Assembly (NCBI GenBank): GCA_018057825.1
Contig: JAGPCY010000005.1
Span: forward strand, 124,001-188,000
Direction of reading: 5' to 3'
Source of the DNA: Kofleriaceae bacterium
GTDB lineage: Bacteria > Myxococcota_A > Polyangia > Haliangiales > Haliangiaceae
DNA: 64,000 bases
Below are positions 1 through 64,000 of the stretch, piece by piece (position 1 is the first letter of the stretch; each line of letters starts with the position of its first letter). The position numbers and the translations under genes were made by a program. Under the pieces are notes generated by a model, which saw only the letters and a program-made list of their open reading frames with translations, was not told where the DNA came from and searched no databases.

Positions 1-1
1 C

Positions 2-544
2 CTACGCGGCCTCCCCGATGCGCTCGGCCACCGCGTAGCGCGAGACCACGGTTCCGTTCGGATACATCCGCGCGTCGCGCAGCGTCAGGCGGGTCGACGG
101 GATCGCCGCGCCGAACAGCGCGACGCCACCGCCCAGGAGCAGCGGCGCCTGTTTGACGATGAGCGCGTCGATCAGCCCGGCGCCAAACAGTGTCGCCGCG
201 AGCTGGCCCCCGCCGCACAAGTAGATCGGTCGGTCGGCGGTCCGGCGCAGCTCGGCGATCCGGGCGACCACGTCGTCGCCGATCACCTCGATCGCGGGAT
301 CGGGCGGGGTGGTCAGGACCCGCGAGACCACGATCGAGCGCAGGGTCGGGTACGGGTTGGTCACCCCATGGGCCAGGCCCACCTCGTAGGTCCGTCGACC
401 CATGAGGACGGTGCCGTAGTCGGAGAGCGACGCGAAATAGTCGGCGATGTGATCGCCGACGGTGGGGAACGCGGACCAGGACCCATCCGGGCTGGCGATG
501 AAGCCGTCGACCGAGGTGGCGACGTGATAGACGATCGGGGACAT
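2..544 (-). CDS. Dihydrofolate reductase-family (RibD C-terminal fold) protein
   Basis: This 180-residue protein has the DHFR/RibD C-terminal fold. It opens with a xxVATSVDGFIA strand-loop, followed by a VLMGRRTYEV segment (family pattern hxxGRxTYE), a CGGGQLAATLF nucleotide-binding turn and LLLGGGVALF near the end. Family members reduce pterin, pyrimidine or related substrates with NADPH; the substrate here is unknown. I chose the ATG at 542-544 because GGAGG lies 7 nt upstream, so the longer ORF (12 extra codons) is unlikely. Length is normal for the stand-alone YwjB/YyaP-like group. It stands alone at the window edge and is not the folate-pathway DHFR. Confidence 0.85.
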   Translation of the reverse strand: MSPIVYHVATSVDGFIASPDGSWSAFPTVGDHIADYFASLSDYGTVLMGRRTYEVGLAHGVTNPYPTLRSIVVSRVLTTPPDPAIEVIGDDVVARIAELRRTADRPIYLCGGGQLAATLFGAGLIDALIVKQAPLLLGGGVALFGAAIPSTRLTLRDARMYPNGTVVSRYAVAERIGEAA

Positions 545-723
545 AGGGACCTCCACGGCGAGGGCATGCCTCGCCGACAAGCAGCGTTGATCGGTGCGCT
601 CCGCGAGGAGCGACAGAGCGTGGGATCAGCGCAAGGAGGTCATTGCCGGCGCAGGCGGCTGCGCCGTCGAATACTGTGCGGGAGGTCACGTCGTCGCGCA
701 AGCCCGATCGAGTCGCGGTGCGC

Positions 724-729
724 TACCCT
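724..729 (+). promoter_or_regulatory. TACCCT box, leaderless -10 candidate
   Basis: TACCCT ends 6 nt before the ATG at 736, so transcription would begin at or beside the start codon. No Shine-Dalgarno sequence is present. It belongs to a set of matching boxes in this window. Confidence 0.5.
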
Positions 730-735
730 CGGCGC

Positions 736-1296
736 ATGGTGATCCTCCGGCGCGGCTGGGTTGCGTCGCGGCGAACCGCGCCGGTCGCGCTGGTCGCCGT
801 CCTCGGTGCGATCGCCCCCGCCGCGGCGCAGCCGCCCGCGCGCGGGCCGGTCCAGCTCGCGGTGGGCGCGTCGGCGTGGCACCTGTGGTCGTACAACGGT
901 GGGACCGAGACCCGCCGCGATCTGGCCGTGGGCGGTGGCCTCGGCTGGGCCGTGCGACCGGAGCTCACGATCGGCCTGGGCGTCGAGCACGCCGTCGACC
1001 AGCCAGAGACCCAAGGGCAGACCTACCTGAGCGGGCTGGTCCGCGCGCGCCTGCCGCGTGGGCTCCTGGTCACGGCGGAGCTGGTGACCGGGCGGATCCA
1101 CGTCGCCCATCGCGGCGACTACACCGTGCTGGGCGGCGGCGCGCGGCTCGGCTACGCCGTGGCCCTCGACCGCGGGGTCGAGCTCCACGGCTGGGTCGGG
1201 GGCCGGTGGTTCGCGACCTTCGAGGACGCGTCGAGCTATGAGGCGCCGTCGATGCCGGCGATCGCGCTCGGCCTCGACGTCCTGTGGTCGCCCTGA
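736..1296 (+). CDS. Exported protein, probable outer-membrane beta-barrel
   Basis: The 186-residue product begins with an Arg-rich n-region and a hydrophobic stretch ending in AAAQ (about residues 1-31), a typical Sec signal peptide. The mature part alternates aromatic/hydrophobic strands with Gly turns (LAVGASAWHLWSY, AVGGGLGWAV, LTIGLGVEHAV, TYLSGLVRARL) and ends with a strand closing in W-S-P. This resembles small 8-stranded outer-membrane barrels. The ATG at 736 is preferred over the upstream in-frame start at 643 because it begins at the signal peptide and has a TACCCT box 6 nt upstream. Function is unknown; the barrel is inferred from pattern only. Confidence 0.65.
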   Translation: MVILRRGWVASRRTAPVALVAVLGAIAPAAAQPPARGPVQLAVGASAWHLWSYNGGTETRRDLAVGGGLGWAVRPELTIGLGVEHAVDQPETQGQTYLSGLVRARLPRGLLVTAELVTGRIHVAHRGDYTVLGGGARLGYAVALDRGVELHGWVGGRWFATFEDASSYEAPSMPAIALGLDVLWSP

Positions 1297-1378
1297 CCGC
1301 TCGTCGGCGCGATCGCAGCGTCGATCGGCGGCCCCACGTTGCCGTCGACGCCTGCCAGTGCGACCTTCGCACCTGACG

Positions 1379-1747
1379 ATGGAGCGAGCGCGCCCGATCG
1401 CCCGCGGCGACCTGTACTGGATCGCGGCGGATGACAGCCGCGGCCCGGCGCCGCCCTACGCTCACCCTCACGTGGTGGTCCAGGACGACGTCCTCAACCG
1501 ATCGCGGATCTCGACCGTGGTGGTGTGCGCGTTGACCAGCGATCTGCGCAAGGCCGCGGAGCCGGGCAACGTCCTCCTCGACCCTGGCGAGGGCGGGCTG
1601 CCGCGGCCGAGCGTGGTGGTGGTCTCCCAGATCGACGCGGTCGACAAGCGACGCCTGGGGGCCTACATCGGCCAGCTCTCGGCGGCTCGCGTCGACGCCG
1701 TGCTCGACGGCCTGGGCTTTCTCCAGCGGGCGTTCCTCGATCGCTAG
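1379..1747 (+). CDS. MazF/PemK-family endoribonuclease-like toxin
   Basis: The 122-residue protein fits PemK/MazF. The N-terminal RGDLYWIAADD strand corresponds to the family RGxIhWVDL segment. HPHVVVQDDVLNRS corresponds to RPhlVlsxxxxN, followed by STVVVCALTSDLRK and a C-terminal VVVVSQIDAVDKRRLG, where family members carry the Q-h-x-x-h-D...L motif. Family members cleave mRNA and are normally neutralised by an antitoxin encoded just upstream. No antitoxin ORF is visible in the 82 bp between this gene and 1296, so it is an orphan here. Its TAG stop overlaps the stop of the convergent DUF1801 gene in the sequence CTAG (1744-1747). Confidence 0.8.
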   Translation: MERARPIARGDLYWIAADDSRGPAPPYAHPHVVVQDDVLNRSRISTVVVCALTSDLRKAAEPGNVLLDPGEGGLPRPSVVVVSQIDAVDKRRLGAYIGQLSAARVDAVLDGLGFLQRAFLDR

Positions 1748-2184
1748 CCGACCCGCCGACCGCGCCCGCGGGTCGTGGCGGGCGTCCTGCGCCGCGGCGC
1801 CGGGCGGGCGGCGGCCTTGGCCGCGACCTGGGCCAGGCGCCAGCGGACCAGCGACCGCACCAGCGCCACCGGCAGCCGCCCGTCGAGCGGGAGCTGGATC
1901 GCGCCCTTCGAGCACGCGTAGCCGGCGAGCTTCTCCGCGAAGGCCTCGATCGCCGCCGGCCCTGGGTAGACCCCGACGTGACCCGCGAAGCCGCCGAGGT
2001 GGATCAGGTTCTCGCCCTGGTGCCAGGTCGGCAGGCCGTAGGCGATGCGCTCGGTGGCGTCGGGCGCCGCCACGCGGACCACCGCGACCAGGCGGCGCAG
2101 GCGTTCCTGGGACGGCGCGGGCGCCGCCGCGACGTAGCCGTCGATGGTCTTGGCCGCGCCGGGCGAGCGCTTGGTCGGCTTCAT
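1744..2184 (-). CDS. DUF1801 (YdhG-like) domain protein
   Basis: The 146-residue product matches DUF1801/YdhG-like proteins, a YjbR-like alpha/beta fold often annotated as iron-chaperone-like. It has IDGYVAAAPAPSQERL, then AAPDATERIAYGLPTW (family pattern EhIxYGhPxhxxxG), NLIHLGGFAGHVGVYPGP and CSKGAIQLPLDGRLP. A basic Arg/Thr/Ala-rich tail of about 20 residues follows. The ATG at 2184 gives a KPTKRSPGAAKTID start that fits the family. The CACGCT hexamer ending 6 nt upstream is a weak match to the leaderless box. Molecular function is not established. Confidence 0.8.
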   Translation of the reverse strand: MKPTKRSPGAAKTIDGYVAAAPAPSQERLRRLVAVVRVAAPDATERIAYGLPTWHQGENLIHLGGFAGHVGVYPGPAAIEAFAEKLAGYACSKGAIQLPLDGRLPVALVRSLVRWRLAQVAAKAAARPAPRRRTPATTRGRGRRVG

Positions 2185-2219
2185 CGCCCGAGCGTGCCAC
2201 GTCGCGGGCGCTCGCGGCG

Positions 2220-2489
2220 CTAGCGACGGCGCGCGCGCTCGTCGCGCCGCCGCAGCCACAGGCGGTGGAGCCCGAGCAGGAGCATCGCGCCCAGCACCGA
2301 GGCCACGAGCCCGGCGCGCTGATCGTGGGCGTACCAGCCGCCCGCGATGCCCAGGCCGCGCGCCACGATCGCGCCCAGCACGCCGAGGAGCGACGTCACC
2401 AGGAGGCCGCGTGGACCGCGCCCCGGCATGAGCAAGCGCGCCAGGGCGCCCACCACCAGGCCGACGAACAGGATCCAGAAGATCGACAT
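2220..2489 (-). CDS. GlsB/YeaQ/YmgE-family stress membrane protein
   Basis: The 89-residue protein has the transglycosylase-associated/GlsB family layout: an N-terminal helix (IFWILFVGLVVGALARLLMPG), a short turn, a second Gly-rich helix (LLVTSLLGVLGAIVARGLG) and a third (LVASVLGAMLLLGLHRLWL), ending in a basic RRRDERARRR tail. Family members are small inner-membrane proteins induced by stress. The internal ATG at 2489 starts exactly at the first helix; the longer in-frame extension is Arg-rich and implausible. TACCGA lies 7 nt upstream. Confidence 0.8.
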   Translation of the reverse strand: MSIFWILFVGLVVGALARLLMPGRGPRGLLVTSLLGVLGAIVARGLGIAGGWYAHDQRAGLVASVLGAMLLLGLHRLWLRRRDERARRR

Positions 2490-2634
2490 GGTGCTCTCGG
2501 TAATCACGATCGCCCGGGCGCGAAAGGGCCTCGGCCGCGGCGCCCTCGCTCGCGCGTCGGCGCGGCGCATGCGAGAGTCCCGCCGCCGCCGCGCGGTCCA
2601 CCTCCGTCGAGGTTCCGAGGCGGCGCCGTGACCG

Positions 2635-3558
2635 ATGTCGCCCACCACCCGCGCCCAGCTCACGATCCACGCCTGCGTCGTCCTGTGGGGCTTCACGGCG
2701 ATCCTCGGCAAGGCGATCTCGTTGCCGGCGCTGCCGCTGGTGTGGTGGCGCATGACCCTGGTCGCCGGACTCCTGGCGCTGACCCCGCGCGTATGGCGCG
2801 GCGTGCGAGCGATGCCGCGGCGCCTGATCGTGGCCTACGTCGCGATCGGCGTCGTGGTCGCCGTCCACTGGCTGACCTTCTACGCCGCGATCAAGGCGTC
2901 GAACGCCTCGGTCGGCGCCACCTGCATGGCGCTGGCGCCGGTGTTCCTGGCGGTGATCGAGCCGATCGTGAGCCGGCGGCCCTTCGAGCCGCGCGAGCTC
3001 TTGCTCGGCCTGGCGGTCGTGCCCGGGGTCGCCCTCGTGGTCGGCGGCGTCACCGCCGAGTACCGGCTCGGCATCGTGTTCGGCGCCATCTCGGCGGCCC
3101 TGGCGGCGCTCTTCGGCGCGCTCAACAAGCGGCTGGCCACCCACGGCGATCCCCTCGCCATCACCTGGCTCGAGCTCGGCGCGGGCGCGCTCCTCGTGAC
3201 CGCCCTGGCGCCGCTCCTCGCCGGCGACGCCCCGGCCTTCGTCGCGCCCGGCGCGCGCGATCTGCTCATGCTCCTCGCGCTGGCGATCGGCTGCACGATC
3301 ATCCCGTTCAGCTTGTCGCTCATCGCGCTGCGGCACCTGTCGGCCTTCGCGACCACCCTGGCGATCAACCTCGAGCCGGTCTACGCGGTGCTCTTGGCCA
3401 TCCCGCTTTTCGGCGAGGACCGCGAGCTGTCGGTCAGCTTCTATCTGGGCGTCGCGATCATCCTCGGCGCCGTCGTCCTGCATCCGCGGCTGGTCGCGCG
3501 CACGCGCGGAGCGAGCGAGGGCGGGGGCGAGGGCGAGCGGAGGGACGCGGGCGGGTAG
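2635..3558 (+). CDS. EamA/DMT-superfamily permease
   Basis: The 307-residue protein has ten hydrophobic segments in two five-helix halves, the drug/metabolite transporter (EamA) layout. The first half begins CVVLWGFTAILGKAI with the family's VLWG motif; the second includes ALAALFGALNKRL and ATTLAINLEPVYAVLL, matching the conserved NLEPV segment of EamA helix 9. Substrate is unknown. The C-terminal tail is Arg/Gly-rich. A long hexamer array begins 5 nt after its TAG stop and separates it from the kinase gene. Confidence 0.9.
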   Translation: MSPTTRAQLTIHACVVLWGFTAILGKAISLPALPLVWWRMTLVAGLLALTPRVWRGVRAMPRRLIVAYVAIGVVVAVHWLTFYAAIKASNASVGATCMALAPVFLAVIEPIVSRRPFEPRELLLGLAVVPGVALVVGGVTAEYRLGIVFGAISAALAALFGALNKRLATHGDPLAITWLELGAGALLVTALAPLLAGDAPAFVAPGARDLLMLLALAIGCTIIPFSLSLIALRHLSAFATTLAINLEPVYAVLLAIPLFGEDRELSVSFYLGVAIILGAVVLHPRLVARTRGASEGGGEGERRDAGG

Positions 3559-3562
3559 AGCA

Positions 3563-3722
<160 letters not shown>

Positions 3723-3745
3723 CGGAAACGCGGTATGACGGCGCG

Positions 3746-5053
<1,308 letters not shown>

Positions 5054-5098
5054 GTGCCCGCGGTAAGGCGGGAAAGCTCGCGGTCGGTCGAGTTGCGC

Positions 5099-5104
5099 TA
5101 GGCT
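5099..5104 (+). promoter_or_regulatory. TAGGCT box, leaderless -10 candidate
   Basis: TAGGCT ends 8 nt before the ATG at 5113 of the MoxR gene. It lies 46 bp after the kinase stop, so the MoxR/VWA pair may have its own promoter. Confidence 0.45.
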
Positions 5105-5112
5105 GTCGGGTG

Positions 5113-5930
5113 ATGGCCTTCGATCAGTTCACCGGCACGGACACCTACATCGCCTCGGACGAGCTGCGCCACTCGGTCAACGTCGCGGTCGCGCTGGGCC
5201 GCCCGCTCCTGGTCCGCGGCGAGCCCGGCACCGGCAAGACGCTCCTGGCCGAGAACCTGGCCCGCGCCCTCGACCTGCCGCTCCTGCGCTGGCACGTCAA
5301 GTCGACGACCAAGGCCAAGGACGGCCTGTACGTCTACGACACCGTGGCCCGCCTCCACGACAGCCGGTTCGGCGACGGCGACGTCAAGGACGTGTCGCGG
5401 TACATCAAGCTCGGTCCGCTGGGCGAGGCCCTGGCCGCCGACTCGCGCCGGGTCCTCCTGATCGACGAGATCGACAAGGCCGACCTCGAGTTCCCCAACG
5501 ATCTGTGGCTCGAGCTCGACGCGATGCGGTTCCGCATCGACGAGACCGGCCGCGAGGTGGTGGCGCGCGAGCGGCCGATCGTGATCATCACCTCCAACAA
5601 CGAGAAGGAGCTGCCCGACGCCTTCCTCCGTCGGTGCGTCTTCCACTACATCGAGTTCCCGAACCGCGAGCTGATGGCGCGGATCGTCCGGGTCCACCAC
5701 CCCGACCTGACCGACAAGGTGCTCGATCAGTGCCTCGAGGTGTTCTTCGGCCTGCGCGCGACGCCCAAGCTGCGCAAGCGCCCGACCACCTCCGAGCTGA
5801 TCGACTGGATCTGCGCGCTGCAGAAGGCGGGCGTCGACCTGGGGCGGATCGGCGGCGGCATCCCGTTCCTCGGGACGCTGCTCAAGACCGAGCAGGACGT
5901 CGAGCTCCTGGGCAAGCGGGCCAAGGCCTG

Positions 5931-5931
<1 letters not shown>
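5113..5931 (+). CDS. MoxR-family AAA+ ATPase
   Basis: The 272-residue AAA+ protein has Walker A GEPGTGKT near residue 36, Walker [11 protein letters not shown], sensor-1 [18 protein letters not shown] with an arginine finger, and a TSELIDWI lid. This is the MoxR/CoxD type that acts as a chaperone remodelling VWA-partnered complexes. The gene is followed without a gap by a VWA protein (TGATG, one base shared), the classical MoxR-VWA pairing. Residues 1-20 ([20 protein letters not shown]) fit the family. The client is unknown; no carbon-monoxide dehydrogenase or methanol dehydrogenase lies beside it. Confidence 0.92.
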
Positions 5932-7154
<1,223 letters not shown>

Positions 7155-7174
7155 CGCCGCGGTCCGGCGACCCC

Positions 7175-7213
7175 CGCTACGCCGGCCCGCTACGCCGGCC
7201 CGCTACTCCGGCA
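7175..7213 (+). repeat. 13-bp tandem repeat at a gene end
   Basis: Three units beginning CGCTACGCCGGCC (second at 7188, third from 7201 and imperfect). The third unit carries the stop codon of the minus-strand lipoprotein, so the repeat forms the convergent junction between the VWA gene and that gene. Confidence 0.8.
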
Positions 7214-7736
7214 GATCGATGAACGGGATGCGGCCGTTGGCCAGGCGGCCGTCGCCGTTGGGGATGTAGGCCATGGGCGCGGTGGTGTTGGCCCCGCCGT
7301 AGCGGAAGATGAGCTGATCGCCGGCGGCGTCGACGATCGCCGGCGCCGTGAACCGCATCTCGTAGGCCTGGGCGTCGAAGCCGACCGGCCGCGGATCGAA
7401 GTGCTGCAGGGCCGTGCCGATCATGACCTCGCCGCCGCCGGCGCGGCGCACCAGGAGCTCGAAGGTCACGTCGACCGGCTGGGTGATGATGCCGTCGGCG
7501 ACGAGCAACCACTCGCCGGCGGGGACGTCGGTGCGCAGCGTGAACTCAGCCTCTTGGGGACTCCCGGCCCCCACTCCTGGCGCTCAAAACGGTGGTGGTT
7601 CGGTGGTGACCAGGCGGACCTGGGTCTCCGAGCCATCGAGGGCGAGCCAGACCTTGCCGGGGTTGCGCTCGGTCGGCGCGTCATCGGAGCAGGCGGCGAG
7701 GACGACCAGGGCGACGGCGAGGGTGGGGCGGCTCAT
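7203..7736 (-). pseudogene. Lipoprotein gene split by an in-frame TGA
   Basis: One reading frame of 177 codons is interrupted by a single TGA at 7584-7586. The first 50 codons encode a lipoprotein start (VALVVLAAC with Cys15, then SDDAPTE and VWLALDGSETQVRL). The 126 codons after the TGA continue an ordered beta-rich domain (EFTLRTDVPAGEWLLVADG, YEMRFTAP, LIFRYGG). No frameshift is needed to join them. The ATG overlaps the TGA stop of the upstream methyltransferase (ATGA, 7733-7736). Either the gene is a recent nonsense pseudogene, or the TGA is a sequence error or is read through. A GTG at 7572-7574 could restart translation but has no signal peptide. Function unknown. Confidence 0.6.
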
Positions 7737-8401
7737 GGGGTCTTTCCTGGGCGAGGCGGCCGCGCAAACAGTGCCACGAACTGACCGGGGATGTCGTTGA
7801 TCTCGGTCACGACCTGGAAGCCGACGCTGGCCGCCGCCGCCATGGCCGCGGCCCGGTGCTGGACCCGGTTGGTGATGGCCAGCCGACCGTCGGGCTTGAG
7901 GGCGGGAGCGGCCTTCGACAGCCACGCCACGCGATCGTCGAAGTAGTGATCGACCTGGGCCAGGAGGATCATGTCGTAACGGCCAGCCTCGAGCCCGGGG
8001 TCGGCGGGCTGGACCACGCGGGTCTCGACGACGGTGTCGAACCCGGCCGACTCCATGCGCGCGCCCAGGAACTTGAGCATCTCGCCGTCGATGTCGGTGG
8101 CGACGACCTTGCCGCCGGGGAAGACCGCGCGCGCGACGTGGACGGTCAGGAGCCCCGAGCCGGCGCCGACGTCGGCGACGCGCATGCCCGGGCGCAGGCC
8201 CAGGGCGGCGATGATGCGCTCCGGCTGCCGCTCCTGGTCGAACAGCGATTGATCGTCAGGCGCGGCGTCGGCGCTGCCGGCGTCGCGGGCCGCCGCTGAA
8301 CCGGCCGAGCCGGTCCCGGTGGTCGGGGGCGGCGTGGCCGACTTGTCGCCACACCCGGCGGCGACGGCGGCGACCAGGGCGAGGACGGACAGCGCACGCA
8401 C
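7733..8401 (-). CDS. Lipoprotein with class I SAM-methyltransferase fold
   Basis: The 222-residue protein has a lipoprotein signal (LVAAVAAGC, lipidated Cys17), a low-complexity Ser/Ala/Thr linker to about residue 50, then a Rossmann methyltransferase domain: RVADVGAGSGLL (motif I), KVVATDIDG (post-I acid), YDMILLAQVDHYF (motif II) and LKPDGRLAI. Export is odd because SAM is a cytoplasmic cofactor, although related signal-bearing methyltransferase-fold proteins exist in other proteobacteria. GTG start at 8401, supported by TAGCTT ending 7 nt upstream. It is coupled by a 4-bp overlap to the interrupted lipoprotein gene. Confidence 0.85.
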   Translation of the reverse strand: MRALSVLALVAAVAAGCGDKSATPPPTTGTGSAGSAAARDAGSADAAPDDQSLFDQERQPERIIAALGLRPGMRVADVGAGSGLLTVHVARAVFPGGKVVATDIDGEMLKFLGARMESAGFDTVVETRVVQPADPGLEAGRYDMILLAQVDHYFDDRVAWLSKAAPALKPDGRLAITNRVQHRAAAMAAAASVGFQVVTEINDIPGQFVALFARPPRPGKTP

Positions 8402-8408
8402 GCGCCGG

Positions 8409-8414
8409 AAGCTA
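8409..8414 (-). promoter_or_regulatory. TAGCTT box, leaderless -10 candidate
   Basis: On the minus strand TAGCTT ends 7 nt before the GTG at 8401, favouring that GTG over the next one 4 nt downstream. Confidence 0.45.
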
Positions 8415-8457
8415 CCGTCTACGCCGGCGCGTGTCGACCCACGCGGTCTAAAACGGC

Positions 8458-8849
8458 TCAGAACGGCTCGTCGAGGACGCCCTCGAGGTCGCCGTCGTCA
8501 TCATCGTCGTCGCGATCGTCGTCGTCGCCACCGCCGTGGCTCGGCAGCGGCGGGATCGCGCCGCGGTGGACCGCGGTCACGCCCGGGCAGGCCCGCGCGG
8601 TCGCCGGGTCCGGGGCGCCGCCGACGCAGGCCTTGGTCGCCGGCGGCAGGCCCGGGCGTTGACACTGATCGATCAGCTCGGCGGCGAAGGCCAGGACGTC
8701 GGCGCGGTTGGCCTCGGCGGTGGTCGCCAGCCAGCGCTCGCCGGCCACGCCGATCTCGCGGCAGGTCGCCGTCGGCGGCCGCGACGGACCACCTCGGCAG
8801 CCCGAGAGCGCGGCGATCGCGACCAGCGCGAGCGCAGCGCCGCGCGCCA

Positions 8850-8850
<1 letters not shown>
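8458..8850 (-). CDS. Small lipoprotein with acidic tail, coupled to clpX
   Basis: The 130-residue product has a lipobox at ALSGC (Cys18) and a mature region with three further cysteines (ATCREIGV, IDQCQRP, KACVGG) plus ARACPG, so two disulfides are possible. It ends in a Gly/Asp run (GGGDDDDRDDDDDD) and GDLEGVLDEPF. The ATG overlaps the clpX stop by one base (TGATG), so it is translated from the clpX message. I do not recognise the family. The Asp-rich tail could bind divalent cations; this is inference. Confidence 0.75.
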
Positions 8851-10058
<1,208 letters not shown>

Positions 10059-10194
10059 CCGGGTCCGATTCTTACATGGTCGGCGGCGACGGCAACAGGG
10101 GTGTGGCGGTTTGACGCGCCGGGTCAGAGGGAGCGATCACCTGACGCCGCTTCGCCGAGGGGGCCCACGGGCGCCGGGCCGGTGATCGGTGGGG

Positions 10195-10200
10195 TACTGT
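10195..10200 (+). promoter_or_regulatory. TACTGT box, leaderless -10 candidate
   Basis: TACTGT ends 7 nt before the ATG at 10208. The GTG at 10199 lies inside this box, so the ATG is the better start for corA. Confidence 0.45.
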
Positions 10201-10207
10201 GTCCGCG

Positions 10208-11167
10208 ATGTTCCGTGTCCTCGACCTTCGCCCCGATGGTCGCCTCGAGGTGTCCGAAGGGACCGACCACGTCCGTCCGCCCCATGACGGGACCGCGCGG
10301 TGGATCGACCTGATCACGCCGGACCCCGAGGCCCTGGCGGTCCTGCGTGAGCGCTTCGACTTCCACCCGCTGGCGATCGAGGACTGCAGCGCCTACGGCC
10401 TGCAGTCGAAGGTCGACGACTACGAGAAGTACCTGTTCGTCGTGATCCACGACTTCTCGGCCGATCCCGACGATCCCCTGGCGATCCAGATCCACGAGGT
10501 CCACGCCTTCGTCGGGGACAACTTCCTGGTCACCGTCCACGACAACCCGGTCGGCGATCACGAGAAGGTGTGGGAGCTGGCGCGGGCCGACAAGCGCCAG
10601 CTCGAGCGCGGACCGGCGTGGATCCTGTACCGCCAGCTCGACGCCATGATCACCGCCGCCGAGCCCCTGGTCGCGGATCTGCGGGCTCGCCTCGACGCCA
10701 TCGAGACCCAGGTGATCGAGGGCGAGCGGCGCCCGGATCTGGCCGAGGTCTTCCGCATCAAGCGCACCACGGTGGCCATGCGTCGGGTGGTGCGGCCGCT
10801 GCGCGACACGGTCGGCATCCTGCACCGCCGTTCCGACGAGCGGATCTCGACCCGGGTCGCCCTTCACCTGCGCGACGTCGCCGACCACGTCGGGCGCGTG
10901 GCCGACATGATCGAGGAGATCCGCGAGGTCGCGACCTCGGTGGTGGCCAGCCACCAGGCCCTCGAGGCCCAGCTCGCCAACCAGACGATCAAGCGGCTGA
11001 CGGTGTTCTCGGCGGTGTTCCTGCCGCTGTCGTTCATCGTCGGGTTCTTCGGGCAGAACTTCACGGACCTGCCCTACGACAGCCCGGGCTGGCTGGCCGT
11101 CATGCTGGCGTCCTTGGTGCTGGTGCCGGCCGGGCTGCTCGAGTGGTTCCGGCGCAACTGGCTGTGA
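10208..11167 (+). CDS. corA: CorA-family divalent cation channel
   Basis: The 319-residue protein has the CorA layout: a large cytoplasmic domain (RWIDLITPDPEAL, FHPLAIEDC), a long stalk helix (about residues 150-265) and two C-terminal membrane helices. The first ends FIVGFFGQNF, so the family GMN signature reads GQN, a substitution seen in a subset of CorA homologues. The second helix ends before a basic WFRRNWL tail. It should form a pentameric Mg2+/Co2+ channel in the inner membrane. An alternative GTG start lies 9 nt upstream (10199), but the TACTGT box favours the ATG. Confidence 0.9.
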   Translation: MFRVLDLRPDGRLEVSEGTDHVRPPHDGTARWIDLITPDPEALAVLRERFDFHPLAIEDCSAYGLQSKVDDYEKYLFVVIHDFSADPDDPLAIQIHEVHAFVGDNFLVTVHDNPVGDHEKVWELARADKRQLERGPAWILYRQLDAMITAAEPLVADLRARLDAIETQVIEGERRPDLAEVFRIKRTTVAMRRVVRPLRDTVGILHRRSDERISTRVALHLRDVADHVGRVADMIEEIREVATSVVASHQALEAQLANQTIKRLTVFSAVFLPLSFIVGFFGQNFTDLPYDSPGWLAVMLASLVLVPAGLLEWFRRNWL

Positions 11168-11192
11168 CGGTCGCGCGCGGGCGCGGGATGGA

Positions 11193-11200
11193 TATATGAT
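11193..11200 (+). promoter_or_regulatory. TATATGAT, candidate -10 of the PP2C gene
   Basis: An AT-rich TATATGAT in otherwise GC-rich DNA lies 36 bp upstream of the phosphatase ATG. TATGAT matches five of six bases of TATAAT. No convincing -35 is seen. Confidence 0.35.
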
Positions 11201-11236
11201 CGCCCGGATGCCAGGCGCCCGATCGGTGCGAGCGCG

Positions 11237-12427
11237 ATGAGGCCGTCGCTGGTCGCCAGCGCCGCCACGCACGTGGGCAACGTCCGCGATCACAACGAGG
11301 ACGCCCACGTGGTCGCGGTCGACGATGGCGTGTTCATCGTGTGCGATGGCATGGGCGGCCACGCCGCGGGCGAGGTGGCGTCGGCCCTCGGGGTCCGCAT
11401 CACCCGCGAGCAGTGGCTTGGGCCGACGGTGCAGCGGGCGGCGGCGGCCTGGGTCAACACCGGCACCCTCGAGACCCGGCGCGCGCTCTTGTCGGCGGTC
11501 AAGGCCGGGGTCATGACCGCGCACCGCACGATCTGCGAGCAGGCCGCGGCCGACCTCGGCAAGCAGGGGATGGGCACGACGTTCACCGGGCTGGTGGTGG
11601 TCGGCGGCGACGCGGTGATCGCCCACGCCGGCGACTCGCGGGCCTACCTGGTGCGCGACGGCATCGCGGTCCAGCTCACCGAAGATCACACGCTGCTGGC
11701 CCGGCTCCTGGCCTCGGGCATGCCGCTGGCCGAGGGCCCGGCCAGCGCGCGGTGGAAGGGCGTCATCACCAACGCCCTGGGCTTCGGCGACGACACCCGG
11801 GTCGTGACCTTCATGGTGCCGCTGTCCGACGGCGATCGCCTGCTCCTGTGCTCCGACGGGGTCAGCGAGTACGTCGGCGAGGCCGAGGTCGGGCAGATCC
11901 TGGTCGGCCAACCGAGCCCGGCCCGGGCCGCGCAGCGGCTGGTCGAGCTGGCCCTCGATCGCGGCGGCGAGGACAACGCCACCGCGCTGGTGATCAAGGT
12001 GGTCGAGGTCGGCGAGCAGGTCACGGCGGCGCGCCGGCAGCTCGACGCCGACGCCCTGGCCCGGTGCGTGTTGTTCGAGCCGCTGACGCCGCAGCAGCGC
12101 CTGCGCGCGACCCGGATCGCGGTGGTCCGCGACGTCGCCGCCGGGGAGCCGCTGGCCGAGGCCGCCCTGGGCAGCCGGGTCGCCTGGGTGGTCCTGTCCG
12201 GCGAGGTGGTTCAGGACGGGCAAGTGCGGGGCCCGGGCGCGCTGCTCTACCCCGAGGCCTTGCTCGGCCAGGGGGCGCCGCGCCGGGCCGACGCGCTGGC
12301 GGTCGCGGTCGACGACGTGCGGGTCCTGGCGATGCGCGGCGACGACTTCGCCGAGCTGGCCGGCGAGGACGCCGATTTGGCCGAGCCGATGTACGCGGCG
12401 CTGGCGCGCCAGGTGGGGCCGCGCTGA
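11237..12427 (+). CDS. PP2C-type Ser/Thr phosphatase with cNMP-like C-terminal domain
   Basis: This 396-residue protein carries a PP2C domain in residues 1-260: NVRDHNEDA (metal Asp), VCDGMGGHAAGE, AHAGDSRAYLV, TEDHTLL, LLCSDGVSEYV and GEDNATALV, with all metal-binding aspartates present. Residues of about 275-396 look like a cyclic-nucleotide-binding beta-roll (CVLFEPLTPQQRL, AWVVLSGEVV, GALLYPEALL, VLAMRGDDFAEL), but a clear phosphate-binding cassette is missing. It probably reverses Hanks-kinase phosphorylation, perhaps of the kinase at 3.7 kb, with the C-terminal domain sensing a ligand or acting in protein contacts. No Shine-Dalgarno is obvious. Confidence 0.9.
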   Translation: MRPSLVASAATHVGNVRDHNEDAHVVAVDDGVFIVCDGMGGHAAGEVASALGVRITREQWLGPTVQRAAAAWVNTGTLETRRALLSAVKAGVMTAHRTICEQAAADLGKQGMGTTFTGLVVVGGDAVIAHAGDSRAYLVRDGIAVQLTEDHTLLARLLASGMPLAEGPASARWKGVITNALGFGDDTRVVTFMVPLSDGDRLLLCSDGVSEYVGEAEVGQILVGQPSPARAAQRLVELALDRGGEDNATALVIKVVEVGEQVTAARRQLDADALARCVLFEPLTPQQRLRATRIAVVRDVAAGEPLAEAALGSRVAWVVLSGEVVQDGQVRGPGALLYPEALLGQGAPRRADALAVAVDDVRVLAMRGDDFAELAGEDADLAEPMYAALARQVGPR

Positions 12428-12448
12428 CGCTTTTCAGTACGAGGCTGA

Positions 12449-13819
12449 TCAGTACGGGGCGAAGGTGGCGCGCGACAGCCGGCGCGCGTTGAGCGCGGCC
12501 AGCTCGGCGGCGGGATACGCGTCGGGGCCGCCGGCCGGCAGGTGGGCGCGGACGAAGCCGACGATCGCGTTGCGCGCGGCGGTGCCGGCCTCGACCAGCT
12601 CGTCGGGGCCGTCCTCGGCCGCGTCGTCCCACAGCTCGAACAGCGCCGCCCGCCGGGCCGCGGCGTCGAGGTCGGTCCGGCCCCAGACCCGGGCGGCGTG
12701 GGCGCGGATCGTGCGGGTGGTCTCGGCCAGCTTCCGGGCCTCGGCGGCGGCCTTGATCGCCAGGCGCTCGTCGCGGGTGCGATCGAGCCACTGGCGCTTG
12801 GCCGAGGCGTAGGGATCGATCCCGCCCTGGCGCATGACCCAATCGGTCAGCTCGGTGCGGCCGCCGACGATGGGTACGGTGCCGCCCTGATCGGGCTTGT
12901 CGCCGGTGTTGCGGGTGACCGTGCCGTCGGCCGGCGCGCTGTCGTTGACGCCGGGGCGGCGGTCGGCCTCGCGCACCTGGCGCCAGGGATCGCGCTGCCA
13001 GTCCTCGACGTTGCGCGCGGTGTCGCGGGCGAGCTCGCGCGCGGAGCCGAGCGGATCGCGCAGCACGTCGAGGATCGGGAAGTTGAGGGAGAAGGCGTCC
13101 TCGTCCTCGAAGCTGACCTCGCCGTCGCGATCGACCTTGGCGACGAAGCCGGGCTGGCGCGAGCGGTAGGTGCCGCCGCCGGCCGGGGCCAGCTCGCCCG
13201 ACGGGACCGCGCGCGGCGGCGGTGGGGCGCCGGGCGCGACGTCGACCCGGGCGGTGACCGCGCGCGGCGACAGATCCACGCGCGCGGGCCGGCGCATGTC
13301 GAGGACGCCGCGACCGCGGCCGGGATCGCCCGGGCCGGGCGTGCCGACGCCCGGCAGCTCGGAGCCAGCGCCGGCGCCGGCGGCGCGATCGTCGGTGGCC
13401 ACCGCAGGCAGCGTCGGCGCGCTCGGGTCGGGCGGCCCGCTCGGGTCGGGCGGCGCGGCCGCGGCTCGACGTGGCGCGGTCGCCGCGCGCGGCGGCGCGG
13501 TCGGTGGCGCTGCGGTCGGTGGCGCCGTCGCGATCGGCCCGACCAGCGCGAGGTCGATCGGCGTGATCGTGAGCGGCGCGGGCGCGTCGGTCAGGGCGAC
13601 CGCCGCTCGCGGGCGTGGCACCAGGCGCACGCGGGGCGACGAGCCGAGGCCGCCCAGCCCGGCGATAAGCGCGGCGTGGGTGGCCAGCGACAGCCCGACG
13701 GCCACGGTCGCGAAGCGCACGGGGCTTGGACCGGCGAGGGCGGGCGGGTGTTGCCCGGACCGACGATCGTCGGCCGGGCGCGACACCTCGGGCCGGCTGG
13801 CTGACACTTGGGGGCGCAT
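12449..13819 (-). CDS. TonB/AgmX-like anchored periplasmic protein
   Basis: The 456-residue protein starts with a basic Pro/Ser segment, then one membrane helix (about residues 36-58, with ATHAALIAGLGGLG, typical of TonB/AgmX-like anchors). An Ala/Pro-rich stretch (about 75-215) would cross the periplasm. The C-terminal 220 residues are charged and mostly helical (SARELARDTARNVEDW, AIKAAAEARKLAETT, ELWDDAAEDGPDELVEAG). It lacks a recognisable TonB C-terminal domain. It is transcribed divergently from the ECF sigma gene, 51 bp away, so it may share that regulation. I cannot assign a function. Confidence 0.7.
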   Translation of the reverse strand: MRPQVSASRPEVSRPADDRRSGQHPPALAGPSPVRFATVAVGLSLATHAALIAGLGGLGSSPRVRLVPRPRAAVALTDAPAPLTITPIDLALVGPIATAPPTAAPPTAPPRAATAPRRAAAAPPDPSGPPDPSAPTLPAVATDDRAAGAGAGSELPGVGTPGPGDPGRGRGVLDMRRPARVDLSPRAVTARVDVAPGAPPPPRAVPSGELAPAGGGTYRSRQPGFVAKVDRDGEVSFEDEDAFSLNFPILDVLRDPLGSARELARDTARNVEDWQRDPWRQVREADRRPGVNDSAPADGTVTRNTGDKPDQGGTVPIVGGRTELTDWVMRQGGIDPYASAKRQWLDRTRDERLAIKAAAEARKLAETTRTIRAHAARVWGRTDLDAAARRAALFELWDDAAEDGPDELVEAGTAARNAIVGFVRAHLPAGGPDAYPAAELAALNARRLSRATFAPY

Positions 13820-13870
13820 GGAGCGAGGACCGTTTGACAGGGCCGCCGACGCGGCTCCCTCGAGGACCCT

Positions 13871-14506
13871 ATGAGCCTACCGCTTGCGAGCGTCTTGTCG
13901 CGGTTGTTCCGTCGCGGCCCCGCCGCGTTGTTACGGGCCGCGGCCGCCGGGGACCATGACGCCCTGGGGCGCCTGTACGACGAGCACGTCGACGGCCTCT
14001 ACGCCTTCGTGTTCTACCGCGCCGGGCGCGACGCCAGCCTGGCCGAGGACATCGTCCAGGACACCTTCGCCGCGGCGCTGGCCCGGGTCGACGACTACGA
14101 CCCGGCGCGCGGCTCGATCGCCGCGTGGTTGACGACCTTGTCGCGCAACGTGATCCGCGATCACCTGCGCAACCACCAGCGCTCGACCCAGGTCGCCGAT
14201 CGCTGGGATCGCATCGACGCCTCGCTGGCCCAGATCTACGACGGCCTGGCGCGCGCGCCGTTGCCCGGCGAGGTCCTGGCGCGGGCCGAGACCCGCGATC
14301 TGGTGAACATGACGATCGCCCACCTGCCCGAGACCTACCGGACCGCGCTGGCCGGCAAGTACGTCGACGGCAAGAGCCTCGAGGACCTGGCCCGGGAGCT
14401 GGGGGTGTCGGTCGACGCCACCAAGTCGCTCCTGGCCCGGGCCCGTCGGGCCTTCAAGGAGACCTTCCAAACCCTGGGCCACGCGCTCAGCGAGGTGCAG
14501 CCATGA
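13871..14506 (+). CDS. ECF-type RNA polymerase sigma factor
   Basis: The 211-residue protein has region 2 (LGRLYDEHVDGLYAFVFYRAG, then AEDIVQDTFAAAL and GSIAAWLTTLSRNVIRDHLR) and region 4 (LPETYRTALAGKYVDGKSL, ELGVSVDATKSLLARARRAFKE), the complete ECF sigma-70 layout with no extra domain. GAGGA lies 4 nt before the ATG. Its last codons overlap the ATG of the FecR-VIT-VWA gene (ATGA, 14503-14506), so that membrane protein is the obvious candidate regulator or anti-sigma. The target promoter is unknown; the divergent TonB-like gene is a candidate. Confidence 0.93.
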   Translation: MSLPLASVLSRLFRRGPAALLRAAAAGDHDALGRLYDEHVDGLYAFVFYRAGRDASLAEDIVQDTFAAALARVDDYDPARGSIAAWLTTLSRNVIRDHLRNHQRSTQVADRWDRIDASLAQIYDGLARAPLPGEVLARAETRDLVNMTIAHLPETYRTALAGKYVDGKSLEDLARELGVSVDATKSLLARARRAFKETFQTLGHALSEVQP

Positions 14507-17500
14507 CCGACCGCGACGACGACATGCTGGAGCAGAACCTGACGACGCTCCTGGCCAGCTCCGAGCCGACCGGGCCGGATCCGAGCGCGCGGGCGCGCAT
14601 GCGGCAGCGCCTGGTGGCTCGCCACGGCCGGGTCGCGCGCGAGCGCTCGCGGGTGGCGCTGGTCGGCTGGGGCCTGATCGCCGCCGCCGCGAGCGCGGTG
14701 GTCGTGGCCCAGGTCGCCGGCGAGGACGCCGCGCCGCCGCCCCCCGCCGCGGTCGCGCCGCCCCCGGTCGACGACGGGCTGATCCGGCTCGCCGACGGCT
14801 CGACCGCCCGGCTGGGGCCGGGCGGCAAGCTGACCGCCAAGGGCGCGCGGCGGGTCGTGGTCGAGGGCGAGGTCTTGCTCGATATCGCGCCGGGGCAGGG
14901 CACGTTCACCGTCGAGACCGCCCAGGGCGAGCTGGCGGTGCTCGGCACCCGCTTCGTGGTGGCGGCGGCCGTCGATCGGACCACCGCCGCGGTCTTGCGC
15001 GGCGTCGTCGCGCTGCGCTCGGGCGGACACGAAGAGCTGATCCGCGCCGGCGAGCAGGGCGAGATGCGCCAGGGCCAGCGGCCGACCCGCGGCCCGGCGC
15101 CTCGGCTGTCGCACCTGGTGAGCTGGGTCGCCGAGCGGCGGGCCCAGACCGAGCGTCCGGCGTCCGGACCGGCGCGGTCGGGGGCCCTGGTGGCCCGCGA
15201 TCCCGCGTGGCAGGAGCAGGAGTTCCCGCTGCCGATGACCGCGCTCACGGTCGACGTCCACCTCGAGAACCAGCAGGCCCGGGTGGCTCTCGATCAGACC
15301 TTCCACAACCCGCAGGATCGGACCCTCGAGGGGGTCTACAAGTTCGCCTTGCCGCCCGGGGCGGCGGTGTCGCGGCTGGCGATGTACGTCGACGGCCGGC
15401 TGATGGAGTCGGCGGTGGTCGAGCGGATGGCGGCCCGGCGGATCTACGAGGACATCGTCTACCAGCGGCGCGATCCGGCGCTCCTCGAGCAGATGGGCGC
15501 GAGCAAGGTGTCGATGCGGATCTTTCCGCTGTTCCCGCGCCAGGACAAGCGCGTGGTCCTGGCCTACACCCAGCCGCTGGCCCGCACCTACGACGATCTG
15601 ACGCTGACCGTGCCGCTGCCCGACCTCGATCAGCCGGTCGGCGCGCTGGCGATGCAGGTCAAGGTGTTGGGCTGCGCCGGCTGCGAGATCACCTCGCCCA
15701 GCCACGCGGTCGCCGTCGAGGCGGTCGGCCAGGACGCGCTGGTCCGCTACGCCGCCACCGACGAGCGGCTCGGCGACTCCCTGGTGCTCCGGGTCCGCCA
15801 GGGCGGGCCGGCGGTGACCTTGGCGTCGACCATCGACGACGCCAAGCGCTACGCGCTCATCCGGGTCCGTCCGAGCTTGCCGGCGGCGCCGGCGGCGGCC
15901 GGGCCGACCCGTCCCAACCGCTGGGTCATCCTCGATGACACCAGCGCCTCGCGCGGGCCGAGCGAGCTGGCGGCCCAGGCCGCGATGATCGATCGGTTGA
16001 TCGACGACATCGACGAGCGCGATCAGGTGATGGTGGTGGCCTTCGACGCCACCCACCGTCGCTTCAACACCTGGCAAGACGCGATGGCGATCGATCGCCG
16101 AGCGCTGGCGGCGTTTCTGGCCAAGGACGCCGGCCTGGGCGAGACCGATCTGCGCGAGGCGCTGGCCGGCGCGGTCAGCCTCCTCGACGGTCAGCCCGGC
16201 TACGTCGTCTACCTGGGCGACGGCACCGCCACCGGCGAGCGCCGCACGATCGACGAGCTGCGCGACGCGATCGCCGGCCGCGCCACCTTCATCGGCCTGG
16301 GCGTCGGCGACGGCGCGGATCTCACGACCCTGGGCGCGCTGGCCGACGCCACCGGCGGGATCGCGACCACGATCGATCTCGGCGACGATCTGGCGTGGCG
16401 ATCGCTCGATCTGGTGGCGTCCTTGTACACCCCGCGGGTCACCGGCTTGACCGCGACCATCGACGGCGTCGGCCCCGAGGCCAGCGCGCTTCTGCGCGCG
16501 CGCCAGGTCGCGGCCGGCGAGGACATCGAGGTCGTGGTCCGCGCCCCGGCGCGCGACGACCTGCGGACCTTGACCCTGCGCGGTCAGCTCGACGGTCAGC
16601 CGTGGAGCCAGACCATCCCCCTGGCCGGGGTGGCGCGCGCGCCGGGCGACGGCGGCTACCTGCCGCGGCTGTGGGCCCAGCGCCGGCTCGAGGCCCTGGC
16701 GACCGCCGGCGATCGCGCGCTGGCGCCGTGCACCAGCGCGCCGTGTCCGACCGACGAGGAGCGGGCGATCGCGGCCTACCACGCGCGCAAGGCCGAGATG
16801 GTCGCCCTCGGCACCGAGCACTTCCTCTTGTCGCCGCACACCTCGCTGATCGTCCTCGAGAACGACGCGATGTACGCCCAGTACGGCGTGCGCAAGGGCA
16901 CCGGCGCCGGCTGGGCCAGCTACGCGCTGCCGGCGACCGTGCCGGTCGGGGCGCCGCCGCCGGCGGTGGCGGCCGCGGCCGCGGCGCCGCTGTGGCGGGC
17001 GCCGCTGGCGTGGCGCTGGGGCGGTGAGCCGTACAGGGACGAGGAGGACTTCGGCGGCCTCGGCGGCGACGAGCTCGGGGTCCTCGGGGCGATCGGCACC
17101 GGCTCGGGCGCGGGCACCGGCACCGGCACCGGCTACGGCACGCTCGGGTTCGCCAGCCGGGGCTACGGCCGCGGCGCCGGCGGCGGCGGCCGGGCCAGCG
17201 CGGCTGCTGACGTGGTCGGCAAGAAGGGCGACGCCTCGCGCGACCGAGCCGATGCCGATCTCGACGCCGCGCGGGGCGAGCAGCGCCGCGAGGCCGAGCC
17301 GGCGACGGCCAGCGAGGCCGCCGACAAGTCCGATCCGGCGCCGCTTGCGGACGACCTCGCCGCGGCCCCCGCGGCCGCGGCCCCCGCGGCCATGCCGACC
17401 GCGCCGATGGGCAGCTCGCGCGGGGCCCCTGCCAAGGCCAAGGAGGCCGAGTCCAAGGTGGCGTCGAACGCCGCGTCTAGCACCGCGTGGGCCGAGCCGG

Positions 17501-19884
17501 CTCGGCGCTCGCGGGGGTTCGCCCCCGACGTGGTCGGGCGGCTCCAGGCCGCGACCGGCAGCGACCGCCTCAGGTGGGAGCTCCAGCAGCCGGTGATGCG
17601 CGGCCAGGATCGCCTGGTGCCGGTGGCGCTCCAGTACAGCGCGGACTGGCGGTTGAGCGACCTGACGATCTGGTTGCCGGGCCTGGCCCGCACGCCCTTC
17701 GACGCCGCCGCCGATGCCCTCGAGGCCGGCCTCGCGGGGCGGGTCGGGTCGATCACGCCCGAGGCGACCGCGATGCTGACCGCGGCTCGGGCTCGCCTGG
17801 GCGCCGGCCGCTGGCGCTGGGGTGACGAGGCCGAGGTCCTGGTCGACGACCGCGGTCGGTTCGCGCAGCGCCGCACCCTCGACAGCGGCGTCACCGAGCT
17901 GGTGACCTACGATGGCGCGACCCTGGCCCACCGCTACCCGGAGTTCGGGATCGGCGCCGACCGCGCGGTCGGCGATCGCGAGCCGGCCCTCGACGCCACC
18001 GTGCTGCCGCTCGTGCCGCCGCGCCCGAGCTACCTGGCGCGGTTCTATCGGGTCGAGCGCCTCGACGCGCACCGCGTGGCGCTGGCCCCGGTGGCCGGCG
18101 GGCCGCGGCGGATCTTGACCTTGGCCGACGACGGCACGGTCGCGATGGTGGTCGACGGCGAAGGTGGGGCCGCGCGCACGATCCTGGCCGCGGTCGCCGA
18201 CGGCACGGGCTGGCGGGTCACCGCAGGCGGACGCACGACCCGCGTGACCTTCCAGCCTGACCGCAACGTCCGGGTTCCGGACATCACGCCCGCGGCGGTG
18301 ACCCTGACGCTGCCCCTGACGCAGCCGGCGGTCGCCACGGCGGCGGTCGCGGCCGCGGTCGCGGGGGGCCCGGCCTGGCGGACCGCCCAGCACCACCGCG
18401 CCGCCGCGGCCCTGGCGGTCGGCGATCTGGGCGCGGTCGCAGTCGTGCTGCGCGAGCTGGCGGCGGTCGCGCCGCTGTCGTCGGGCGAGCTGACCCTGGT
18501 CAGCGCCGCCGCCCGGTTGGTCGATGCCGCGACCCTGGCCCGCGCCGTCGGGGCCCAGGCCTCGCCGATCGTCGATCACCTGCGCGCCAGCCGCGACGGC
18601 GACGCGCGAGCCCTGGCCGCGGCCGCGACGGACCCGGGCGCGATCGGGGCGCTCGCGGTCTTCCGCCAGCTCCTCCAGGCCGGCGAGCGCGGCGACGTCC
18701 GCGCCACCCGCGCCGCGGTGGCCGCCCTGGCGGCCCGCGGACCCAACCCGGTCCTGCGCGCGGTGGCGATCCACGTCGTCGGCCGGCGCTTCGCCTGGTC
18801 GGAGCCCAGCCTGATCGACGAGCTCGACGCCCTGGCCACCGGCCCTGATCGCAACCTCCTGCGCGCCGAGCTGGCCCACCTGGCGGCCAACGGCCGGCGC
18901 GGGGGTGGTGGCGAGCGCTGGGCTGCGCTCATGGCGGACGTCGACCTGGCGGCGCCGCCGCCGTCCATCGGCGCCGCCGAGCGCAACCAGATCGTGTTCG
19001 GTCCGCGCGGGGCCTTGGGCTGGACGCAGGGCCTCGCGGCCTGGCGGGCCCGGGTCCTGGCCAGCGAGCGCCTCGATCACGTGCTGGCCTTCGCGCGGGC
19101 CGCGGCCCTCGACCCGGGTGACGATCTCGACGCCGCCCTCGAGCGCGCCGTCACCTTGGCGAGCGACGACGTCGACGCGCTGCTCGAGGTCGCGGCGCTA
19201 GCCGAGCGCAGCGGCCGGGTCGCCAAGGCCCGGAGCATCATCGACGGCGCGCTCGCCGCGCGCCCGGCCCACCCGGCGCTCCTGCGCCTGGCCGCCGCCA
19301 CCGCCGCCCGCGACGGCCAGCTCACCGCCGCCGCCGACCTCCTCGATCGGGCCATGACCGCCGAGGCAGACCTGCCGGTCGCGCTGAGCAAGCTGCGCGC
19401 CGACTACGGCACGCTCATCGACTGGCGCGCCGCGGTGGCGCGCGACACGGCCGGCGCCGCGCGCGACGCCGCGATCGAGGCGGTGCTGGAGGTCGGTCGC
19501 GACTGGCGGGCGATGGATCCCGATCACGCCGCGCGCGACGAGCAGCTCGGTCGGTTCCTGGTCTCGGTCGGGCGCACCGACGATGGCTGGCGCTACCTGT
19601 CGTCGCCGATCGATCGGGCGCCGCGCGAGGGCGCGTCGTTCGAGCGCGCGGCCTCGGCCCTCGAGGACAGCGGCCAGCTCGCGCCGGCGGTCGAGCTGTG
19701 GCGACGGGCCTTCGCGATCGACGCCACCAACCCGACCTGGTTGCAGCGCCAGGCCATGGCCGAGCTGGCCCTGGGGCGGACCGACGCCGCGCGCGCCACG
19801 GTGCAGAAGATCCTCGACCGCCGCTGGCACGTCCGCTGGGACGGCGTGCGCTACTGGGCCGAGAGCGCGGCCCGCGGGATGTGA
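14503..19884 (+). CDS. Giant FecR-VIT-VWA-TPR membrane protein, anti-sigma candidate
   Basis: This is a 1793-residue protein. Residues 1-50 are cytoplasmic, with one membrane helix at about 51-73. A FecR-like beta domain spans about 91-190 (LADGSTARLGPGG, GTRFVVAA). A VIT domain (about 238-360) includes LEGVYKFALPPGAAVSRLAMY, and a VWA fold (about 470-640) has DDTSAS at its metal site, close to DxSxS. Around 780 comes SPHTSLIVLENDAMYA, then a Gly-rich stretch (863-898) and an Ala/Asp linker. A second beta-rich region spans about 1010-1330, and helical TPR-like repeats run from about 1530 to the end. In family terms, an ECF sigma followed by a FecR-bearing membrane protein is an anti-sigma arrangement. 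The VIT/VWA part would lie in the periplasm and sense or bind proteins. No frameshift seen. Confidence 0.88.
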   Translation: MTDRDDDMLEQNLTTLLASSEPTGPDPSARARMRQRLVARHGRVARERSRVALVGWGLIAAAASAVVVAQVAGEDAAPPPPAAVAPPPVDDGLIRLADGSTARLGPGGKLTAKGARRVVVEGEVLLDIAPGQGTFTVETAQGELAVLGTRFVVAAAVDRTTAAVLRGVVALRSGGHEELIRAGEQGEMRQGQRPTRGPAPRLSHLVSWVAERRAQTERPASGPARSGALVARDPAWQEQEFPLPMTALTVDVHLENQQARVALDQTFHNPQDRTLEGVYKFALPPGAAVSRLAMYVDGRLMESAVVERMAARRIYEDIVYQRRDPALLEQMGASKVSMRIFPLFPRQDKRVVLAYTQPLARTYDDLTLTVPLPDLDQPVGALAMQVKVLGCAGCEITSPSHAVAVEAVGQDALVRYAATDERLGDSLVLRVRQGGPAVTLASTIDDAKRYALIRVRPSLPAAPAAAGPTRPNRWVILDDTSASRGPSELAAQAAMIDRLIDDIDERDQVMVVAFDATHRRFNTWQDAMAIDRRALAAFLAKDAGLGETDLREALAGAVSLLDGQPGYVVYLGDGTATGERRTIDELRDAIAGRATFIGLGVGDGADLTTLGALADATGGIATTIDLGDDLAWRSLDLVASLYTPRVTGLTATIDGVGPEASALLRARQVAAGEDIEVVVRAPARDDLRTLTLRGQLDGQPWSQTIPLAGVARAPGDGGYLPRLWAQRRLEALATAGDRALAPCTSAPCPTDEERAIAAYHARKAEMVALGTEHFLLSPHTSLIVLENDAMYAQYGVRKGTGAGWASYALPATVPVGAPPPAVAAAAAAPLWRAPLAWRWGGEPYRDEEDFGGLGGDELGVLGAIGTGSGAGTGTGTGYGTLGFASRGYGRGAGGGGRASAAADVVGKKGDASRDRADADLDAARGEQRREAEPATASEAADKSDPAPLADDLAAAPAAAAPAAMPTAPMGSSRGAPAKAKEAESKVASNAASSTAWAEPARRSRGFAPDVVGRLQAATGSDRLRWELQQPVMRGQDRLVPVALQYSADWRLSDLTIWLPGLARTPFDAAADALEAGLAGRVGSITPEATAMLTAARARLGAGRWRWGDEAEVLVDDRGRFAQRRTLDSGVTELVTYDGATLAHRYPEFGIGADRAVGDREPALDATVLPLVPPRPSYLARFYRVERLDAHRVALAPVAGGPRRILTLADDGTVAMVVDGEGGAARTILAAVADGTGWRVTAGGRTTRVTFQPDRNVRVPDITPAAVTLTLPLTQPAVATAAVAAAVAGGPAWRTAQHHRAAAALAVGDLGAVAVVLRELAAVAPLSSGELTLVSAAARLVDAATLARAVGAQASPIVDHLRASRDGDARALAAAATDPGAIGALAVFRQLLQAGERGDVRATRAAVAALAARGPNPVLRAVAIHVVGRRFAWSEPSLIDELDALATGPDRNLLRAELAHLAANGRRGGGGERWAALMADVDLAAPPPSIGAAERNQIVFGPRGALGWTQGLAAWRARVLASERLDHVLAFARAAALDPGDDLDAALERAVTLASDDVDALLEVAALAERSGRVAKARSIIDGALAARPAHPALLRLAAATAARDGQLTAAADLLDRAMTAEADLPVALSKLRADYGTLIDWRAAVARDTAGAARDAAIEAVLEVGRDWRAMDPDHAARDEQLGRFLVSVGRTDDGWRYLSSPIDRAPREGASFERAASALEDSGQLAPAVELWRRAFAIDATNPTWLQRQAMAELALGRTDAARATVQKILDRRWHVRWDGVRYWAESAARGM

Positions 19885-19903
19885 GGCGCCGGGCCGGCCC
19901 CGG

Positions 19904-20596
19904 TCACGGCTGCCAGGCGACCTCGAGGCCGTCGACCAGGTAGCGCTCGCCGTCGGCGCTGGTGACCGCGAGGACCACCGCGTAGGTGCCGGCCTCGACT
20001 GGCGCGCCGTCGACGTCGACGGTCGGCCACCGGTAGACGCGGCCGATCGGCGCCAGGTCGCTGGCGATCGAGCCGCGGGCGAGGATCTGGGGCGGGCCGG
20101 CACCGTCGCGCCGCGCCACCAGCTCGATCGCGATCGGTCGACCCACGGTGGCCTCGACCCAGACGTCGCGCTCGGGGTCGGCCCCGGTGAAGGTCAGCGT
20201 GGAGTCGCGGAACGACGCGCCCTGCATCAGCACGATCGCCGGCGCCCAGGCGGTGGCCGCCGCCGCGGCGACGCCAGTCAGGTAGGCGTCGGCGCGTAGC
20301 CGGTAGGTGCCGTGGCGCGGGGCCGGCGCGGTCACGGTCCAGGTCGCGGCGCCGGCGGTCGCCGGGGTGCGGCCGAGCGGCACGGTGGCGCCGCCCGCGC
20401 GGTCGGGCACCAGGGTCAGGGCGACCTCGGCCGGGTCGCCGGCGTAGGACCAGGTGGCGCCGAGCGGGTACCCCGCGACCGGCACCACCTCGACCGCCGC
20501 GGTCGGGCTGAGCACGCGGAGCTCGTCGACCGCCGGCGGAGCGGCGCAGCCCGGGGCCACGGCGCAGGCGACGGCGGCGAGGGCGGCGAGGCGCAT
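19904..20596 (-). CDS. Predicted lipoprotein, beta-rich, unknown
   Basis: The 230-residue product has a lipoprotein-type signal ending AVAPGC (Cys17; an earlier Cys11 is inside the hydrophobic stretch). The mature part has beta-sandwich-like strands (GYPLGATWSYAGDPAEVALTL, ATWTVTAPAPRHGTYRLRADA, RDVWVEATVGRPIAIELVA, GTYAVVLAVTSADG). It ends YLVDGLEVAWQP. No family recognised. It is convergent with the giant VIT/VWA gene, 19 bp away, and divergent from the membrane protein at 20670. GATGCT ends 6 nt upstream of the ATG, a weak leaderless-type box. Confidence 0.75.
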   Translation of the reverse strand: MRLAALAAVACAVAPGCAAPPAVDELRVLSPTAAVEVVPVAGYPLGATWSYAGDPAEVALTLVPDRAGGATVPLGRTPATAGAATWTVTAPAPRHGTYRLRADAYLTGVAAAAATAWAPAIVLMQGASFRDSTLTFTGADPERDVWVEATVGRPIAIELVARRDGAGPPQILARGSIASDLAPIGRVYRWPTVDVDGAPVEAGTYAVVLAVTSADGERYLVDGLEVAWQP

Positions 20597-20657
20597 CGCC
20601 CGAGCATCGCACGCGCGATCGCGCGCCGGGTGGGAACATCGATCGCGGCGCGCTCGT

Positions 20658-20663
20658 TACTAT
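20658..20663 (+). promoter_or_regulatory. TACTAT box, leaderless -10 candidate
   Basis: TACTAT ends exactly 6 nt before the ATG at 20670; no Shine-Dalgarno sequence lies between them. Confidence 0.5.
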
Positions 20664-20669
20664 CCACCC

Positions 20670-21902
20670 ATGGATCCATCGGCCCCGACCCCGGGACCCA
20701 CGAACCAGTCGACGACGGGCAAGGTGGTGTCGACGATCTCCAACCTCATCGAGGAGGTGCCGGTCGCGAGCTTCGCCAAGTTCCTGAAGATCTCGGCCAA
20801 GCGCGCCTTCCGTCTCCGCATCGAGCCCTCCGAGGTGCTGCGGTCCGAGCGCTACGCCCTGGCCCACGCCAACCCGCCGATCGTCGAGCCCAACCTGCAG
20901 GCGTTTCTGGCCTGGCGGCGCTCGGTCTTGTTCCTGGTGGCGTGCGCGCTGGTGCCGCTGACGGTCATCGGCCTCTACAACGGCGCGACCGGGCGGATGC
21001 CCGACGCGATCCGCACGGTCAAGCTGGTGCCGGCGATCGCCGAGGCCCTGTTCCTGGTCATCTGCTGGTGGCAGCTCCGCCACTGGCACCACTGGCGGAC
21101 CCAGCGGCGCTGGCTGTTCTGGGGCTGGTTCTTGTTCTTGGTCACGCCGTTCGTGGTCTTCATCTATCCCCTGCGCACGATCCTCGATGAGTTGCCCAAG
21201 GGCGGCGCCGGCTGGGCGGCCAAGAAGGACGCGCTGATGGCCATGGGCTTCGACGACTTCAAGCGCATGAAGGACCTGGTCCTCATGCCCTTCATGTTCG
21301 CGATGCTGGCGATGTTGCAGCTCGCGCCCAAGGCGATCTCGCTCATGCCGGGGCTGGTTCGGGCCTCGATGGTGGTGAAGCTGCTGTTCCCCGGCTCGTC
21401 GACGCCCGGGTGGTTGATCGCCATGGCCGCGCCGATGTACGCGCTCCTGGCCTACGTGATCTTGATCGTGCCGTACCAGTTCACCGGCGACGGGATGTTC
21501 ATGGTCGGCGTGCTGGGGGTGGTGACCGGGCAGTTCTTCCTGGCCCGGGCCGGCTTCCGGCTGGCCCGGCCGATGTCCGAGGCCGAGGCCCTGCGCGCGA
21601 TCGTCCGGGTCCGGAAGATCTACCTGGGCACGATGGTGCTGGCGGGGGTGCTGATCGTCGTGGCGATCTGGGGCCTGGTCCACATGGTCAAGCTGCGCGC
21701 GGCCGACGTGATCCTGTCGATCCTCAAGTTCGAGTCCAACGTGCTGATGTTGACCCTGATCGGCGCCGACCTGGTGGTGACCAATCTCGATCGCGCGCGC
21801 TCCAACGTCGCCGGCGCCGATCACATCGAAGAGGAGGCCCAGCTCAAGATCGCGGCCTTCGTCGGGCTCGACGCGCCGCCAGTGCCGCCGCCCAAGCACT
21901 GA
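20670..21902 (+). CDS. Polytopic inner-membrane protein, unknown
   Basis: The 410-residue protein has a soluble N-terminus (about 80 residues, with a basic FLKISAKRAFRLRIEPSEVL helix), then about seven to eight hydrophobic segments, among them SVLFLVACALVPLTVIGLY, WLFWGWFLFLVTPFVVFIYP, MPFMFAMLAMLQLAP and GWLIAMAAPMYALLAYVILIV. A charged loop (RPMSEAEALRAIVRVRKIY) and a final helix pair follow. The tail is Pro-rich. I chose the ATG at 20670 over longer in-frame starts because TACTAT ends 6 nt upstream and the extension is Arg/Ala-rich. I do not recognise the family. Confidence 0.8.
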   Translation: MDPSAPTPGPTNQSTTGKVVSTISNLIEEVPVASFAKFLKISAKRAFRLRIEPSEVLRSERYALAHANPPIVEPNLQAFLAWRRSVLFLVACALVPLTVIGLYNGATGRMPDAIRTVKLVPAIAEALFLVICWWQLRHWHHWRTQRRWLFWGWFLFLVTPFVVFIYPLRTILDELPKGGAGWAAKKDALMAMGFDDFKRMKDLVLMPFMFAMLAMLQLAPKAISLMPGLVRASMVVKLLFPGSSTPGWLIAMAAPMYALLAYVILIVPYQFTGDGMFMVGVLGVVTGQFFLARAGFRLARPMSEAEALRAIVRVRKIYLGTMVLAGVLIVVAIWGLVHMVKLRAADVILSILKFESNVLMLTLIGADLVVTNLDRARSNVAGADHIEEEAQLKIAAFVGLDAPPVPPPKH

Positions 21903-21915
21903 GCTGCGGGCTGGG

Positions 21916-22509
21916 TCAGTCGGTCGGCGGCGTCGGGGGCGCCTCGGTCGGCGGCGTCGGCGGCGCCTCGGTCGGCGCCGACGGCGGGATCAGCTTCCAG
22001 TCGATCGCGCCGAGCTTGTCGGTGATCTTCACCTCGACCGCGGCCTCCTCGCCGCCCCGCCGCGCGGTGCAGGTGAAGCCCTGGCCGGGCACCGACGGCC
22101 GGACCCGCGGGCCGCAGTCGACGGTCACGCCGTCGCCGACCGCCTCGAGGAGCTTGGCCTGGATCGACGGCTCGATGACGTTGGACAGGACGAAGCCCTC
22201 GGTCAGCTCCCAGTTGACCGTGCCCTTGCCGTCGGTCGGGGTGATCGTGACCTTGCCAACCACGCCCTCGATCGTGACGTCGCAGGTGAAGGCCTTGTCC
22301 TTCTCGGCCTTCTGGTCCTTGGGGCACGAGGCGGTGACCGCGAGCTTGGTCTCGGGCGCCAGCTTGGCGACGATGTTGCGCTCGAGCTTGTCGGCGTCGA
22401 GCTTGCCGCCACAGGACGCCTGGAACGAGCAGCCGCCGAGGAGGAGGAGCCAGCCAAGGCCGACCCGAGAGGCGCGCCGGGGCGCGCGGGCAGGGCGAGG
22501 TTCGCGCAT
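21916..22509 (-). CDS. Lipoprotein with two DUF4333-like repeats
   Basis: The 197-residue lipoprotein has a long basic n-region, LLLLGGC lipobox (Cys27), then two copies of a DUF4333-like module. Copy one (about residues 36-105) has TASCPKDQKAEKDKAFTCDV and NWELTEGF; copy two (about 110-180) has TVDCGPRVRPSVPGQGFTC and DWKLIPP. Each copy has a Cys pair likely to form a disulfide, and each ends in a W-containing strand, so the domain seems duplicated. The C-terminus is a PTEAPPTPPTE repeat. Such domains occur in surface lipoproteins of actinobacteria and others; no role is known. TAGACT ends 6 nt before the ATG. Confidence 0.8.
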   Translation of the reverse strand: MREPRPARAPRRASRVGLGWLLLLGGCSFQASCGGKLDADKLERNIVAKLAPETKLAVTASCPKDQKAEKDKAFTCDVTIEGVVGKVTITPTDGKGTVNWELTEGFVLSNVIEPSIQAKLLEAVGDGVTVDCGPRVRPSVPGQGFTCTARRGGEEAAVEVKITDKLGAIDWKLIPPSAPTEAPPTPPTEAPPTPPTD

Positions 22510-22515
22510 GGCGAG

Positions 22516-22521
22516 AGTCTA
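22516..22521 (-). promoter_or_regulatory. TAGACT box, leaderless -10 candidate
   Basis: On the minus strand TAGACT ends 6 nt before the ATG at 22509 of the DUF4333-like lipoprotein. Confidence 0.5.
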
Positions 22522-22625
22522 CGGGGCCGGGGCACCCGCCGTCACTCGCGGTCGTCGCGATCGAGCCCGCGCGCCGGCGGTCGCGGCGGTTGCTTGACGC
22601 GGTGCCCGCGTGCCACGGTGCGGCG

Positions 22626-24778
<2,153 letters not shown>

Positions 24779-24782
<4 letters not shown>

Positions 24783-25507
24783 CCGTCTTGGGCGTGATGA
24801 GCGCCATGGACGAGGAGCTGGCGGCGGTCCTGGCCGCGGCCGAGGTCGACGAGGCGATCGCGATCGGGCCCCGGGTGTTCCACCGGGTGCGCCGCGGGGG
24901 CGCGACCGCGATCCTGGTGGTCAGCCGGATCGGCAAGGTGGCGGCCGCGACCACCGCCACGTTGCTCCTCGAGCGCTTCGGTTGCGACGCGATCGTCATG
25001 ACCGGGGTGGCCGGGGCCCTCGACCCTGGCCTCGAGGTCGGCGACGTCGTGGTGGCCGACGCGCTCATCCACCACGATCTCGACGCCCGGCCGCTGTTTC
25101 CGCGCCACGAGGTGCCGCTCCTGGCCCGCGGTCGCCTGGCCACCGACGCCGGGCTATCGGCTCGCCTGGCCGCGGCCGCCGCTGGGCTGTGCGCGGCGCC
25201 GCCGGCCGGGTTGCGCGCGCTCGGCGTCTCCGCGCCGCGGCTCCACCGCGGGTTGATCGCCTCGGGCGATCAGTTCTTGTCCTCGACGGCGGCGGTGGCG
25301 GCGCTGCGCGCCGCCTTGCCCGACGCCCTGGCGGTCGAGATGGAGGGCGCGGCGGTGGCTCAGGTCTGCCACGAGCACGACGTGCCGGTGGCCGTGGCCC
25401 GGGTGGTGAGCGACCGCGCCGATCACGCCGCCGGGATCGACTTCGCGCGCTTCGTGGCCGCCGCCTGCGGCCCCTACGCGCGGGCCCTGGTCGACGCGGT
25501 GTGGTGA
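24779..25507 (+). CDS. mtnN: MTA/SAH nucleosidase (MTAN, Pfs)
   Basis: The 242-residue protein starts VTVLGVMSAMDEEL, which is the family's N-terminal strand (IGIIGAMDEE). It has VSRIGKVAAATTATLLLERF, VMTGVAGALDPGLEVGDVVVAD, a SGDQFLSS loop, the catalytic Glu in EMEGAAVAQVC and the Asp in VVSDRAD. It hydrolyses 5'-methylthioadenosine and S-adenosylhomocysteine to adenine and a thioribose. The GTG at 24779 is the right start because it includes the first strand; its TG is shared with the helicase TGA, so translation is coupled. This helicase-MTAN pairing is unusual. Confidence 0.92.
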
Positions 25508-25579
25508 GCGGCGGCGGTCGCGGGGGGCGATCCAGCGCACAGCCGCTCACGTCGACGCCCATCGCGGGCGGCGACGCGC

Positions 25580-25585
25580 TACGCT
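25580..25585 (+). promoter_or_regulatory. TACGCT box, leaderless -10 candidate
   Basis: TACGCT ends 7 nt before the ATG at 25593. Confidence 0.45.
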
Positions 25586-25592
25586 CTCGACC

Positions 25593-27440
25593 ATGATCCG
25601 AGCATCCGTGTTGCTGGTCGTGGGCGTGGCGGTCGCGAGCTGCGGCGACGATCGACCCTCCGTGCCCGAGGACGCCGCCGAGGTCGACGCGGCGTCGCCG
25701 GATGCCCTCGACGCGGCGCTCATCGACGCCGCGATCGATACGCCGATCGACGCCGCGATCGACGCGCCGATCGATGCGCCGCCGACCGTGTTCCCGGCCT
25801 TCCGCAACCCGGTCGCCCAGGACGATCTGGCCCTGGCCCGCGCGGCCTCGGCCCGCCTCGGGGTCGGCCCGACGGTGTCGTGCGACCGCTGCCACGCCCT
25901 CACCCGCGCCACCTTCGACCGCTGGTTGTCCGAAACCCGGACCGCTGACGCGTGCCTGACGACGCTTCGCCCGACCAGCCCCGACGTCACCCGGGCCATC
26001 CTCGAGTGCTTCCGGCCCGGCGTCGGCCAGCCCTACGAGCCGGGGCGCCTGGGCATCTACACCACGGCCGCCGGTCTGGCGTGGTTCACCACCGCCTTCG
26101 ACGACGCCTGGGGAGCGCAGGCCGAGACCGCGCGGGCGGCGTGGTTGACCGACGTCGAGATGCCGCGGTCGGGCGGCACCCTCCTCACGCAGGCCGACTT
26201 CGATGTGGTCGCGGAGTGGTTCGCGCGCGGGCTGCCACACCTCGACCAGATGCTCAACGATGTGCCGCCGCCGACCGGCTGCACGCCCGATGTCCAGCCC
26301 GCGGTCGCCGCCCACGTCGCCGCCATGCGCACCGAGGGCTGGCGCGCCCGCAACCTCGACAGCGGCGTGCTCATGCACGGCTGCGCCGGCGCCGTCACCG
26401 CGCGCGACTGCTTGGCCAGCTACCCCGCGGCCGAGACCGCGCCGCGCGCCGCCGGCTGGGACAGCGCGTTCCCGGCGGCCCGACTGCGCCTGCTCTACGA
26501 CTACAGCTACCGCTCGAGCTTCTGGACCCGCAGCTCGGCCGACGGGCGCTTCGTCGCCCACGGCGGCGGCGCGGCCGGACGCTCGACGGTGATCGACCTG
26601 ACAGGGCCGCGGCAGATCCCGGCCAACGCCTCCTACGACCCCGGCTTCTTCCCCGACAACTCCGGCTTCGTGATCCAGGGCGGCTCGCGGCCGTGGTGCC
26701 GGCAGTCGCTCCTGACCTCGGCGCCGGCCCAGATCACCTTCACCGAGCCCGAGTGCTCGTCGGTCTCGGTGGTCGGCCTCTACCAGCACCTGGGCGCGGT
26801 GGCGGGCGGCGACTACTGGGCGGTCGCCGGGCAGTTCGTCAGCGACAACGGCTTCGGCGAGCCGTCGGCCAACTTCGGCGCCACCGCGCGCCTCGAGCTG
26901 ACGCCGATGGTGTGGAACGGCACCAGCTACGTCGCCCGGCCCGAGGTCGTCATGACGACGCCGTACGAGGGCGACACGATCATCTCGCCGTCGGCCAAGC
27001 TGCTCCTCAGCCGCACCGCCTTCGCCGGCGCGCAGTCGGGGTTCACGATGCGGCGCCTGGACGCCACCCTGAGCGGCGCGAGCTACACCGTGTCGACCCC
27101 GGAGATCGCCCGCTACTGCGTGCAGGGCGGCAAGCCGGCCTTCAGCTACGACGAGCGCTGGCTGGTCTACCACCACTGGGTGCGGGCCGACGAGTGGTCG
27201 TGGATGGGCTACCCCAGCGCCGACGATCCGGCCTTCCAGGCCCTCATCACCCAGGGCACCGCCAACATCTTCCTCCTCGATCTGACGACCGGCGCCACCC
27301 GCCGCATCACCGCGATGAACCCCGGGCAGGCCGCGCTGTTCCCGCACTTCCGCAGCGACGGCTGGATCTACTTCATCGTCAAGGACGACGCGGGCGGTGA
27401 GCGGGTCGTGGCCTCCGATGCCGCGCTGGTGCTGGAGTAG
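25593..27440 (+). CDS. CxxCH-containing lipoprotein with TolB-like propeller
   Basis: The 615-residue lipoprotein has a lipobox ending VASC (Cys17), an Asp/Ala/Ile linker made of IDAAIDxPIDA-type repeats (residues 40-65), and a CDRCH motif (Cys97, Cys100, His101), which is the covalent haem c signature. The next 200 residues hold four further cysteines. The rest (about residues 290-600) looks like a beta-propeller of the TolB/PD40 type, with repeats such as GFFPDNSGFVIQG, WSADGRF-like turns and FPHFRSDGWIYFIV. One CxxCH suggests a mono-haem cytochrome-like domain on the cell surface; no redox partner is adjacent. Haem binding is inferred. Confidence 0.75.
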   Translation: MIRASVLLVVGVAVASCGDDRPSVPEDAAEVDAASPDALDAALIDAAIDTPIDAAIDAPIDAPPTVFPAFRNPVAQDDLALARAASARLGVGPTVSCDRCHALTRATFDRWLSETRTADACLTTLRPTSPDVTRAILECFRPGVGQPYEPGRLGIYTTAAGLAWFTTAFDDAWGAQAETARAAWLTDVEMPRSGGTLLTQADFDVVAEWFARGLPHLDQMLNDVPPPTGCTPDVQPAVAAHVAAMRTEGWRARNLDSGVLMHGCAGAVTARDCLASYPAAETAPRAAGWDSAFPAARLRLLYDYSYRSSFWTRSSADGRFVAHGGGAAGRSTVIDLTGPRQIPANASYDPGFFPDNSGFVIQGGSRPWCRQSLLTSAPAQITFTEPECSSVSVVGLYQHLGAVAGGDYWAVAGQFVSDNGFGEPSANFGATARLELTPMVWNGTSYVARPEVVMTTPYEGDTIISPSAKLLLSRTAFAGAQSGFTMRRLDATLSGASYTVSTPEIARYCVQGGKPAFSYDERWLVYHHWVRADEWSWMGYPSADDPAFQALITQGTANIFLLDLTTGATRRITAMNPGQAALFPHFRSDGWIYFIVKDDAGGERVVASDAALVLE

Positions 27441-27456
27441 CGGCGCCCGGCGGCGC

Positions 27457-27462
27457 TACCAT
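27457..27462 (+). promoter_or_regulatory. TACCAT box, leaderless -10 candidate
   Basis: TACCAT ends 5 nt before the ATG at 27468. Confidence 0.4.
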
Positions 27463-27467
27463 GACCC

Positions 27468-27845
27468 ATGACCACGCGCGCTGGGATGTGGATCGCCGCG
27501 GCCCTCGTCGCCTGTAGCGGACGGGGTGGCGCGCCGGCCGCGCCGCCGTCGCCGGGGGCGACCTCCGGCGTGGGGCGCAGCTTCGATCGCGGCGCCGCCG
27601 AGGTGGCGCTCGACGCCGCGGCCCAGGTCGCGGCCCGCGACTGTCCGCAACCCGGACAGGCCGGGGTCAAGGGGCCGGTCAAGGTCACCTTCGCGCCCGA
27701 CGGCGCGGTCACCTCGTCGACCACCGATGCGCCGTGGGCCGACACACCGATCGGCGGCTGCGCGCTGTCGGCGTTTCGCGCGGCCCGGGTGCCGCCGTTT
27801 GACGGCCAGCCGGTGACGATGACCACCTCGGTCGACGTGCCCTGA
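27468..27845 (+). CDS. Small lipoprotein with TonB/AgmX-like C-terminal module
   Basis: The 125-residue product has a signal ending ALVAC (Cys16), a Gly/Pro/Ala linker, and a C-terminal module reading VKGPVKVTFAPDGAVTSST, then CALSAFRAARVPPFDGQPV. This pattern (G-x-V-x-V-x-F-x-x-D-G ... AFRxARVPPF) matches the C-terminal domain found in AgmX/PglI and TonB-like proteins of myxobacteria. Two internal cysteines could pair. It is monocistronic by its box and sits between two lipoprotein-type genes. Function unknown. Confidence 0.75.
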   Translation: MTTRAGMWIAAALVACSGRGGAPAAPPSPGATSGVGRSFDRGAAEVALDAAAQVAARDCPQPGQAGVKGPVKVTFAPDGAVTSSTTDAPWADTPIGGCALSAFRAARVPPFDGQPVTMTTSVDVP

Positions 27846-27961
27846 CCGAGCGGTGGCCTGATCGCAGCGTGCCCTGACGTGCCGCGATCGAGCTGGGGGG
27901 CACCCGCGGGCCCGCGGCGCTTGTGGTCGCGCGCGTCGACGTGCGAGGGTCCGCGCCGCCG

Positions 27962-28381
27962 ATGTTCGTGCCTCGTTCGATCGACGCTCCGCGGGTCTTG
28001 CCGGCCCGCTCGCCCCTCGAGATCCGCGCCGTCCCCGGCAAGGGCCGCGCCGTCTTCGCGCGTCAGGCCTACGCGGTCGGCGAGGTGATCGAGGTGGCGC
28101 CGGTGCTCTTGCTCCACCACGCCGAGAAGGCGACCTACGAGCGCCTCGGCCTCGACCAGTACCTGTTCGAGTGGGACGACCCCGAGGCGCCGCCGGTCGA
28201 CGGCGGGGCCTTCGCGCTGTGCCTCGGCGCGGCGTCGCTCCTCAACCACGCCGAGCCAGCCAACACCGACTGGACCTGCGTCCACAGCGAGCTGGCGATC
28301 GAGCTCGTCGCCACCGCGCCTATCGCGATCGGCGACGAGCTGACGATCGACTACGGCGAGGTGTGGTTCCCGCTCGCCTAG
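27962..28381 (+). CDS. SET-domain protein (lysine methyltransferase-like)
   Basis: The 139-residue protein fits a minimal SET domain: an early GKGRAVFARQAYAVGEVIE (family G.GvfA...i..G..i), then LFEWDDPE, the ASLLNHAEPANTDW segment (NHSC.PN-like, with N-H and P-x-N retained) and IGDELTIDYGEVWF (GEELTxDY motif, catalytic Tyr present). Substrate unknown; bacterial SET proteins methylate proteins or are poorly studied. I start at the ATG at 27962; an in-frame GTG at 27923 adds 13 residues. It is followed at once by hexamer array 2. Confidence 0.88.
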   Translation: MFVPRSIDAPRVLPARSPLEIRAVPGKGRAVFARQAYAVGEVIEVAPVLLLHHAEKATYERLGLDQYLFEWDDPEAPPVDGGAFALCLGAASLLNHAEPANTDWTCVHSELAIELVATAPIAIGDELTIDYGEVWFPLA

Positions 28382-28385
28382 CGCC

Positions 28386-28614
<229 letters not shown>

Positions 28615-28660
28615 GGGGCCTCGCCCCGCCGGGGTGAAGACGACGCCCGCGCGACCGGAC

Positions 28661-28666
28661 TACCCT
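28661..28666 (+). promoter_or_regulatory. TACCCT box, leaderless -10 candidate
   Basis: TACCCT ends 6 nt before the ATG at 28673, downstream of array 2. Confidence 0.5.
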
Positions 28667-28672
28667 CGCGCC

Positions 28673-28930
28673 ATGCCGAACAAGCTCACGTCCGTCTTCG
28701 CTCTGGCCCTGACCGCCGCGCTGACCCTGGCCGCGTGCTCGCCGAGCCCGAGCGCCGCGCCGCCGACCCCGACGCCGAGCGCCGCGCCCGCGCCCGCGCT
28801 CGAGGCTGCCGGCTTCTGCCGGCCGCGGGAGTGTGGGCCGGTGCCGATCTGCACCGCCGACTCGGTCGCGACCTGCACGCCTGACACCGGCTGCCGCTGG
28901 AAGTGCGTTCCGCTCATCAGCCCGATCTGA
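28673..28930 (+). CDS. Small Cys-rich lipoprotein
   Basis: The 85-residue product has a signal ending LTLAAC (Cys22), a Pro/Ala/Ser linker, and a compact C-terminal region with six cysteines (FCRPRECGPVPICTADSV, ATCTPDTGCRWKCVPL), enough for three disulfides. This looks like a small knotted surface domain. It is expressed from a TACCCT box that follows array 2. I do not recognise it. The longer in-frame reading into the array is an artefact. Confidence 0.7.
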   Translation: MPNKLTSVFALALTAALTLAACSPSPSAAPPTPTPSAAPAPALEAAGFCRPRECGPVPICTADSVATCTPDTGCRWKCVPLISPI

Positions 28931-29015
28931 TCACCGCAGCGCGCGCGCCGAGGAGCTCGCGAGTTGATCCGCTCGCGCGCCGACGATCGCCCGCGCCGGC
29001 GAGCGGGCTCCGACG

Positions 29016-29938
<923 letters not shown>

Positions 29939-29942
<4 letters not shown>

Positions 29943-30604
29943 GGGTTGGTGGGGGCGGCCGGGGCGGGCGCCGGAGCCGGCGTCGGAGCAGCGGCCGTCG
30001 GGGCGGGCGTCGGAGCGGCCGCCGGGGCGGGAGTCGGCGTCGGAGCAGTCGGCGTCGGAGCGGCCGGCGTCGGAGCGGCCGGCGTCGGAGCGGCCGGCGT
30101 CGGAGCGGCCGCCGGAGCGGCCGGCGTCGGAGCGGTCGGCGTCGGGGCCGGGATCTCGATCGGCACCTCGACGCTGGTCGGCGCGGCGCCACCGGGGACC
30201 GTCGGCGTCGTGCCCAGGGCGGGCACCACCGCGGGGTCGATCGTCATGACGCCCGCGTCGGCCACGTCCGGGGCGACGCCGCCGTCACCGTCATACAGCC
30301 GGAGCTGGGCCTCGTTCGCCTGCTTCTTGCGCTTGGCCTCCTCCTTCGAGAACTTCTCGAGGGAGTCGCCGGCGTCGGCGCTGGCGAAGAAGGCCAGCAC
30401 CATCGACGTCACCATGAACACGGTGGCCGCGATCGCGGTCAGGCGTCGGAGGAAGCCCGACGCTCCGGCCCCGCCGAACACCGTGCCGGCGTTCGAGCCG
30501 CCGAAGGCGCCGCCCATCCCGCCGCCCTTGCCCTGCTGCAGGAGCACCGTGAGCATGAGGAACAGGCACACGAGGATGTGCAGCGCCGTGACCACAGTCG
30601 ACAT
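29939..30604 (-). CDS. secG: SecG translocase subunit with long Pro/Ala tail
   Basis: The 221-residue protein begins as a normal SecG: helix one (LHILVCLFLMLTVLLQQGKGGG), the GGAFGG-SNAGTVFGG loop and helix two (about residues 53-75). Most SecG proteins stop near residue 80-120. This one continues with a charged segment (EKFSKEEAKRKKQAN) and a tail of about 90 residues built from PTPAA-type repeats, encoded in part by a perfect 15-bp tandem repeat. By topology the tail would be periplasmic, since bacterial SecG has both termini outside. It is followed by dapF with a 4-bp overlap. Confidence 0.92.
30051..30110 (+). repeat. 15-bp tandem repeat inside secG
   Basis: Four perfect copies of GGCGTCGGAGCGGCC (reading on the plus strand) code, on the minus strand, for the AAPTP repeat of the SecG tail. 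Degenerate units flank it on both sides. Unit length keeps the reading frame. Confidence 0.95.
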
Positions 30605-30655
30605 AGGGGCTGACGTTTAGCCCAAGCGCCCCCCGGCTGCAAGCTGCCAGGGTGG

Positions 30656-31540
30656 CTAGGGGACCGGGAGGGCCGCGGCCGGGGTGCGAAACACCGAGGT
30701 GCCATCGGTCGCGCCGCCGCGCAGCGCGCCGAACGCGGCGTCGAACAGCGCCGCCGGCGACAGCATCGCCCAGCGAAACCGCGGCGGCGCGAAGGCGGCG
30801 TCGAGGTGGTCGCCGTTGGCCGCCAGGTAGCGCAGGAGATAGCGCGCGTTCAGGGTCGGGATCGGAGTGTCGGTATAGGGCCGGCGCCAGCGCCGCACCA
30901 GGGTCCAGCCGCGGGCGGCGGCGGCGGCGTGGAGGGCCGCGGTCGACAAGAGGTGGCGATGGTAGGGCTGGTGCAAGGCGTGGACGTGGCGGTCGGGCGC
31001 CGCGAGCTCGATCGCGGCCGCGTCGGGGGTGCCGATCGCGATCGTGCCGCCCGGCCGCGCCAGGCGGCCTAGCTCGTCGAGGAGCGCGAGCGGATCGGCG
31101 ACGTGCTCGATCACGTCCTGGGCGATCACGCAGTCGTAGCGCGCGGTCAGGACCGCGGGATCGGCGAAGCGCGGCTGGTAGCGATCGTAGCCGTGGGCGT
31201 CGACCCCGGCCGCCCGCAGGTCGTCGATCAGGAGGCCACTGCCGCAGCCGTAGTCGAGGACGCGCCCCGCGGCCGGGGCGCCACCGGCGCGGGCGCGGCG
31301 CCACAGCCGGCGGTGGAAGTAGCGCAGGACCCGGGTCGGCTGCGCTCGCGCGAAGGGGTAGTCGCGGTAGTAGTGATCGAGGTCGACCTCGTCGCGGGCG
31401 TGGATCGACCGGCAGGCGCCGCAGCGCCACACCGCGAAGCGCTCCGCGGCGAACGCGGCCACGTTCGAGCGCACGGTCGCGGTCTCGACGACCACCGCCG
31501 GGTCCGCCGCGCAGATCGGGCACCGGGGCTGGGCTGACAC
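30656..31540 (-). CDS. Zinc-ribbon class I SAM methyltransferase
   Basis: The 294-residue protein has a CPIC...CGAC zinc ribbon (Cys7, Cys10, Cys40, Cys43), a DHYYRDYPFA segment and a Rossmann fold with VLDYGCGSGLLIDDL (motif I), then DCVIAQDVIEHVADPLALL and LARPGGTIAIGTPD. This N-terminal ribbon plus methyltransferase layout is common in enzymes acting on sugars or small metabolites. The C-terminal 90 residues are specific. The GTG start has TACCCT ending 6 nt upstream. Substrate unknown. It lies downstream of secG in the same direction reversed, with its own promoter. Confidence 0.9.
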   Translation of the reverse strand: MSAQPRCPICAADPAVVVETATVRSNVAAFAAERFAVWRCGACRSIHARDEVDLDHYYRDYPFARAQPTRVLRYFHRRLWRRARAGGAPAAGRVLDYGCGSGLLIDDLRAAGVDAHGYDRYQPRFADPAVLTARYDCVIAQDVIEHVADPLALLDELGRLARPGGTIAIGTPDAAAIELAAPDRHVHALHQPYHRHLLSTAALHAAAAARGWTLVRRWRRPYTDTPIPTLNARYLLRYLAANGDHLDAAFAPPRFRWAMLSPAALFDAAFGALRGGATDGTSVFRTPAAALPVP

Positions 31541-31546
31541 CGCGTC

Positions 31547-31552
31547 AGGGTA
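31547..31552 (-). promoter_or_regulatory. TACCCT box, leaderless -10 candidate
   Basis: On the minus strand TACCCT ends exactly 6 nt before the GTG at 31540. Confidence 0.5.
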
Positions 31553-31589
31553 CGGCCGGTCGCGCGTCGAGACCAGCGGTCGCCAGCGC

Positions 31590-32471
31590 TCACGCCACGT
31601 GGATCGGCCCGCCCCACCAGCTCTCGCCGTCGAAGCGGGCCACCAGGGTCCCGGCGTGGGCGAACAGATGATCGGCGGCGACCGCCAGGTGTCGGACCGG
31701 CAAGGCGCGGCACGGCGTCAGGACGTCGCCGTCGAGTCGCGACACCGCGGCGCCGTCGGCGACGTAGATCGCGCCGCGCCAGGCCGCGATCCCGGTGAGG
31801 CCGCGCTCGGCGCGGGCGCAGCGGCGCAGGGCGGCGCCGTCCCAGCGGTAGAGCCCGCCCTCGGCGCCCGCGGCGTAGGCCAGGCCGTCGCCGGCCCAGG
31901 CCGCGGCGACCAGGGTCTCGTGGGCCGCGGTCTCGAAGGCCTCCCAGTCGCGGCCGTCGCAGCGCCACAGCGCGCCGCCGGTGCCGACCGCGATCGCGCC
32001 GTCGGCCCCCGGGCCGGCGGCCAGGGCCAGGGCCTCGCCCGGGCCGTCATCCTCGGTGACCTCGACCGCCAGCCGGCCGGGGCCGATCGCGATCCGGACC
32101 AGCGAGCCGGCGCCGCAGGCCAGGAGCTCGCCGGGGCCGATCGCCGTCACCGCGGCCAGGCCGGCCCGCACCGGCAGCGGATAGCGGCGGCCGTCGCCGA
32201 CGATCCGCAGCGCGCCGTCGGCGGTGACGGCGAACACCGCGCCGGTCGGATCGGCGGTGAGCCCGACGATCCACTCGCGCCAGGTCGCGCGAGCGTCCCA
32301 GCGCACCGGCCCGGCGTGGGTCAGGGTCGCGAGCTGCGACACCACCTCGTCGGCCTCGCGGTGCGGCGCCGCGATCGTCACCGCCGCGGTCAAGGCGTCG
32401 AGGCGAGCGCCGACCACGCCGACCACCGCGACGTCGAGCTCGTCGGTGGTCTCGGCGTCGTCAGGTCGCAT
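31590..32471 (-). CDS. Propeller-like hypothetical protein coupled to pseudo-AKR
   Basis: The 293-residue protein has no signal peptide. It is made of repeated strands of the kind GAVFAVTADGALRIVGDG, LLACGAGSLVRIAIG, AIAVGTGGALWRCDG, LAYAAGAEGGLYRWDG and AIYVADGAAVSRLDG, about 40 residues apart. This fits a beta-propeller of about six or seven blades. It starts inside the end of the aldo/keto-reductase-like gene (11-bp overlap, 32461-32471), so the two are co-translated. No family name is recognised; a scaffold or ligand-binding role would be a guess. Confidence 0.75.
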   Translation of the reverse strand: MRPDDAETTDELDVAVVGVVGARLDALTAAVTIAAPHREADEVVSQLATLTHAGPVRWDARATWREWIVGLTADPTGAVFAVTADGALRIVGDGRRYPLPVRAGLAAVTAIGPGELLACGAGSLVRIAIGPGRLAVEVTEDDGPGEALALAAGPGADGAIAVGTGGALWRCDGRDWEAFETAAHETLVAAAWAGDGLAYAAGAEGGLYRWDGAALRRCARAERGLTGIAAWRGAIYVADGAAVSRLDGDVLTPCRALPVRHLAVAADHLFAHAGTLVARFDGESWWGGPIHVA

Positions 32472-33474
32472 CGTCGCTCCCGACCGGCCAGGTGGCGTCG
32501 GCGACCGCGTCGGGCAGGCGGGCGGCGATCGCGGCCGGCACCGGCGCCGGCGGCCGCGGCCACCAGGTCGCGACCTGGGCTGCGCGCCGCACGCCGATCA
32601 CCGCCGCGGTGACCGGCGCCGCCAGCGCCGCCGCGACCGCCAGCTCCCCGACGGTGGCGTGGACGACCTCGGGGTGGCGGCGGAGCCCGTCGAGGATCGC
32701 CCGGCCGGCGTCGGTGACCGCGGCGCCCGGCGGCGTGGTCCGCGCCAGCGCTGCCAGGCGCGCCAGCGTCGGGGCCAGGGCCGCCACCCGCCCCGGCGCC
32801 CAGGCGGCGCGCTCGTCGTCGGCCCGGTAGCGCGCGGCCGGATCGAGGTGGCCGATGAGCGCCCCCTCGGCCAGGGGGGCCCGCGCGATCACCGCCCGCC
32901 CAGCCGTCGCCGCCGCCGCGATCACCGCGGCCGCGGCGCGGTCGAGGAGCGACCACCGGACCCCGACCGCTGTCACGTCGACCTCGACGACGCCGCGGCC
33001 GGCCTGGGCCGGGTCATCGATGCCCAGGCCCCAGGTCAGGACCTTGCCGGCCCGCACCACCGCGGCCATCGTCCCCGCCACCTCGGGCCACGGCGAGGCG
33101 TCGAGCCAGGCGTCGCGCCACCCGTCGAGCCAGCACAGCGGCAGGACCTCGAGCCGGGTCGCCCGCAGCGAGGCGTCGACCGCCGCCACGATCGCCGCGG
33201 CCGCCGGCGGCCGCGGGCCAGCCGCCGGGAGCCGGGTCGCGACCACCACCCGATCGCGGGCCCGCAGGTCGCGGACCGCGGCGCCGACCAGCCGCTCCGA
33301 CTCGCCCCAGCGCGGACCGCACTCGATCAGGCCACAGCCGGCGTCGATGGCGGCGTAGATCGCGCGCTCGGCGTCGGCCGGCTCGGTGTCGCGCAGGCCG
33401 GCCCGGTGGCCGCGGGTGCCGAGCCCCAGCGGCGTCACCGCCAGCCCTGAACCGCCGAGCGGGCGTAGCTCCAT
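32461..33474 (-). CDS. Aldo/keto reductase-fold protein lacking the catalytic tetrad
   Basis: The 337-residue protein has AKR landmarks: an LGGSGLAVTPLGLGT start, GPRWGESERLVG (family xYGxSExxhG), a GIDDPAQ loop and the NADPH-binding end IGVRRAAQVATW. At the four catalytic positions, however, Asp reads Glu51, Tyr reads Trp56, Lys reads Arg81 and His reads Cys114. Standard AKR chemistry should be lost, while cofactor binding may persist. This looks like a pseudoenzyme, perhaps a sensor. TAGAGT ends 6 nt before the ATG. It is co-translated with the propeller-like gene and divergent from the molybdoenzyme operon. Confidence 0.85.
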   Translation of the reverse strand: MELRPLGGSGLAVTPLGLGTRGHRAGLRDTEPADAERAIYAAIDAGCGLIECGPRWGESERLVGAAVRDLRARDRVVVATRLPAAGPRPPAAAAIVAAVDASLRATRLEVLPLCWLDGWRDAWLDASPWPEVAGTMAAVVRAGKVLTWGLGIDDPAQAGRGVVEVDVTAVGVRWSLLDRAAAAVIAAAATAGRAVIARAPLAEGALIGHLDPAARYRADDERAAWAPGRVAALAPTLARLAALARTTPPGAAVTDAGRAILDGLRRHPEVVHATVGELAVAAALAAPVTAAVIGVRRAAQVATWWPRPPAPVPAAIAARLPDAVADATWPVGSDDAT

Positions 33475-33480
33475 GGCCGT

Positions 33481-33486
33481 ACTCTA
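33481..33486 (-). promoter_or_regulatory. TAGAGT box, leaderless -10 candidate
   Basis: On the minus strand TAGAGT ends 6 nt before the ATG at 33474. It pairs with the divergent TACCCT box at 33525, so the two leaderless promoters share a 62-bp intergenic region. Confidence 0.5.
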
Positions 33487-33524
33487 CGCCGGTCTCGGGC
33501 TTGTCGGCGGCGCGGTAGCCTCGC

Positions 33525-33530
33525 TACCCT
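33525..33530 (+). promoter_or_regulatory. TACCCT box, leaderless -10 candidate
   Basis: TACCCT ends 6 nt before the ATG at 33537. TTGTCG at 33501-33506 lies 18 bp upstream and could be the -35 element. Confidence 0.55.
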
Positions 33531-33536
33531 GCGGCG

Positions 33537-35804
33537 ATGGCAGTTGCCCCCGGCCCGGTCGGTCAGTCGGTCCCGCGCGTCGATGGCGTCGCCAAGGTCA
33601 CCGGCGCCGCGCGCTACCTCGACGATCTCGACGTGCCCGGCGCCTGGCACGGCGTCACGGTCCGCTCGACGATCCCCCACGGGATCTTCGAGGGCCTCGA
33701 CCTCGATCCGGCCTTCGATTGGTCGGCCGTGGTGGTCGTGACCGCCGATCAGCTCGCGTGGGGAGCCGGCCTGGCCGCCGGTGGCCTGGGCGACAACTAC
33801 GTCGCGATGATCGACCGCGATCAGCCGGCCCTGGTGCCGCCGGGCGGACGCATCACCCACGCCGACGAGCCGGTCGCGTTGATCGCGGCCCCGACCAAGG
33901 CCCTGGCGGCGGCGGCGCGTCGGGCCGCCCGTCCACGCCAGCGCCCGCTGCCGCCGGTGCTCACGATCGACGACGCCCTGGCCGCCGAGATCAAGCTGTA
34001 CGGCGACGACAACATCTTCAAGCAGTTCCTGATCCGCAAGGGTCACGGCGACGACGACGAGTTCGACGCCGCGATGGCCGGCGCGGCCCAGATCATCGAC
34101 GGCACCTATCACACCGGGGCCCAGGAGCAGATGTACATCGAGCCCCAGGCGATGGCGGCCTGGAAGGACGGCGCGCTCCACGTCGCCGGCTCGATGCAGT
34201 GCCCGTACTACGTGCACAAGGCGCTCAAGGTCGTGCTCGGCTGCGGCGCCGACGACGTCGTCGTCACCCAGACCGTCACCGGCGGCGGGTTCGGCGGCAA
34301 AGAGGAGTACCCGTCGATGCTGGCGGCCCACTGCGCGATCCTCGCCGAGCGCACCGGTCGGCCGATCAAGATGGTCTACGAGCGCGAGGAGGACATCGCG
34401 GCCACCACCAAGCGCCACCCAGCCCGGGTCCGCCATCGCCTCGGCCTGCGCGCCGACGGCTCCCTGGCCGCGGTCGACGTCGACGTGGTCATGGACGGCG
34501 GCGCCTACCTGACGCTGTCGCCGGTGGTGCTGTCGCGCGGGGTCCTGCACGCCGCCGGGCCGTACCGCTGCGACGTGGTCCGGGTCCGCGGCCGCGCGGT
34601 CGCGACCAACCATCCGCCCCATGGCGCGTTCCGCGGCTTCGGCGCGCCGCAGACGACCTTCGCCTACGAGCGCCAGCTCGACAAGGCGGCGCGCGCGGTG
34701 GGCGCCGAGCCCTGGGCCTATCGCGGCGCCCACGCGCTGCAGGTCGGCGACACCACCGCCACCGGTCAGCGCCTCGACGTCTCGGTCGGCACCGACGCGA
34801 TCCTCGCCGCGATCGCCAAGGCCGCCGGGCCGGCGCCGGCGCGCACCGGCGAGAATCATCACGGCGCGCCGGTCGCCCGCGGCCGCGGCGTCGCGTTCTA
34901 CTTCCACGGCGCCGGCTTCACCGGCTCGGGCGAGCAGCGCCTGGCCGGCCGGGCCACGGTGGCGGCCCTCGCCGACGGCGGCTTCGCGGTCCGCGCCAGC
35001 TCGACCGACATGGGCCAGGGCGCGATCACGATCTTCACCCAGCTCGCCGCCGACGCGCTCGGCGTGGCCGCGACCGACGTCCACGTGCCGATGCCGTCGA
35101 CCGACGACGTCCCCGACAGCGGCCCGACGGTGGCCAGCCGGACCTGCATGATCGTCGGCGGCCTGGTCGAGCGCGCGGCGACCGCGCTGGCGGCGCGGAT
35201 CGGCGCCTGGGCCGAGGCCCACGGCGTCGCCGGCGACCTGCCGACCCGGGCCAAGGCGATGGTGGCGGCCGAGGGCGAGGTCGCCGAGACCGTGCAGTAC
35301 GAGCCGCCGCCCGGCATCCACTGGGACGACGCCACGTACACCGGCCAGGCCTATCCTTGCTACGGCTGGGCCGGCTGTCTGGTCGACGTCGAGGTCGATC
35401 TCGACACCGGCCAGCCGACCCTGCTCCGCTGCGTCCACGCCGTCGACGTCGGTAAGGCGATCAACCCGGTGATCGTCGCCGGTCAGATCGAGGGCGGCAC
35501 GGTCCAGGCGCTGGGCTGGGCGGTGCTCGAGCAGGTCGTCTATAAGAACGGCAGGGTCGCCAACCCCACCATGACCAACTGCATCGTGCCGACCTTCGCC
35601 GACGTCCCCGACCTCGAGACCATCATCGTCGAGTGCCCGTATCCCTACGGGCCCCACGGCGCCAAGGGCGTCGGCGAGATCCCGATGGACGGGCCGGCGG
35701 CCGCGGTCGCCAACGCGCTGTCGGACGCCCTCGGCGTGGCCTTCGATCGGGTGCCGATCCTGCCCGAGGACCTCGCCGCCGCGCTGGAGGACCGCCGTGA
35801 GTGA
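33537..35804 (+). CDS. Xanthine dehydrogenase-family molybdopterin-binding large subunit
   Basis: The 755-residue subunit starts with the fused a/b-hammerhead domain (VDGVAKVTGAARYLDDL), then the Moco-binding region with TGGGFGGKEE, GAFRGFGAPQ, SSTDMGQG and the catalytic Glu in GAKGVGE near the C-terminus. It is the catalytic (CoxL/XdhB-type) subunit that hydroxylates a substrate with water as oxygen source. The ATG has a TACCCT box 6 nt upstream. It overlaps the 2Fe-2S gene by 8 bp. The substrate cannot be told; no xdhC or moco genes lie near. Confidence 0.95.
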   Translation: MAVAPGPVGQSVPRVDGVAKVTGAARYLDDLDVPGAWHGVTVRSTIPHGIFEGLDLDPAFDWSAVVVVTADQLAWGAGLAAGGLGDNYVAMIDRDQPALVPPGGRITHADEPVALIAAPTKALAAAARRAARPRQRPLPPVLTIDDALAAEIKLYGDDNIFKQFLIRKGHGDDDEFDAAMAGAAQIIDGTYHTGAQEQMYIEPQAMAAWKDGALHVAGSMQCPYYVHKALKVVLGCGADDVVVTQTVTGGGFGGKEEYPSMLAAHCAILAERTGRPIKMVYEREEDIAATTKRHPARVRHRLGLRADGSLAAVDVDVVMDGGAYLTLSPVVLSRGVLHAAGPYRCDVVRVRGRAVATNHPPHGAFRGFGAPQTTFAYERQLDKAARAVGAEPWAYRGAHALQVGDTTATGQRLDVSVGTDAILAAIAKAAGPAPARTGENHHGAPVARGRGVAFYFHGAGFTGSGEQRLAGRATVAALADGGFAVRASSTDMGQGAITIFTQLAADALGVAATDVHVPMPSTDDVPDSGPTVASRTCMIVGGLVERAATALAARIGAWAEAHGVAGDLPTRAKAMVAAEGEVAETVQYEPPPGIHWDDATYTGQAYPCYGWAGCLVDVEVDLDTGQPTLLRCVHAVDVGKAINPVIVAGQIEGGTVQALGWAVLEQVVYKNGRVANPTMTNCIVPTFADVPDLETIIVECPYPYGPHGAKGVGEIPMDGPAAAVANALSDALGVAFDRVPILPEDLAAALEDRRE

Positions 35805-36282
35805 GTTCGAGTTCACCGTCAACGGCCAGCCTCGGCGGGTCGAGGCGTCGCCGTGGCGGCGCCTGCTCGACGTGCTGCGCGAGGACCTGCGCTTGACCGG
35901 CACCAAGGAGGGCTGCGGCGAGGGCGAATGCGGCGCGTGCACCGTGCTCGTCGACGGCGTCGCCGTCAATAGCTGCCTGGTCGCGGTCGGCCAGGCCGCC
36001 GGCCACGCCGTCACCACCGTCGAGGGGCTGGCCGATGGCCCGCTCCTCCACGCGGTCCAACGCGAGCTGGTGGCCCGCGGCGGCGCGCAGTGCGGGATCT
36101 GCACGCCGGGCATCGCGGTGTGCGCCAAGCAGGTGGTCGACGCGGGTCTGATCGCCGGCCCCGACGCTCGCGCGCGGGTCCGCGAGCTTCTGGCCGGCAA
36201 CCTGTGCCGGTGCACGGGCTACCAGCTCATCGTCGACGCGGTGGTCGCCGCGGCCGGCCTGGGCGAGGACGGTGCGCCGTGA
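35797..36282 (+). CDS. 2Fe-2S small subunit of the molybdoenzyme
   Basis: The 161-residue protein has the two typical clusters: the N-terminal plant-type [2Fe-2S] with GCGEGECGACTVLVDG and a later Cys in NSCL, and the C-terminal helical domain with CGICTPG and CRCTGY. It passes electrons from Moco to FAD. It starts at a GTG inside the end of the large-subunit gene and ends in a GTGA overlap with the FAD-subunit gene, so all three are translated together in the order L-S-M. Confidence 0.96.
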   Translation: MSEFEFTVNGQPRRVEASPWRRLLDVLREDLRLTGTKEGCGEGECGACTVLVDGVAVNSCLVAVGQAAGHAVTTVEGLADGPLLHAVQRELVARGGAQCGICTPGIAVCAKQVVDAGLIAGPDARARVRELLAGNLCRCTGYQLIVDAVVAAAGLGEDGAP

Positions 36283-37115
36283 CCGCCTACCTGCGCCCGC
36301 GCGACGACGCCGAGGCCATCGCGCTGCGCGCCGCCCACCCCGACTATCTGGTCCTGGCCGGCGGCACCGATCTGCTGGTCAGCGCGCATCACAAGCCCGC
36401 CCCGGTCGGCATCCTCGACGTCGCCGGGCGCTTCGGGGCGATCACCGTCGACGGCGGCGTGGCCCACATCGGCGCCGGCGCGACCTGGCGGGCGATCGCC
36501 GATCATCCGGAGCTGGCCGCCGGGTGGCCGATCCTGGCGGCCGCGGCGCGCGAGGTCGGCGCGCTGCAGATCCAGCAGCGCGGCACCCTCGGCGGCAACC
36601 TGGCGACCTCGTCGCCGGTCGGCGATGGGCTGCCGGTGCTCCTCGCCCTCGACGCCACGATCCATCTCGCCTCGGCGCGCGGCGCGCGCGCGCTGCCGTA
36701 CCGCGCGGTGCCGATCGGCTACCGCCGGATCGACCTGGCCGCCGACGAGCTGATCGTCGCGATCGAGCTGCCGGCGGTGGCGCCCGGCGCCTACCAGGGC
36801 TGGCGCAAGGTCGGGACCCGGGCCGCCCAGTCGATCTCGAAGGTCATGGCGGCGGCGGTGATCGAGGTCGCCGACGGCGCGATCGCCACCTGTCGCTTCG
36901 CCCTCGGCGCGGTCGCCGATCGGCCGATCCGCGTGCCGGCCGCCGAGGCCGCGGCCCTCGGTCGCGCGCCCGATGCCACCACCGCCGCCGCGGTCGCCGC
37001 CGCCACCGCCGCCGCGATCGCGCCGATCGACGACGTCCGCTCGACCGCGGCCTACCGGCGGCGGGTCGCGGGCGCCCTCCTGTCCCGGTTCGTGATGAAC
37101 GCCGGGCGGCGGTAG
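36279..37115 (+). CDS. FAD-binding medium subunit of the molybdoenzyme
   Basis: The 278-residue protein is the CoxM-type FAD subunit: YLVLAGGTDLL (FAD-binding loop), then VGALQIQQRGTLGGNLATSSPVGDG (the second FAD-binding segment), and a C-terminal CO_deh_flav_C domain (WRKVGTRAAQSISKV to the end). The GTG start at 36279 shares TG with the small-subunit stop. It hands electrons on to NAD+ or another acceptor. Complete and in frame. Confidence 0.95.
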   Translation: MTAYLRPRDDAEAIALRAAHPDYLVLAGGTDLLVSAHHKPAPVGILDVAGRFGAITVDGGVAHIGAGATWRAIADHPELAAGWPILAAAAREVGALQIQQRGTLGGNLATSSPVGDGLPVLLALDATIHLASARGARALPYRAVPIGYRRIDLAADELIVAIELPAVAPGAYQGWRKVGTRAAQSISKVMAAAVIEVADGAIATCRFALGAVADRPIRVPAAEAAALGRAPDATTAAAVAAATAAAIAPIDDVRSTAAYRRRVAGALLSRFVMNAGRR

Positions 37116-37119
37116 CAGC

Positions 37120-38292
37120 GTGGCCGACGACGACGAGCCCGCGCGTGGGTCGCCGCCGCCGTCGACGGCCGAGCCCGCCGTCCGCCCGAGCGAGCTGGCC
37201 GCCGGCGAGGTGATCGCGCCAGTCGGCCGCGACGCCTCGGGGTCGGTCGAGATCCCCGTCGACGACCCCGGCTCGGGTCCGTCGGCCAGCGGCCGGCGCC
37301 GCCGCGCCACCACCGCCAGCGTGATCACCGACCACGTCGTGACCGCCGCCGACAAGGTGGTGACCGCGGCCGACAAGGTCGTCGAGGTGGTCGGCGGCAC
37401 GATCGGCGACGTGGTCGGCGAGTCGTTGACCATCCTCCCCGGCATGCCGCGGACCCGGCGTGGCGCGGTCCTGGCGCGCGGGGTCGTGGTCGGCTTCTGC
37501 CTGGTGTTCTCGTGGATCGCCGTCATCGTCGGCTTGCAGCTCCGCGGCCGGCGCCCGCCGGACTTCCGGCCCCAGGCCGAGGTCGTGCTGGCGGCGCTGC
37601 GCGATGGCCAGTTCAAGGAGGTCTACGAGGCGGCCTCGGTGCGCTTCCAGGAGGTCGAACTCCAGGACACCTTCACCGTCCACATGACCGACCTCAACCG
37701 CTCGATGGGGCGGTTCCGCGAGGTCGCGTCGGTGATCGGCACCGAGGTCACCCGCGGCCCGGGCGGGCGCACCGGCCGCATCGATCTGCGCCTCGAGTAC
37801 GAGCGCGGCACCACCCGAGGCAGCGTGTCGTTCCTGTGGGAGGAGGGGGACTGGAAGCTGCTCGGGTTGTCGGTCGAGGTCCCGCCCGCGCTCATGGCCG
37901 AGGTCGGCACCGACGCGGCCCGACGCGATCGCGTGGCGGCCAACCGCGAGGAGGCCAAGGCCTTGGTCGATGGCGTCCTCAAGCTGTCGGCGGCGGGCGA
38001 CTACGACACGATCTGGAACCAGGCCGCGCCGGTGTTCCAGGCCTCGGTCACCCTCGAGGACTTCCGCAGCACCGAGGTCGATCGCCTGGCGTCGCTCGGC
38101 TCCTACCTGCGGGTGCTGTCGATCACGTCGGCCAAGATCACCCCGGGGCAGACCGGGATGAGCGTCGATTGTCTCCTCGAGTTCGCGCCCAACCGGGTCA
38201 TCCGCGGCAGCTTCGAGTTCGCCAAGCTCGACGGCCAGTGGCGCCTGACGCTGTACAAGCTGGTGAGCCCGCTGCCGTCGACGTCGCGGTAG
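37120..38292 (+). CDS. Single-pass membrane protein with two DUF3887/4019-like modules
   Basis: The 390-residue protein has an acidic/Pro-rich cytoplasmic N-terminus with a duplicated VVTAADKV segment (residues about 73-88), one membrane helix (about 119-142), and two similar periplasmic modules. The first runs FRPQAEVVLAALRDGQFKEV to DWKLLGLSVEVP, the second KALVDGVLKLSAAGDYDTI to QWRLTLYKLVSPLP. Both have the pattern of DUF3887/DUF4019 (small cone-like NTF2-type folds that end in a strand with WKL). GTG start 5 bp after the FAD subunit, so probably in the same transcript. Function unknown. Array 3 follows. Confidence 0.75.
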   Translation: MADDDEPARGSPPPSTAEPAVRPSELAAGEVIAPVGRDASGSVEIPVDDPGSGPSASGRRRRATTASVITDHVVTAADKVVTAADKVVEVVGGTIGDVVGESLTILPGMPRTRRGAVLARGVVVGFCLVFSWIAVIVGLQLRGRRPPDFRPQAEVVLAALRDGQFKEVYEAASVRFQEVELQDTFTVHMTDLNRSMGRFREVASVIGTEVTRGPGGRTGRIDLRLEYERGTTRGSVSFLWEEGDWKLLGLSVEVPPALMAEVGTDAARRDRVAANREEAKALVDGVLKLSAAGDYDTIWNQAAPVFQASVTLEDFRSTEVDRLASLGSYLRVLSITSAKITPGQTGMSVDCLLEFAPNRVIRGSFEFAKLDGQWRLTLYKLVSPLPSTSR

Positions 38293-38320
38293 GGAGGCGC
38301 GGGGAGGGTGGGGGAGGAAG

Positions 38321-38418
38321 GCGGAGACCGAGGCGGAGGCGGAGACCGAGACCGAGGCCGAGACCGAGACCGAGACCGAGGCCGAGACCGAGACCGAGGC
38401 GGAGGCGGAGACCGAGGT
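38321..38418 (+). repeat. Hexanucleotide array 3 (CCGAGA/CCGAGG with CGGAGG variants)
   Basis: About 16 hexamers of the same unit as array 1 and in the same orientation. It follows the stop at 38292 after a G-rich spacer and ends 69 nt before the ATG of the choice-of-anchor lipoprotein. Confidence 0.95.
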
Positions 38419-38487
38419 CGCGGCACTGGCCGGTGGATCGGGCCTCCCGCGGGCCGCGGTTCGTGCGACGATGGTCGTGGGGGAACC

Positions 38488-40554
38488 ATGCGCCACGTCT
38501 ATCTGTGCTTCGTCCTGGCCGCGGCCGCGGCTTGCAGCGATCCGCCCAAGGCCATCATCGACGCCGGCATCTCCGACGGCCCGGTGTCCGACAGCCAGGG
38601 CAGCGGTCCGGTCGCGCTGCCCCGCGCGGTCGATCTCGGTCCGGTCGACTGCGGCGGCTCGACCAGCGCGACCTTCACGGTCACCAACGACGGCACGACC
38701 GACGTCACGATCGCGCTGACGTCGGCCGACCCGGCCTTCACGGTCGTGCCGGCGGACGTCACGATCGTCGTCGGGACCTCGACCACCTTCACGGTCTCGG
38801 CCTCGGCGCCGGCGGGAGCGATCGCCGGCGCGCCGCTCACCACCACGTTCACCGCGACCACCAACATCCCGGGGCGGCCGACCGTGACCTTCCCGGTCAC
38901 CGCGACCACCCGCGGCGCGCGCATCACGATCAACCCGCCGTCGCTCAACTTCGGCGACGTCGGCGTCGGCACCAGCGCCCAGCTGTCGTTCGTGGTCTCG
39001 AACACCGGCAACGGTCCGGCGATGGTCGCGATCGCCGACGCCGCCGGGGCCGACGCCCAGCTCACCTTCGGCACCGCCGGCGTGGCCGCGGTCGGGCCCG
39101 GCGCGCTGGTCAGCGGCTCCGGTCGCTTCACCCCGACCACCGTCGGCGCCTACGTCCAGACCGCCGCGGTCACCGTCACCGGCGCGACCTGCGGCGGCGC
39201 GCCGACCTCGCTGGCGGTGACTGGCGACGGCGTGCGCGACGGCGGCATCCTGATCGTCGGCGGGCCGATCGACTTCCCCGACGTCGGCTGCGAGGAGGCC
39301 GCGACCACCCAGACCCTCACGATCGACAACCAGTCGAGCGCGCCGGCCGCGTTCACCGCCGCGTTCCTCGTCGACGCTCAGGGCGACCAGGTCCACTACA
39401 CCGTGACCCCGGCCAGTGGCACGGTGGCGGCGCGCGCGACCGCGGTCGTGACCGTGACCCGGCTGCCGGTGGCGCGGCCCTTCGTGCCGCGGGCGATCGA
39501 CGCGACCCTGCGGATCGTCGCCGGCGGCGTGCCGAATGACGTCGAGGTCACCCAGACCATCCGCGCGCCGTTTTTGACCAGCGATCTCACGAGCCAGGAC
39601 TTCGGCTTCCAGCTCGCCGAGAGCTCGGTCGCGGCGCCGGTGACCGTGACCAATACCGGCAACGCCACCGCGACCCTGGCGATCACCGCGGAGTCGCCGT
39701 TCTCGACCGCGCTGCCCGCCACCCTCGCCGCCGGCGCCGACGTCGACGGCGAGCTGTTGTACGAGCCGCTGAGCGCGACCCCCGCGACCGCCACCGTGAC
39801 GATCGACGCGGTCGACGCGTGCTCGGCGCCGATCGCGATCGACGCCACCGGCGGCACCGGGCCCTTCGCGGCGATCTCGATCTTCGACGTCGTCGATAGC
39901 TGCCCCAACCCGACGGGGGGCTTCACCTACTTCGTGATCGACAACCCCGGCACCGCGCCGCTGACCATCGACTGCGTCGAGGACGGGGTGTCGGGCCTCG
40001 ACCCGGTGTGGTCGGGGTTGCCGACCACGGTGGCCAGCGGCGACTCGGCGGTGCTCGGGCTGAACTACGGCCCGGGGCCAACCCCGCCGCGCGCGGGACC
40101 CCTGACCGCGACCCTGCGCTGCACCACCAACGAGGCCCTGACCAACGTCCGCGCGCCGACCCTGACCCGCACGCTCGAGGGCGCCGACATCGAGCTGACC
40201 GCGCCCGAACCCCTCGACTTCGAGTGCTTCGACGGCGTGTCGCGCGACTTCGCGACCGACAACGTCGGCACCCAGCCGGTCTTCCTCATGCCCGACGGCG
40301 TCTTGCCGTTCCCGCTGTCCGTCAACTTCGACTACAGCGAGGTCGGCGCGGGCAGCGGCCTGGTCCACACGATCGACAACTCGATCCCGTCGTTCCGCGG
40401 CGGCGGTGACCTGTGCGGCGCGGCGGTCGGCTCGGGTGGCCTGATCTGGGAGGGCACGATCGGGGTCGCCGCCGGGTCGGCGTCGAACCTGTGTGGCGTG
40501 ACCCCGGCGACCTTGCCGGTGCGGTTGTTCGACTACGCCGAGACGCCGGAGTGA
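38488..40554 (+). CDS. Choice-of-anchor D / ASH-repeat lipoprotein
   Basis: The 688-residue lipoprotein has a signal ending AAAAAC (Cys16), a short acidic linker, then about five immunoglobulin-like repeats with the choice-of-anchor D / ASPM-SPD-2-Hydin pattern: DLGPVDCGGSTSATFTVTNDG, LNFGDVGVGTSAQLSFVVSNTGN, DFPDVGCEEAATTQTLTIDNQ, DFGFQLAESSVAAPVTVTNTGN and later DFECFDGVSRDFATDNVG. These are surface or fibre-like proteins in predatory deltaproteobacteria; the role is unproven. A GGGGGA stretch lies 3-4 nt before the ATG. Its end overlaps the convergent YfhO-like gene by 22 bp. Confidence 0.85.
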   Translation: MRHVYLCFVLAAAAACSDPPKAIIDAGISDGPVSDSQGSGPVALPRAVDLGPVDCGGSTSATFTVTNDGTTDVTIALTSADPAFTVVPADVTIVVGTSTTFTVSASAPAGAIAGAPLTTTFTATTNIPGRPTVTFPVTATTRGARITINPPSLNFGDVGVGTSAQLSFVVSNTGNGPAMVAIADAAGADAQLTFGTAGVAAVGPGALVSGSGRFTPTTVGAYVQTAAVTVTGATCGGAPTSLAVTGDGVRDGGILIVGGPIDFPDVGCEEAATTQTLTIDNQSSAPAAFTAAFLVDAQGDQVHYTVTPASGTVAARATAVVTVTRLPVARPFVPRAIDATLRIVAGGVPNDVEVTQTIRAPFLTSDLTSQDFGFQLAESSVAAPVTVTNTGNATATLAITAESPFSTALPATLAAGADVDGELLYEPLSATPATATVTIDAVDACSAPIAIDATGGTGPFAAISIFDVVDSCPNPTGGFTYFVIDNPGTAPLTIDCVEDGVSGLDPVWSGLPTTVASGDSAVLGLNYGPGPTPPRAGPLTATLRCTTNEALTNVRAPTLTRTLEGADIELTAPEPLDFECFDGVSRDFATDNVGTQPVFLMPDGVLPFPLSVNFDYSEVGAGSGLVHTIDNSIPSFRGGGDLCGAAVGSGGLIWEGTIGVAAGSASNLCGVTPATLPVRLFDYAETPE

Positions 40555-42596
40555 CGGCGGCGGGCGGCGACGGCGGCCGCCAGCGCCACCAGCGGCCAGG
40601 CTAGCCACAGCGCCCAGGTCCACCACGGGCGGCGGAAGGTGACGACGAGCTGGTGGGTGCCGGGCCCGACGTCGATCGCCAGGTGATCGGGGCTGATCCG
40701 GCGCAGCCGCGCCGGGCGACCGTCGAGGGTGGCGCGCCAGCGCGGGTGCCAGCTCTCGCGGATCGCGAAGGTGGTCGGCGTCCGCGCCACCAGCGTCGCG
40801 GTGATGCGCGATCGGCCGCGCACGATCGCGCGCGCGTCGCCATCGGGCGGAGCGCCCGCGATGCCGTGGCCGTGGTGGGCCAGGACCCGATCGTGGAGCG
40901 GCTCGTCGGTGGCCTGCCAGCGCAGGACCGCGGCCCGGGTCGCGGTCCGCCCCGGCGGCAGCTCGCCGGTGACCTGGACCGGGCCGACCAACCCCGGCGC
41001 GGGGAGCTCGCGCAGCTCGAGGTGCGCGGTCCGCGCCAGGACGACGCCGCCGATCTCGCCGCCGCGCGCCGGCGTGGTCAAGACCAGCGGCGCGTCGTAG
41101 ATCCACGCCGCCTTGGCCGGCGGTGGCGTGGCCCACAGGTAGACGAAGTTCGGCGACGACTGCAGCGCCGCGCCGCCGTAGGCCACGAGCTGCGGTCGGT
41201 CGACCTCGAGGTACGGCAGCATCATCGCCCAGTGGTTCTCGGGGCCGCGGTTCTGCAAGCGGCCGGGGCGCGCCTTGGCGATCGCCGGCATCAGCTCGGC
41301 GAGCTCGCCGCGGTACACCGTGTCCCAGTCGGTCGACAGCCGGACCCGGCTGGCCAGGGTCGGCGCGGTGGCGGAGCCGATCGCGATCAAGAGCGCGCCG
41401 GTCAGCCCGCCGACCACGCCCTGGAGCACCACGCCGTAGGGTTCGCGATCAGCCCAGCGCACGACGTGCTGGAGCAGGGTCACGAACCCGGCGCCGGCCA
41501 CCATCGCCAGGATCACCTGGAGCGCGCCCATGAAGCGGATCGCCGGGAACAGATCATCGGCGCTCTTGAGCGAGCGGCCGACCCCGATCACCAGCGCGAT
41601 CACCAACGCGGCCACCGCCAGCCCGCGCACCGCGTGGCCGCGGCGATCGACGATCGCCCCGGCGATCGCCAGCGGCATCAGCGCGGTCAGGATCGGGGTT
41701 CGGCCGTGATCGAGGAAGCCGCCGCCGACGAGCCAGCGGCCGAGCCGCACGAACCCCGGCCCGGCCTCGTCGGGCAGGCGGTGCGGGAAGCCGCCGAAGG
41801 CCGCGTAGTCGATCACCGTCGGGGCCCAGGCCGCGGCGGTCGCGACCAGGAGCGCCGCGCCGAGGACCACGACCCGGACCAGCGGGCCCCAGACCGCGGT
41901 CGAGCCCGGCGCCGGGTAGCGCCAGCGCGGCGAGCGCGCCGCGGCGGTCGCGATCGCGGTGGTCACGGCCAGCGGCGCCAGCGCCGCGCCCAGGGCCATG
42001 CCGGCCACCGGGTGGCTCATGCCGACGAAGGCGCCCCACGCGATCGCGGGCGCCAGGTGATCGCCGGCGCGCAGCCAGCGCAGGCCGTGGGCCAGCGCCA
42101 GCGGGAACGCGGCGAAGGCCGACACCTGGGTGAACAGCCCGACCGCGAAGACGCCGTCGGCGCCGTGGCCCCACTTGGAGTTCGACAAGGTCAGCGCGAT
42201 CGCCAGGCCACCGCCGAAGGCCGGCCACGGTTCGACGTCGAGGACGCGCAGCGCGCGGTAGCCGGCCGCCGGCGTCAGCACCAGCGGCAACCAGATCGCG
42301 AACTGAAACCAGAACAGCGGGTGACCGAAGATCGCGGCCAGCGCGCCCGGCGCCAGGGCCGGCAGGAGCTGGTAGTAGTAGCCGGTCGGGAAGCCGGCGT
42401 TGGCCGATGGGTTCCACCAGTCGAGGTCGCCGTGGCGCAGCCCGTCCGAGATCCGGACGACCTCGGCCCAGTGGAAGGTGTTGTCATCCCCGGCCAGCTC
42501 GCCGGCGAACACCCGGCGGTAGATCACGCCGAGCGCGAGCGTGGTCAGCGCCAGCGCCACCAGCGGCAGGGCCCGCGACCAGCGCGGCGCGGTCAC
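40533..42596 (-). CDS. YfhO-like polytopic membrane protein
   Basis: The 687-residue protein has about 12 hydrophobic segments over residues 10-440 (for example LPLVALALTTLALGVIYRRV, GALAAIFGHPLFWFQFAIWLPL, AALVIALVIGVG) and an extracytoplasmic C-terminal domain. That domain has ESWHPRWRATLDGRPARL and HQLVVTFRRPWW, the YfhO family's beta-sandwich region. One last helix follows. YfhO proteins act in envelope glycopolymer modification. The GTG start overlaps the PfkB-kinase stop (GTGA, 42593-42596), so the two genes are coupled. Confidence 0.8.
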   Translation of the reverse strand: MTAPRWSRALPLVALALTTLALGVIYRRVFAGELAGDDNTFHWAEVVRISDGLRHGDLDWWNPSANAGFPTGYYYQLLPALAPGALAAIFGHPLFWFQFAIWLPLVLTPAAGYRALRVLDVEPWPAFGGGLAIALTLSNSKWGHGADGVFAVGLFTQVSAFAAFPLALAHGLRWLRAGDHLAPAIAWGAFVGMSHPVAGMALGAALAPLAVTTAIATAAARSPRWRYPAPGSTAVWGPLVRVVVLGAALLVATAAAWAPTVIDYAAFGGFPHRLPDEAGPGFVRLGRWLVGGGFLDHGRTPILTALMPLAIAGAIVDRRGHAVRGLAVAALVIALVIGVGRSLKSADDLFPAIRFMGALQVILAMVAGAGFVTLLQHVVRWADREPYGVVLQGVVGGLTGALLIAIGSATAPTLASRVRLSTDWDTVYRGELAELMPAIAKARPGRLQNRGPENHWAMMLPYLEVDRPQLVAYGGAALQSSPNFVYLWATPPPAKAAWIYDAPLVLTTPARGGEIGGVVLARTAHLELRELPAPGLVGPVQVTGELPPGRTATRAAVLRWQATDEPLHDRVLAHHGHGIAGAPPDGDARAIVRGRSRITATLVARTPTTFAIRESWHPRWRATLDGRPARLRRISPDHLAIDVGPGTHQLVVTFRRPWWTWALWLAWPLVALAAAVAARRRHSGVSA

Positions 42597-43471
42597 GCCG
42601 GCCCCATCGCCGCCAGCACCCCAGGGCCGTCGAGCGCCGGGGTCGCGCCGCGGACGCCGGCCACCGCCGCCGCGAGCGCGCTGGCCAGCCGGGCGATCCG
42701 CGGCCAGGGCCAGCCCGCCAGGAGGCCATGGGTCAGCCCGGCCAGGTACGCGTCGCCGCACCCGACCGCGTCGCCGCCCGGCGCGGCCGGCACCGCGGCG
42801 ACCGGCACGGTCAGGCCGGGCGCGTACCAGGTGCTGCCCTCGGCGCCGCGGGTCACCGCGACCAGCCGCGCGCCGCGGCCCAGGAGCCACGCGACCGGAT
42901 CGGCGTGGCCGAGCCGGCGCGCGATCGCCGCCACCTCGCGGTGGTTGAGCTTGACCACGTCGGCCGCCTCGAGGGCCGCGGCCAGGGCGCGATCGTCGTC
43001 GGCGGTGGCGGCGGCGCCGCGCAGGTTGGGATCGCAGATCTTCACCACCCGCGGCGAGGTCGCGGCCAGGGCCGCGGTCCAGGCCGCCAGCCCCGCGGGG
43101 GTCCGCTGCGCCAGCGTGCCGTAGATCAGCGCGCGGGCGCCGGGCAGCGCCGCGGCCACCGCGTCGGTCATCGCCAGGTGCTCCCAGGCCCGGTCGGCGC
43201 AGAGCGTGTAGCGCGGCTCGCCGTCGACCACGGTCACCGCGACCTCGCCGGTGGCGTGGACGGGATCGCGCTGGGCCAGGGCCAGGTCGACGCCGCGCGC
43301 GCTCAGCCGGGCCAGGGCGTCGGCGCCGTCGGCATCGTCGCCGACCCGGGTGACCAGGGCCACCGGCGTGCCCAGCCCGGCCAGGTGCCAGGCCACGTTG
43401 GCGGGCGCGCCGCCGAGCTGCGCTCCGTCGGGAAACCGGTCCCACAGGACCTCGCCCCAGACGATCACCAT
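42593..43471 (-). CDS. PfkB-family sugar/nucleoside kinase
   Basis: The 292-residue protein is a ribokinase-like PfkB kinase. It has IVWGEVLWDRFPDG, the GGAPANVAWHLAGLG substrate motif, CDPNLRG, LNHREV and the C-terminal anion-hole GDAVGCGDAYLAGL with the catalytic Asp. In the usual G-A-G-D, Ala is replaced by Cys. The ATG at 43471 is the family start; upstream codons are not. It is divergent from the NAD salvage operon and coupled to the YfhO-like gene. Sugar specificity (ribose, fructose or nucleoside) cannot be told from sequence. Confidence 0.9.
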   Translation of the reverse strand: MVIVWGEVLWDRFPDGAQLGGAPANVAWHLAGLGTPVALVTRVGDDADGADALARLSARGVDLALAQRDPVHATGEVAVTVVDGEPRYTLCADRAWEHLAMTDAVAAALPGARALIYGTLAQRTPAGLAAWTAALAATSPRVVKICDPNLRGAAATADDDRALAAALEAADVVKLNHREVAAIARRLGHADPVAWLLGRGARLVAVTRGAEGSTWYAPGLTVPVAAVPAAPGGDAVGCGDAYLAGLTHGLLAGWPWPRIARLASALAAAVAGVRGATPALDGPGVLAAMGPA

Positions 43472-43474
43472 GGC

Positions 43475-43503
43475 TTGACGGCGGGCATGTTCGTGTACAT
43501 GAT
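43475..43503 (+). promoter_or_regulatory. Candidate sigma70-type promoter of the NAD operon
   Basis: TTGACG (43475-43480) and CATGAT (43498-43503) are spaced 17 bp and lie in an unusually AT-rich patch. The predicted start is about 110 nt upstream of pncB, leaving a leader. The -10 overlaps a perfect inverted repeat. Confidence 0.45.
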
Positions 43504-43507
43504 ACAC
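43493..43507. promoter_or_regulatory. Candidate NrtR operator, GTGTA-N5-TACAC
   Basis: A perfect 5-bp inverted repeat, GTGTA and TACAC around CATGA, sits between the divergent PfkB and NAD-operon genes and covers the predicted -10. The operon's last gene encodes an NrtR-type repressor, making this its likeliest binding site. Assignment is inference. Confidence 0.45.
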
Positions 43508-43617
43508 TATATGGCGTCACCCGCGCGAGCACCGGCGTGCCGGACCCGATTGTCGCGAACTGTCGGCCGCGATCCATCGCTCGCGAGGCAAATCGATCGC
43601 CAGGAGGGCCACCGCCC

Positions 43618-45093
43618 ATGACCGCGTCCTCGCTGTCCGCGCTGTATCGATCGTCTCTGGCCCTGGCCACCGACCTCTACCAGCTCACGATGGCCTACGG
43701 CTACTGGAAGGCCGGCGTCGCCGATCGCGAGGCGGTCTTCCACCTGAGCTTTCGGCGCGAGCCCTTCGCCGGCGGCTACGCGATCGCCGCCGGCACCGCC
43801 CTGGCGGTCGAGCTGGCGCGGGGGCTCGCGTTCGCCGCCGACGATCTCGACTACCTGGCGACCGTGACCGGCGCCGACGGCCGGCCGCTCTTTCCGCGCG
43901 CGTTCCTCGACTACCTGGGCGGGCTGCGCTTCACCGGCTCGATCGACGTCGTCCCCGAGGGCGCCGCGGTCTTCGCCCACGAGCCGCTGGTCCGGGTCCA
44001 GGCGCCGATCGCGGTCGCCCAGCTCCTCGAGACGCCGATGCTGGCGGTGGTGAACTTCTCGACGCTCATCGCCACCAAGGCCAGCCGGGTGGTGGCGGCG
44101 GCCGGCGCCGAGCCGGTGATCGAGCTCGGCCTGCGCCGGGCCCAAGGCCTCGACGGCGGCGTGACCGCGAGCCGGGCGGCGTGGATCGGCGGTTGCGCCG
44201 GCACCTCCAACGTCCTGGCCGGCAAGCTCTACGGCATCCCGGTGCGCGGCACCCACGCCCACTCGTGGGTCATGTTCTGGGGCGACGACGAGCGCGCGTT
44301 TCGCGCCTACGCCGACGCCGTCCCCGGCGCCGCCACGTTCTTGTGCGACACCTTCGACACCGAGGCCGGGGTCGCTGCGGCGATCGCGGTCGGCCGCGAG
44401 CTGCGCGCCGCCGGCCACGAGCTCCTCGGCGTCCGCCTCGACTCCGGCGATCTGGCCCACTTGTCGATCGTCGCCCGCCGCCTACTCGACGACGCCGGCT
44501 TCGCCGCCACCCGGATCGTGGCGTCGAACGATCTCGACGAGGAGCTGATCGCCAGCCTGCACGCCCAGGGCGCGCGCATCGACACCTGGGGCGTCGGGAC
44601 CAAGCTGGTCACCGCCTACGATCAGCCAGCGCTGGGCGGCGTCTACAAGCTCGGCGCGGTCCGGGAACCGGACGGTTCGTGGCGCTACCCGATCAAGGTG
44701 TCGGAGCAGCCGATCAAGATCTCGACCCCCGGCGTCCTCGGGGTCCGGCGGTCGTGGCGCGGCGGCGAGCTGGTCGGCGACGTGATCTACGATCGCGAGG
44801 CCGGCCTGGCCGGGCCCCGGATCGGCTGCGACCTGGCCGAGCCCGGCCGGCGCTTCGCCCTCGACGGCGATCGCGAGGAGGAGCTGCTGGTGCCGGCGCT
44901 CGTCGACGGCGCGGTGGTCGGCGAGCCGGGCGATCTGACCGCGGCCCGGGCCCGGTGCGCGCGCGACCTGGCGGCGCTGTCGCCGCGGACCCGACGATCG
45001 CGCAACCCGCAGCCGTACCCGGTCGGCCTCGAGCCGGCCCTGGCGGCGCGCAAGCAGGCCCTGGTCGCCGCGGCCCGGGGAGGTGCGGCGTGA
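43618..45093 (+). CDS. pncB: Nicotinate phosphoribosyltransferase
   Basis: The 491-residue enzyme makes nicotinate mononucleotide from nicotinate and PRPP. It has [53 protein letters not shown] (substrate loop), [11 protein letters not shown] (conserved His), [11 protein letters not shown]-type and [10 protein letters not shown] segments, and [21 protein letters not shown]. It begins the operon with AGGAGG about 10 nt before the ATG. Four genes follow closely: PRPP synthetase, nadE, nrtR. The layout is a self-contained nicotinate-to-NAD path lacking only the adenylyltransferase. Confidence 0.95.
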
Positions 45094-46007
45094 CCCCGCT
45101 GGTGTTCGCCGCCAGCCGCGATCGCGCGCTGGCCGAGCGGATCGCCGCCACCGCCGGCTGGCCGTGCGGCGAGGTCGAGCGCCAGACCTTCCCCGACGGC
45201 GAGCGCTACCAGCGGGTCGCGACCGCGGTCGCCGATCGCGACGTCGTGATCGTCGGCGGCACGATCGACGAGGACGCCACCCTCGAGATCTACGATCTGG
45301 CGTCGACGATCGTCGCCCACGGCGCCTACCGCTTGACCCTGGTCGTGCCGTACTACGGCTACTCGACGATGGAGCGGGCGGTCCGCCCCGGTGAGGTCGT
45401 CACGGCCAAGACCCGGGCCCGGATGTTGTCGTCGATCCCCGAGGCCAGCCGCGGCAACCGGGTCTTCCTCCTCGATCTCCACGTCGGCACGATCGCCCAC
45501 TACTTCGAGGGCGCGATCCGCACCGTCCACGTCTACGGCAAGTCGATCGTCACCGCGGCGGCGCGGCGCCTGGGCGGCCCCGACTTCGTGCTGGCCTGCA
45601 CCGACGCCGGGCGCGCCAAGTGGGTCGAGAGCCTGGCCAACGACCTCGGCGTGCCGGCGGCCTTCGTCTACAAGCGTCGGCTCGACGGTGAGACCACCGC
45701 GGTCACCGGGGTGTCGGCCGAGGTCCGGGGCAAGCGGGTCGTGATCTACGACGACATGATCCGGACCGGCGGCTCGCTGGTGAACGCCGCCCGCGCCTAC
45801 CGCGACGCCGGCGCGATCGCGATCGACGCGATCGCCACCCACGGGTTGTTCCCGGGGGATTCCCTCGAGCGCCTGCGCGCCACCGGGTTGTTCGGTCGGT
45901 TGGTCGTGACCGACAGCCATCCGCGGGCGCGGGCCCTGGCCTCGGACTTTCTCGAGGTCGAGACCGTCGCGCCGCTGTTCGTCGAGCACCTGCGTGCCAA
46001 TGTGTGA
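45090..46007 (+). CDS. prs: PRPP synthetase (ribose-phosphate diphosphokinase)
   Basis: The 305-residue protein has the RPPK fold: [14 protein letters not shown] (family FPDGE), [54 protein letters not shown] and the PRPP-binding [18 protein letters not shown]. It forms PRPP from ribose 5-phosphate and ATP. The GTG overlaps the pncB stop. Its place directly behind pncB suggests a dedicated PRPP supply for NAD salvage, as in some phage and bacterial NAD-repair operons; the housekeeping prs is probably elsewhere. Confidence 0.9.
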
Positions 46008-46025
46008 TCGAACGGAGCCCGCGCC

Positions 46026-48050
46026 ATGAAGCTCATCAAGGTCGCCGCCGCCTGCCTGAACCAGATCCCGTTCGCCTGGGATCACAACCTGGCCAACATC
46101 CGCGCCGCCCTGGCCGCGGCCCGCGCCGCCGACGCCACCGTGGTGTGTCTGCCCGAGCTGTGCCTGACCGGCTACGGCTGCGAGGACGCGTTCTTCGCGC
46201 CCGGGCTCCAGGACCAGGCCTTCCGCTGCCTCGAGGAGCTCCTGCCCGACACCCGCGGCCTGGTCGTCGCGGTGGGCCTGCCGCTCTACCACGAGAAGGC
46301 GCTCTACAACGTCGCCGCGCTGGTGGTCGACGGCGCGATCGCCGGCTTCGTCGGCAAGCGCTTCCTGGCCGGCGACGGCATCCACTACGAGCCGCGGTGG
46401 TTCAAGGAGTGGCCGGCCGGCGAGCGCGATCGCTTCGAGCGCGACGGCCAGGCCTGGCCGATCGGCGATCTGTTGTTCGACGTCGGCGACGTGCGGATCG
46501 GGTTCGAGATCTGCGAGGACGCCTGGGTCGCCAACCGCCCGGGCGCCGATCTGGCGCTGCGCGGCGTCGATCTGCTCTTGAATCCGTCGGCCAGCCACTT
46601 CGCCTTCGGCAAGTTCGCGGTCCGGCAGCGCTTCGTGATCGAGGGCAGCCGGGCCTTCGGCGTCGGCTATGTCTACGCCAACCTGCTCGGCAACGAGGCC
46701 GGGCGGGTGGTCTACGACGGCGGCGCGCTGGTGGCGTCGGGCGGCGAGCTCTTGGCCCGCGGCCGCCGCCTCGGCCTGGCCGGCCACGAGGTCGTGGTCG
46801 CCACCGTCGACGTCGAGTCCAACCGCCGCGAGCAGGCCCGGCGCGGCAGTCACCGGCCGCGCCACGACGCCGACCTGGGCGTGGTCGAGGTCGACTTCGC
46901 GTGGCCGGCGCGCCGCCCGGGCCCGCCGCCGACGATCGCGCCGACCTGGGAGGACGGCTCGGCGCTGCGCCACGAGGAGTTCGCGCGCGCGGTCGCGCTG
47001 GGGTTGTGGGACTACCTGCGCAAGAGTCGGGCCCGCGGCTACGTGGTCTCGATCTCGGGCGGCGCCGACTCGGCGGCGTGCGCGGTGCTGGTGCGCCTGG
47101 CGATCGAGCTGGCGATCGCCGAGCTCGGCGCGGACGGCGTGCGCGCCGCCTTGCCGCACCTCGACCTCGACGCCGCGACCGCCGGCGATCCCGCGGCCCT
47201 GACCCGGCGCCTCCTGGCCTGCGCCTACCAGCCGACCGCCAACTCCGGGGCCGTGACCCAGACCGCGGCGCGCGAGGTGGCGGCCGCGGTCGGCGCCGAG
47301 TTCCACCTGTTCGAGGTCGGCGACCTGGTCGCTGGCTACGTCCACACCGTCGAGGCCGCGGTCGGCCGGACCCTGACCTGGGAGCGCGACGACGTCGCCC
47401 TGCAGAACATCCAGGCCCGGGTCCGCGCGCCGTCGATCTGGCTGCTCGCCAACCTGCGCGGCGCGATCTTGCTCACCACCTCGAACCGCTCCGAGGCCGC
47501 GGTCGGCTACGCCACGATGGACGGCGACACCGCTGGCGGCCTGGCGCCGCTCGGCGGCATCGACAAGACCTACCTGCGGGTGTGGCTGCGGTGGATGGAG
47601 GCCACCGGCCCGGTCGGGCTGGCGCCGATCCCGGCCCTGTCGTTCATCAACGCCCAGCAGCCGACCGCCGAGCTGCGCCCGCCTGGTCAGGCCCAGACCG
47701 ACGAGAAAGATCTCATGCCCTACGACGTGCTCGAGGCCATCGAGGACGAGGCCATCCGCGACAAGCGCATGCCCCTCGAGGTGCTGGCCGAGGTCGCGCC
47801 GCAGTTCCCGGCCCACGCGCTGGCCGACCTGTGTCGGTGGATCGAGCGGTTCTTTCGCTTGTGGTGCGCCAACCAGTGGAAGCGCGAGCGCTTCGCCCCT
47901 GGCTTCCACCTCGACGACAAGAACCTCGACCCGCGGTCGTGGTGTCGCTTCCCGATCCTGTCGGGCGGCTTCGCGCGCGAGCTGGCGGCGCTCGCCGCCT
48001 TCCCGACCACCGCCGAGTACGCGGCCTGGGTCGCCGAGCGGGGGCGGTGA
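46026..48050 (+). CDS. nadE: Glutamine-dependent NAD+ synthetase
   Basis: The 674-residue protein fuses an N-terminal nitrilase-type glutaminase and a C-terminal NAD synthetase. The glutaminase triad is visible as Glu in [14 protein letters not shown], Lys in [12 protein letters not shown] and Cys in [11 protein letters not shown]. The synthetase has a P-loop [43 protein letters not shown] and a C-terminal extension. It amidates nicotinate adenine dinucleotide with glutamine-derived ammonia. GGAG lies before the ATG; its stop shares a base with nrtR (TGATG). Confidence 0.96.
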
Positions 48051-48766
48051 TGGCGACCTGGAGCCCACCGCCACCCGGCCGGCACACCTACCCGTATCCG
48101 CGGCCGGCGGTCGCGGTCGACTGCGTGGTCCTCGGCCTCGACACCGACGATCTCAAGGTCCTCTTGATCCGTCGCGGCGTCGATCCATGGAAAGGCGCGT
48201 GGGCCTTGCCCGGCGGCTTCGTCGGCGAGGACGAGTCCCTCGAGGACGCCGCCCGCCGCGAGCTGCGCGAGGAGACCGGCATCGGCGAGGTGTTCCTCGA
48301 GCAGCTCTACACCTTCGGCGCGCCCGAGCGCGATCCGCGGCACCGCGTGATCTCGGTGGCCTACTACGCGCTGGCCAAGCTGTCGGACTTCCACCTGGCC
48401 CCCGGCACCGACGCCGCCGGCGCCGGCTGGCACGCGCTGGCCGCGCTGCCGAGCCTGGCCTTCGACCACGCGGCGATCATCGACGCCGCGGTCGCCCGGC
48501 TGCGCGGCAAGGTCCGCTACGCGCCGATCGGCTTCGAGCTCTTGCCGCCGCGCTTCACGCTCACCCAGCTTCAGCGCCTCTACGAGATCATCCTCGAGCG
48601 GACCCTCGACAAGCGCAACTTCCGCAAGAAGATCCTGTCGCTCGGGCTGGTGATCGAGACCGACGAGGTCCAGACCGGCGTGCGCCATCGCGCCGCGCGC
48701 CTGTACCGCTTCGATCGCAAGAAGTACGACCGCCTGGTCAAGCACGGCTTCGAGTTCGCGATCTGA
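48050..48766 (+). CDS. nrtR: NrtR, Nudix-type repressor of NAD metabolism
   Basis: The 238-residue protein has an N-terminal Nudix domain with a complete Nudix box (GX5EX7REUXEEXGU, around residue 59-82), and a C-terminal winged helix. The linker [15 protein letters not shown] followed by [11 protein letters not shown] is diagnostic of NrtR. Family members repress NAD genes and are released by ADP-ribose. It is last in the NAD operon and should autoregulate. Unlike several NrtR proteins its Nudix box is intact, so it may also hydrolyse ADP-ribose. The candidate operator is at 43493-43507. Confidence 0.95.
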
Positions 48767-48791
48767 GCGCGCGCCGGCGTCCGGCGCCCGG

Positions 48792-50024
48792 TCACGCGGT
48801 CAGGGCGGCGATCGTGCGCGGCGCGAGCTGGGTCACGACCGCGCGGGCCGGCGCGGCGATCAGCCGGTCGCGGAGCGCCGGCGGGAAGTGGACCTCGGTG
48901 CCATCGCCGCGCAGGCCGGCCTCGACCGCGGTGGCGGCCAGCCCGAGGAGGCGGTCGAGGTGGACGTAGGTCGCGAGGGCCTGGGCCACCGCCGGCGCCG
49001 CGTCGGGCCCGACGGTAATGGCGGCCTCGTCGGTGAGCGTCGCGGCGGGCGGCTCCTCGGCGCCGACCGCGCCAGCGACCGCGCGCGCCACCGCGCCCAG
49101 GACGCGATCGCTGCCGTCGGGAGCGAGGGGCTCGACCAGCCCGGCCAGGCCGGTCAACCAGGCGCCGCGCACTGGCCGCGCCACCGCCGCGGGGTCGGCC
49201 GGGCCGACGAGGAAGAAGTCCGGTGGATCGCCGGGCCCGTCGCGCAGCTCGACCAGGGCCGCGCCGAGCGGGTGGCCGGCGGGCACCGCTGCGGCCAGGT
49301 CGGCGTAGACGAAGCGCCGGGCCAGGGCCAGGAGCCACCACACGAGCTTCAGGTTGGTGTAGTGCGCGGCGAAGCGCTCGACCTCGTCGCCGGCCGCGGC
49401 CAGGGCGGCGACCGCCGGGCCCTCGGCGCGCGGGCGCCCGGTGAGGAGCGCCTCGAGGAACCGCCGGATCATCGCCTCGGAGCCGGCGCAGGCCTCGACC
49501 TCACCGACGAGGAGCCCGGTGGCCTCGGCCGACGCCGCGATCGCCGCCGCGGTCATCGCCGGCGCCGGACCACCGGCCAGCCGCTCGACCAGGATCCGCT
49601 GGGCCCACAGGCCGACGCCCTGGGTGGCCTTGGCCAGGGCCGCGGCGAACCCCGGGATCGGTTGGTCGCGGCGCAGGAGGAAGAACCACGGCAGCGACGC
49701 GGCGAACTGGCTGACCCGCCACACGTCGAGCAGCTCGGGGGCGGCCTCGGGGCGCGCCGCGGCGTAGCGCGTGCGGAGGACCGCGAGCGCGTCGACGACG
49801 TCGTCCCAGTGACTCGACATCTGCGCCAGCGCCGCGACGTTCATCGGCCGGCCGTGGCGCGAGCCGGGGTAGGGGCACGCGCGGTGGATCAGATCGCCGG
49901 GCCGCAGGTGCTCGGGCGGCGTGCGCACCTCGCACAGCGGGCGGTCGTCGGCGTCGCGGTGGTGGCGCTCCTCGAGCATGCGGAGGAGCAGCGGCGCCGA
50001 GGTCGGCGCGGGGCGGGAGCTCAC
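48792..50024 (-). CDS. Unknown 410-residue protein coupled to a GG-leader peptide
   Basis: I do not recognise this 410-residue protein. It has no signal peptide or clear membrane helix and looks helical: CEVRTPPEHLRPGDLIHRAC, MSSHWDDVVDALAVLRTRY, VSQFAASLPWFFLLRRDQP, GVGLWAQRILVERLAGG, VERFAAHYTNLKLVWWLLALARRFVYADL. Aromatic residues cluster in residues 110-130 and 230-250. Its ATG overlaps the stop of the upstream GG-leader peptide gene (ATGA, 50021-50024), so both are made together in a fixed order. It could modify, bind, protect against or help export the peptide; nothing in the sequence decides. It is convergent with nrtR, 25 bp away. Confidence 0.75.
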   Translation of the reverse strand: MSSRPAPTSAPLLLRMLEERHHRDADDRPLCEVRTPPEHLRPGDLIHRACPYPGSRHGRPMNVAALAQMSSHWDDVVDALAVLRTRYAAARPEAAPELLDVWRVSQFAASLPWFFLLRRDQPIPGFAAALAKATQGVGLWAQRILVERLAGGPAPAMTAAAIAASAEATGLLVGEVEACAGSEAMIRRFLEALLTGRPRAEGPAVAALAAAGDEVERFAAHYTNLKLVWWLLALARRFVYADLAAAVPAGHPLGAALVELRDGPGDPPDFFLVGPADPAAVARPVRGAWLTGLAGLVEPLAPDGSDRVLGAVARAVAGAVGAEEPPAATLTDEAAITVGPDAAPAVAQALATYVHLDRLLGLAATAVEAGLRGDGTEVHFPPALRDRLIAAPARAVVTQLAPRTIAALTA

Positions 50025-50308
50025 CAGCCCTTCTTACCCTTGCCGCAGATCACCTGGGGCGCGGCGGCCGGCTGGTTGAGCAGGGACATCGCCAAGAGCG
50101 GCATGAGCTGGCTCATCGCGTCGGAGCCCTGGTTCTGGTTGCGGCCCAGGTCGCGGATCGAGTTCTCGATGCTGTTCAGGGTGTCCATCATGCGCTGATC
50201 GAAGTCGGCGCGGCTCGAGCCCGACGAGGCGGCGCGGCGGCCCCCGGAGACGGTGGCGAGGTCGGCGGGGTCGATGGTGGCGAAGGTCGGGGTCGGCTTG
50301 GTGGACAT
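50021..50308 (-). CDS. Double-glycine-leader peptide, bacteriocin/RiPP-like precursor
   Basis: The 95-residue product begins with a leader of the double-glycine type: ATIDPADLATVSGG, with the cleavage site after Gly23. The leader pattern (acidic/hydrophobic helix, L..V.GG) matches Nif11/bacteriocin-like leaders processed by C39-peptidase exporters. The 72-residue remainder is hydrophilic, with Ser/Arg/Asn/Gln-rich helix (DFDQRMMDTLNSIENSIRDL), a hydrophobic patch (LMPLLAMSLLNQP) and a basic tail with one Cys (ICGKGKKGW, Cys88). AAGGA precedes the ATG. No C39 transporter or modifying enzyme is nearby in the window. The secreted role is inferred. Confidence 0.7.
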   Translation of the reverse strand: MSTKPTPTFATIDPADLATVSGGRRAASSGSSRADFDQRMMDTLNSIENSIRDLGRNQNQGSDAMSQLMPLLAMSLLNQPAAAPQVICGKGKKGW

Positions 50309-50701
50309 GGCGGGCTTCCTTGGCTCGGGTGGCGGGTGACCATCGCTAGAGCAGCCGGCGTGCCAGCGCCGGCGCCCCGTCGATCCGAGGATCTAGCCTC
50401 GTCGGCCGGGGGCTGGGACCCGCCGCTGCTGCCCGCGGTCGGCGCCGGACTCGGCGCCGGGGCCCGTCGCCCCGGGGGGCGCGGCGATCGACCGGGAGGG
50501 GAGGGCGGGGCGGCCGGCGGCCTGAGGCGCCGGGGAGGGGGCGGGCCGATCTGTCGGAGCGATCGAAGCGTTTTGTCGAAACTTCGTGATGGTCGAAGCG
50601 TGTGGCCGCCGCCATGGTGGTCGAGCGGCGCGGGGAGCGCCGCGACCAGCCCAGCGCCACGACGGCTGGCCAACGGCTGGCCAACCCACCGGGAGGACGC
50701 C
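50309..50701. other. 393-bp intergenic region between divergent genes
   Basis: No credible gene. It holds direct repeats TCGAAGCG at 50563-50570 and 50593-50600 (30 bp apart), an inverted pair CGAAG/CTTCG (50564-50568, 50582-50586) in an AT-richer patch, and an 11-bp tandem repeat at 50662. It may hold promoters for both neighbours. Confidence 0.5.
50662..50683 (+). repeat. 11-bp tandem duplication before a mini gene
   Basis: ACGGCTGGCCA occurs twice head to tail, each unit containing the palindrome TGGCCA, ending about 10 nt before the GGGAGGA of the zinc-ribbon gene. It could bind a regulator. Confidence 0.7.
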
Positions 50702-50875
50702 ATGACCACCGATCTCGACGATGCGCCTGATCGACCCGACCCTCACGGCCGGTGCGCCGCCTGCGCCGAGCCGATCGGCACCCGGCCACGGGTGATCGAG
50801 TTCTGCCGCGCGTGCACGGTGCCGCCCCACGACGAGACCGAGGCCCACTACTGGGCGATCGGAGGCAGCGACTAG
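50702..50875 (+). CDS. 57-residue zinc-ribbon mini-protein
   Basis: This 57-residue protein has two CxxC pairs (Cys18-Cys21 and Cys35-Cys38, 13 residues apart), the plan of a zinc ribbon, between an acidic N-terminus (DLDDAPDRPDP) and an acidic tail (HDETEAHYWAIGGSD). GGGAGGA lies 5-6 nt before the ATG, and codon usage matches its neighbours. The longer in-frame ORF upstream is low-complexity and rejected. The hexamer array begins right at its stop. Role unknown; such ribbons often bind nucleic acid or other proteins. Confidence 0.7.
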   Translation: MTTDLDDAPDRPDPHGRCAACAEPIGTRPRVIEFCRACTVPPHDETEAHYWAIGGSD

Positions 50876-51045
<170 letters not shown>

Positions 51046-51046
51046 G

Positions 51047-51340
51047 TTAGGCCCGCTCGCGCTCGGCGCTCACCCGGCGGAGCTTCACGAACAGGAGGCC
51101 GCCGGTGATGGCCAGGACCGTGAGGCCGGCCGCCATGATGCGCCAGCGATAGCGCGCGCCGTCGGCCGGCCGGGTCGAGGTCCAGAAGCCCGAGGGCCGC
51201 TGGGTCAGGACCTCGGGCTTGCGCATGCCCTCCTCGGCCGGCGGCATCGGCGGCGCGCCGAAGCCGCCGGGATCGGGCTGGGCGACGGCCAGGGCGGTCC
51301 CGAGGCACAGGGCGAGCACGACCACGGCGCGACGGAGCAT
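51047..51340 (-). CDS. Small exported protein with C-terminal membrane helix
   Basis: The 97-residue product has a signal peptide (VVVLALCLGTALAVAQ), a Pro/Gly-rich extracytoplasmic part of about 40 residues, and a C-terminal helix (IMAAGLTVLAITGGLLFVKL) with a basic tail. Cleavage at AVAQ would leave a type I membrane protein with its short tail in the cytoplasm. TACACG ends 6 nt before the ATG, close to the leaderless box. Its TAA stop abuts array 4. I do not recognise it. Confidence 0.7.
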   Translation of the reverse strand: MLRRAVVVLALCLGTALAVAQPDPGGFGAPPMPPAEEGMRKPEVLTQRPSGFWTSTRPADGARYRWRIMAAGLTVLAITGGLLFVKLRRVSAERERA

Positions 51341-51423
51341 GGCCGGCGTGTACCGTGGCGCGGTCGGGGGCGCAACCCGGCCCGGACGTGGCCGATCGCC
51401 GCGCGTTGGACGGCGCCGGCCAG

Positions 51424-52314
51424 ATGTGGCACTCCACCGCGGTGCGCAAGCTCCGGCCCCCCCAACCCAAGCCCGGCCCGCGCCCGCAGCCGCCGCGCGG
51501 CGACGACCCCGCGGACGACGACGCGCTGCCGGTGCCGGCCGGCCCCGACGCGATCGATCGCCTGATCGCGCGGCTCGGCCCCGAGGCGGTGATCGCGGCG
51601 CTGTCGGAGGTGGTGTCGGCCGAGCGCCTCGAGCGGATCGATCAGGTCCTGGCCGCGCGCCTGACCAGCGTGGTCGGGGTGGTCGAGGACGTCTACGATC
51701 CCTTCAACGGCGCGGCGGTGATCCGGACCTCCGAGGCCCTGGGCCTGGCCGGGCTCCACGTGATCGAGACCGGGCTGCGCTTCCAGGCCGCCAAGGGCAT
51801 CACCCGGGGGTGCCATCGGTGGATGGCGGTCGAGCGCTGGCCGAGCGCGCGGGCCAGCGTGGCCGCGCTTCACGCCCGCGGGTTCCGCGTCTTGGCCACG
51901 GCGCCGGGCGCCACCACCACCGTCGAGACCGTCGACGTCGACCGGCCGATCGCGGTGGTCTTCGGCAACGAGCACGCCGGCCTGCCGGCGGCGACCGTGG
52001 CGGCCTGCGACGGCGCGATCGCGCTGCCGATGTACGGCTTCACCCAGAGCTTCAACCTGTCGGTGTCGGCGGCGCTGGCCTTGGCGCAGCTCGCGGCCCG
52101 TCGGCGCGCCCACCTGGGAGCGCTCGGCGATCTGTCGCCCGACGCCCGGCGCCACCTGCGCGCGCGGTGGATGGCGCTCAAGGTGCGCGGCGCGGTCGGC
52201 GTGATCGAGCGGACCGTGGCCGCCCAGACACGCGCCGCTGTGGCTCCCGAGCCGCAGCCCCGGCAGAACCCGACCGCGGGCCTCGCCGCCAGCGGTCCCG
52301 AGATTGCACAATAG
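51424..52314 (+). CDS. TrmH-family tRNA/rRNA 2'-O-methyltransferase
   Basis: The 296-residue protein is a SPOUT-class enzyme. Its core has VVGVVEDVYDPFNGAAVIRTSEALG (motif 1 with the NxxAxhRTSEAhG pattern of TrmH), PIAVVFGNEHAGLP (motif 2, SAM knot) and IALPMYGFTQSFNLSVSAALAL (motif 3). The closest match is TrmH (tRNA Gm18). An N-terminal Pro/Arg-rich stretch is extra. Start is uncertain: an in-frame GTG at 51355 would leave only 14 bp to the divergent start, so I prefer the ATG at 51424. It precedes the PBP gene by 10 bp. Confidence 0.9.
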   Translation: MWHSTAVRKLRPPQPKPGPRPQPPRGDDPADDDALPVPAGPDAIDRLIARLGPEAVIAALSEVVSAERLERIDQVLAARLTSVVGVVEDVYDPFNGAAVIRTSEALGLAGLHVIETGLRFQAAKGITRGCHRWMAVERWPSARASVAALHARGFRVLATAPGATTTVETVDVDRPIAVVFGNEHAGLPAATVAACDGAIALPMYGFTQSFNLSVSAALALAQLAARRRAHLGALGDLSPDARRHLRARWMALKVRGAVGVIERTVAAQTRAAVAPEPQPRQNPTAGLAASGPEIAQ

Positions 52315-52324
52315 CGGACGGTCC

Positions 52325-54736
52325 ATGGAGATGCGCCCCGCCGCCCCGAAGAAGCCCCGGCCCATGCCGGTCCGCGGCCGCCGCCCGCTGTGGCTGCGGA
52401 TCGCCGGCTGGACCGCGGTCGCCGGCCTGGCCTTGGCCGCCCTGGGCGCGGTCGCGATCGCCTTGGTGTTCTGGCACTACGGCCGCGACCTGCCCTCGAT
52501 CCGCAAGGCCACCGACGTCAAGGCCGAGCAGGTGATCGCGATCGTCGATCGCGACGGCGAGCGGATCGGCGAGATCTACAAGGACGAGCGCCGGACCCTG
52601 ATCGGCTTCGACGACGTGCCGCCGATCCTGGTCGACGCCTTCGTCGCCGCCGAGGACGCCAGCTTCTGGACCCACGAGGGCATCGACTACCGCGGCATGG
52701 TGCGCGCGTTCTTCACCAACCTGCGCTCGGGCAAGACCAAGCAGGGCGCGTCGACCATCACCCAGCAGGTCGTGAAGACCTTGATCCTCACGCCCGAGCG
52801 GACCTTTCGCCGCAAGATCCAGGAGATCATCTTGGCGCGCCGCCTCGAGTCGGCGCTGTCGAAGAAGGAGATCTTGACCCTGTACATGAACCAGATCTTC
52901 TTCGGGCACGGTCGCTACGGCGTGCAGGAGGCGGCGCGGTTCTACTTCGGCAAGGACGTCAAGGACGTCACCGTCGGCGAGGCGGCGATGCTGGCCGGCC
53001 TGCCGCAGTCGCCCAACAACATCTCGCCGCTCACTAACCCCGACCGCGCCAAGGTCCGGCAGAGCTACGTCCTGAACGAGCTGGCCCGCCACGGCAAGAT
53101 CACCGCCGCCGAGGCCAAGCGCTGGATCGACGCCCCGATCGAGGTGGTGCGGCAGCCGTTCCCGCATCTGGGCGACGGGCCGGAGTGGGTCGAGGTGGCG
53201 CGCGCCGAGCTCGACAAGAAGTACGGCAAGGGCAAGTACGGCCAGGTCGGCGGCGTGGTCAGAACGACGATGCGGCCCCAGCTCCAGGCCGCGGCCCGCA
53301 CCGCGCTCCAGGCGGCGCTGCGCGCCGTCGACGCCCGCCACAAGGTCGGTCGCCCGGTGCGCAAGCTCAAGCCCGACAAGATCGCCGACGAGCTGGCCCG
53401 CCTGGGCAAGAAGCTGCCGGCGGGTGGCCCGGCCAAGGGCGAGAGCTACGACGCGGTCGTGACCGCGGTCCACGACGGCGACGGCGAGCTGGCCGTCGAT
53501 CTCGGCGGCTGGCCGGCGGCGATCGTGCTCAGCGGCCCCGAGGACGAGCGCTACAACCCGCCGGGCGCCGGCGGCGCGCGCAAGAAGCCGAGCGAGCGGT
53601 TCGCGGTCGGCGACGTGGTGCGGGTCGCGCGCCTCGAGGTCGCCCCCGGCGCCGAGCCGCCCAAGGCCAAGCGCGCGCCCCGGGTGGTCGGCTTCGCGCC
53701 CGGCGCCGAGGGCGCGGTCGTGGTGATCGATCCCAAGACCCGCGAGGTGCTGGCGATGGTCGGCGGCTACCGCAAGGTCGCGGGCGGGCTCAACCGGGCG
53801 ATCGCCGCCAAGCGCCAGCCCGGCTCGAGCTTCAAGCCGATCGTCTACGCCGCCGCGCTGGCGTCGCGTCAGGTCACCGCCGCCACGATTGTGAACGACT
53901 CCCCCGAGGTCTACGACCTGTGGCGGCCCAAGAACTACTCGAACTCCTTCGAGGGGCCGGTCCGGGTCCGCCACGCCCTGGCCAAGTCGATCAACACCGT
54001 CGCGATCAAGCTCCTGGCCGAGGTCGGGCCCGACGCCGCCGCCGAGCTCGCGGCCGCCCTGGGCATCACCGGGCCGCTGCCGCGGACGCTGTCGTTGGCC
54101 CTCGGCTCGGGCGAGGTCACGCCGCTCGAGCTGACCAACGCCTACGCCACCTTCGCCGCCGGGGGGCTCTACGCGCCGCCGCGGTTCGTCACCGAGCTCG
54201 GCGGCGCGCCGGTGCCGGCGGCGGCCGGGCAGGCGGTGATGGAGCCCGACGTCGCTTACCTGGTGACCGATCTGATGCGCTCGGTGGTCGAGCAGGGGAC
54301 CGCCGGCAAGGCCCGGTCCCTGGGCGTCACGATCGCCGGCAAGACCGGGACCTCGAACGACGCCCGCGACACCTGGTTCGTCGGCATGACCCCCGACGTC
54401 GTGATCGGGGTTTGGATCGGCAACGATGACAACACGCCGATGGGGCGGGGCGAGGCCGGCGGCGCCACCGCGCTGCCCGCGTTCATCGACACCCTGCGGG
54501 CGATGGCGCCCAAGGACCGCGCCTTTCCGCGGCCGCCCGGCATCGTGACCGCCGACGTCGACCTGGCGACGGGGCTCCTGGCGCCGTCCGGCGCGCCGGC
54601 CAAGACCCACGCCATCGAGGTGTTCCTACCCGGCACCGCGCCGACCGAGGTCGCCCCTGCGCCCGGTCAGATCGACGCCCAGAGCTTCGTCACCGACGAG
54701 TACGGCGACGAGGTCCCCGAGGCGCCGGCGCCGTGA
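52325..54736 (+). CDS. Penicillin-binding protein 1A (bifunctional transglycosylase/transpeptidase)
   Basis: The 803-residue class A PBP has a Pro/Arg-rich N-terminus and one membrane helix (about residues 31-52). The glycosyltransferase domain has EDASFWTHEGID with the catalytic Glu, GASTITQQ, RRKIQEI and KKEILTLYMN. The transpeptidase domain has SSFK at 501-504, SIN and KTGTS, so both activities look intact. An insertion (about residues 325-460) resembles an OB-like domain between the two, as in other PBP1A. It polymerises and crosslinks peptidoglycan in the periplasm. The ATG at 52325 is chosen over a TTG 7 codons earlier. It is first in a run of four coupled genes. Confidence 0.95.
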   Translation: MEMRPAAPKKPRPMPVRGRRPLWLRIAGWTAVAGLALAALGAVAIALVFWHYGRDLPSIRKATDVKAEQVIAIVDRDGERIGEIYKDERRTLIGFDDVPPILVDAFVAAEDASFWTHEGIDYRGMVRAFFTNLRSGKTKQGASTITQQVVKTLILTPERTFRRKIQEIILARRLESALSKKEILTLYMNQIFFGHGRYGVQEAARFYFGKDVKDVTVGEAAMLAGLPQSPNNISPLTNPDRAKVRQSYVLNELARHGKITAAEAKRWIDAPIEVVRQPFPHLGDGPEWVEVARAELDKKYGKGKYGQVGGVVRTTMRPQLQAAARTALQAALRAVDARHKVGRPVRKLKPDKIADELARLGKKLPAGGPAKGESYDAVVTAVHDGDGELAVDLGGWPAAIVLSGPEDERYNPPGAGGARKKPSERFAVGDVVRVARLEVAPGAEPPKAKRAPRVVGFAPGAEGAVVVIDPKTREVLAMVGGYRKVAGGLNRAIAAKRQPGSSFKPIVYAAALASRQVTAATIVNDSPEVYDLWRPKNYSNSFEGPVRVRHALAKSINTVAIKLLAEVGPDAAAELAAALGITGPLPRTLSLALGSGEVTPLELTNAYATFAAGGLYAPPRFVTELGGAPVPAAAGQAVMEPDVAYLVTDLMRSVVEQGTAGKARSLGVTIAGKTGTSNDARDTWFVGMTPDVVIGVWIGNDDNTPMGRGEAGGATALPAFIDTLRAMAPKDRAFPRPPGIVTADVDLATGLLAPSGAPAKTHAIEVFLPGTAPTEVAPAPGQIDAQSFVTDEYGDEVPEAPAP

Positions 54737-55773
54737 CCGCGGCCGCCCCGGTGACCCGCGGGCTGTGGGCGCTGGCCGCGACCGCCTCGGTGGCGACCGC
54801 CGCGCCGCTGGCGCCGCCGGTGGCGCCTGACGGCGGTGGGGTGATCGGCGCGCTGTGGCGCGACGCGGTCGCCGAGCTCGAGGCCGCCAGCGCCGCCCGC
54901 CTCCCGCCGCTGGTGCCGCCGACCCCGCGGCCGGTCAGGTGGAAGGCCCGGCGGATCGCGTCGCTCGATCTCGGCGGGCCGCTCCTCGCCCTGGCCGCGG
55001 TCGATCTCGACGGCGATCGCGCCGACGAGCTGATCGCGCTGACCGAGGGCCACGTGATCGCGCTAGGCGCCCACGGCGCCGGCCTGCGCGAGCGCGCGCG
55101 CCTGCGGGTGCCCGCCGAGGCGCCGGCGGTCCGGCCGCGCGAGCCGATCGGCGTCGTCGCCGCGGTCGGCGCCGAGGTCGTGGCCCGCTCGTCGTCGAGC
55201 GCGCGCGGCGCCCGCTACGGCTGGCGCGACGGGCGCCTGGTCGAGCTGGCGCCGGTGGCCGGCTTCCCGGCCTGCGCCGATCGCACGATCGAGCTGGCGG
55301 CCGGCCGCAACTACGCCGTGGTCGACGGCGCCGAGCTGTGGGCGGTGCGGTGCCGGATCGGGACCGTCGATCCGGTCGGCCGGGCCACCGCGGCGGTGGC
55401 CACGGTCGCGACCACCGGGACCGCGACCGTCACCGTCGAGACCCGGTGCGTCGGCGGGCCGCCCGCCTGTCAGCCGACCACCACCGCGACCCTCGAGCAG
55501 GTCGGGGCCGCGATCGAGCTCGACGACGTCGATCGCGACGGCGCCTTCGAGGTCCTGGTCACCGGCAGCGGTCCGCCCGGCGACGGCGACGCGGTCGTGG
55601 TGTGGCGCTTGACCGAGCGCGGCTTCGCCCCCAAGCCGGTGTTCCGGCGCGGCTTCCTCGGCGGCGTCGTCGCGCTGGCGGTCGGCGACGTCGACGGCGA
55701 CGGCGATCGCGAGGCCTTCGCGGCGGTCCGCCTGGTCGGCGGCCGCAAGGTGGATCTATGGTTGCTCGACTGA
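54733..55773 (+). CDS. Exported FG-GAP/VCBS-like protein
   Basis: The 346-residue protein has a signal peptide (LWALAATASVATAAPL) and repeats typical of FG-GAP/VCBS propellers: LALAAVDLDGDRADELIAL, AIELDDVDRDGAFEVLV and ALAVGDVDGDGDREAFAAV, each with a Ca2+-loop-like D-x-D-x-D motif. Two cysteines (CVGGPPAC) may pair. The GTG start shares TG with the PBP stop. It is coupled to the solute-binding protein gene by a 16-bp overlap. Its role in the cell wall is unproven. Confidence 0.85.
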   Translation: MTAAAPVTRGLWALAATASVATAAPLAPPVAPDGGGVIGALWRDAVAELEAASAARLPPLVPPTPRPVRWKARRIASLDLGGPLLALAAVDLDGDRADELIALTEGHVIALGAHGAGLRERARLRVPAEAPAVRPREPIGVVAAVGAEVVARSSSSARGARYGWRDGRLVELAPVAGFPACADRTIELAAGRNYAVVDGAELWAVRCRIGTVDPVGRATAAVATVATTGTATVTVETRCVGGPPACQPTTTATLEQVGAAIELDDVDRDGAFEVLVTGSGPPGDGDAVVVWRLTERGFAPKPVFRRGFLGGVVALAVGDVDGDGDREAFAAVRLVGGRKVDLWLLD

Positions 55774-57230
55774 CCCTGCGGCGGGCCCTGGCCGCGCTCG
55801 GGGCCCTGGCGCTCGCCGCCGCGCCGGTCCACGGCGAGGGGCGGCCGCGCTACGGCGGCGTCGTGACCGGCGCGCTCCTCGGCGAGCCGGCTGGCTTCGA
55901 CCCGGTGGCGGCGCGGACCGCCGCCGACGTCGCGGTGATCGCGCTGGTCTTCGACACCCTGTATCGGGTCGGCCCCGACGGTCGGATCGCGCCCCACCTG
56001 GCGGCGGCCTTGCCCGAGGTGGTCAACGGCAAGAGCCACATCGCGATCCGGCCCGGCGCGCACTTCCACAACGGCGCCGCCCTCGGCGCGGCCGACGTCG
56101 CGGCGTCCCTGGCCCGGGTCAAGGACGCCCCCGCCGGCTGGCTCCTGGCCGGGATCGACGACATCGCCGTCGACGGCGACGCCGTGGTCCTGGGCACCAC
56201 GCGCAAGGATCTGGCCCAGCTCCTGGCCGCGCCCGCCACCGCGATCACCCCGCGCGGCCTGGCGCCGCGGCCGACCGCGCCCATCGGCTCGGGGCCGTTC
56301 CGTCTGGCCGGGGCGCGCAAGGATCGCCTCGAGCTTGACGCCTACGCCGAGCACTTCGCCGGTCGGGCCTACCTCGATCACGTCACGCTGCGCTGGTTCA
56401 CCGCTGCCGACGGTGAGGCCCGGCTGTACGAGACCGGGGGCAGCGACTGGTCGCTGCGCGGCGCCACCGCCTTCGCCCACGGCACGCCCAAGCACCCGAC
56501 GGTGTCCCTCGACGCGCCGGCCACGCTCCTGGTCTACCTCGGCTTCGGCGGGCGGGCCCGCGCCATCACCGACAACCGCGACTTCCGCATCGCCCTCGAG
56601 GCCGCCCTGGCCCGGGGTGGCCTGGCCGGGGTCGGCGCCGGCGAGCGCGTGGTGCCGACCCGCGATCCCATCCCGGTCGATCTCGGCGGCCCGGCGCTGG
56701 GCGAGGCCGAGCGCGTGGCGCGGCTGCCCGAGGCGCAGGCCGCACTGGCCGCCGCCGCCGGCGCGGTCCCGGCCTTGGCGCCGGCCCGGATCGGCGCCGT
56801 CTCCCTCGAGATCCTGGTCGACGCCAGCCGACCCGACGATCGCGAGATCGCCGAGCGCGTGGTGATCGCCCTCGACAAGCTCGGCCTGGCCGCGACGATC
56901 GCCGCGGTCGCCGCCCCCGACCTGGCGCGCCGGATCGCCGCCGCCGGGTGCGATCTGTACATCGGCCAGCTCGCGCTCCAGGTCGCGACCCCGGTCCACC
57001 TGTTCGCCGCCGCCTACGCCGCCGGCGGCGAGCGTGAGGTCGCGGTCCGGCTGGCCGCCGGCCCGTCGATCGATCTGGTGCGGGCCCGCGGCGCGTTCAC
57101 CAAGCGCTGGCCGATCGTGCCGCTGGTCCACCGCGGCGTGCGCCTGCACCTGCGGCGCGATCTGCGCGGCGCCGCCTTCGAGCCGAGCGCGCGGCTCGGG
57201 ATCGCCGAGCTGTTCCGGTGGGGCCGATGA
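55758..57230 (+). CDS. Family-5 extracellular solute-binding protein
   Basis: The 490-residue protein has a signal peptide (LGALALAAAPVHGEG, no lipobox Cys), then the SBP_bac_5 fold: GGVVTGALLGEPAGFDPV, VFDTLYRVGPDGRIAPHLAAALPEV, IRPGAHFHNGAALGAADVAASL and GSGPFRLAGA. It is like oligopeptide or opine receptors. No permease or ATPase gene is in the window, so it may serve as a receptor for the downstream histidine kinase rather than a transporter. It sits between the FG-GAP protein and the kinase. Confidence 0.88.
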   Translation: MVARLTLRRALAALGALALAAAPVHGEGRPRYGGVVTGALLGEPAGFDPVAARTAADVAVIALVFDTLYRVGPDGRIAPHLAAALPEVVNGKSHIAIRPGAHFHNGAALGAADVAASLARVKDAPAGWLLAGIDDIAVDGDAVVLGTTRKDLAQLLAAPATAITPRGLAPRPTAPIGSGPFRLAGARKDRLELDAYAEHFAGRAYLDHVTLRWFTAADGEARLYETGGSDWSLRGATAFAHGTPKHPTVSLDAPATLLVYLGFGGRARAITDNRDFRIALEAALARGGLAGVGAGERVVPTRDPIPVDLGGPALGEAERVARLPEAQAALAAAAGAVPALAPARIGAVSLEILVDASRPDDREIAERVVIALDKLGLAATIAAVAAPDLARRIAAAGCDLYIGQLALQVATPVHLFAAAYAAGGEREVAVRLAAGPSIDLVRARGAFTKRWPIVPLVHRGVRLHLRRDLRGAAFEPSARLGIAELFRWGR

Positions 57231-57246
57231 GCCGGGCGGTGCGCTA

Positions 57247-59001
57247 GTGCGGCTGCGCACCCGGTTCATGTTGTGGTTCGGCCTGGCCGCGCTGGTGCCG
57301 ATCGCGGTCGCTGCGGTCGTGACCCGCGCGGTGGTGGCGCGCAGCTATCGCGACGAGTATCAGCGCACCCGCGGGGCGGCCGAGCGCGCGGCCAAGGCCG
57401 AGCTCGAGCGGCTCGAGGCCCAGCTCGAGGCCACCGCCACCGCCCTGGCGAGTCGCGATCACCCGGTGATCGGCAACCTGCTCCAGGACCTGGTCAAGGA
57501 CGGCGGCGCGTTGACCAGCGAGGCCCGGCGGCGGCTGCGCGAGCAGGTCGGCCCCGAGATGGCCGGCCTCGGCCTCGACGGGCTGACCATCGTCGGCCCC
57601 GACGATCTCATCCTCGCGGCGCCGCACAAGCGCGGCACCGTCGGCGATCCCGATCCCGAGGCGCGCCGGCTGGCGGCCGCGCCGCGCATCCGCTACCGCC
57701 AGGACAAGATCATGGGCGCGCGGGCGATGCAGCCGGTGCTGATCGCCGAGACCGCGCGCTTGGCCCGGGACGCCGGGGTCGCGGTGGTCGTGGTGGTCGG
57801 GCGCGCCATCGACGCGCGCCTGATCGAGAGCGTGCGCCGGCCCGGCCGGATCGACGCCCGGATCGTCGACGGTCGCGGCCGCGAGCTGGTGGCCCCGGCC
57901 GAGCCGGGGTGGGGCCGCGAGCGCGGACCGTTGACCCGCATCGCCCTGGTCGGTGACGGCCAGGAGGTCGCGGCGTGGATCGAGGTCGCGGTTGGCGATC
58001 GCGATCTGGCGTCGCTGCAGCGCCAGGTCACCGTGGTCGCGGTGGTGCTGGCGATCCTGGCCCTGGGCCTGACCATGCTCCTGGGCGCGGTGGTGGCCCG
58101 GCGCATCACCGCCGGCCTCGATCGTCTGGTCGAGGGCGCCCAGGCCGCGGCCCGCGGCGATCTGGCGCACCGGGTCGCGGTGACCTCGGCCGACGAGGTC
58201 GGCGAGCTGGCCGGGGCCTTCAACCTGATGCTCGAGGATCTCGGCACCGCCGAGGAGCGCCTGGTGATCGCCGAGCGGATCGCGGCGTGGCAAGAGATCG
58301 CGCGCCGCCTGGCCCACGAGATCAAGAACCCGCTGACCCCGATCCAGATGGCGATGGACAACCTGCGCAAGACCTGGCGCAAGCAGCACCCGTCGTTCGG
58401 CGACATCCTCGAGGAGTCGACCGCGACCGTGCTCGAGGAGTCCGATCGGCTGCGCCGGATCGTCACCGAGTTCTCCGACTTCGCGCGCATGCCGCGCGCC
58501 GACCTGCACCCGCTCGATCTGACCGAGGTGGTGGCCTCGGCGCTGGCGCTCTACCAGGGCGAGACCCCGGTGGTGCGCCAGCTCGCCGCCGGGCTGCCCC
58601 AGGTGTCGGCCGATCGCGGCCAGCTCACCCAGGTGGTCTTGAACCTGGTCGAGAACGCCCGCGACGCCATCGCCGGTCGTCCTGACGGTTCGATCGTGGT
58701 CACCACCCGGCGCGGCGACGCCGGCGATCGCGTCGAGCTGGTGGTCGAGGACAACGGCCCGGGCGTCGCGGCCGAGCTGCGCGACAAGGTGTTCGCGCCG
58801 TACTTCACCACCAAGCAGGGCCACGGCGGCACCGGCCTGGGCCTGGCGATCGTCCACCGCATCGTCAGCGATCACGGCGGTCGGATCGTGATCGGCGAGG
58901 CGGCCAGCGGCGGCGCCCGGTTCGCGATCGAGCTGCCCCTCGAGGTCGGTCAGCCGCTCCTGGCGTCCTTGGTCAAACGTCCTTCACCGGGGTCGCCTTG
59001 A
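57247..59001 (+). CDS. NtrY-like sensor histidine kinase
   Basis: The 584-residue kinase has two membrane helices (about 8-28 and 258-282) flanking a periplasmic sensor (about 30-257), then a HAMP (ITAGLDRLVEGAQAAARGDL), H-box HEIKNPLTPI with His357, N-box NLVENARDAI and G-boxes DNGPGV and GTGLGLAIV. The layout is NtrY/NtrB-like. GTG start, 16 bp after the solute-binding-protein stop. No response regulator is adjacent, so the partner is elsewhere. Its end overlaps the convergent MXAN_5187-like gene by 29 bp. Confidence 0.95.
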   Translation: MRLRTRFMLWFGLAALVPIAVAAVVTRAVVARSYRDEYQRTRGAAERAAKAELERLEAQLEATATALASRDHPVIGNLLQDLVKDGGALTSEARRRLREQVGPEMAGLGLDGLTIVGPDDLILAAPHKRGTVGDPDPEARRLAAAPRIRYRQDKIMGARAMQPVLIAETARLARDAGVAVVVVVGRAIDARLIESVRRPGRIDARIVDGRGRELVAPAEPGWGRERGPLTRIALVGDGQEVAAWIEVAVGDRDLASLQRQVTVVAVVLAILALGLTMLLGAVVARRITAGLDRLVEGAQAAARGDLAHRVAVTSADEVGELAGAFNLMLEDLGTAEERLVIAERIAAWQEIARRLAHEIKNPLTPIQMAMDNLRKTWRKQHPSFGDILEESTATVLEESDRLRRIVTEFSDFARMPRADLHPLDLTEVVASALALYQGETPVVRQLAAGLPQVSADRGQLTQVVLNLVENARDAIAGRPDGSIVVTTRRGDAGDRVELVVEDNGPGVAAELRDKVFAPYFTTKQGHGGTGLGLAIVHRIVSDHGGRIVIGEAASGGARFAIELPLEVGQPLLASLVKRPSPGSP

Positions 59002-60667
59002 GCGCGGCCTTGCCGTCCTTGACGTAGACCGAGAACCGCACGCCGGTCGTGCCCGGCTTGGCCAGGAGCTCGTCGCGGTTCCGGCGCAGCTTGTCGACGA
59101 ACTTGCCGAAGGTGAGGCCGGCGGTCGGCTCGCCGCACTGCGCCTTCAGCGCGACGAACTCGTCGAACACCGAGCGAAAGTAGGCGTCCTCGTCGCCGTC
59201 GTCGCTGGCCGGCGGCGGGCGCAGGTTGCCGGCGCTGGCCAGGATGTCGTCGTCGAGGGCGCGTGGCGGCGGGGCCGCAGCGACCGGCGGCGGGGTCTTG
59301 GCGCGCGGCGGGGGCGCGGCCGGGCGGGGCGGGGGCGCGGCGGCGCGCGGCATCGGCGGCGGCGGCGCTCCCAGATCGAGATCGGGCGCGGCCCCGGCGG
59401 CCGGCGCGCGGAACCGGAACTCCGGCGGCGGCGCGGCGGCGCGCGGCGGCAGGTCGGGTGGCTCGAGGGCGCCCAGGCTGCCGTCGGCCGGGCCCAGGAG
59501 CTGATCGAGATCGCGGCGGGCGGCCCGGGCTTCGCGCGCCAGCTTGTCGATCTGGATGTTGACCGAGCGCGCGACCGAGCCGAGGCGGCCGCGGTGGCGC
59601 TCCTCGGGGAGCCGCTCGCCCTTGCCCTTGGCCAGCTCGACCGCGTCGGCGGCCAGCCGGCGCACCGGGCGATCGTGCTCGACGAGCATCAGGGCCAGGC
59701 CGATGCCCAGGGCGGCGACGAAGCCGAGGCCGACCGCGAGCCACGGGAAGTTGCCGAACCCGAGGTCATCCTTGCGGACGCGATCGAGGGCGGTGGCGAG
59801 GCCGGTGGTCGGCGCCTCCTCGAGGTAGACGGCGAAGAAGGCGTCGGCGAACCGCGCCTCGCCCGGCAGGCGCGCGATCACCGCGGTCATGCGCTTGGTC
59901 CCCGACGACACCGTGAACGGCTGGCCGGTGCGGCAGTCGGTCTCGAGGGCGGCCGGGCTGGCCGCCAGCTTGCCGTACTCGGTCAGGACCTCGCGATCGA
60001 GCACCGTCGCCGACGACGAGATCACCAGCTCGCCGGCGAGGTAGAACCCCACCGTCGCGCCCAGCGGCCGCATCAGCTCCTCGGCGAACTGCTTGGACAC
60101 CGCGGTGCCGACGACGACCGCGCCGACGTAGGCGACCGGTGGATCGCGGCGCACGACCGGCGACGCCGCGACGCGGAACAGGCGATCGCCGACCTTCCAC
60201 AGGTCGTCGCGCAGGTAGCCGGCCAGGGCGTCGTCGACCAGGAAGCGTCCGGCCAGGACGTCGCCGAAGCTGTCGTCGACGCCCGACGAGCCGGCCCGGG
60301 CCAGGACCCGGCCCGAGCGATCGAGGAGGATCGCGAAGTCGGGTCGGGCCTGCTCGATCTCGGCCAGGAGCTGGCCGGTGACCTCGCGGGCGGCGGTCGC
60401 CGCGGCGGCGTCGATGGTCGGGGCCGCGCTGGCTCGCTCGAGGGCCGACACCACCTCGGCCCGCCGGGCGACCGCGCCCGCCAGATCGATCTGGACGCGC
60501 GCCGCGCTCTTCAACTGGATGTTGATCACGTCGCACGCCACCACCAGGCGCTGGCGATCGTCGTCCTTGCGCGCGCGATCCGCCGGGCGCGGCAGGAGCA
60601 GGGCCACCGTCAGCGCCACCGCGGCGGCCGCCGCGACCAGGAACAACCAGATCTTCGACCAGAACAT
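58973..60667 (-). CDS. MXAN_5187-like dCache/HAMP protein
   Basis: The 564-residue protein has a membrane helix (about residues 5-25), a periplasmic dCache-like domain (about 35-300, with DFAILLDRSGRVLARAG and YVGAVVVGTAVSKQF), a second helix (about 312-332), a HAMP-like region, a Pro/Ala-rich linker (about 400-475) and a conserved C-terminal module (YFRSVFDEFVALKAQCGE, GLTFGKFVDKLRRN). That last module resembles the MXAN_5187 C-terminal domain of myxobacteria. It has no kinase or methyl-accepting domain, so the output is unknown. GAGGAG lies 7-8 nt before the ATG. Confidence 0.85.
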   Translation of the reverse strand: MFWSKIWLFLVAAAAAVALTVALLLPRPADRARKDDDRQRLVVACDVINIQLKSAARVQIDLAGAVARRAEVVSALERASAAPTIDAAAATAAREVTGQLLAEIEQARPDFAILLDRSGRVLARAGSSGVDDSFGDVLAGRFLVDDALAGYLRDDLWKVGDRLFRVAASPVVRRDPPVAYVGAVVVGTAVSKQFAEELMRPLGATVGFYLAGELVISSSATVLDREVLTEYGKLAASPAALETDCRTGQPFTVSSGTKRMTAVIARLPGEARFADAFFAVYLEEAPTTGLATALDRVRKDDLGFGNFPWLAVGLGFVAALGIGLALMLVEHDRPVRRLAADAVELAKGKGERLPEERHRGRLGSVARSVNIQIDKLAREARAARRDLDQLLGPADGSLGALEPPDLPPRAAAPPPEFRFRAPAAGAAPDLDLGAPPPPMPRAAAPPPRPAAPPPRAKTPPPVAAAPPPRALDDDILASAGNLRPPPASDDGDEDAYFRSVFDEFVALKAQCGEPTAGLTFGKFVDKLRRNRDELLAKPGTTGVRFSVYVKDGKAALKATPVKDV

Positions 60668-60682
60668 GGCGCGCTCCTCGGC

Positions 60683-61414
60683 CTACGGCTTGACCGGCAG
60701 GGCCGGGGGCAGCTTGAGGGTCAGGTCGGTGCGCTTGGCGCCGACCGTCAGCTTGTCGTCGGGGCGATCGATCCAGCCGGCCGCGGTCGGCGTGGCGTCG
60801 GCCGCGGCCAGGTTGCGCGGGGCGTAGAAGACCCGCAGCGTGTAGTCACCCGCCGGCACGTCGGGGAACTCGAACCGGCGGTTGGCGTCGGGATAGGCGT
60901 AGTAGCCGGCCGGCAGGATCAGCGCCCGGCCGCGCAGGTGGGGCGTCGCTTGATCGATCAGATCGAGGAGCCCGGCCTGGGTCGGGGTCACCGCCAGGCG
61001 ATCGCTCGGGTTCAAGGGCTTCTTGGGCAAGAGCTGGGGCTGGCCGTGGGCGACGAAGCGCGGCGCGCCGCGACCGCCGTTGCGGATCTCGAGGGTGTCG
61101 CCCAGGCGCGCCGCCACCAGCGGCCGCGCGAAGGACTCGCCGCGCAGCTCCCAGGTGATCGTGGTCGGCTTGGGGGCGACGGCGCCGTCGGCCGGCACCA
61201 GCACCACCACCAGGTGCGGCACCGGATCGAGGCCCGGGGTCGGCGCCAGCGGGTTGGCCAGGCGCGGCACGAAGGCGCGGCCGAGGAGCGGCGCCGGACC
61301 GAGCTCGGTCGGTAGCTCGAGCTTGCCGGCGACCACGCCGGCGCGCGCGGCCGGCGCGAACGCGAACAGGCCGAGCCACAGCGCGGCCGCACACAGGAGC
61401 CTTCGGGCCGTCAT
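60683..61414 (-). CDS. Secreted protein, unknown, upstream of dCache gene
   Basis: The 243-residue product has a Sec signal peptide (LWLGLFAFAPAARAG). The mature part is beta-rich (VVAGKLELPTELGPAP, HLVVVLVPADGAVAP, PTTITWELRGESFAR, DTLEIRNGG, NRRFEFPDVPAGDYTLRVFY) with a final KRTDLTLKLPP strand. The AGDYTLRVFY segment is the sort seen in cupredoxin-like or carboxypeptidase-regulatory-like folds, but no copper ligands are obvious. It ends 15 bp before the MXAN_5187-like gene's start and is probably co-transcribed. TACGCT lies 8 nt before the ATG. Confidence 0.75.
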   Translation of the reverse strand: MTARRLLCAAALWLGLFAFAPAARAGVVAGKLELPTELGPAPLLGRAFVPRLANPLAPTPGLDPVPHLVVVLVPADGAVAPKPTTITWELRGESFARPLVAARLGDTLEIRNGGRGAPRFVAHGQPQLLPKKPLNPSDRLAVTPTQAGLLDLIDQATPHLRGRALILPAGYYAYPDANRRFEFPDVPAGDYTLRVFYAPRNLAAADATPTAAGWIDRPDDKLTVGAKRTDLTLKLPPALPVKP

Positions 61415-61422
61415 CGCGATCG

Positions 61423-61428
61423 AGCGTA
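61423..61428 (-). promoter_or_regulatory. TACGCT box, leaderless -10 candidate
   Basis: On the minus strand TACGCT ends 8 nt before the ATG at 61414. Confidence 0.4.
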
Positions 61429-61480
61429 GCCGCCGCCTCGGCGGGCCGTAAAGGGCCGGGGGCGGCTTGCGCGCGGGCGC

Positions 61481-62029
61481 TCACCGTCCGTCGAGGGCGA
61501 GGTGGGCGAAGGCCGCCACCACCAGGGCGTGGTCGATCGCGCCCGAGCGCACCATCGCGAAGGCCTCGGCCAGGGGCACGGTGAAGGTCGTGACCACCTC
61601 GCCGGCGTCGAGCTCCGGGGCGCCGACCACCGCCGCGCCCTCGGCGGCGAACAGGTGCAAGCGGTTGTCCTGGATCGCCGGGTTGGGCGCCACGGTCGCC
61701 AGGTGGCGCCAGCGCGGCGCGGCGTAGCCGGTCTCCTCGCGCAGCTCGCGCTGGGCGGCGGCCAAGGGCGCCTCGCCGGGATCGACCATGCCCCCGGGGA
61801 TCTCGACGTGGACCGCGGCGGTGCCGTGGCGGTATTGCCGGATCAACACGACCTCGCCGGTCGCGGTGGTGGCGATCACGTTGACCCAGTCGGGGGCGTG
61901 GAGCCCGACGAAGCGGCGCTCGGCGCCGGTGCGCGGATGGCGGGCGACGATGTCGTGGGTGGTGAAGATGCGATAGTCGTGGGCCGGCGCGCGCGCGATC
62001 TCGCGCCAGCGCAGCTCGTCGTCGGTCAT
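61481..62029 (-). CDS. Nudix hydrolase, ADP-ribose pyrophosphatase-like
   Basis: The 182-residue protein has an intact Nudix box (about residues 79-101, GX5EX7REUXEEXGU, with GMVDPGE and RELREETGY), preceded by VNVIATTATGEVVLIRQYRHG and AAVHVEIPGG, and followed by RLHLFAAEG. This matches the ADP-ribose diphosphatase (NudF) group. It cleaves ADP-ribose or nucleotide sugars. The TAGGCT box that precedes it starts with the TAG stop of the upstream gene. A functional link to NrtR (ADP-ribose is its effector) is possible but unproven. Confidence 0.92.
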   Translation of the reverse strand: MTDDELRWREIARAPAHDYRIFTTHDIVARHPRTGAERRFVGLHAPDWVNVIATTATGEVVLIRQYRHGTAAVHVEIPGGMVDPGEAPLAAAQRELREETGYAAPRWRHLATVAPNPAIQDNRLHLFAAEGAAVVGAPELDAGEVVTTFTVPLAEAFAMVRSGAIDHALVVAAFAHLALDGR

Positions 62030-62037
62030 GGCCGGGG

Positions 62038-62043
62038 AGCCTA
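62038..62043 (-). promoter_or_regulatory. TAGGCT box using the upstream stop codon
   Basis: On the minus strand TAGGCT ends 8 nt before the ATG at 62029, and its first three bases are the TAG stop of the NRDE gene. Confidence 0.4.
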
Positions 62044-62802
62044 CCCCGGCGCCGCGACGTCGACGAAGTCAGTCTGGCACGGCGGGCCGTCGGCCCAGGC
62101 CAGCCCGACGATCCGCCCGCGATCGAACGCGGCCAGGGTCGCGCTGCGCGTGCCGTAGCGATCGGTGTGGACGCACACCGCCTGGAGCGCCGGCCAGGCC
62201 TCGGCCGGCACCGGCAACCCGGGGGCCATGGCCGGGACGATCGGCGGTCGCGCGTGATCGCCGAGCGCACCCGGGCCGCGAGCGCGCAGCTCGGCCCAGG
62301 TCGCGACCTCGGCCAGGGCGGCGCGCAGGTGGGCCTGCTTGGGCTGGCCGGGCGCGTCGATCCGATCGTTGGCGAGGATCGTGATGCCCGGGGGCAGCTC
62401 GACGAAGGCGCGGGTGCCGTCGCGCCGCAGGTACGCGACCTCGACGCCGTCGGCGTCGCCGTACACCAGGTTGCCGCTGGCGAACGCGGTGGGATCGAGA
62501 GCGCGGGCGTAGGCCCCCATGGCCGCGCGATCGCCGGCCGCCAGCGCGGCCAGCACCCACTCGCCGCGCGATCGCGGCGCGCGGGGACCGGCGGGCTCGC
62601 GCTGGTTGGTCACCGCGGCGAACCGACCGTCGGCGGCGATCGCCAGCCACGAGCCGCCGAGCACGTCGTCGCGGCCGCCGATCACCCCGGGCGCCAGCGT
62701 CACCGGCGCGCGGGCCGGCCGGGCGTAGAGCTCGTCGCGGTTGGCGGCCAGCGCCAACGGCGCGTCGGCCAGCACCCCGCGCAGGATCGCGATCGTGCAC
62801 AC
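62041..62802 (-). CDS. NRDE family (TANGO2-like) protein
   Basis: The 253-residue protein starts MCTIAILRG with Cys2 as the N-terminal nucleophile, and contains ALAANRDELYARP (the NRDE motif), GGRDDVLGGSWLAIA, AVTNQREP and LANDRIDAP. It matches the NRDE/TANGO2 family, an Ntn-hydrolase-like fold linked to haem handling or envelope metabolism in eukaryotes. GTG start at 62802. The upstream small gene ends 8 bp before it, so the two are likely co-transcribed. Confidence 0.9.
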   Translation of the reverse strand: MCTIAILRGVLADAPLALAANRDELYARPARAPVTLAPGVIGGRDDVLGGSWLAIAADGRFAAVTNQREPAGPRAPRSRGEWVLAALAAGDRAAMGAYARALDPTAFASGNLVYGDADGVEVAYLRRDGTRAFVELPPGITILANDRIDAPGQPKQAHLRAALAEVATWAELRARGPGALGDHARPPIVPAMAPGLPVPAEAWPALQAVCVHTDRYGTRSATLAAFDRGRIVGLAWADGPPCQTDFVDVAAPG

Positions 62803-62810
62803 CGGTGGAC

Positions 62811-63059
62811 CTACAGCGACTCGGCGCGGACCTCGAGCTGGAACGCCCCGGCGGTGGCGGCCGCCGCGGCGCCGCAGGCCGCGGCCCAGGCCGCGCAGGT
62901 CTCGTCGTCGACGTCGGCGCCGAGATCGACCCAGACCTTGATGTGACTGGCGTCGTCGCCCGACGGGTGGACCCGGACCTCGCGGGCCCGCCGGCCGTGC
63001 GCGTCGACGTACGCGGTCACGAACTGCTCGACCGCGGTCGCAGCCCGATTGATGTCCAT
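62811..63059 (-). CDS. 82-residue alpha/beta hypothetical protein
   Basis: The 82-residue protein starts MDINRAATAVEQFVTAYVDAHG, has strands REVRVHPSGDD and HIKVWVDLGADVDD, a Cys-containing helix (CAAWAAACG) and a final strand. This could be a small dimeric domain. It has no signal peptide and is not recognised. TACACT ends 6 nt before the ATG. It is upstream of, and 8 bp from, the NRDE gene. Confidence 0.65.
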   Translation of the reverse strand: MDINRAATAVEQFVTAYVDAHGRRAREVRVHPSGDDASHIKVWVDLGADVDDETCAAWAAACGAAAAATAGAFQLEVRAESL

Positions 63060-63065
63060 GGCGCG

Positions 63066-63071
63066 AGTGTA
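63066..63071 (-). promoter_or_regulatory. TACACT box, leaderless -10 candidate
   Basis: On the minus strand TACACT ends 6 nt before the ATG at 63059. Confidence 0.5.
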
Positions 63072-63105
63072 GCCCAGGGCGTGGGGGCTGTGCTTTGCTG
63101 CCGCC

Positions 63106-64000
63106 GTGCACCCGGCGCTGCGCGACCACCGCCGCTACCTGGCGGCCCTGACCGCGGCCGCCGCCGGCGAGCCGCTCACCCACGCCAACCAGCTCGCCGC
63201 CCTGGCGCGCGAGGCCGCGGTGGCCGCGGCCGCCGCCGATCCGGCGGCGTGTCGCGCCGCGTCCGGCGATCTGTTCGAGTACGCCCGCGGCGCCTGGCTC
63301 GATCGCCTGTTGGCCCACGCTCGGATCGCGACGGCGATGGACGATCCGTGGACGACCCAGGCCATGGCCCTCGAGCTCGAGGCGGCCCTGGCGGCTCGCG
63401 ATCACCGCGACTGGGGCGAGCAGCTCGCGCGCGGCTCGGCGGCCGGCGCGCCGTGGCACGATCGCGCCACCGTCGCGCGCGCGGCGCCGGGCGCGGTCTT
63501 CGCGGCGGCGATGACGCTGGGCTGGGACCGCCGCGCCGGGGCGCGGGCCGAGGCCGTCGACGCGCTGGCCGCCCAGGTGGCGGCGTGGGCCGAGGTCCAG
63601 CGCTTGCCGGCGACCGGCGACGTCACCCGCTGGGCCCGGCTGTTCGCGCGGCCGCGCTACGCGCTCGGCTGGCCGTGGCTCGAGGGTGGGCTCGGGGCGG
63701 CGGCGGCGATCGTCGCGGCCGTGGTGTCGCCGCCGCCGGCCCTCGCGCCCGTCGAGGTCGGGTCGGCGTCGATGACGCTGGCGGCGATGGAGGAGCAGGC
63801 TCGGCGGTGGCGGGCCGGCCTCGCCGAGGCGCGCCCAGGCCCGGTCGCCGGTGACGAGCCGACCGCGGCGGGGCTGCGCGCCGCCTACGCGCCGCTCGCC
63901 ACGCTGCCCGGCGACGATCCCGTCGTGTCGGCGCTGCGCGCGGCGGCCCAGGCCATGCTCGCCGAGGGCGGTGACGTCGAGACCGCCCAGGGGCTCCTGG
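63106..64000 (+). CDS. Ala-rich hypothetical protein, truncated by window end
   Basis: An open frame runs from the GTG at 63106 to the last base (298 complete codons) with no stop. It encodes a soluble-looking Ala-rich helical protein (HPALRDHRRYLAALTAAAA, RIATAMDDPWTTQAMALELE), with W/R-rich helices and, around residues 196-206, a short hydrophobic stretch (LGAAAAIVAAVV) that could be one membrane helix. Composition and helical repeats suggest a scaffold or TPR-like protein. It is divergent from the small 82-residue gene. I cannot assign it. Confidence 0.65.
   Translation, partial: MHPALRDHRRYLAALTAAAAGEPLTHANQLAALAREAAVAAAAADPAACRAASGDLFEYARGAWLDRLLAHARIATAMDDPWTTQAMALELEAALAARDHRDWGEQLARGSAAGAPWHDRATVARAAPGAVFAAAMTLGWDRRAGARAEAVDALAAQVAAWAEVQRLPATGDVTRWARLFARPRYALGWPWLEGGLGAAAAIVAAVVSPPPALAPVEVGSASMTLAAMEEQARRWRAGLAEARPGPVAGDEPTAAGLRAAYAPLATLPGDDPVVSALRAAAQAMLAEGGDVETAQGLL

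What the first reader, a model, noticed from the sequence alone, without database searches (positions are those of the whole stretch)
48792..50308. Two-gene cassette: GG-leader peptide coupled to an unrecognised 410-residue partner
The 95-residue precursor has a bacteriocin-type leader ending VSGG (cleavage after Gly23) and a 72-residue core with a single Cys and a GKGKKGW tail. Its stop overlaps the start of a 410-residue helical protein with no family I recognise. The fixed order and coupling suggest the partner processes, carries, protects from or is released with the peptide. No C39 transporter is in the window, so processing would be in trans. This is the best candidate for an undescribed system.
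Basis: partly seen in the sequence, partly recalled or inferred. Interest (0 to 1): 0.7.

Follow-up and report, generated by a model that had tools for sequence, protein, structure and literature searches.

The report
Exported peptide with dedicated unknown partner
A soil myxobacterium encodes a small peptide tagged for export and, overlapping it, a protein of an undescribed family that accompanies this one peptide subtype in nearly every related genome that has the peptide family; the peptide belongs to a multi-member set apparently switched on by sigma-54 and exported by a pump encoded elsewhere in the genome, so the pair looks like part of an undescribed peptide-secretion system.

Summary
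Window 50021-50308(-) encodes a 95-aa double-glycine precursor (cleavage after Gly23; 72-aa core, one Cys, GKGKKGW tail). Its stop overlaps the GTG start of a 410-aa protein P (48792-50024(-)) with no Pfam, NCBIfam or PDB relative. The peptide is one of about six paralogues in its genome. Three sit beside a complete type-1 exporter (C39-ABC with its triad, two HlyD-type adaptors, TolC-like OEP, FHA/sigma-54 activator) on contig C14, so export in trans is likely. A sigma-54 promoter lies 58 nt upstream of the peptide; such promoters recur before 23/39 family peptides versus 29/476 control genes (p=9e-16). P's close clade (100/100 support) and the peptide family co-occur: 11/11 Kofleriaceae genomes with peptides carry P, against 1/19 without. 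Ten of those 11 genomes hold exactly one [KC]K[GC]W-tailed peptide, and P lies beside it in at least three gene arrangements. Distant P relatives exist without GG peptides; seven sit beside a different small exported protein (MSRxGP motif), two in NRPS clusters. Best reading: P is a dedicated cytoplasmic handling or modifying protein for the KKGW peptide, before C39 cleavage and export. Linkage is shown; the chemistry is inferred. Immunity and chaperone roles stay open.

The parts
50350..50366 (-). sigma-54-type promoter CTGGCACGCCGGCTGCT, 58 nt upstream of the peptide start
   Evidence: Only match to YTGGCACGN5TGCW in the 64-kb window even with one mismatch allowed; same motif before 23/39 family peptides vs 29/476 control upstreams
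50021..50308 (-). 95-aa GG-leader precursor peptide (Q)
   Evidence: ORF and homologues; leader positions I-12/D-8/L-7/V-4/GG match the C39 consensus
50240..50308 (-). leader peptide, residues 1-23, ending VSGG (predicted cleavage after Gly23)
   Evidence: alignment A2: L17, V20, G22, G23 invariant in 11 relatives
50021..50239 (-). 72-aa core: SIxDL amphipathic segment, Met-rich hydrophobic segment, single Cys, GKGKKGW tail
   Evidence: exactly one [KC]K[GC]W-tailed peptide found in 10 of the 11 peptide-bearing genomes
48792..50024 (-). 410-aa partner P, all-helical AF2 model; invariant D24 R28 E32 C50 R56 N62 C179
   Evidence: No Pfam/NCBIfam/PDB relative; homologues and invariants; model pLDDT 91, pTM 0.90
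49401..50003 (-). core of P (residues 8-208), the part shared by the whole superfamily
   Evidence: distant members are often only about 235-310 aa

Best explanation
Q and P form a sigma-54-driven two-gene unit belonging to a multi-peptide secretion system of Kofleriaceae. Q is made as a GG-leader precursor. P, a soluble cytoplasmic protein whose superfamily-wide core carries an invariant D/R/E/C/R/N/C set, binds this [KC]K[GC]W-tailed precursor and probably modifies it (a maturase acting on the Cys / basic-Trp tail region is my guess). The C39-ABC/HlyD/TolC exporter encoded on another contig then cuts after Gly23 and exports the 72-aa core. Shown computationally: gene coupling, subtype-specific co-occurrence, exporter with catalytic triad, sigma-54 motif. 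Inferred: that P acts on Q before export, that the action is catalytic, and which residues it touches.
For: Co-occurrence: 11/11 peptide-bearing family genomes have close P vs 1/19 without, Fisher p=2e-7, not corrected for phylogeny. Subtype: exactly one [KC]K[GC]W peptide in 10 of the 11 genomes, none of it seen among the other family peptides examined. Adjacency kept through different arrangements: overlap or 4 nt (window, L021), P then Q 139-330 bp (L022, L027, L036), divergent 181 bp (L023), P 3-4 kb from the main array (L024, L028). The KKGW tail is conserved also where P is not downstream, so it is not a by-product of P's ribosome-binding site. The only close P in a genome without peptides (G013) lacks the segment holding Cys179. 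Exporter: C39 triad C39/H112/D128 by eye, two HlyD-type, OEP, FHA-sigma54 activator, next to three paralogous peptides, same layout in five more genomes. Sigma-54 motifs also precede the TolC-like gene, the LRR lipoprotein and the peptide array of that locus. Catalysis rather than scaffolding: charged/polar/Cys residues invariant across about 25%-identical proteins; two relatives in NRPS clusters. Dedicated-partner logic: a separate P clade (100/99) sits beside another small exported protein.
Against: No cofactor motif and no fold match (best Foldseek E 1.3; best VIA Z 6.9, ordinary for helical proteins). No experimental sign of modification; Cys is missing from one KKGW peptide (L110). P is not always co-transcribed with Q and lacks its own sigma-54 site elsewhere. 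Co-occurrence is within one family, so shared ancestry inflates it. G021 keeps the peptide with a truncated P.
Confidence: 0.42

Rival explanations
1. P is a dedicated chaperone or delivery factor: it keeps the Met-rich hydrophobic precursor soluble and hands it to the distant C39 exporter, without chemistry.
For: Soluble all-helical model; Met/Gly-rich aggregation-prone cores; exporter encoded away from the peptide; recurring pairing of the P superfamily with small exported proteins.
Against: Other family peptides with the same hydrophobic segment have no P; relatives lie in NRPS clusters without such a peptide in view; strict D/R/E/C/R/N/C invariance suggests an active or ligand site.
Confidence: 0.22
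2. P is a cytoplasmic immunity (self-protection) protein for a toxic KKGW peptide.
For: One P per KKGW peptide per genome, tightly coupled genes; toxin-immunity pairs often overlap.
Against: P is large, soluble and has deep relatives in NRPS clusters and beside Sec-exported proteins; an exported peptide would more usually be countered at the envelope; no antimicrobial activity is known.
Confidence: 0.14
3. Q-family peptides are structural/social surface peptides (matrix fibres, like EbfG of Synechococcus) rather than antimicrobials; P trims or caps one subunit.
For: Many co-existing Met/Gly-rich paralogues with one exporter; sigma-54 and FHA/kinase control; precedent of GG-motif proteins secreted with a C39 protein and forming amyloid in biofilm (PMC9981879; PMC4997328).
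Against: No sequence relation to EbfG was tested; cationic Trp/Cys tails are also typical of membrane-active peptides.
Confidence: 0.15
4. The pairing is historical accident: P is an unrelated housekeeping-type gene of Kofleriaceae.
For: Phylogenetic inertia; distant relatives without GG peptides.
Against: Several arrangements at different loci always with the same tail subtype; loss together in sister genomes of the same genus.
Confidence: 0.07

Closest known systems
GG-leader peptides with C39-ABC (AMS/PCAT) type-1 secretion: colicin V and class II microcins
   Same: double-glycine leader with the C39 consensus; C39-ABC, HlyD and TolC parts present in the genome
   Different: six scattered paralogues for one exporter, sigma-54/FHA control, and a 410-aa partner in place of a small immunity protein; antimicrobial activity unknown
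RaxX-RaxST-RaxAB of Xanthomonas (PMC4216712, PMC6637879)
   Same: GG-leader peptide with a dedicated modifying enzyme and a type-1 exporter: the working logic proposed here
   Different: RaxST is a sulfotransferase with a known fold; P has no recognised fold or family; RaxX and exporter are in one cluster
EbfG1-4/PteB of Synechococcus elongatus (PMC4997328, PMC9981879)
   Same: several small GG-motif proteins exported with the help of a C39 protein, in a non-bacteriocin role
   Different: no P-like partner reported in the passages read; peptide sequences not compared here
Graspetide precursors (TIGR04497 GRASP_targ_2)
   Same: weak match over the leader only, residues 11-32
   Different: 16.7 bits against a cut-off of 32; no ATP-grasp gene next to the peptides

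Membership tests
GG-leader peptide exported by a C39-ABC T1SS | leader with hydrophobic -12, acidic -8, Leu -7 and GG at -2/-1 | tested here: met
   I-12 D-8 L-7 V-4 GG; L17, V20, G22, G23 invariant in A2
GG-leader peptide exported by a C39-ABC T1SS | C39-ABC transporter with catalytic Cys/His/Asp plus HlyD and TolC components in the genome | tested here: met
   contig C14 locus beside paralogous peptides; that it exports this very peptide is inferred
GG-leader peptide exported by a C39-ABC T1SS | cleavage after GG and secretion of the core | not testable with these tools
   needs in vitro C39 assay or supernatant mass spectrometry
Class II microcin / bacteriocin | antimicrobial activity | not testable with these tools
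   no activity data
Class II microcin / bacteriocin | small membrane or periplasmic immunity gene adjacent | tested here: not met
   only P (410 aa, soluble model) follows the peptide; the next gene, 25 bp away on the other strand, is a Nudix-family gene read by eye
Graspetide | precursor scores above TIGR04497 cut-off and ATP-grasp ligase nearby | tested here: not met
   16.7 vs 32 bits; no ATP-grasp among the ten genes of the C14 exporter locus scanned, none recognised beside the window peptide
Cytochrome P450 (for P) | profile similarity to P450s with aligned heme Cys | tested here: not met
   hhalign probability 0.2 against 25 P450s; no Pfam hit
Cytochrome P450 (for P) | P450 fold | tested here: inconclusive
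   weak VIA rows Z 2.7-3.5 whose ends would put Cys179 within 1-2 residues of the heme Cys as I recall its number, but Z is in the noise
Any known enzyme family (for P) | sequence match in Pfam, NCBIfam or PDB | tested here: not met

The most novel reading that the evidence does not exclude
P founds a new class of peptide-tailoring enzyme with an undescribed helical fold that specifically modifies a C-terminal Cys...KKGW tail, within a sigma-54-controlled regulon of scattered GG-leader peptides served by one exporter; its relatives do analogous chemistry in NRPS pathways and on small Sec-exported proteins.
Probability: 0.25. Interest if true: 0.85.

Novelty: new variant of a known kind. Interest (0 to 1): 0.62.

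Why it matters
If right, Kofleriaceae carry an undescribed multi-peptide secretion system with its own sigma-54 control, and P is the entry point to a Myxococcota-wide protein family without annotation that recurs beside exported small proteins and in NRPS clusters. That would give a testable new peptide-handling or tailoring activity, and it shows how precursor, partner and exporter can sit far apart, which cluster-based mining misses.

Tried and rejected
Graspetide (TIGR04497) for Q: below cut-off, no ATP-grasp. Pfam GET2/Pex19/TrbL hits to Q relatives: low-complexity noise. P450 kinship of P: suggested by weak structural rows, not supported by profile comparison. Ferritin-like/diiron reading of P's C-terminal half (VIA Z about 5): candidate ligands such as the His of GAHY are not conserved even among close relatives. 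IDO/TDO/PrnB-type heme proteins: considered from memory; none appeared in the fold searches, which does not exclude them. First genome-contig scan with P alone found nothing; an alignment of close members found nine named Kofleriaceae/Myxococcales/Deltaproteobacteria MAG contigs. Whole-genome counts of the sigma-54 pattern are not enriched over the reversed control (33 vs 36), although 24 of the 30 sites examined lie 12-113 bp before a gene on the same strand; the same placement count was not made for the control.

Full report
OBSERVATION. Q (50021-50308, minus) starts with ATG, ends GKGKKGW, and has a leader TFATIDPADLATVSGG whose positions -12 (I), -8 (D), -7 (L), -4 (V) and GG fit the C39 recognition consensus quoted in PMC6363468. 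P (48792-50024, minus) starts with GTG inside Q's stop (GTGA). A codon-usage gene caller finds both. The nearest relative genome G003 has the same order 4 nt apart; Q 66% and P 58% identical. The window lies in an 8.9-Mb genome; the named relatives recovered are Kofleriaceae, Myxococcales or Deltaproteobacteria MAGs.

THE PEPTIDE FAMILY. A profile of 11 relatives finds Q-type peptides in 11 of 241 genomes of the class, all in one family, up to nine per genome. They share the leader, an IxxSIKDL segment, a Met-rich run, often a Gly-rich stretch, and in many members a basic C-terminus ending in Cys or Trp. The window's own genome has six hits: the window copy, three on contig C14, one each on C43 and C44.

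THE EXPORTER. The C14 trio stands beside a C39-ABC transporter, an HlyD-type adaptor, a second HlyD-type protein, an OEP/TolC-like protein, an LRR lipoprotein and an FHA + sigma-54-activator + Fis-HTH protein; a Ser/Thr kinase gene lies a few genes away. The transporter keeps Cys39, His112 and Asp128, assigned by eye. The same layout recurs in G003, G015, G029, G024 and G022. Thus processing in trans is plausible and the machinery is identified, though which peptides it carries is inferred.

THE PROMOTER. CTGGCACGCCGGCTGCT lies 58 nt upstream of Q (50350-50366, minus), the only such site in the 64-kb window with up to one mismatch (about one match would be expected by chance, so its weight comes from the comparison that follows). 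Scoring 250 nt upstream of 39 family peptides against 476 other genes of the same loci, 23 vs 29 reach the threshold (p=9e-16); threshold and weights were set by hand, and several of the non-matching peptides are second or third genes of arrays. In the exporter locus the motif also precedes the TolC-like gene, the LRR lipoprotein and the first peptide. Whole-genome counts alone are not above the reversed control (33 vs 36).

THE PARTNER P. No relative in Pfam, NCBIfam or PDB sequences. AF2 gives a confident all-helical model (pLDDT 91, pTM 0.90) and core (residues 8-208; pLDDT 92), with no credible fold match. Across 20 homologues D24, R28, E32, C50, R56, N62 and C179 are invariant. Close P occurs in 12 family genomes; all 11 peptide-bearing genomes are among them, and of 19 without peptides only G013 has close P, lacking the segment with Cys179 (Fisher 2e-7, uncorrected for phylogeny). 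Ten of the 11 genomes contain exactly one [KC]K[GC]W-tailed peptide; the eleventh, G027, is 73% complete. P is next to that peptide as Q-P (two genomes), P-Q (three, one with a truncated P), divergent (one), or a few kb away at the end of the main array beside the queE-like gene (two); in the remaining genomes they lie on separate contigs. A tree puts the nine GG-linked P proteins in one clade (100/100).

WIDER SUPERFAMILY. A profile search finds P-like proteins in 14 of 284 phylum genomes. A second clade (100/99) sits beside a roughly 160-aa exported protein with a (M)MSRxGP motif in six genomes by profile, plus L033 by eye, once with overlapping genes; that protein has no Pfam family. Two members lie in NRPS clusters, with agmatinase/SbnA/SbnB-like or amidinotransferase-like neighbours named from their sequences by eye; two lie beside MOSC-like genes. 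So the superfamily is not restricted to GG peptides, but pairing with a small exported protein recurs.

MECHANISM. I favour: sigma-54 transcribes Q-P; P binds and probably modifies the KKGW precursor in the cytoplasm; the C39 exporter cleaves and secretes the core. The coupling is well supported; catalysis rests on invariant polar/Cys residues and on NRPS-cluster relatives, and is inference. Chaperone and immunity roles are the main rivals. A P450 origin was tested by profile comparison and not supported.

NOVELTY. The GG/C39 principle is known. The peptide family, its sigma-54 regulon, its scattered arrangement and P were not found in the family libraries searched nor in the literature searches made; most subscription papers are not in that library. 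The pair is therefore a new variant of a known kind, with a possible new enzyme class inside it.

Noticed in passing
L128:9840-11260, L129:8372-9795, L122:4070-5508, L124, L125, L126, L033: P-superfamily genes directly beside a ~160-aa exported protein with a conserved (M)MSRxGP motif and no Pfam family; a second dedicated pairing of the same superfamily
   Followed up: partly
L030/L132 (NRPS, agmatinase-, SbnA/SbnB-like) and L031 (NRPS, two amidinotransferase-like genes): P homologues inside nonribosomal peptide clusters with arginine/guanidino-type enzymes as neighbours (assigned by eye)
   Followed up: no
L121:7656-9854, L127:1843-4778: P homologues beside MOSC-like genes in two genomes
   Followed up: no
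L154 (G000:C26, near 116578): A different 78-aa GG-type peptide (MSTPTEIRPLEPIAADQLDAATGG...) 86 nt downstream of a sigma-54-type site in the same genome
   Followed up: no
window 50703-50875 (+): 57-aa ORF with paired CxxC motifs (zinc-ribbon-like), upstream of and opposite to the peptide
   Followed up: no
window 50877-51036: CGAGAC hexanucleotide array, about 27 copies, 84% matches
   Followed up: no
window 43618-48766 (+): Run of genes read by eye as NAD metabolism (nicotinate phosphoribosyltransferase, PRPP synthetase, NadE, Nudix regulator), convergent with P
   Followed up: no
L102:14286-15839 and orthologues: 517-aa protein of unknown family (GRVVVMPFEGP...) next to the peptide array of the exporter locus in the genomes read; no Pfam hit
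   Followed up: no
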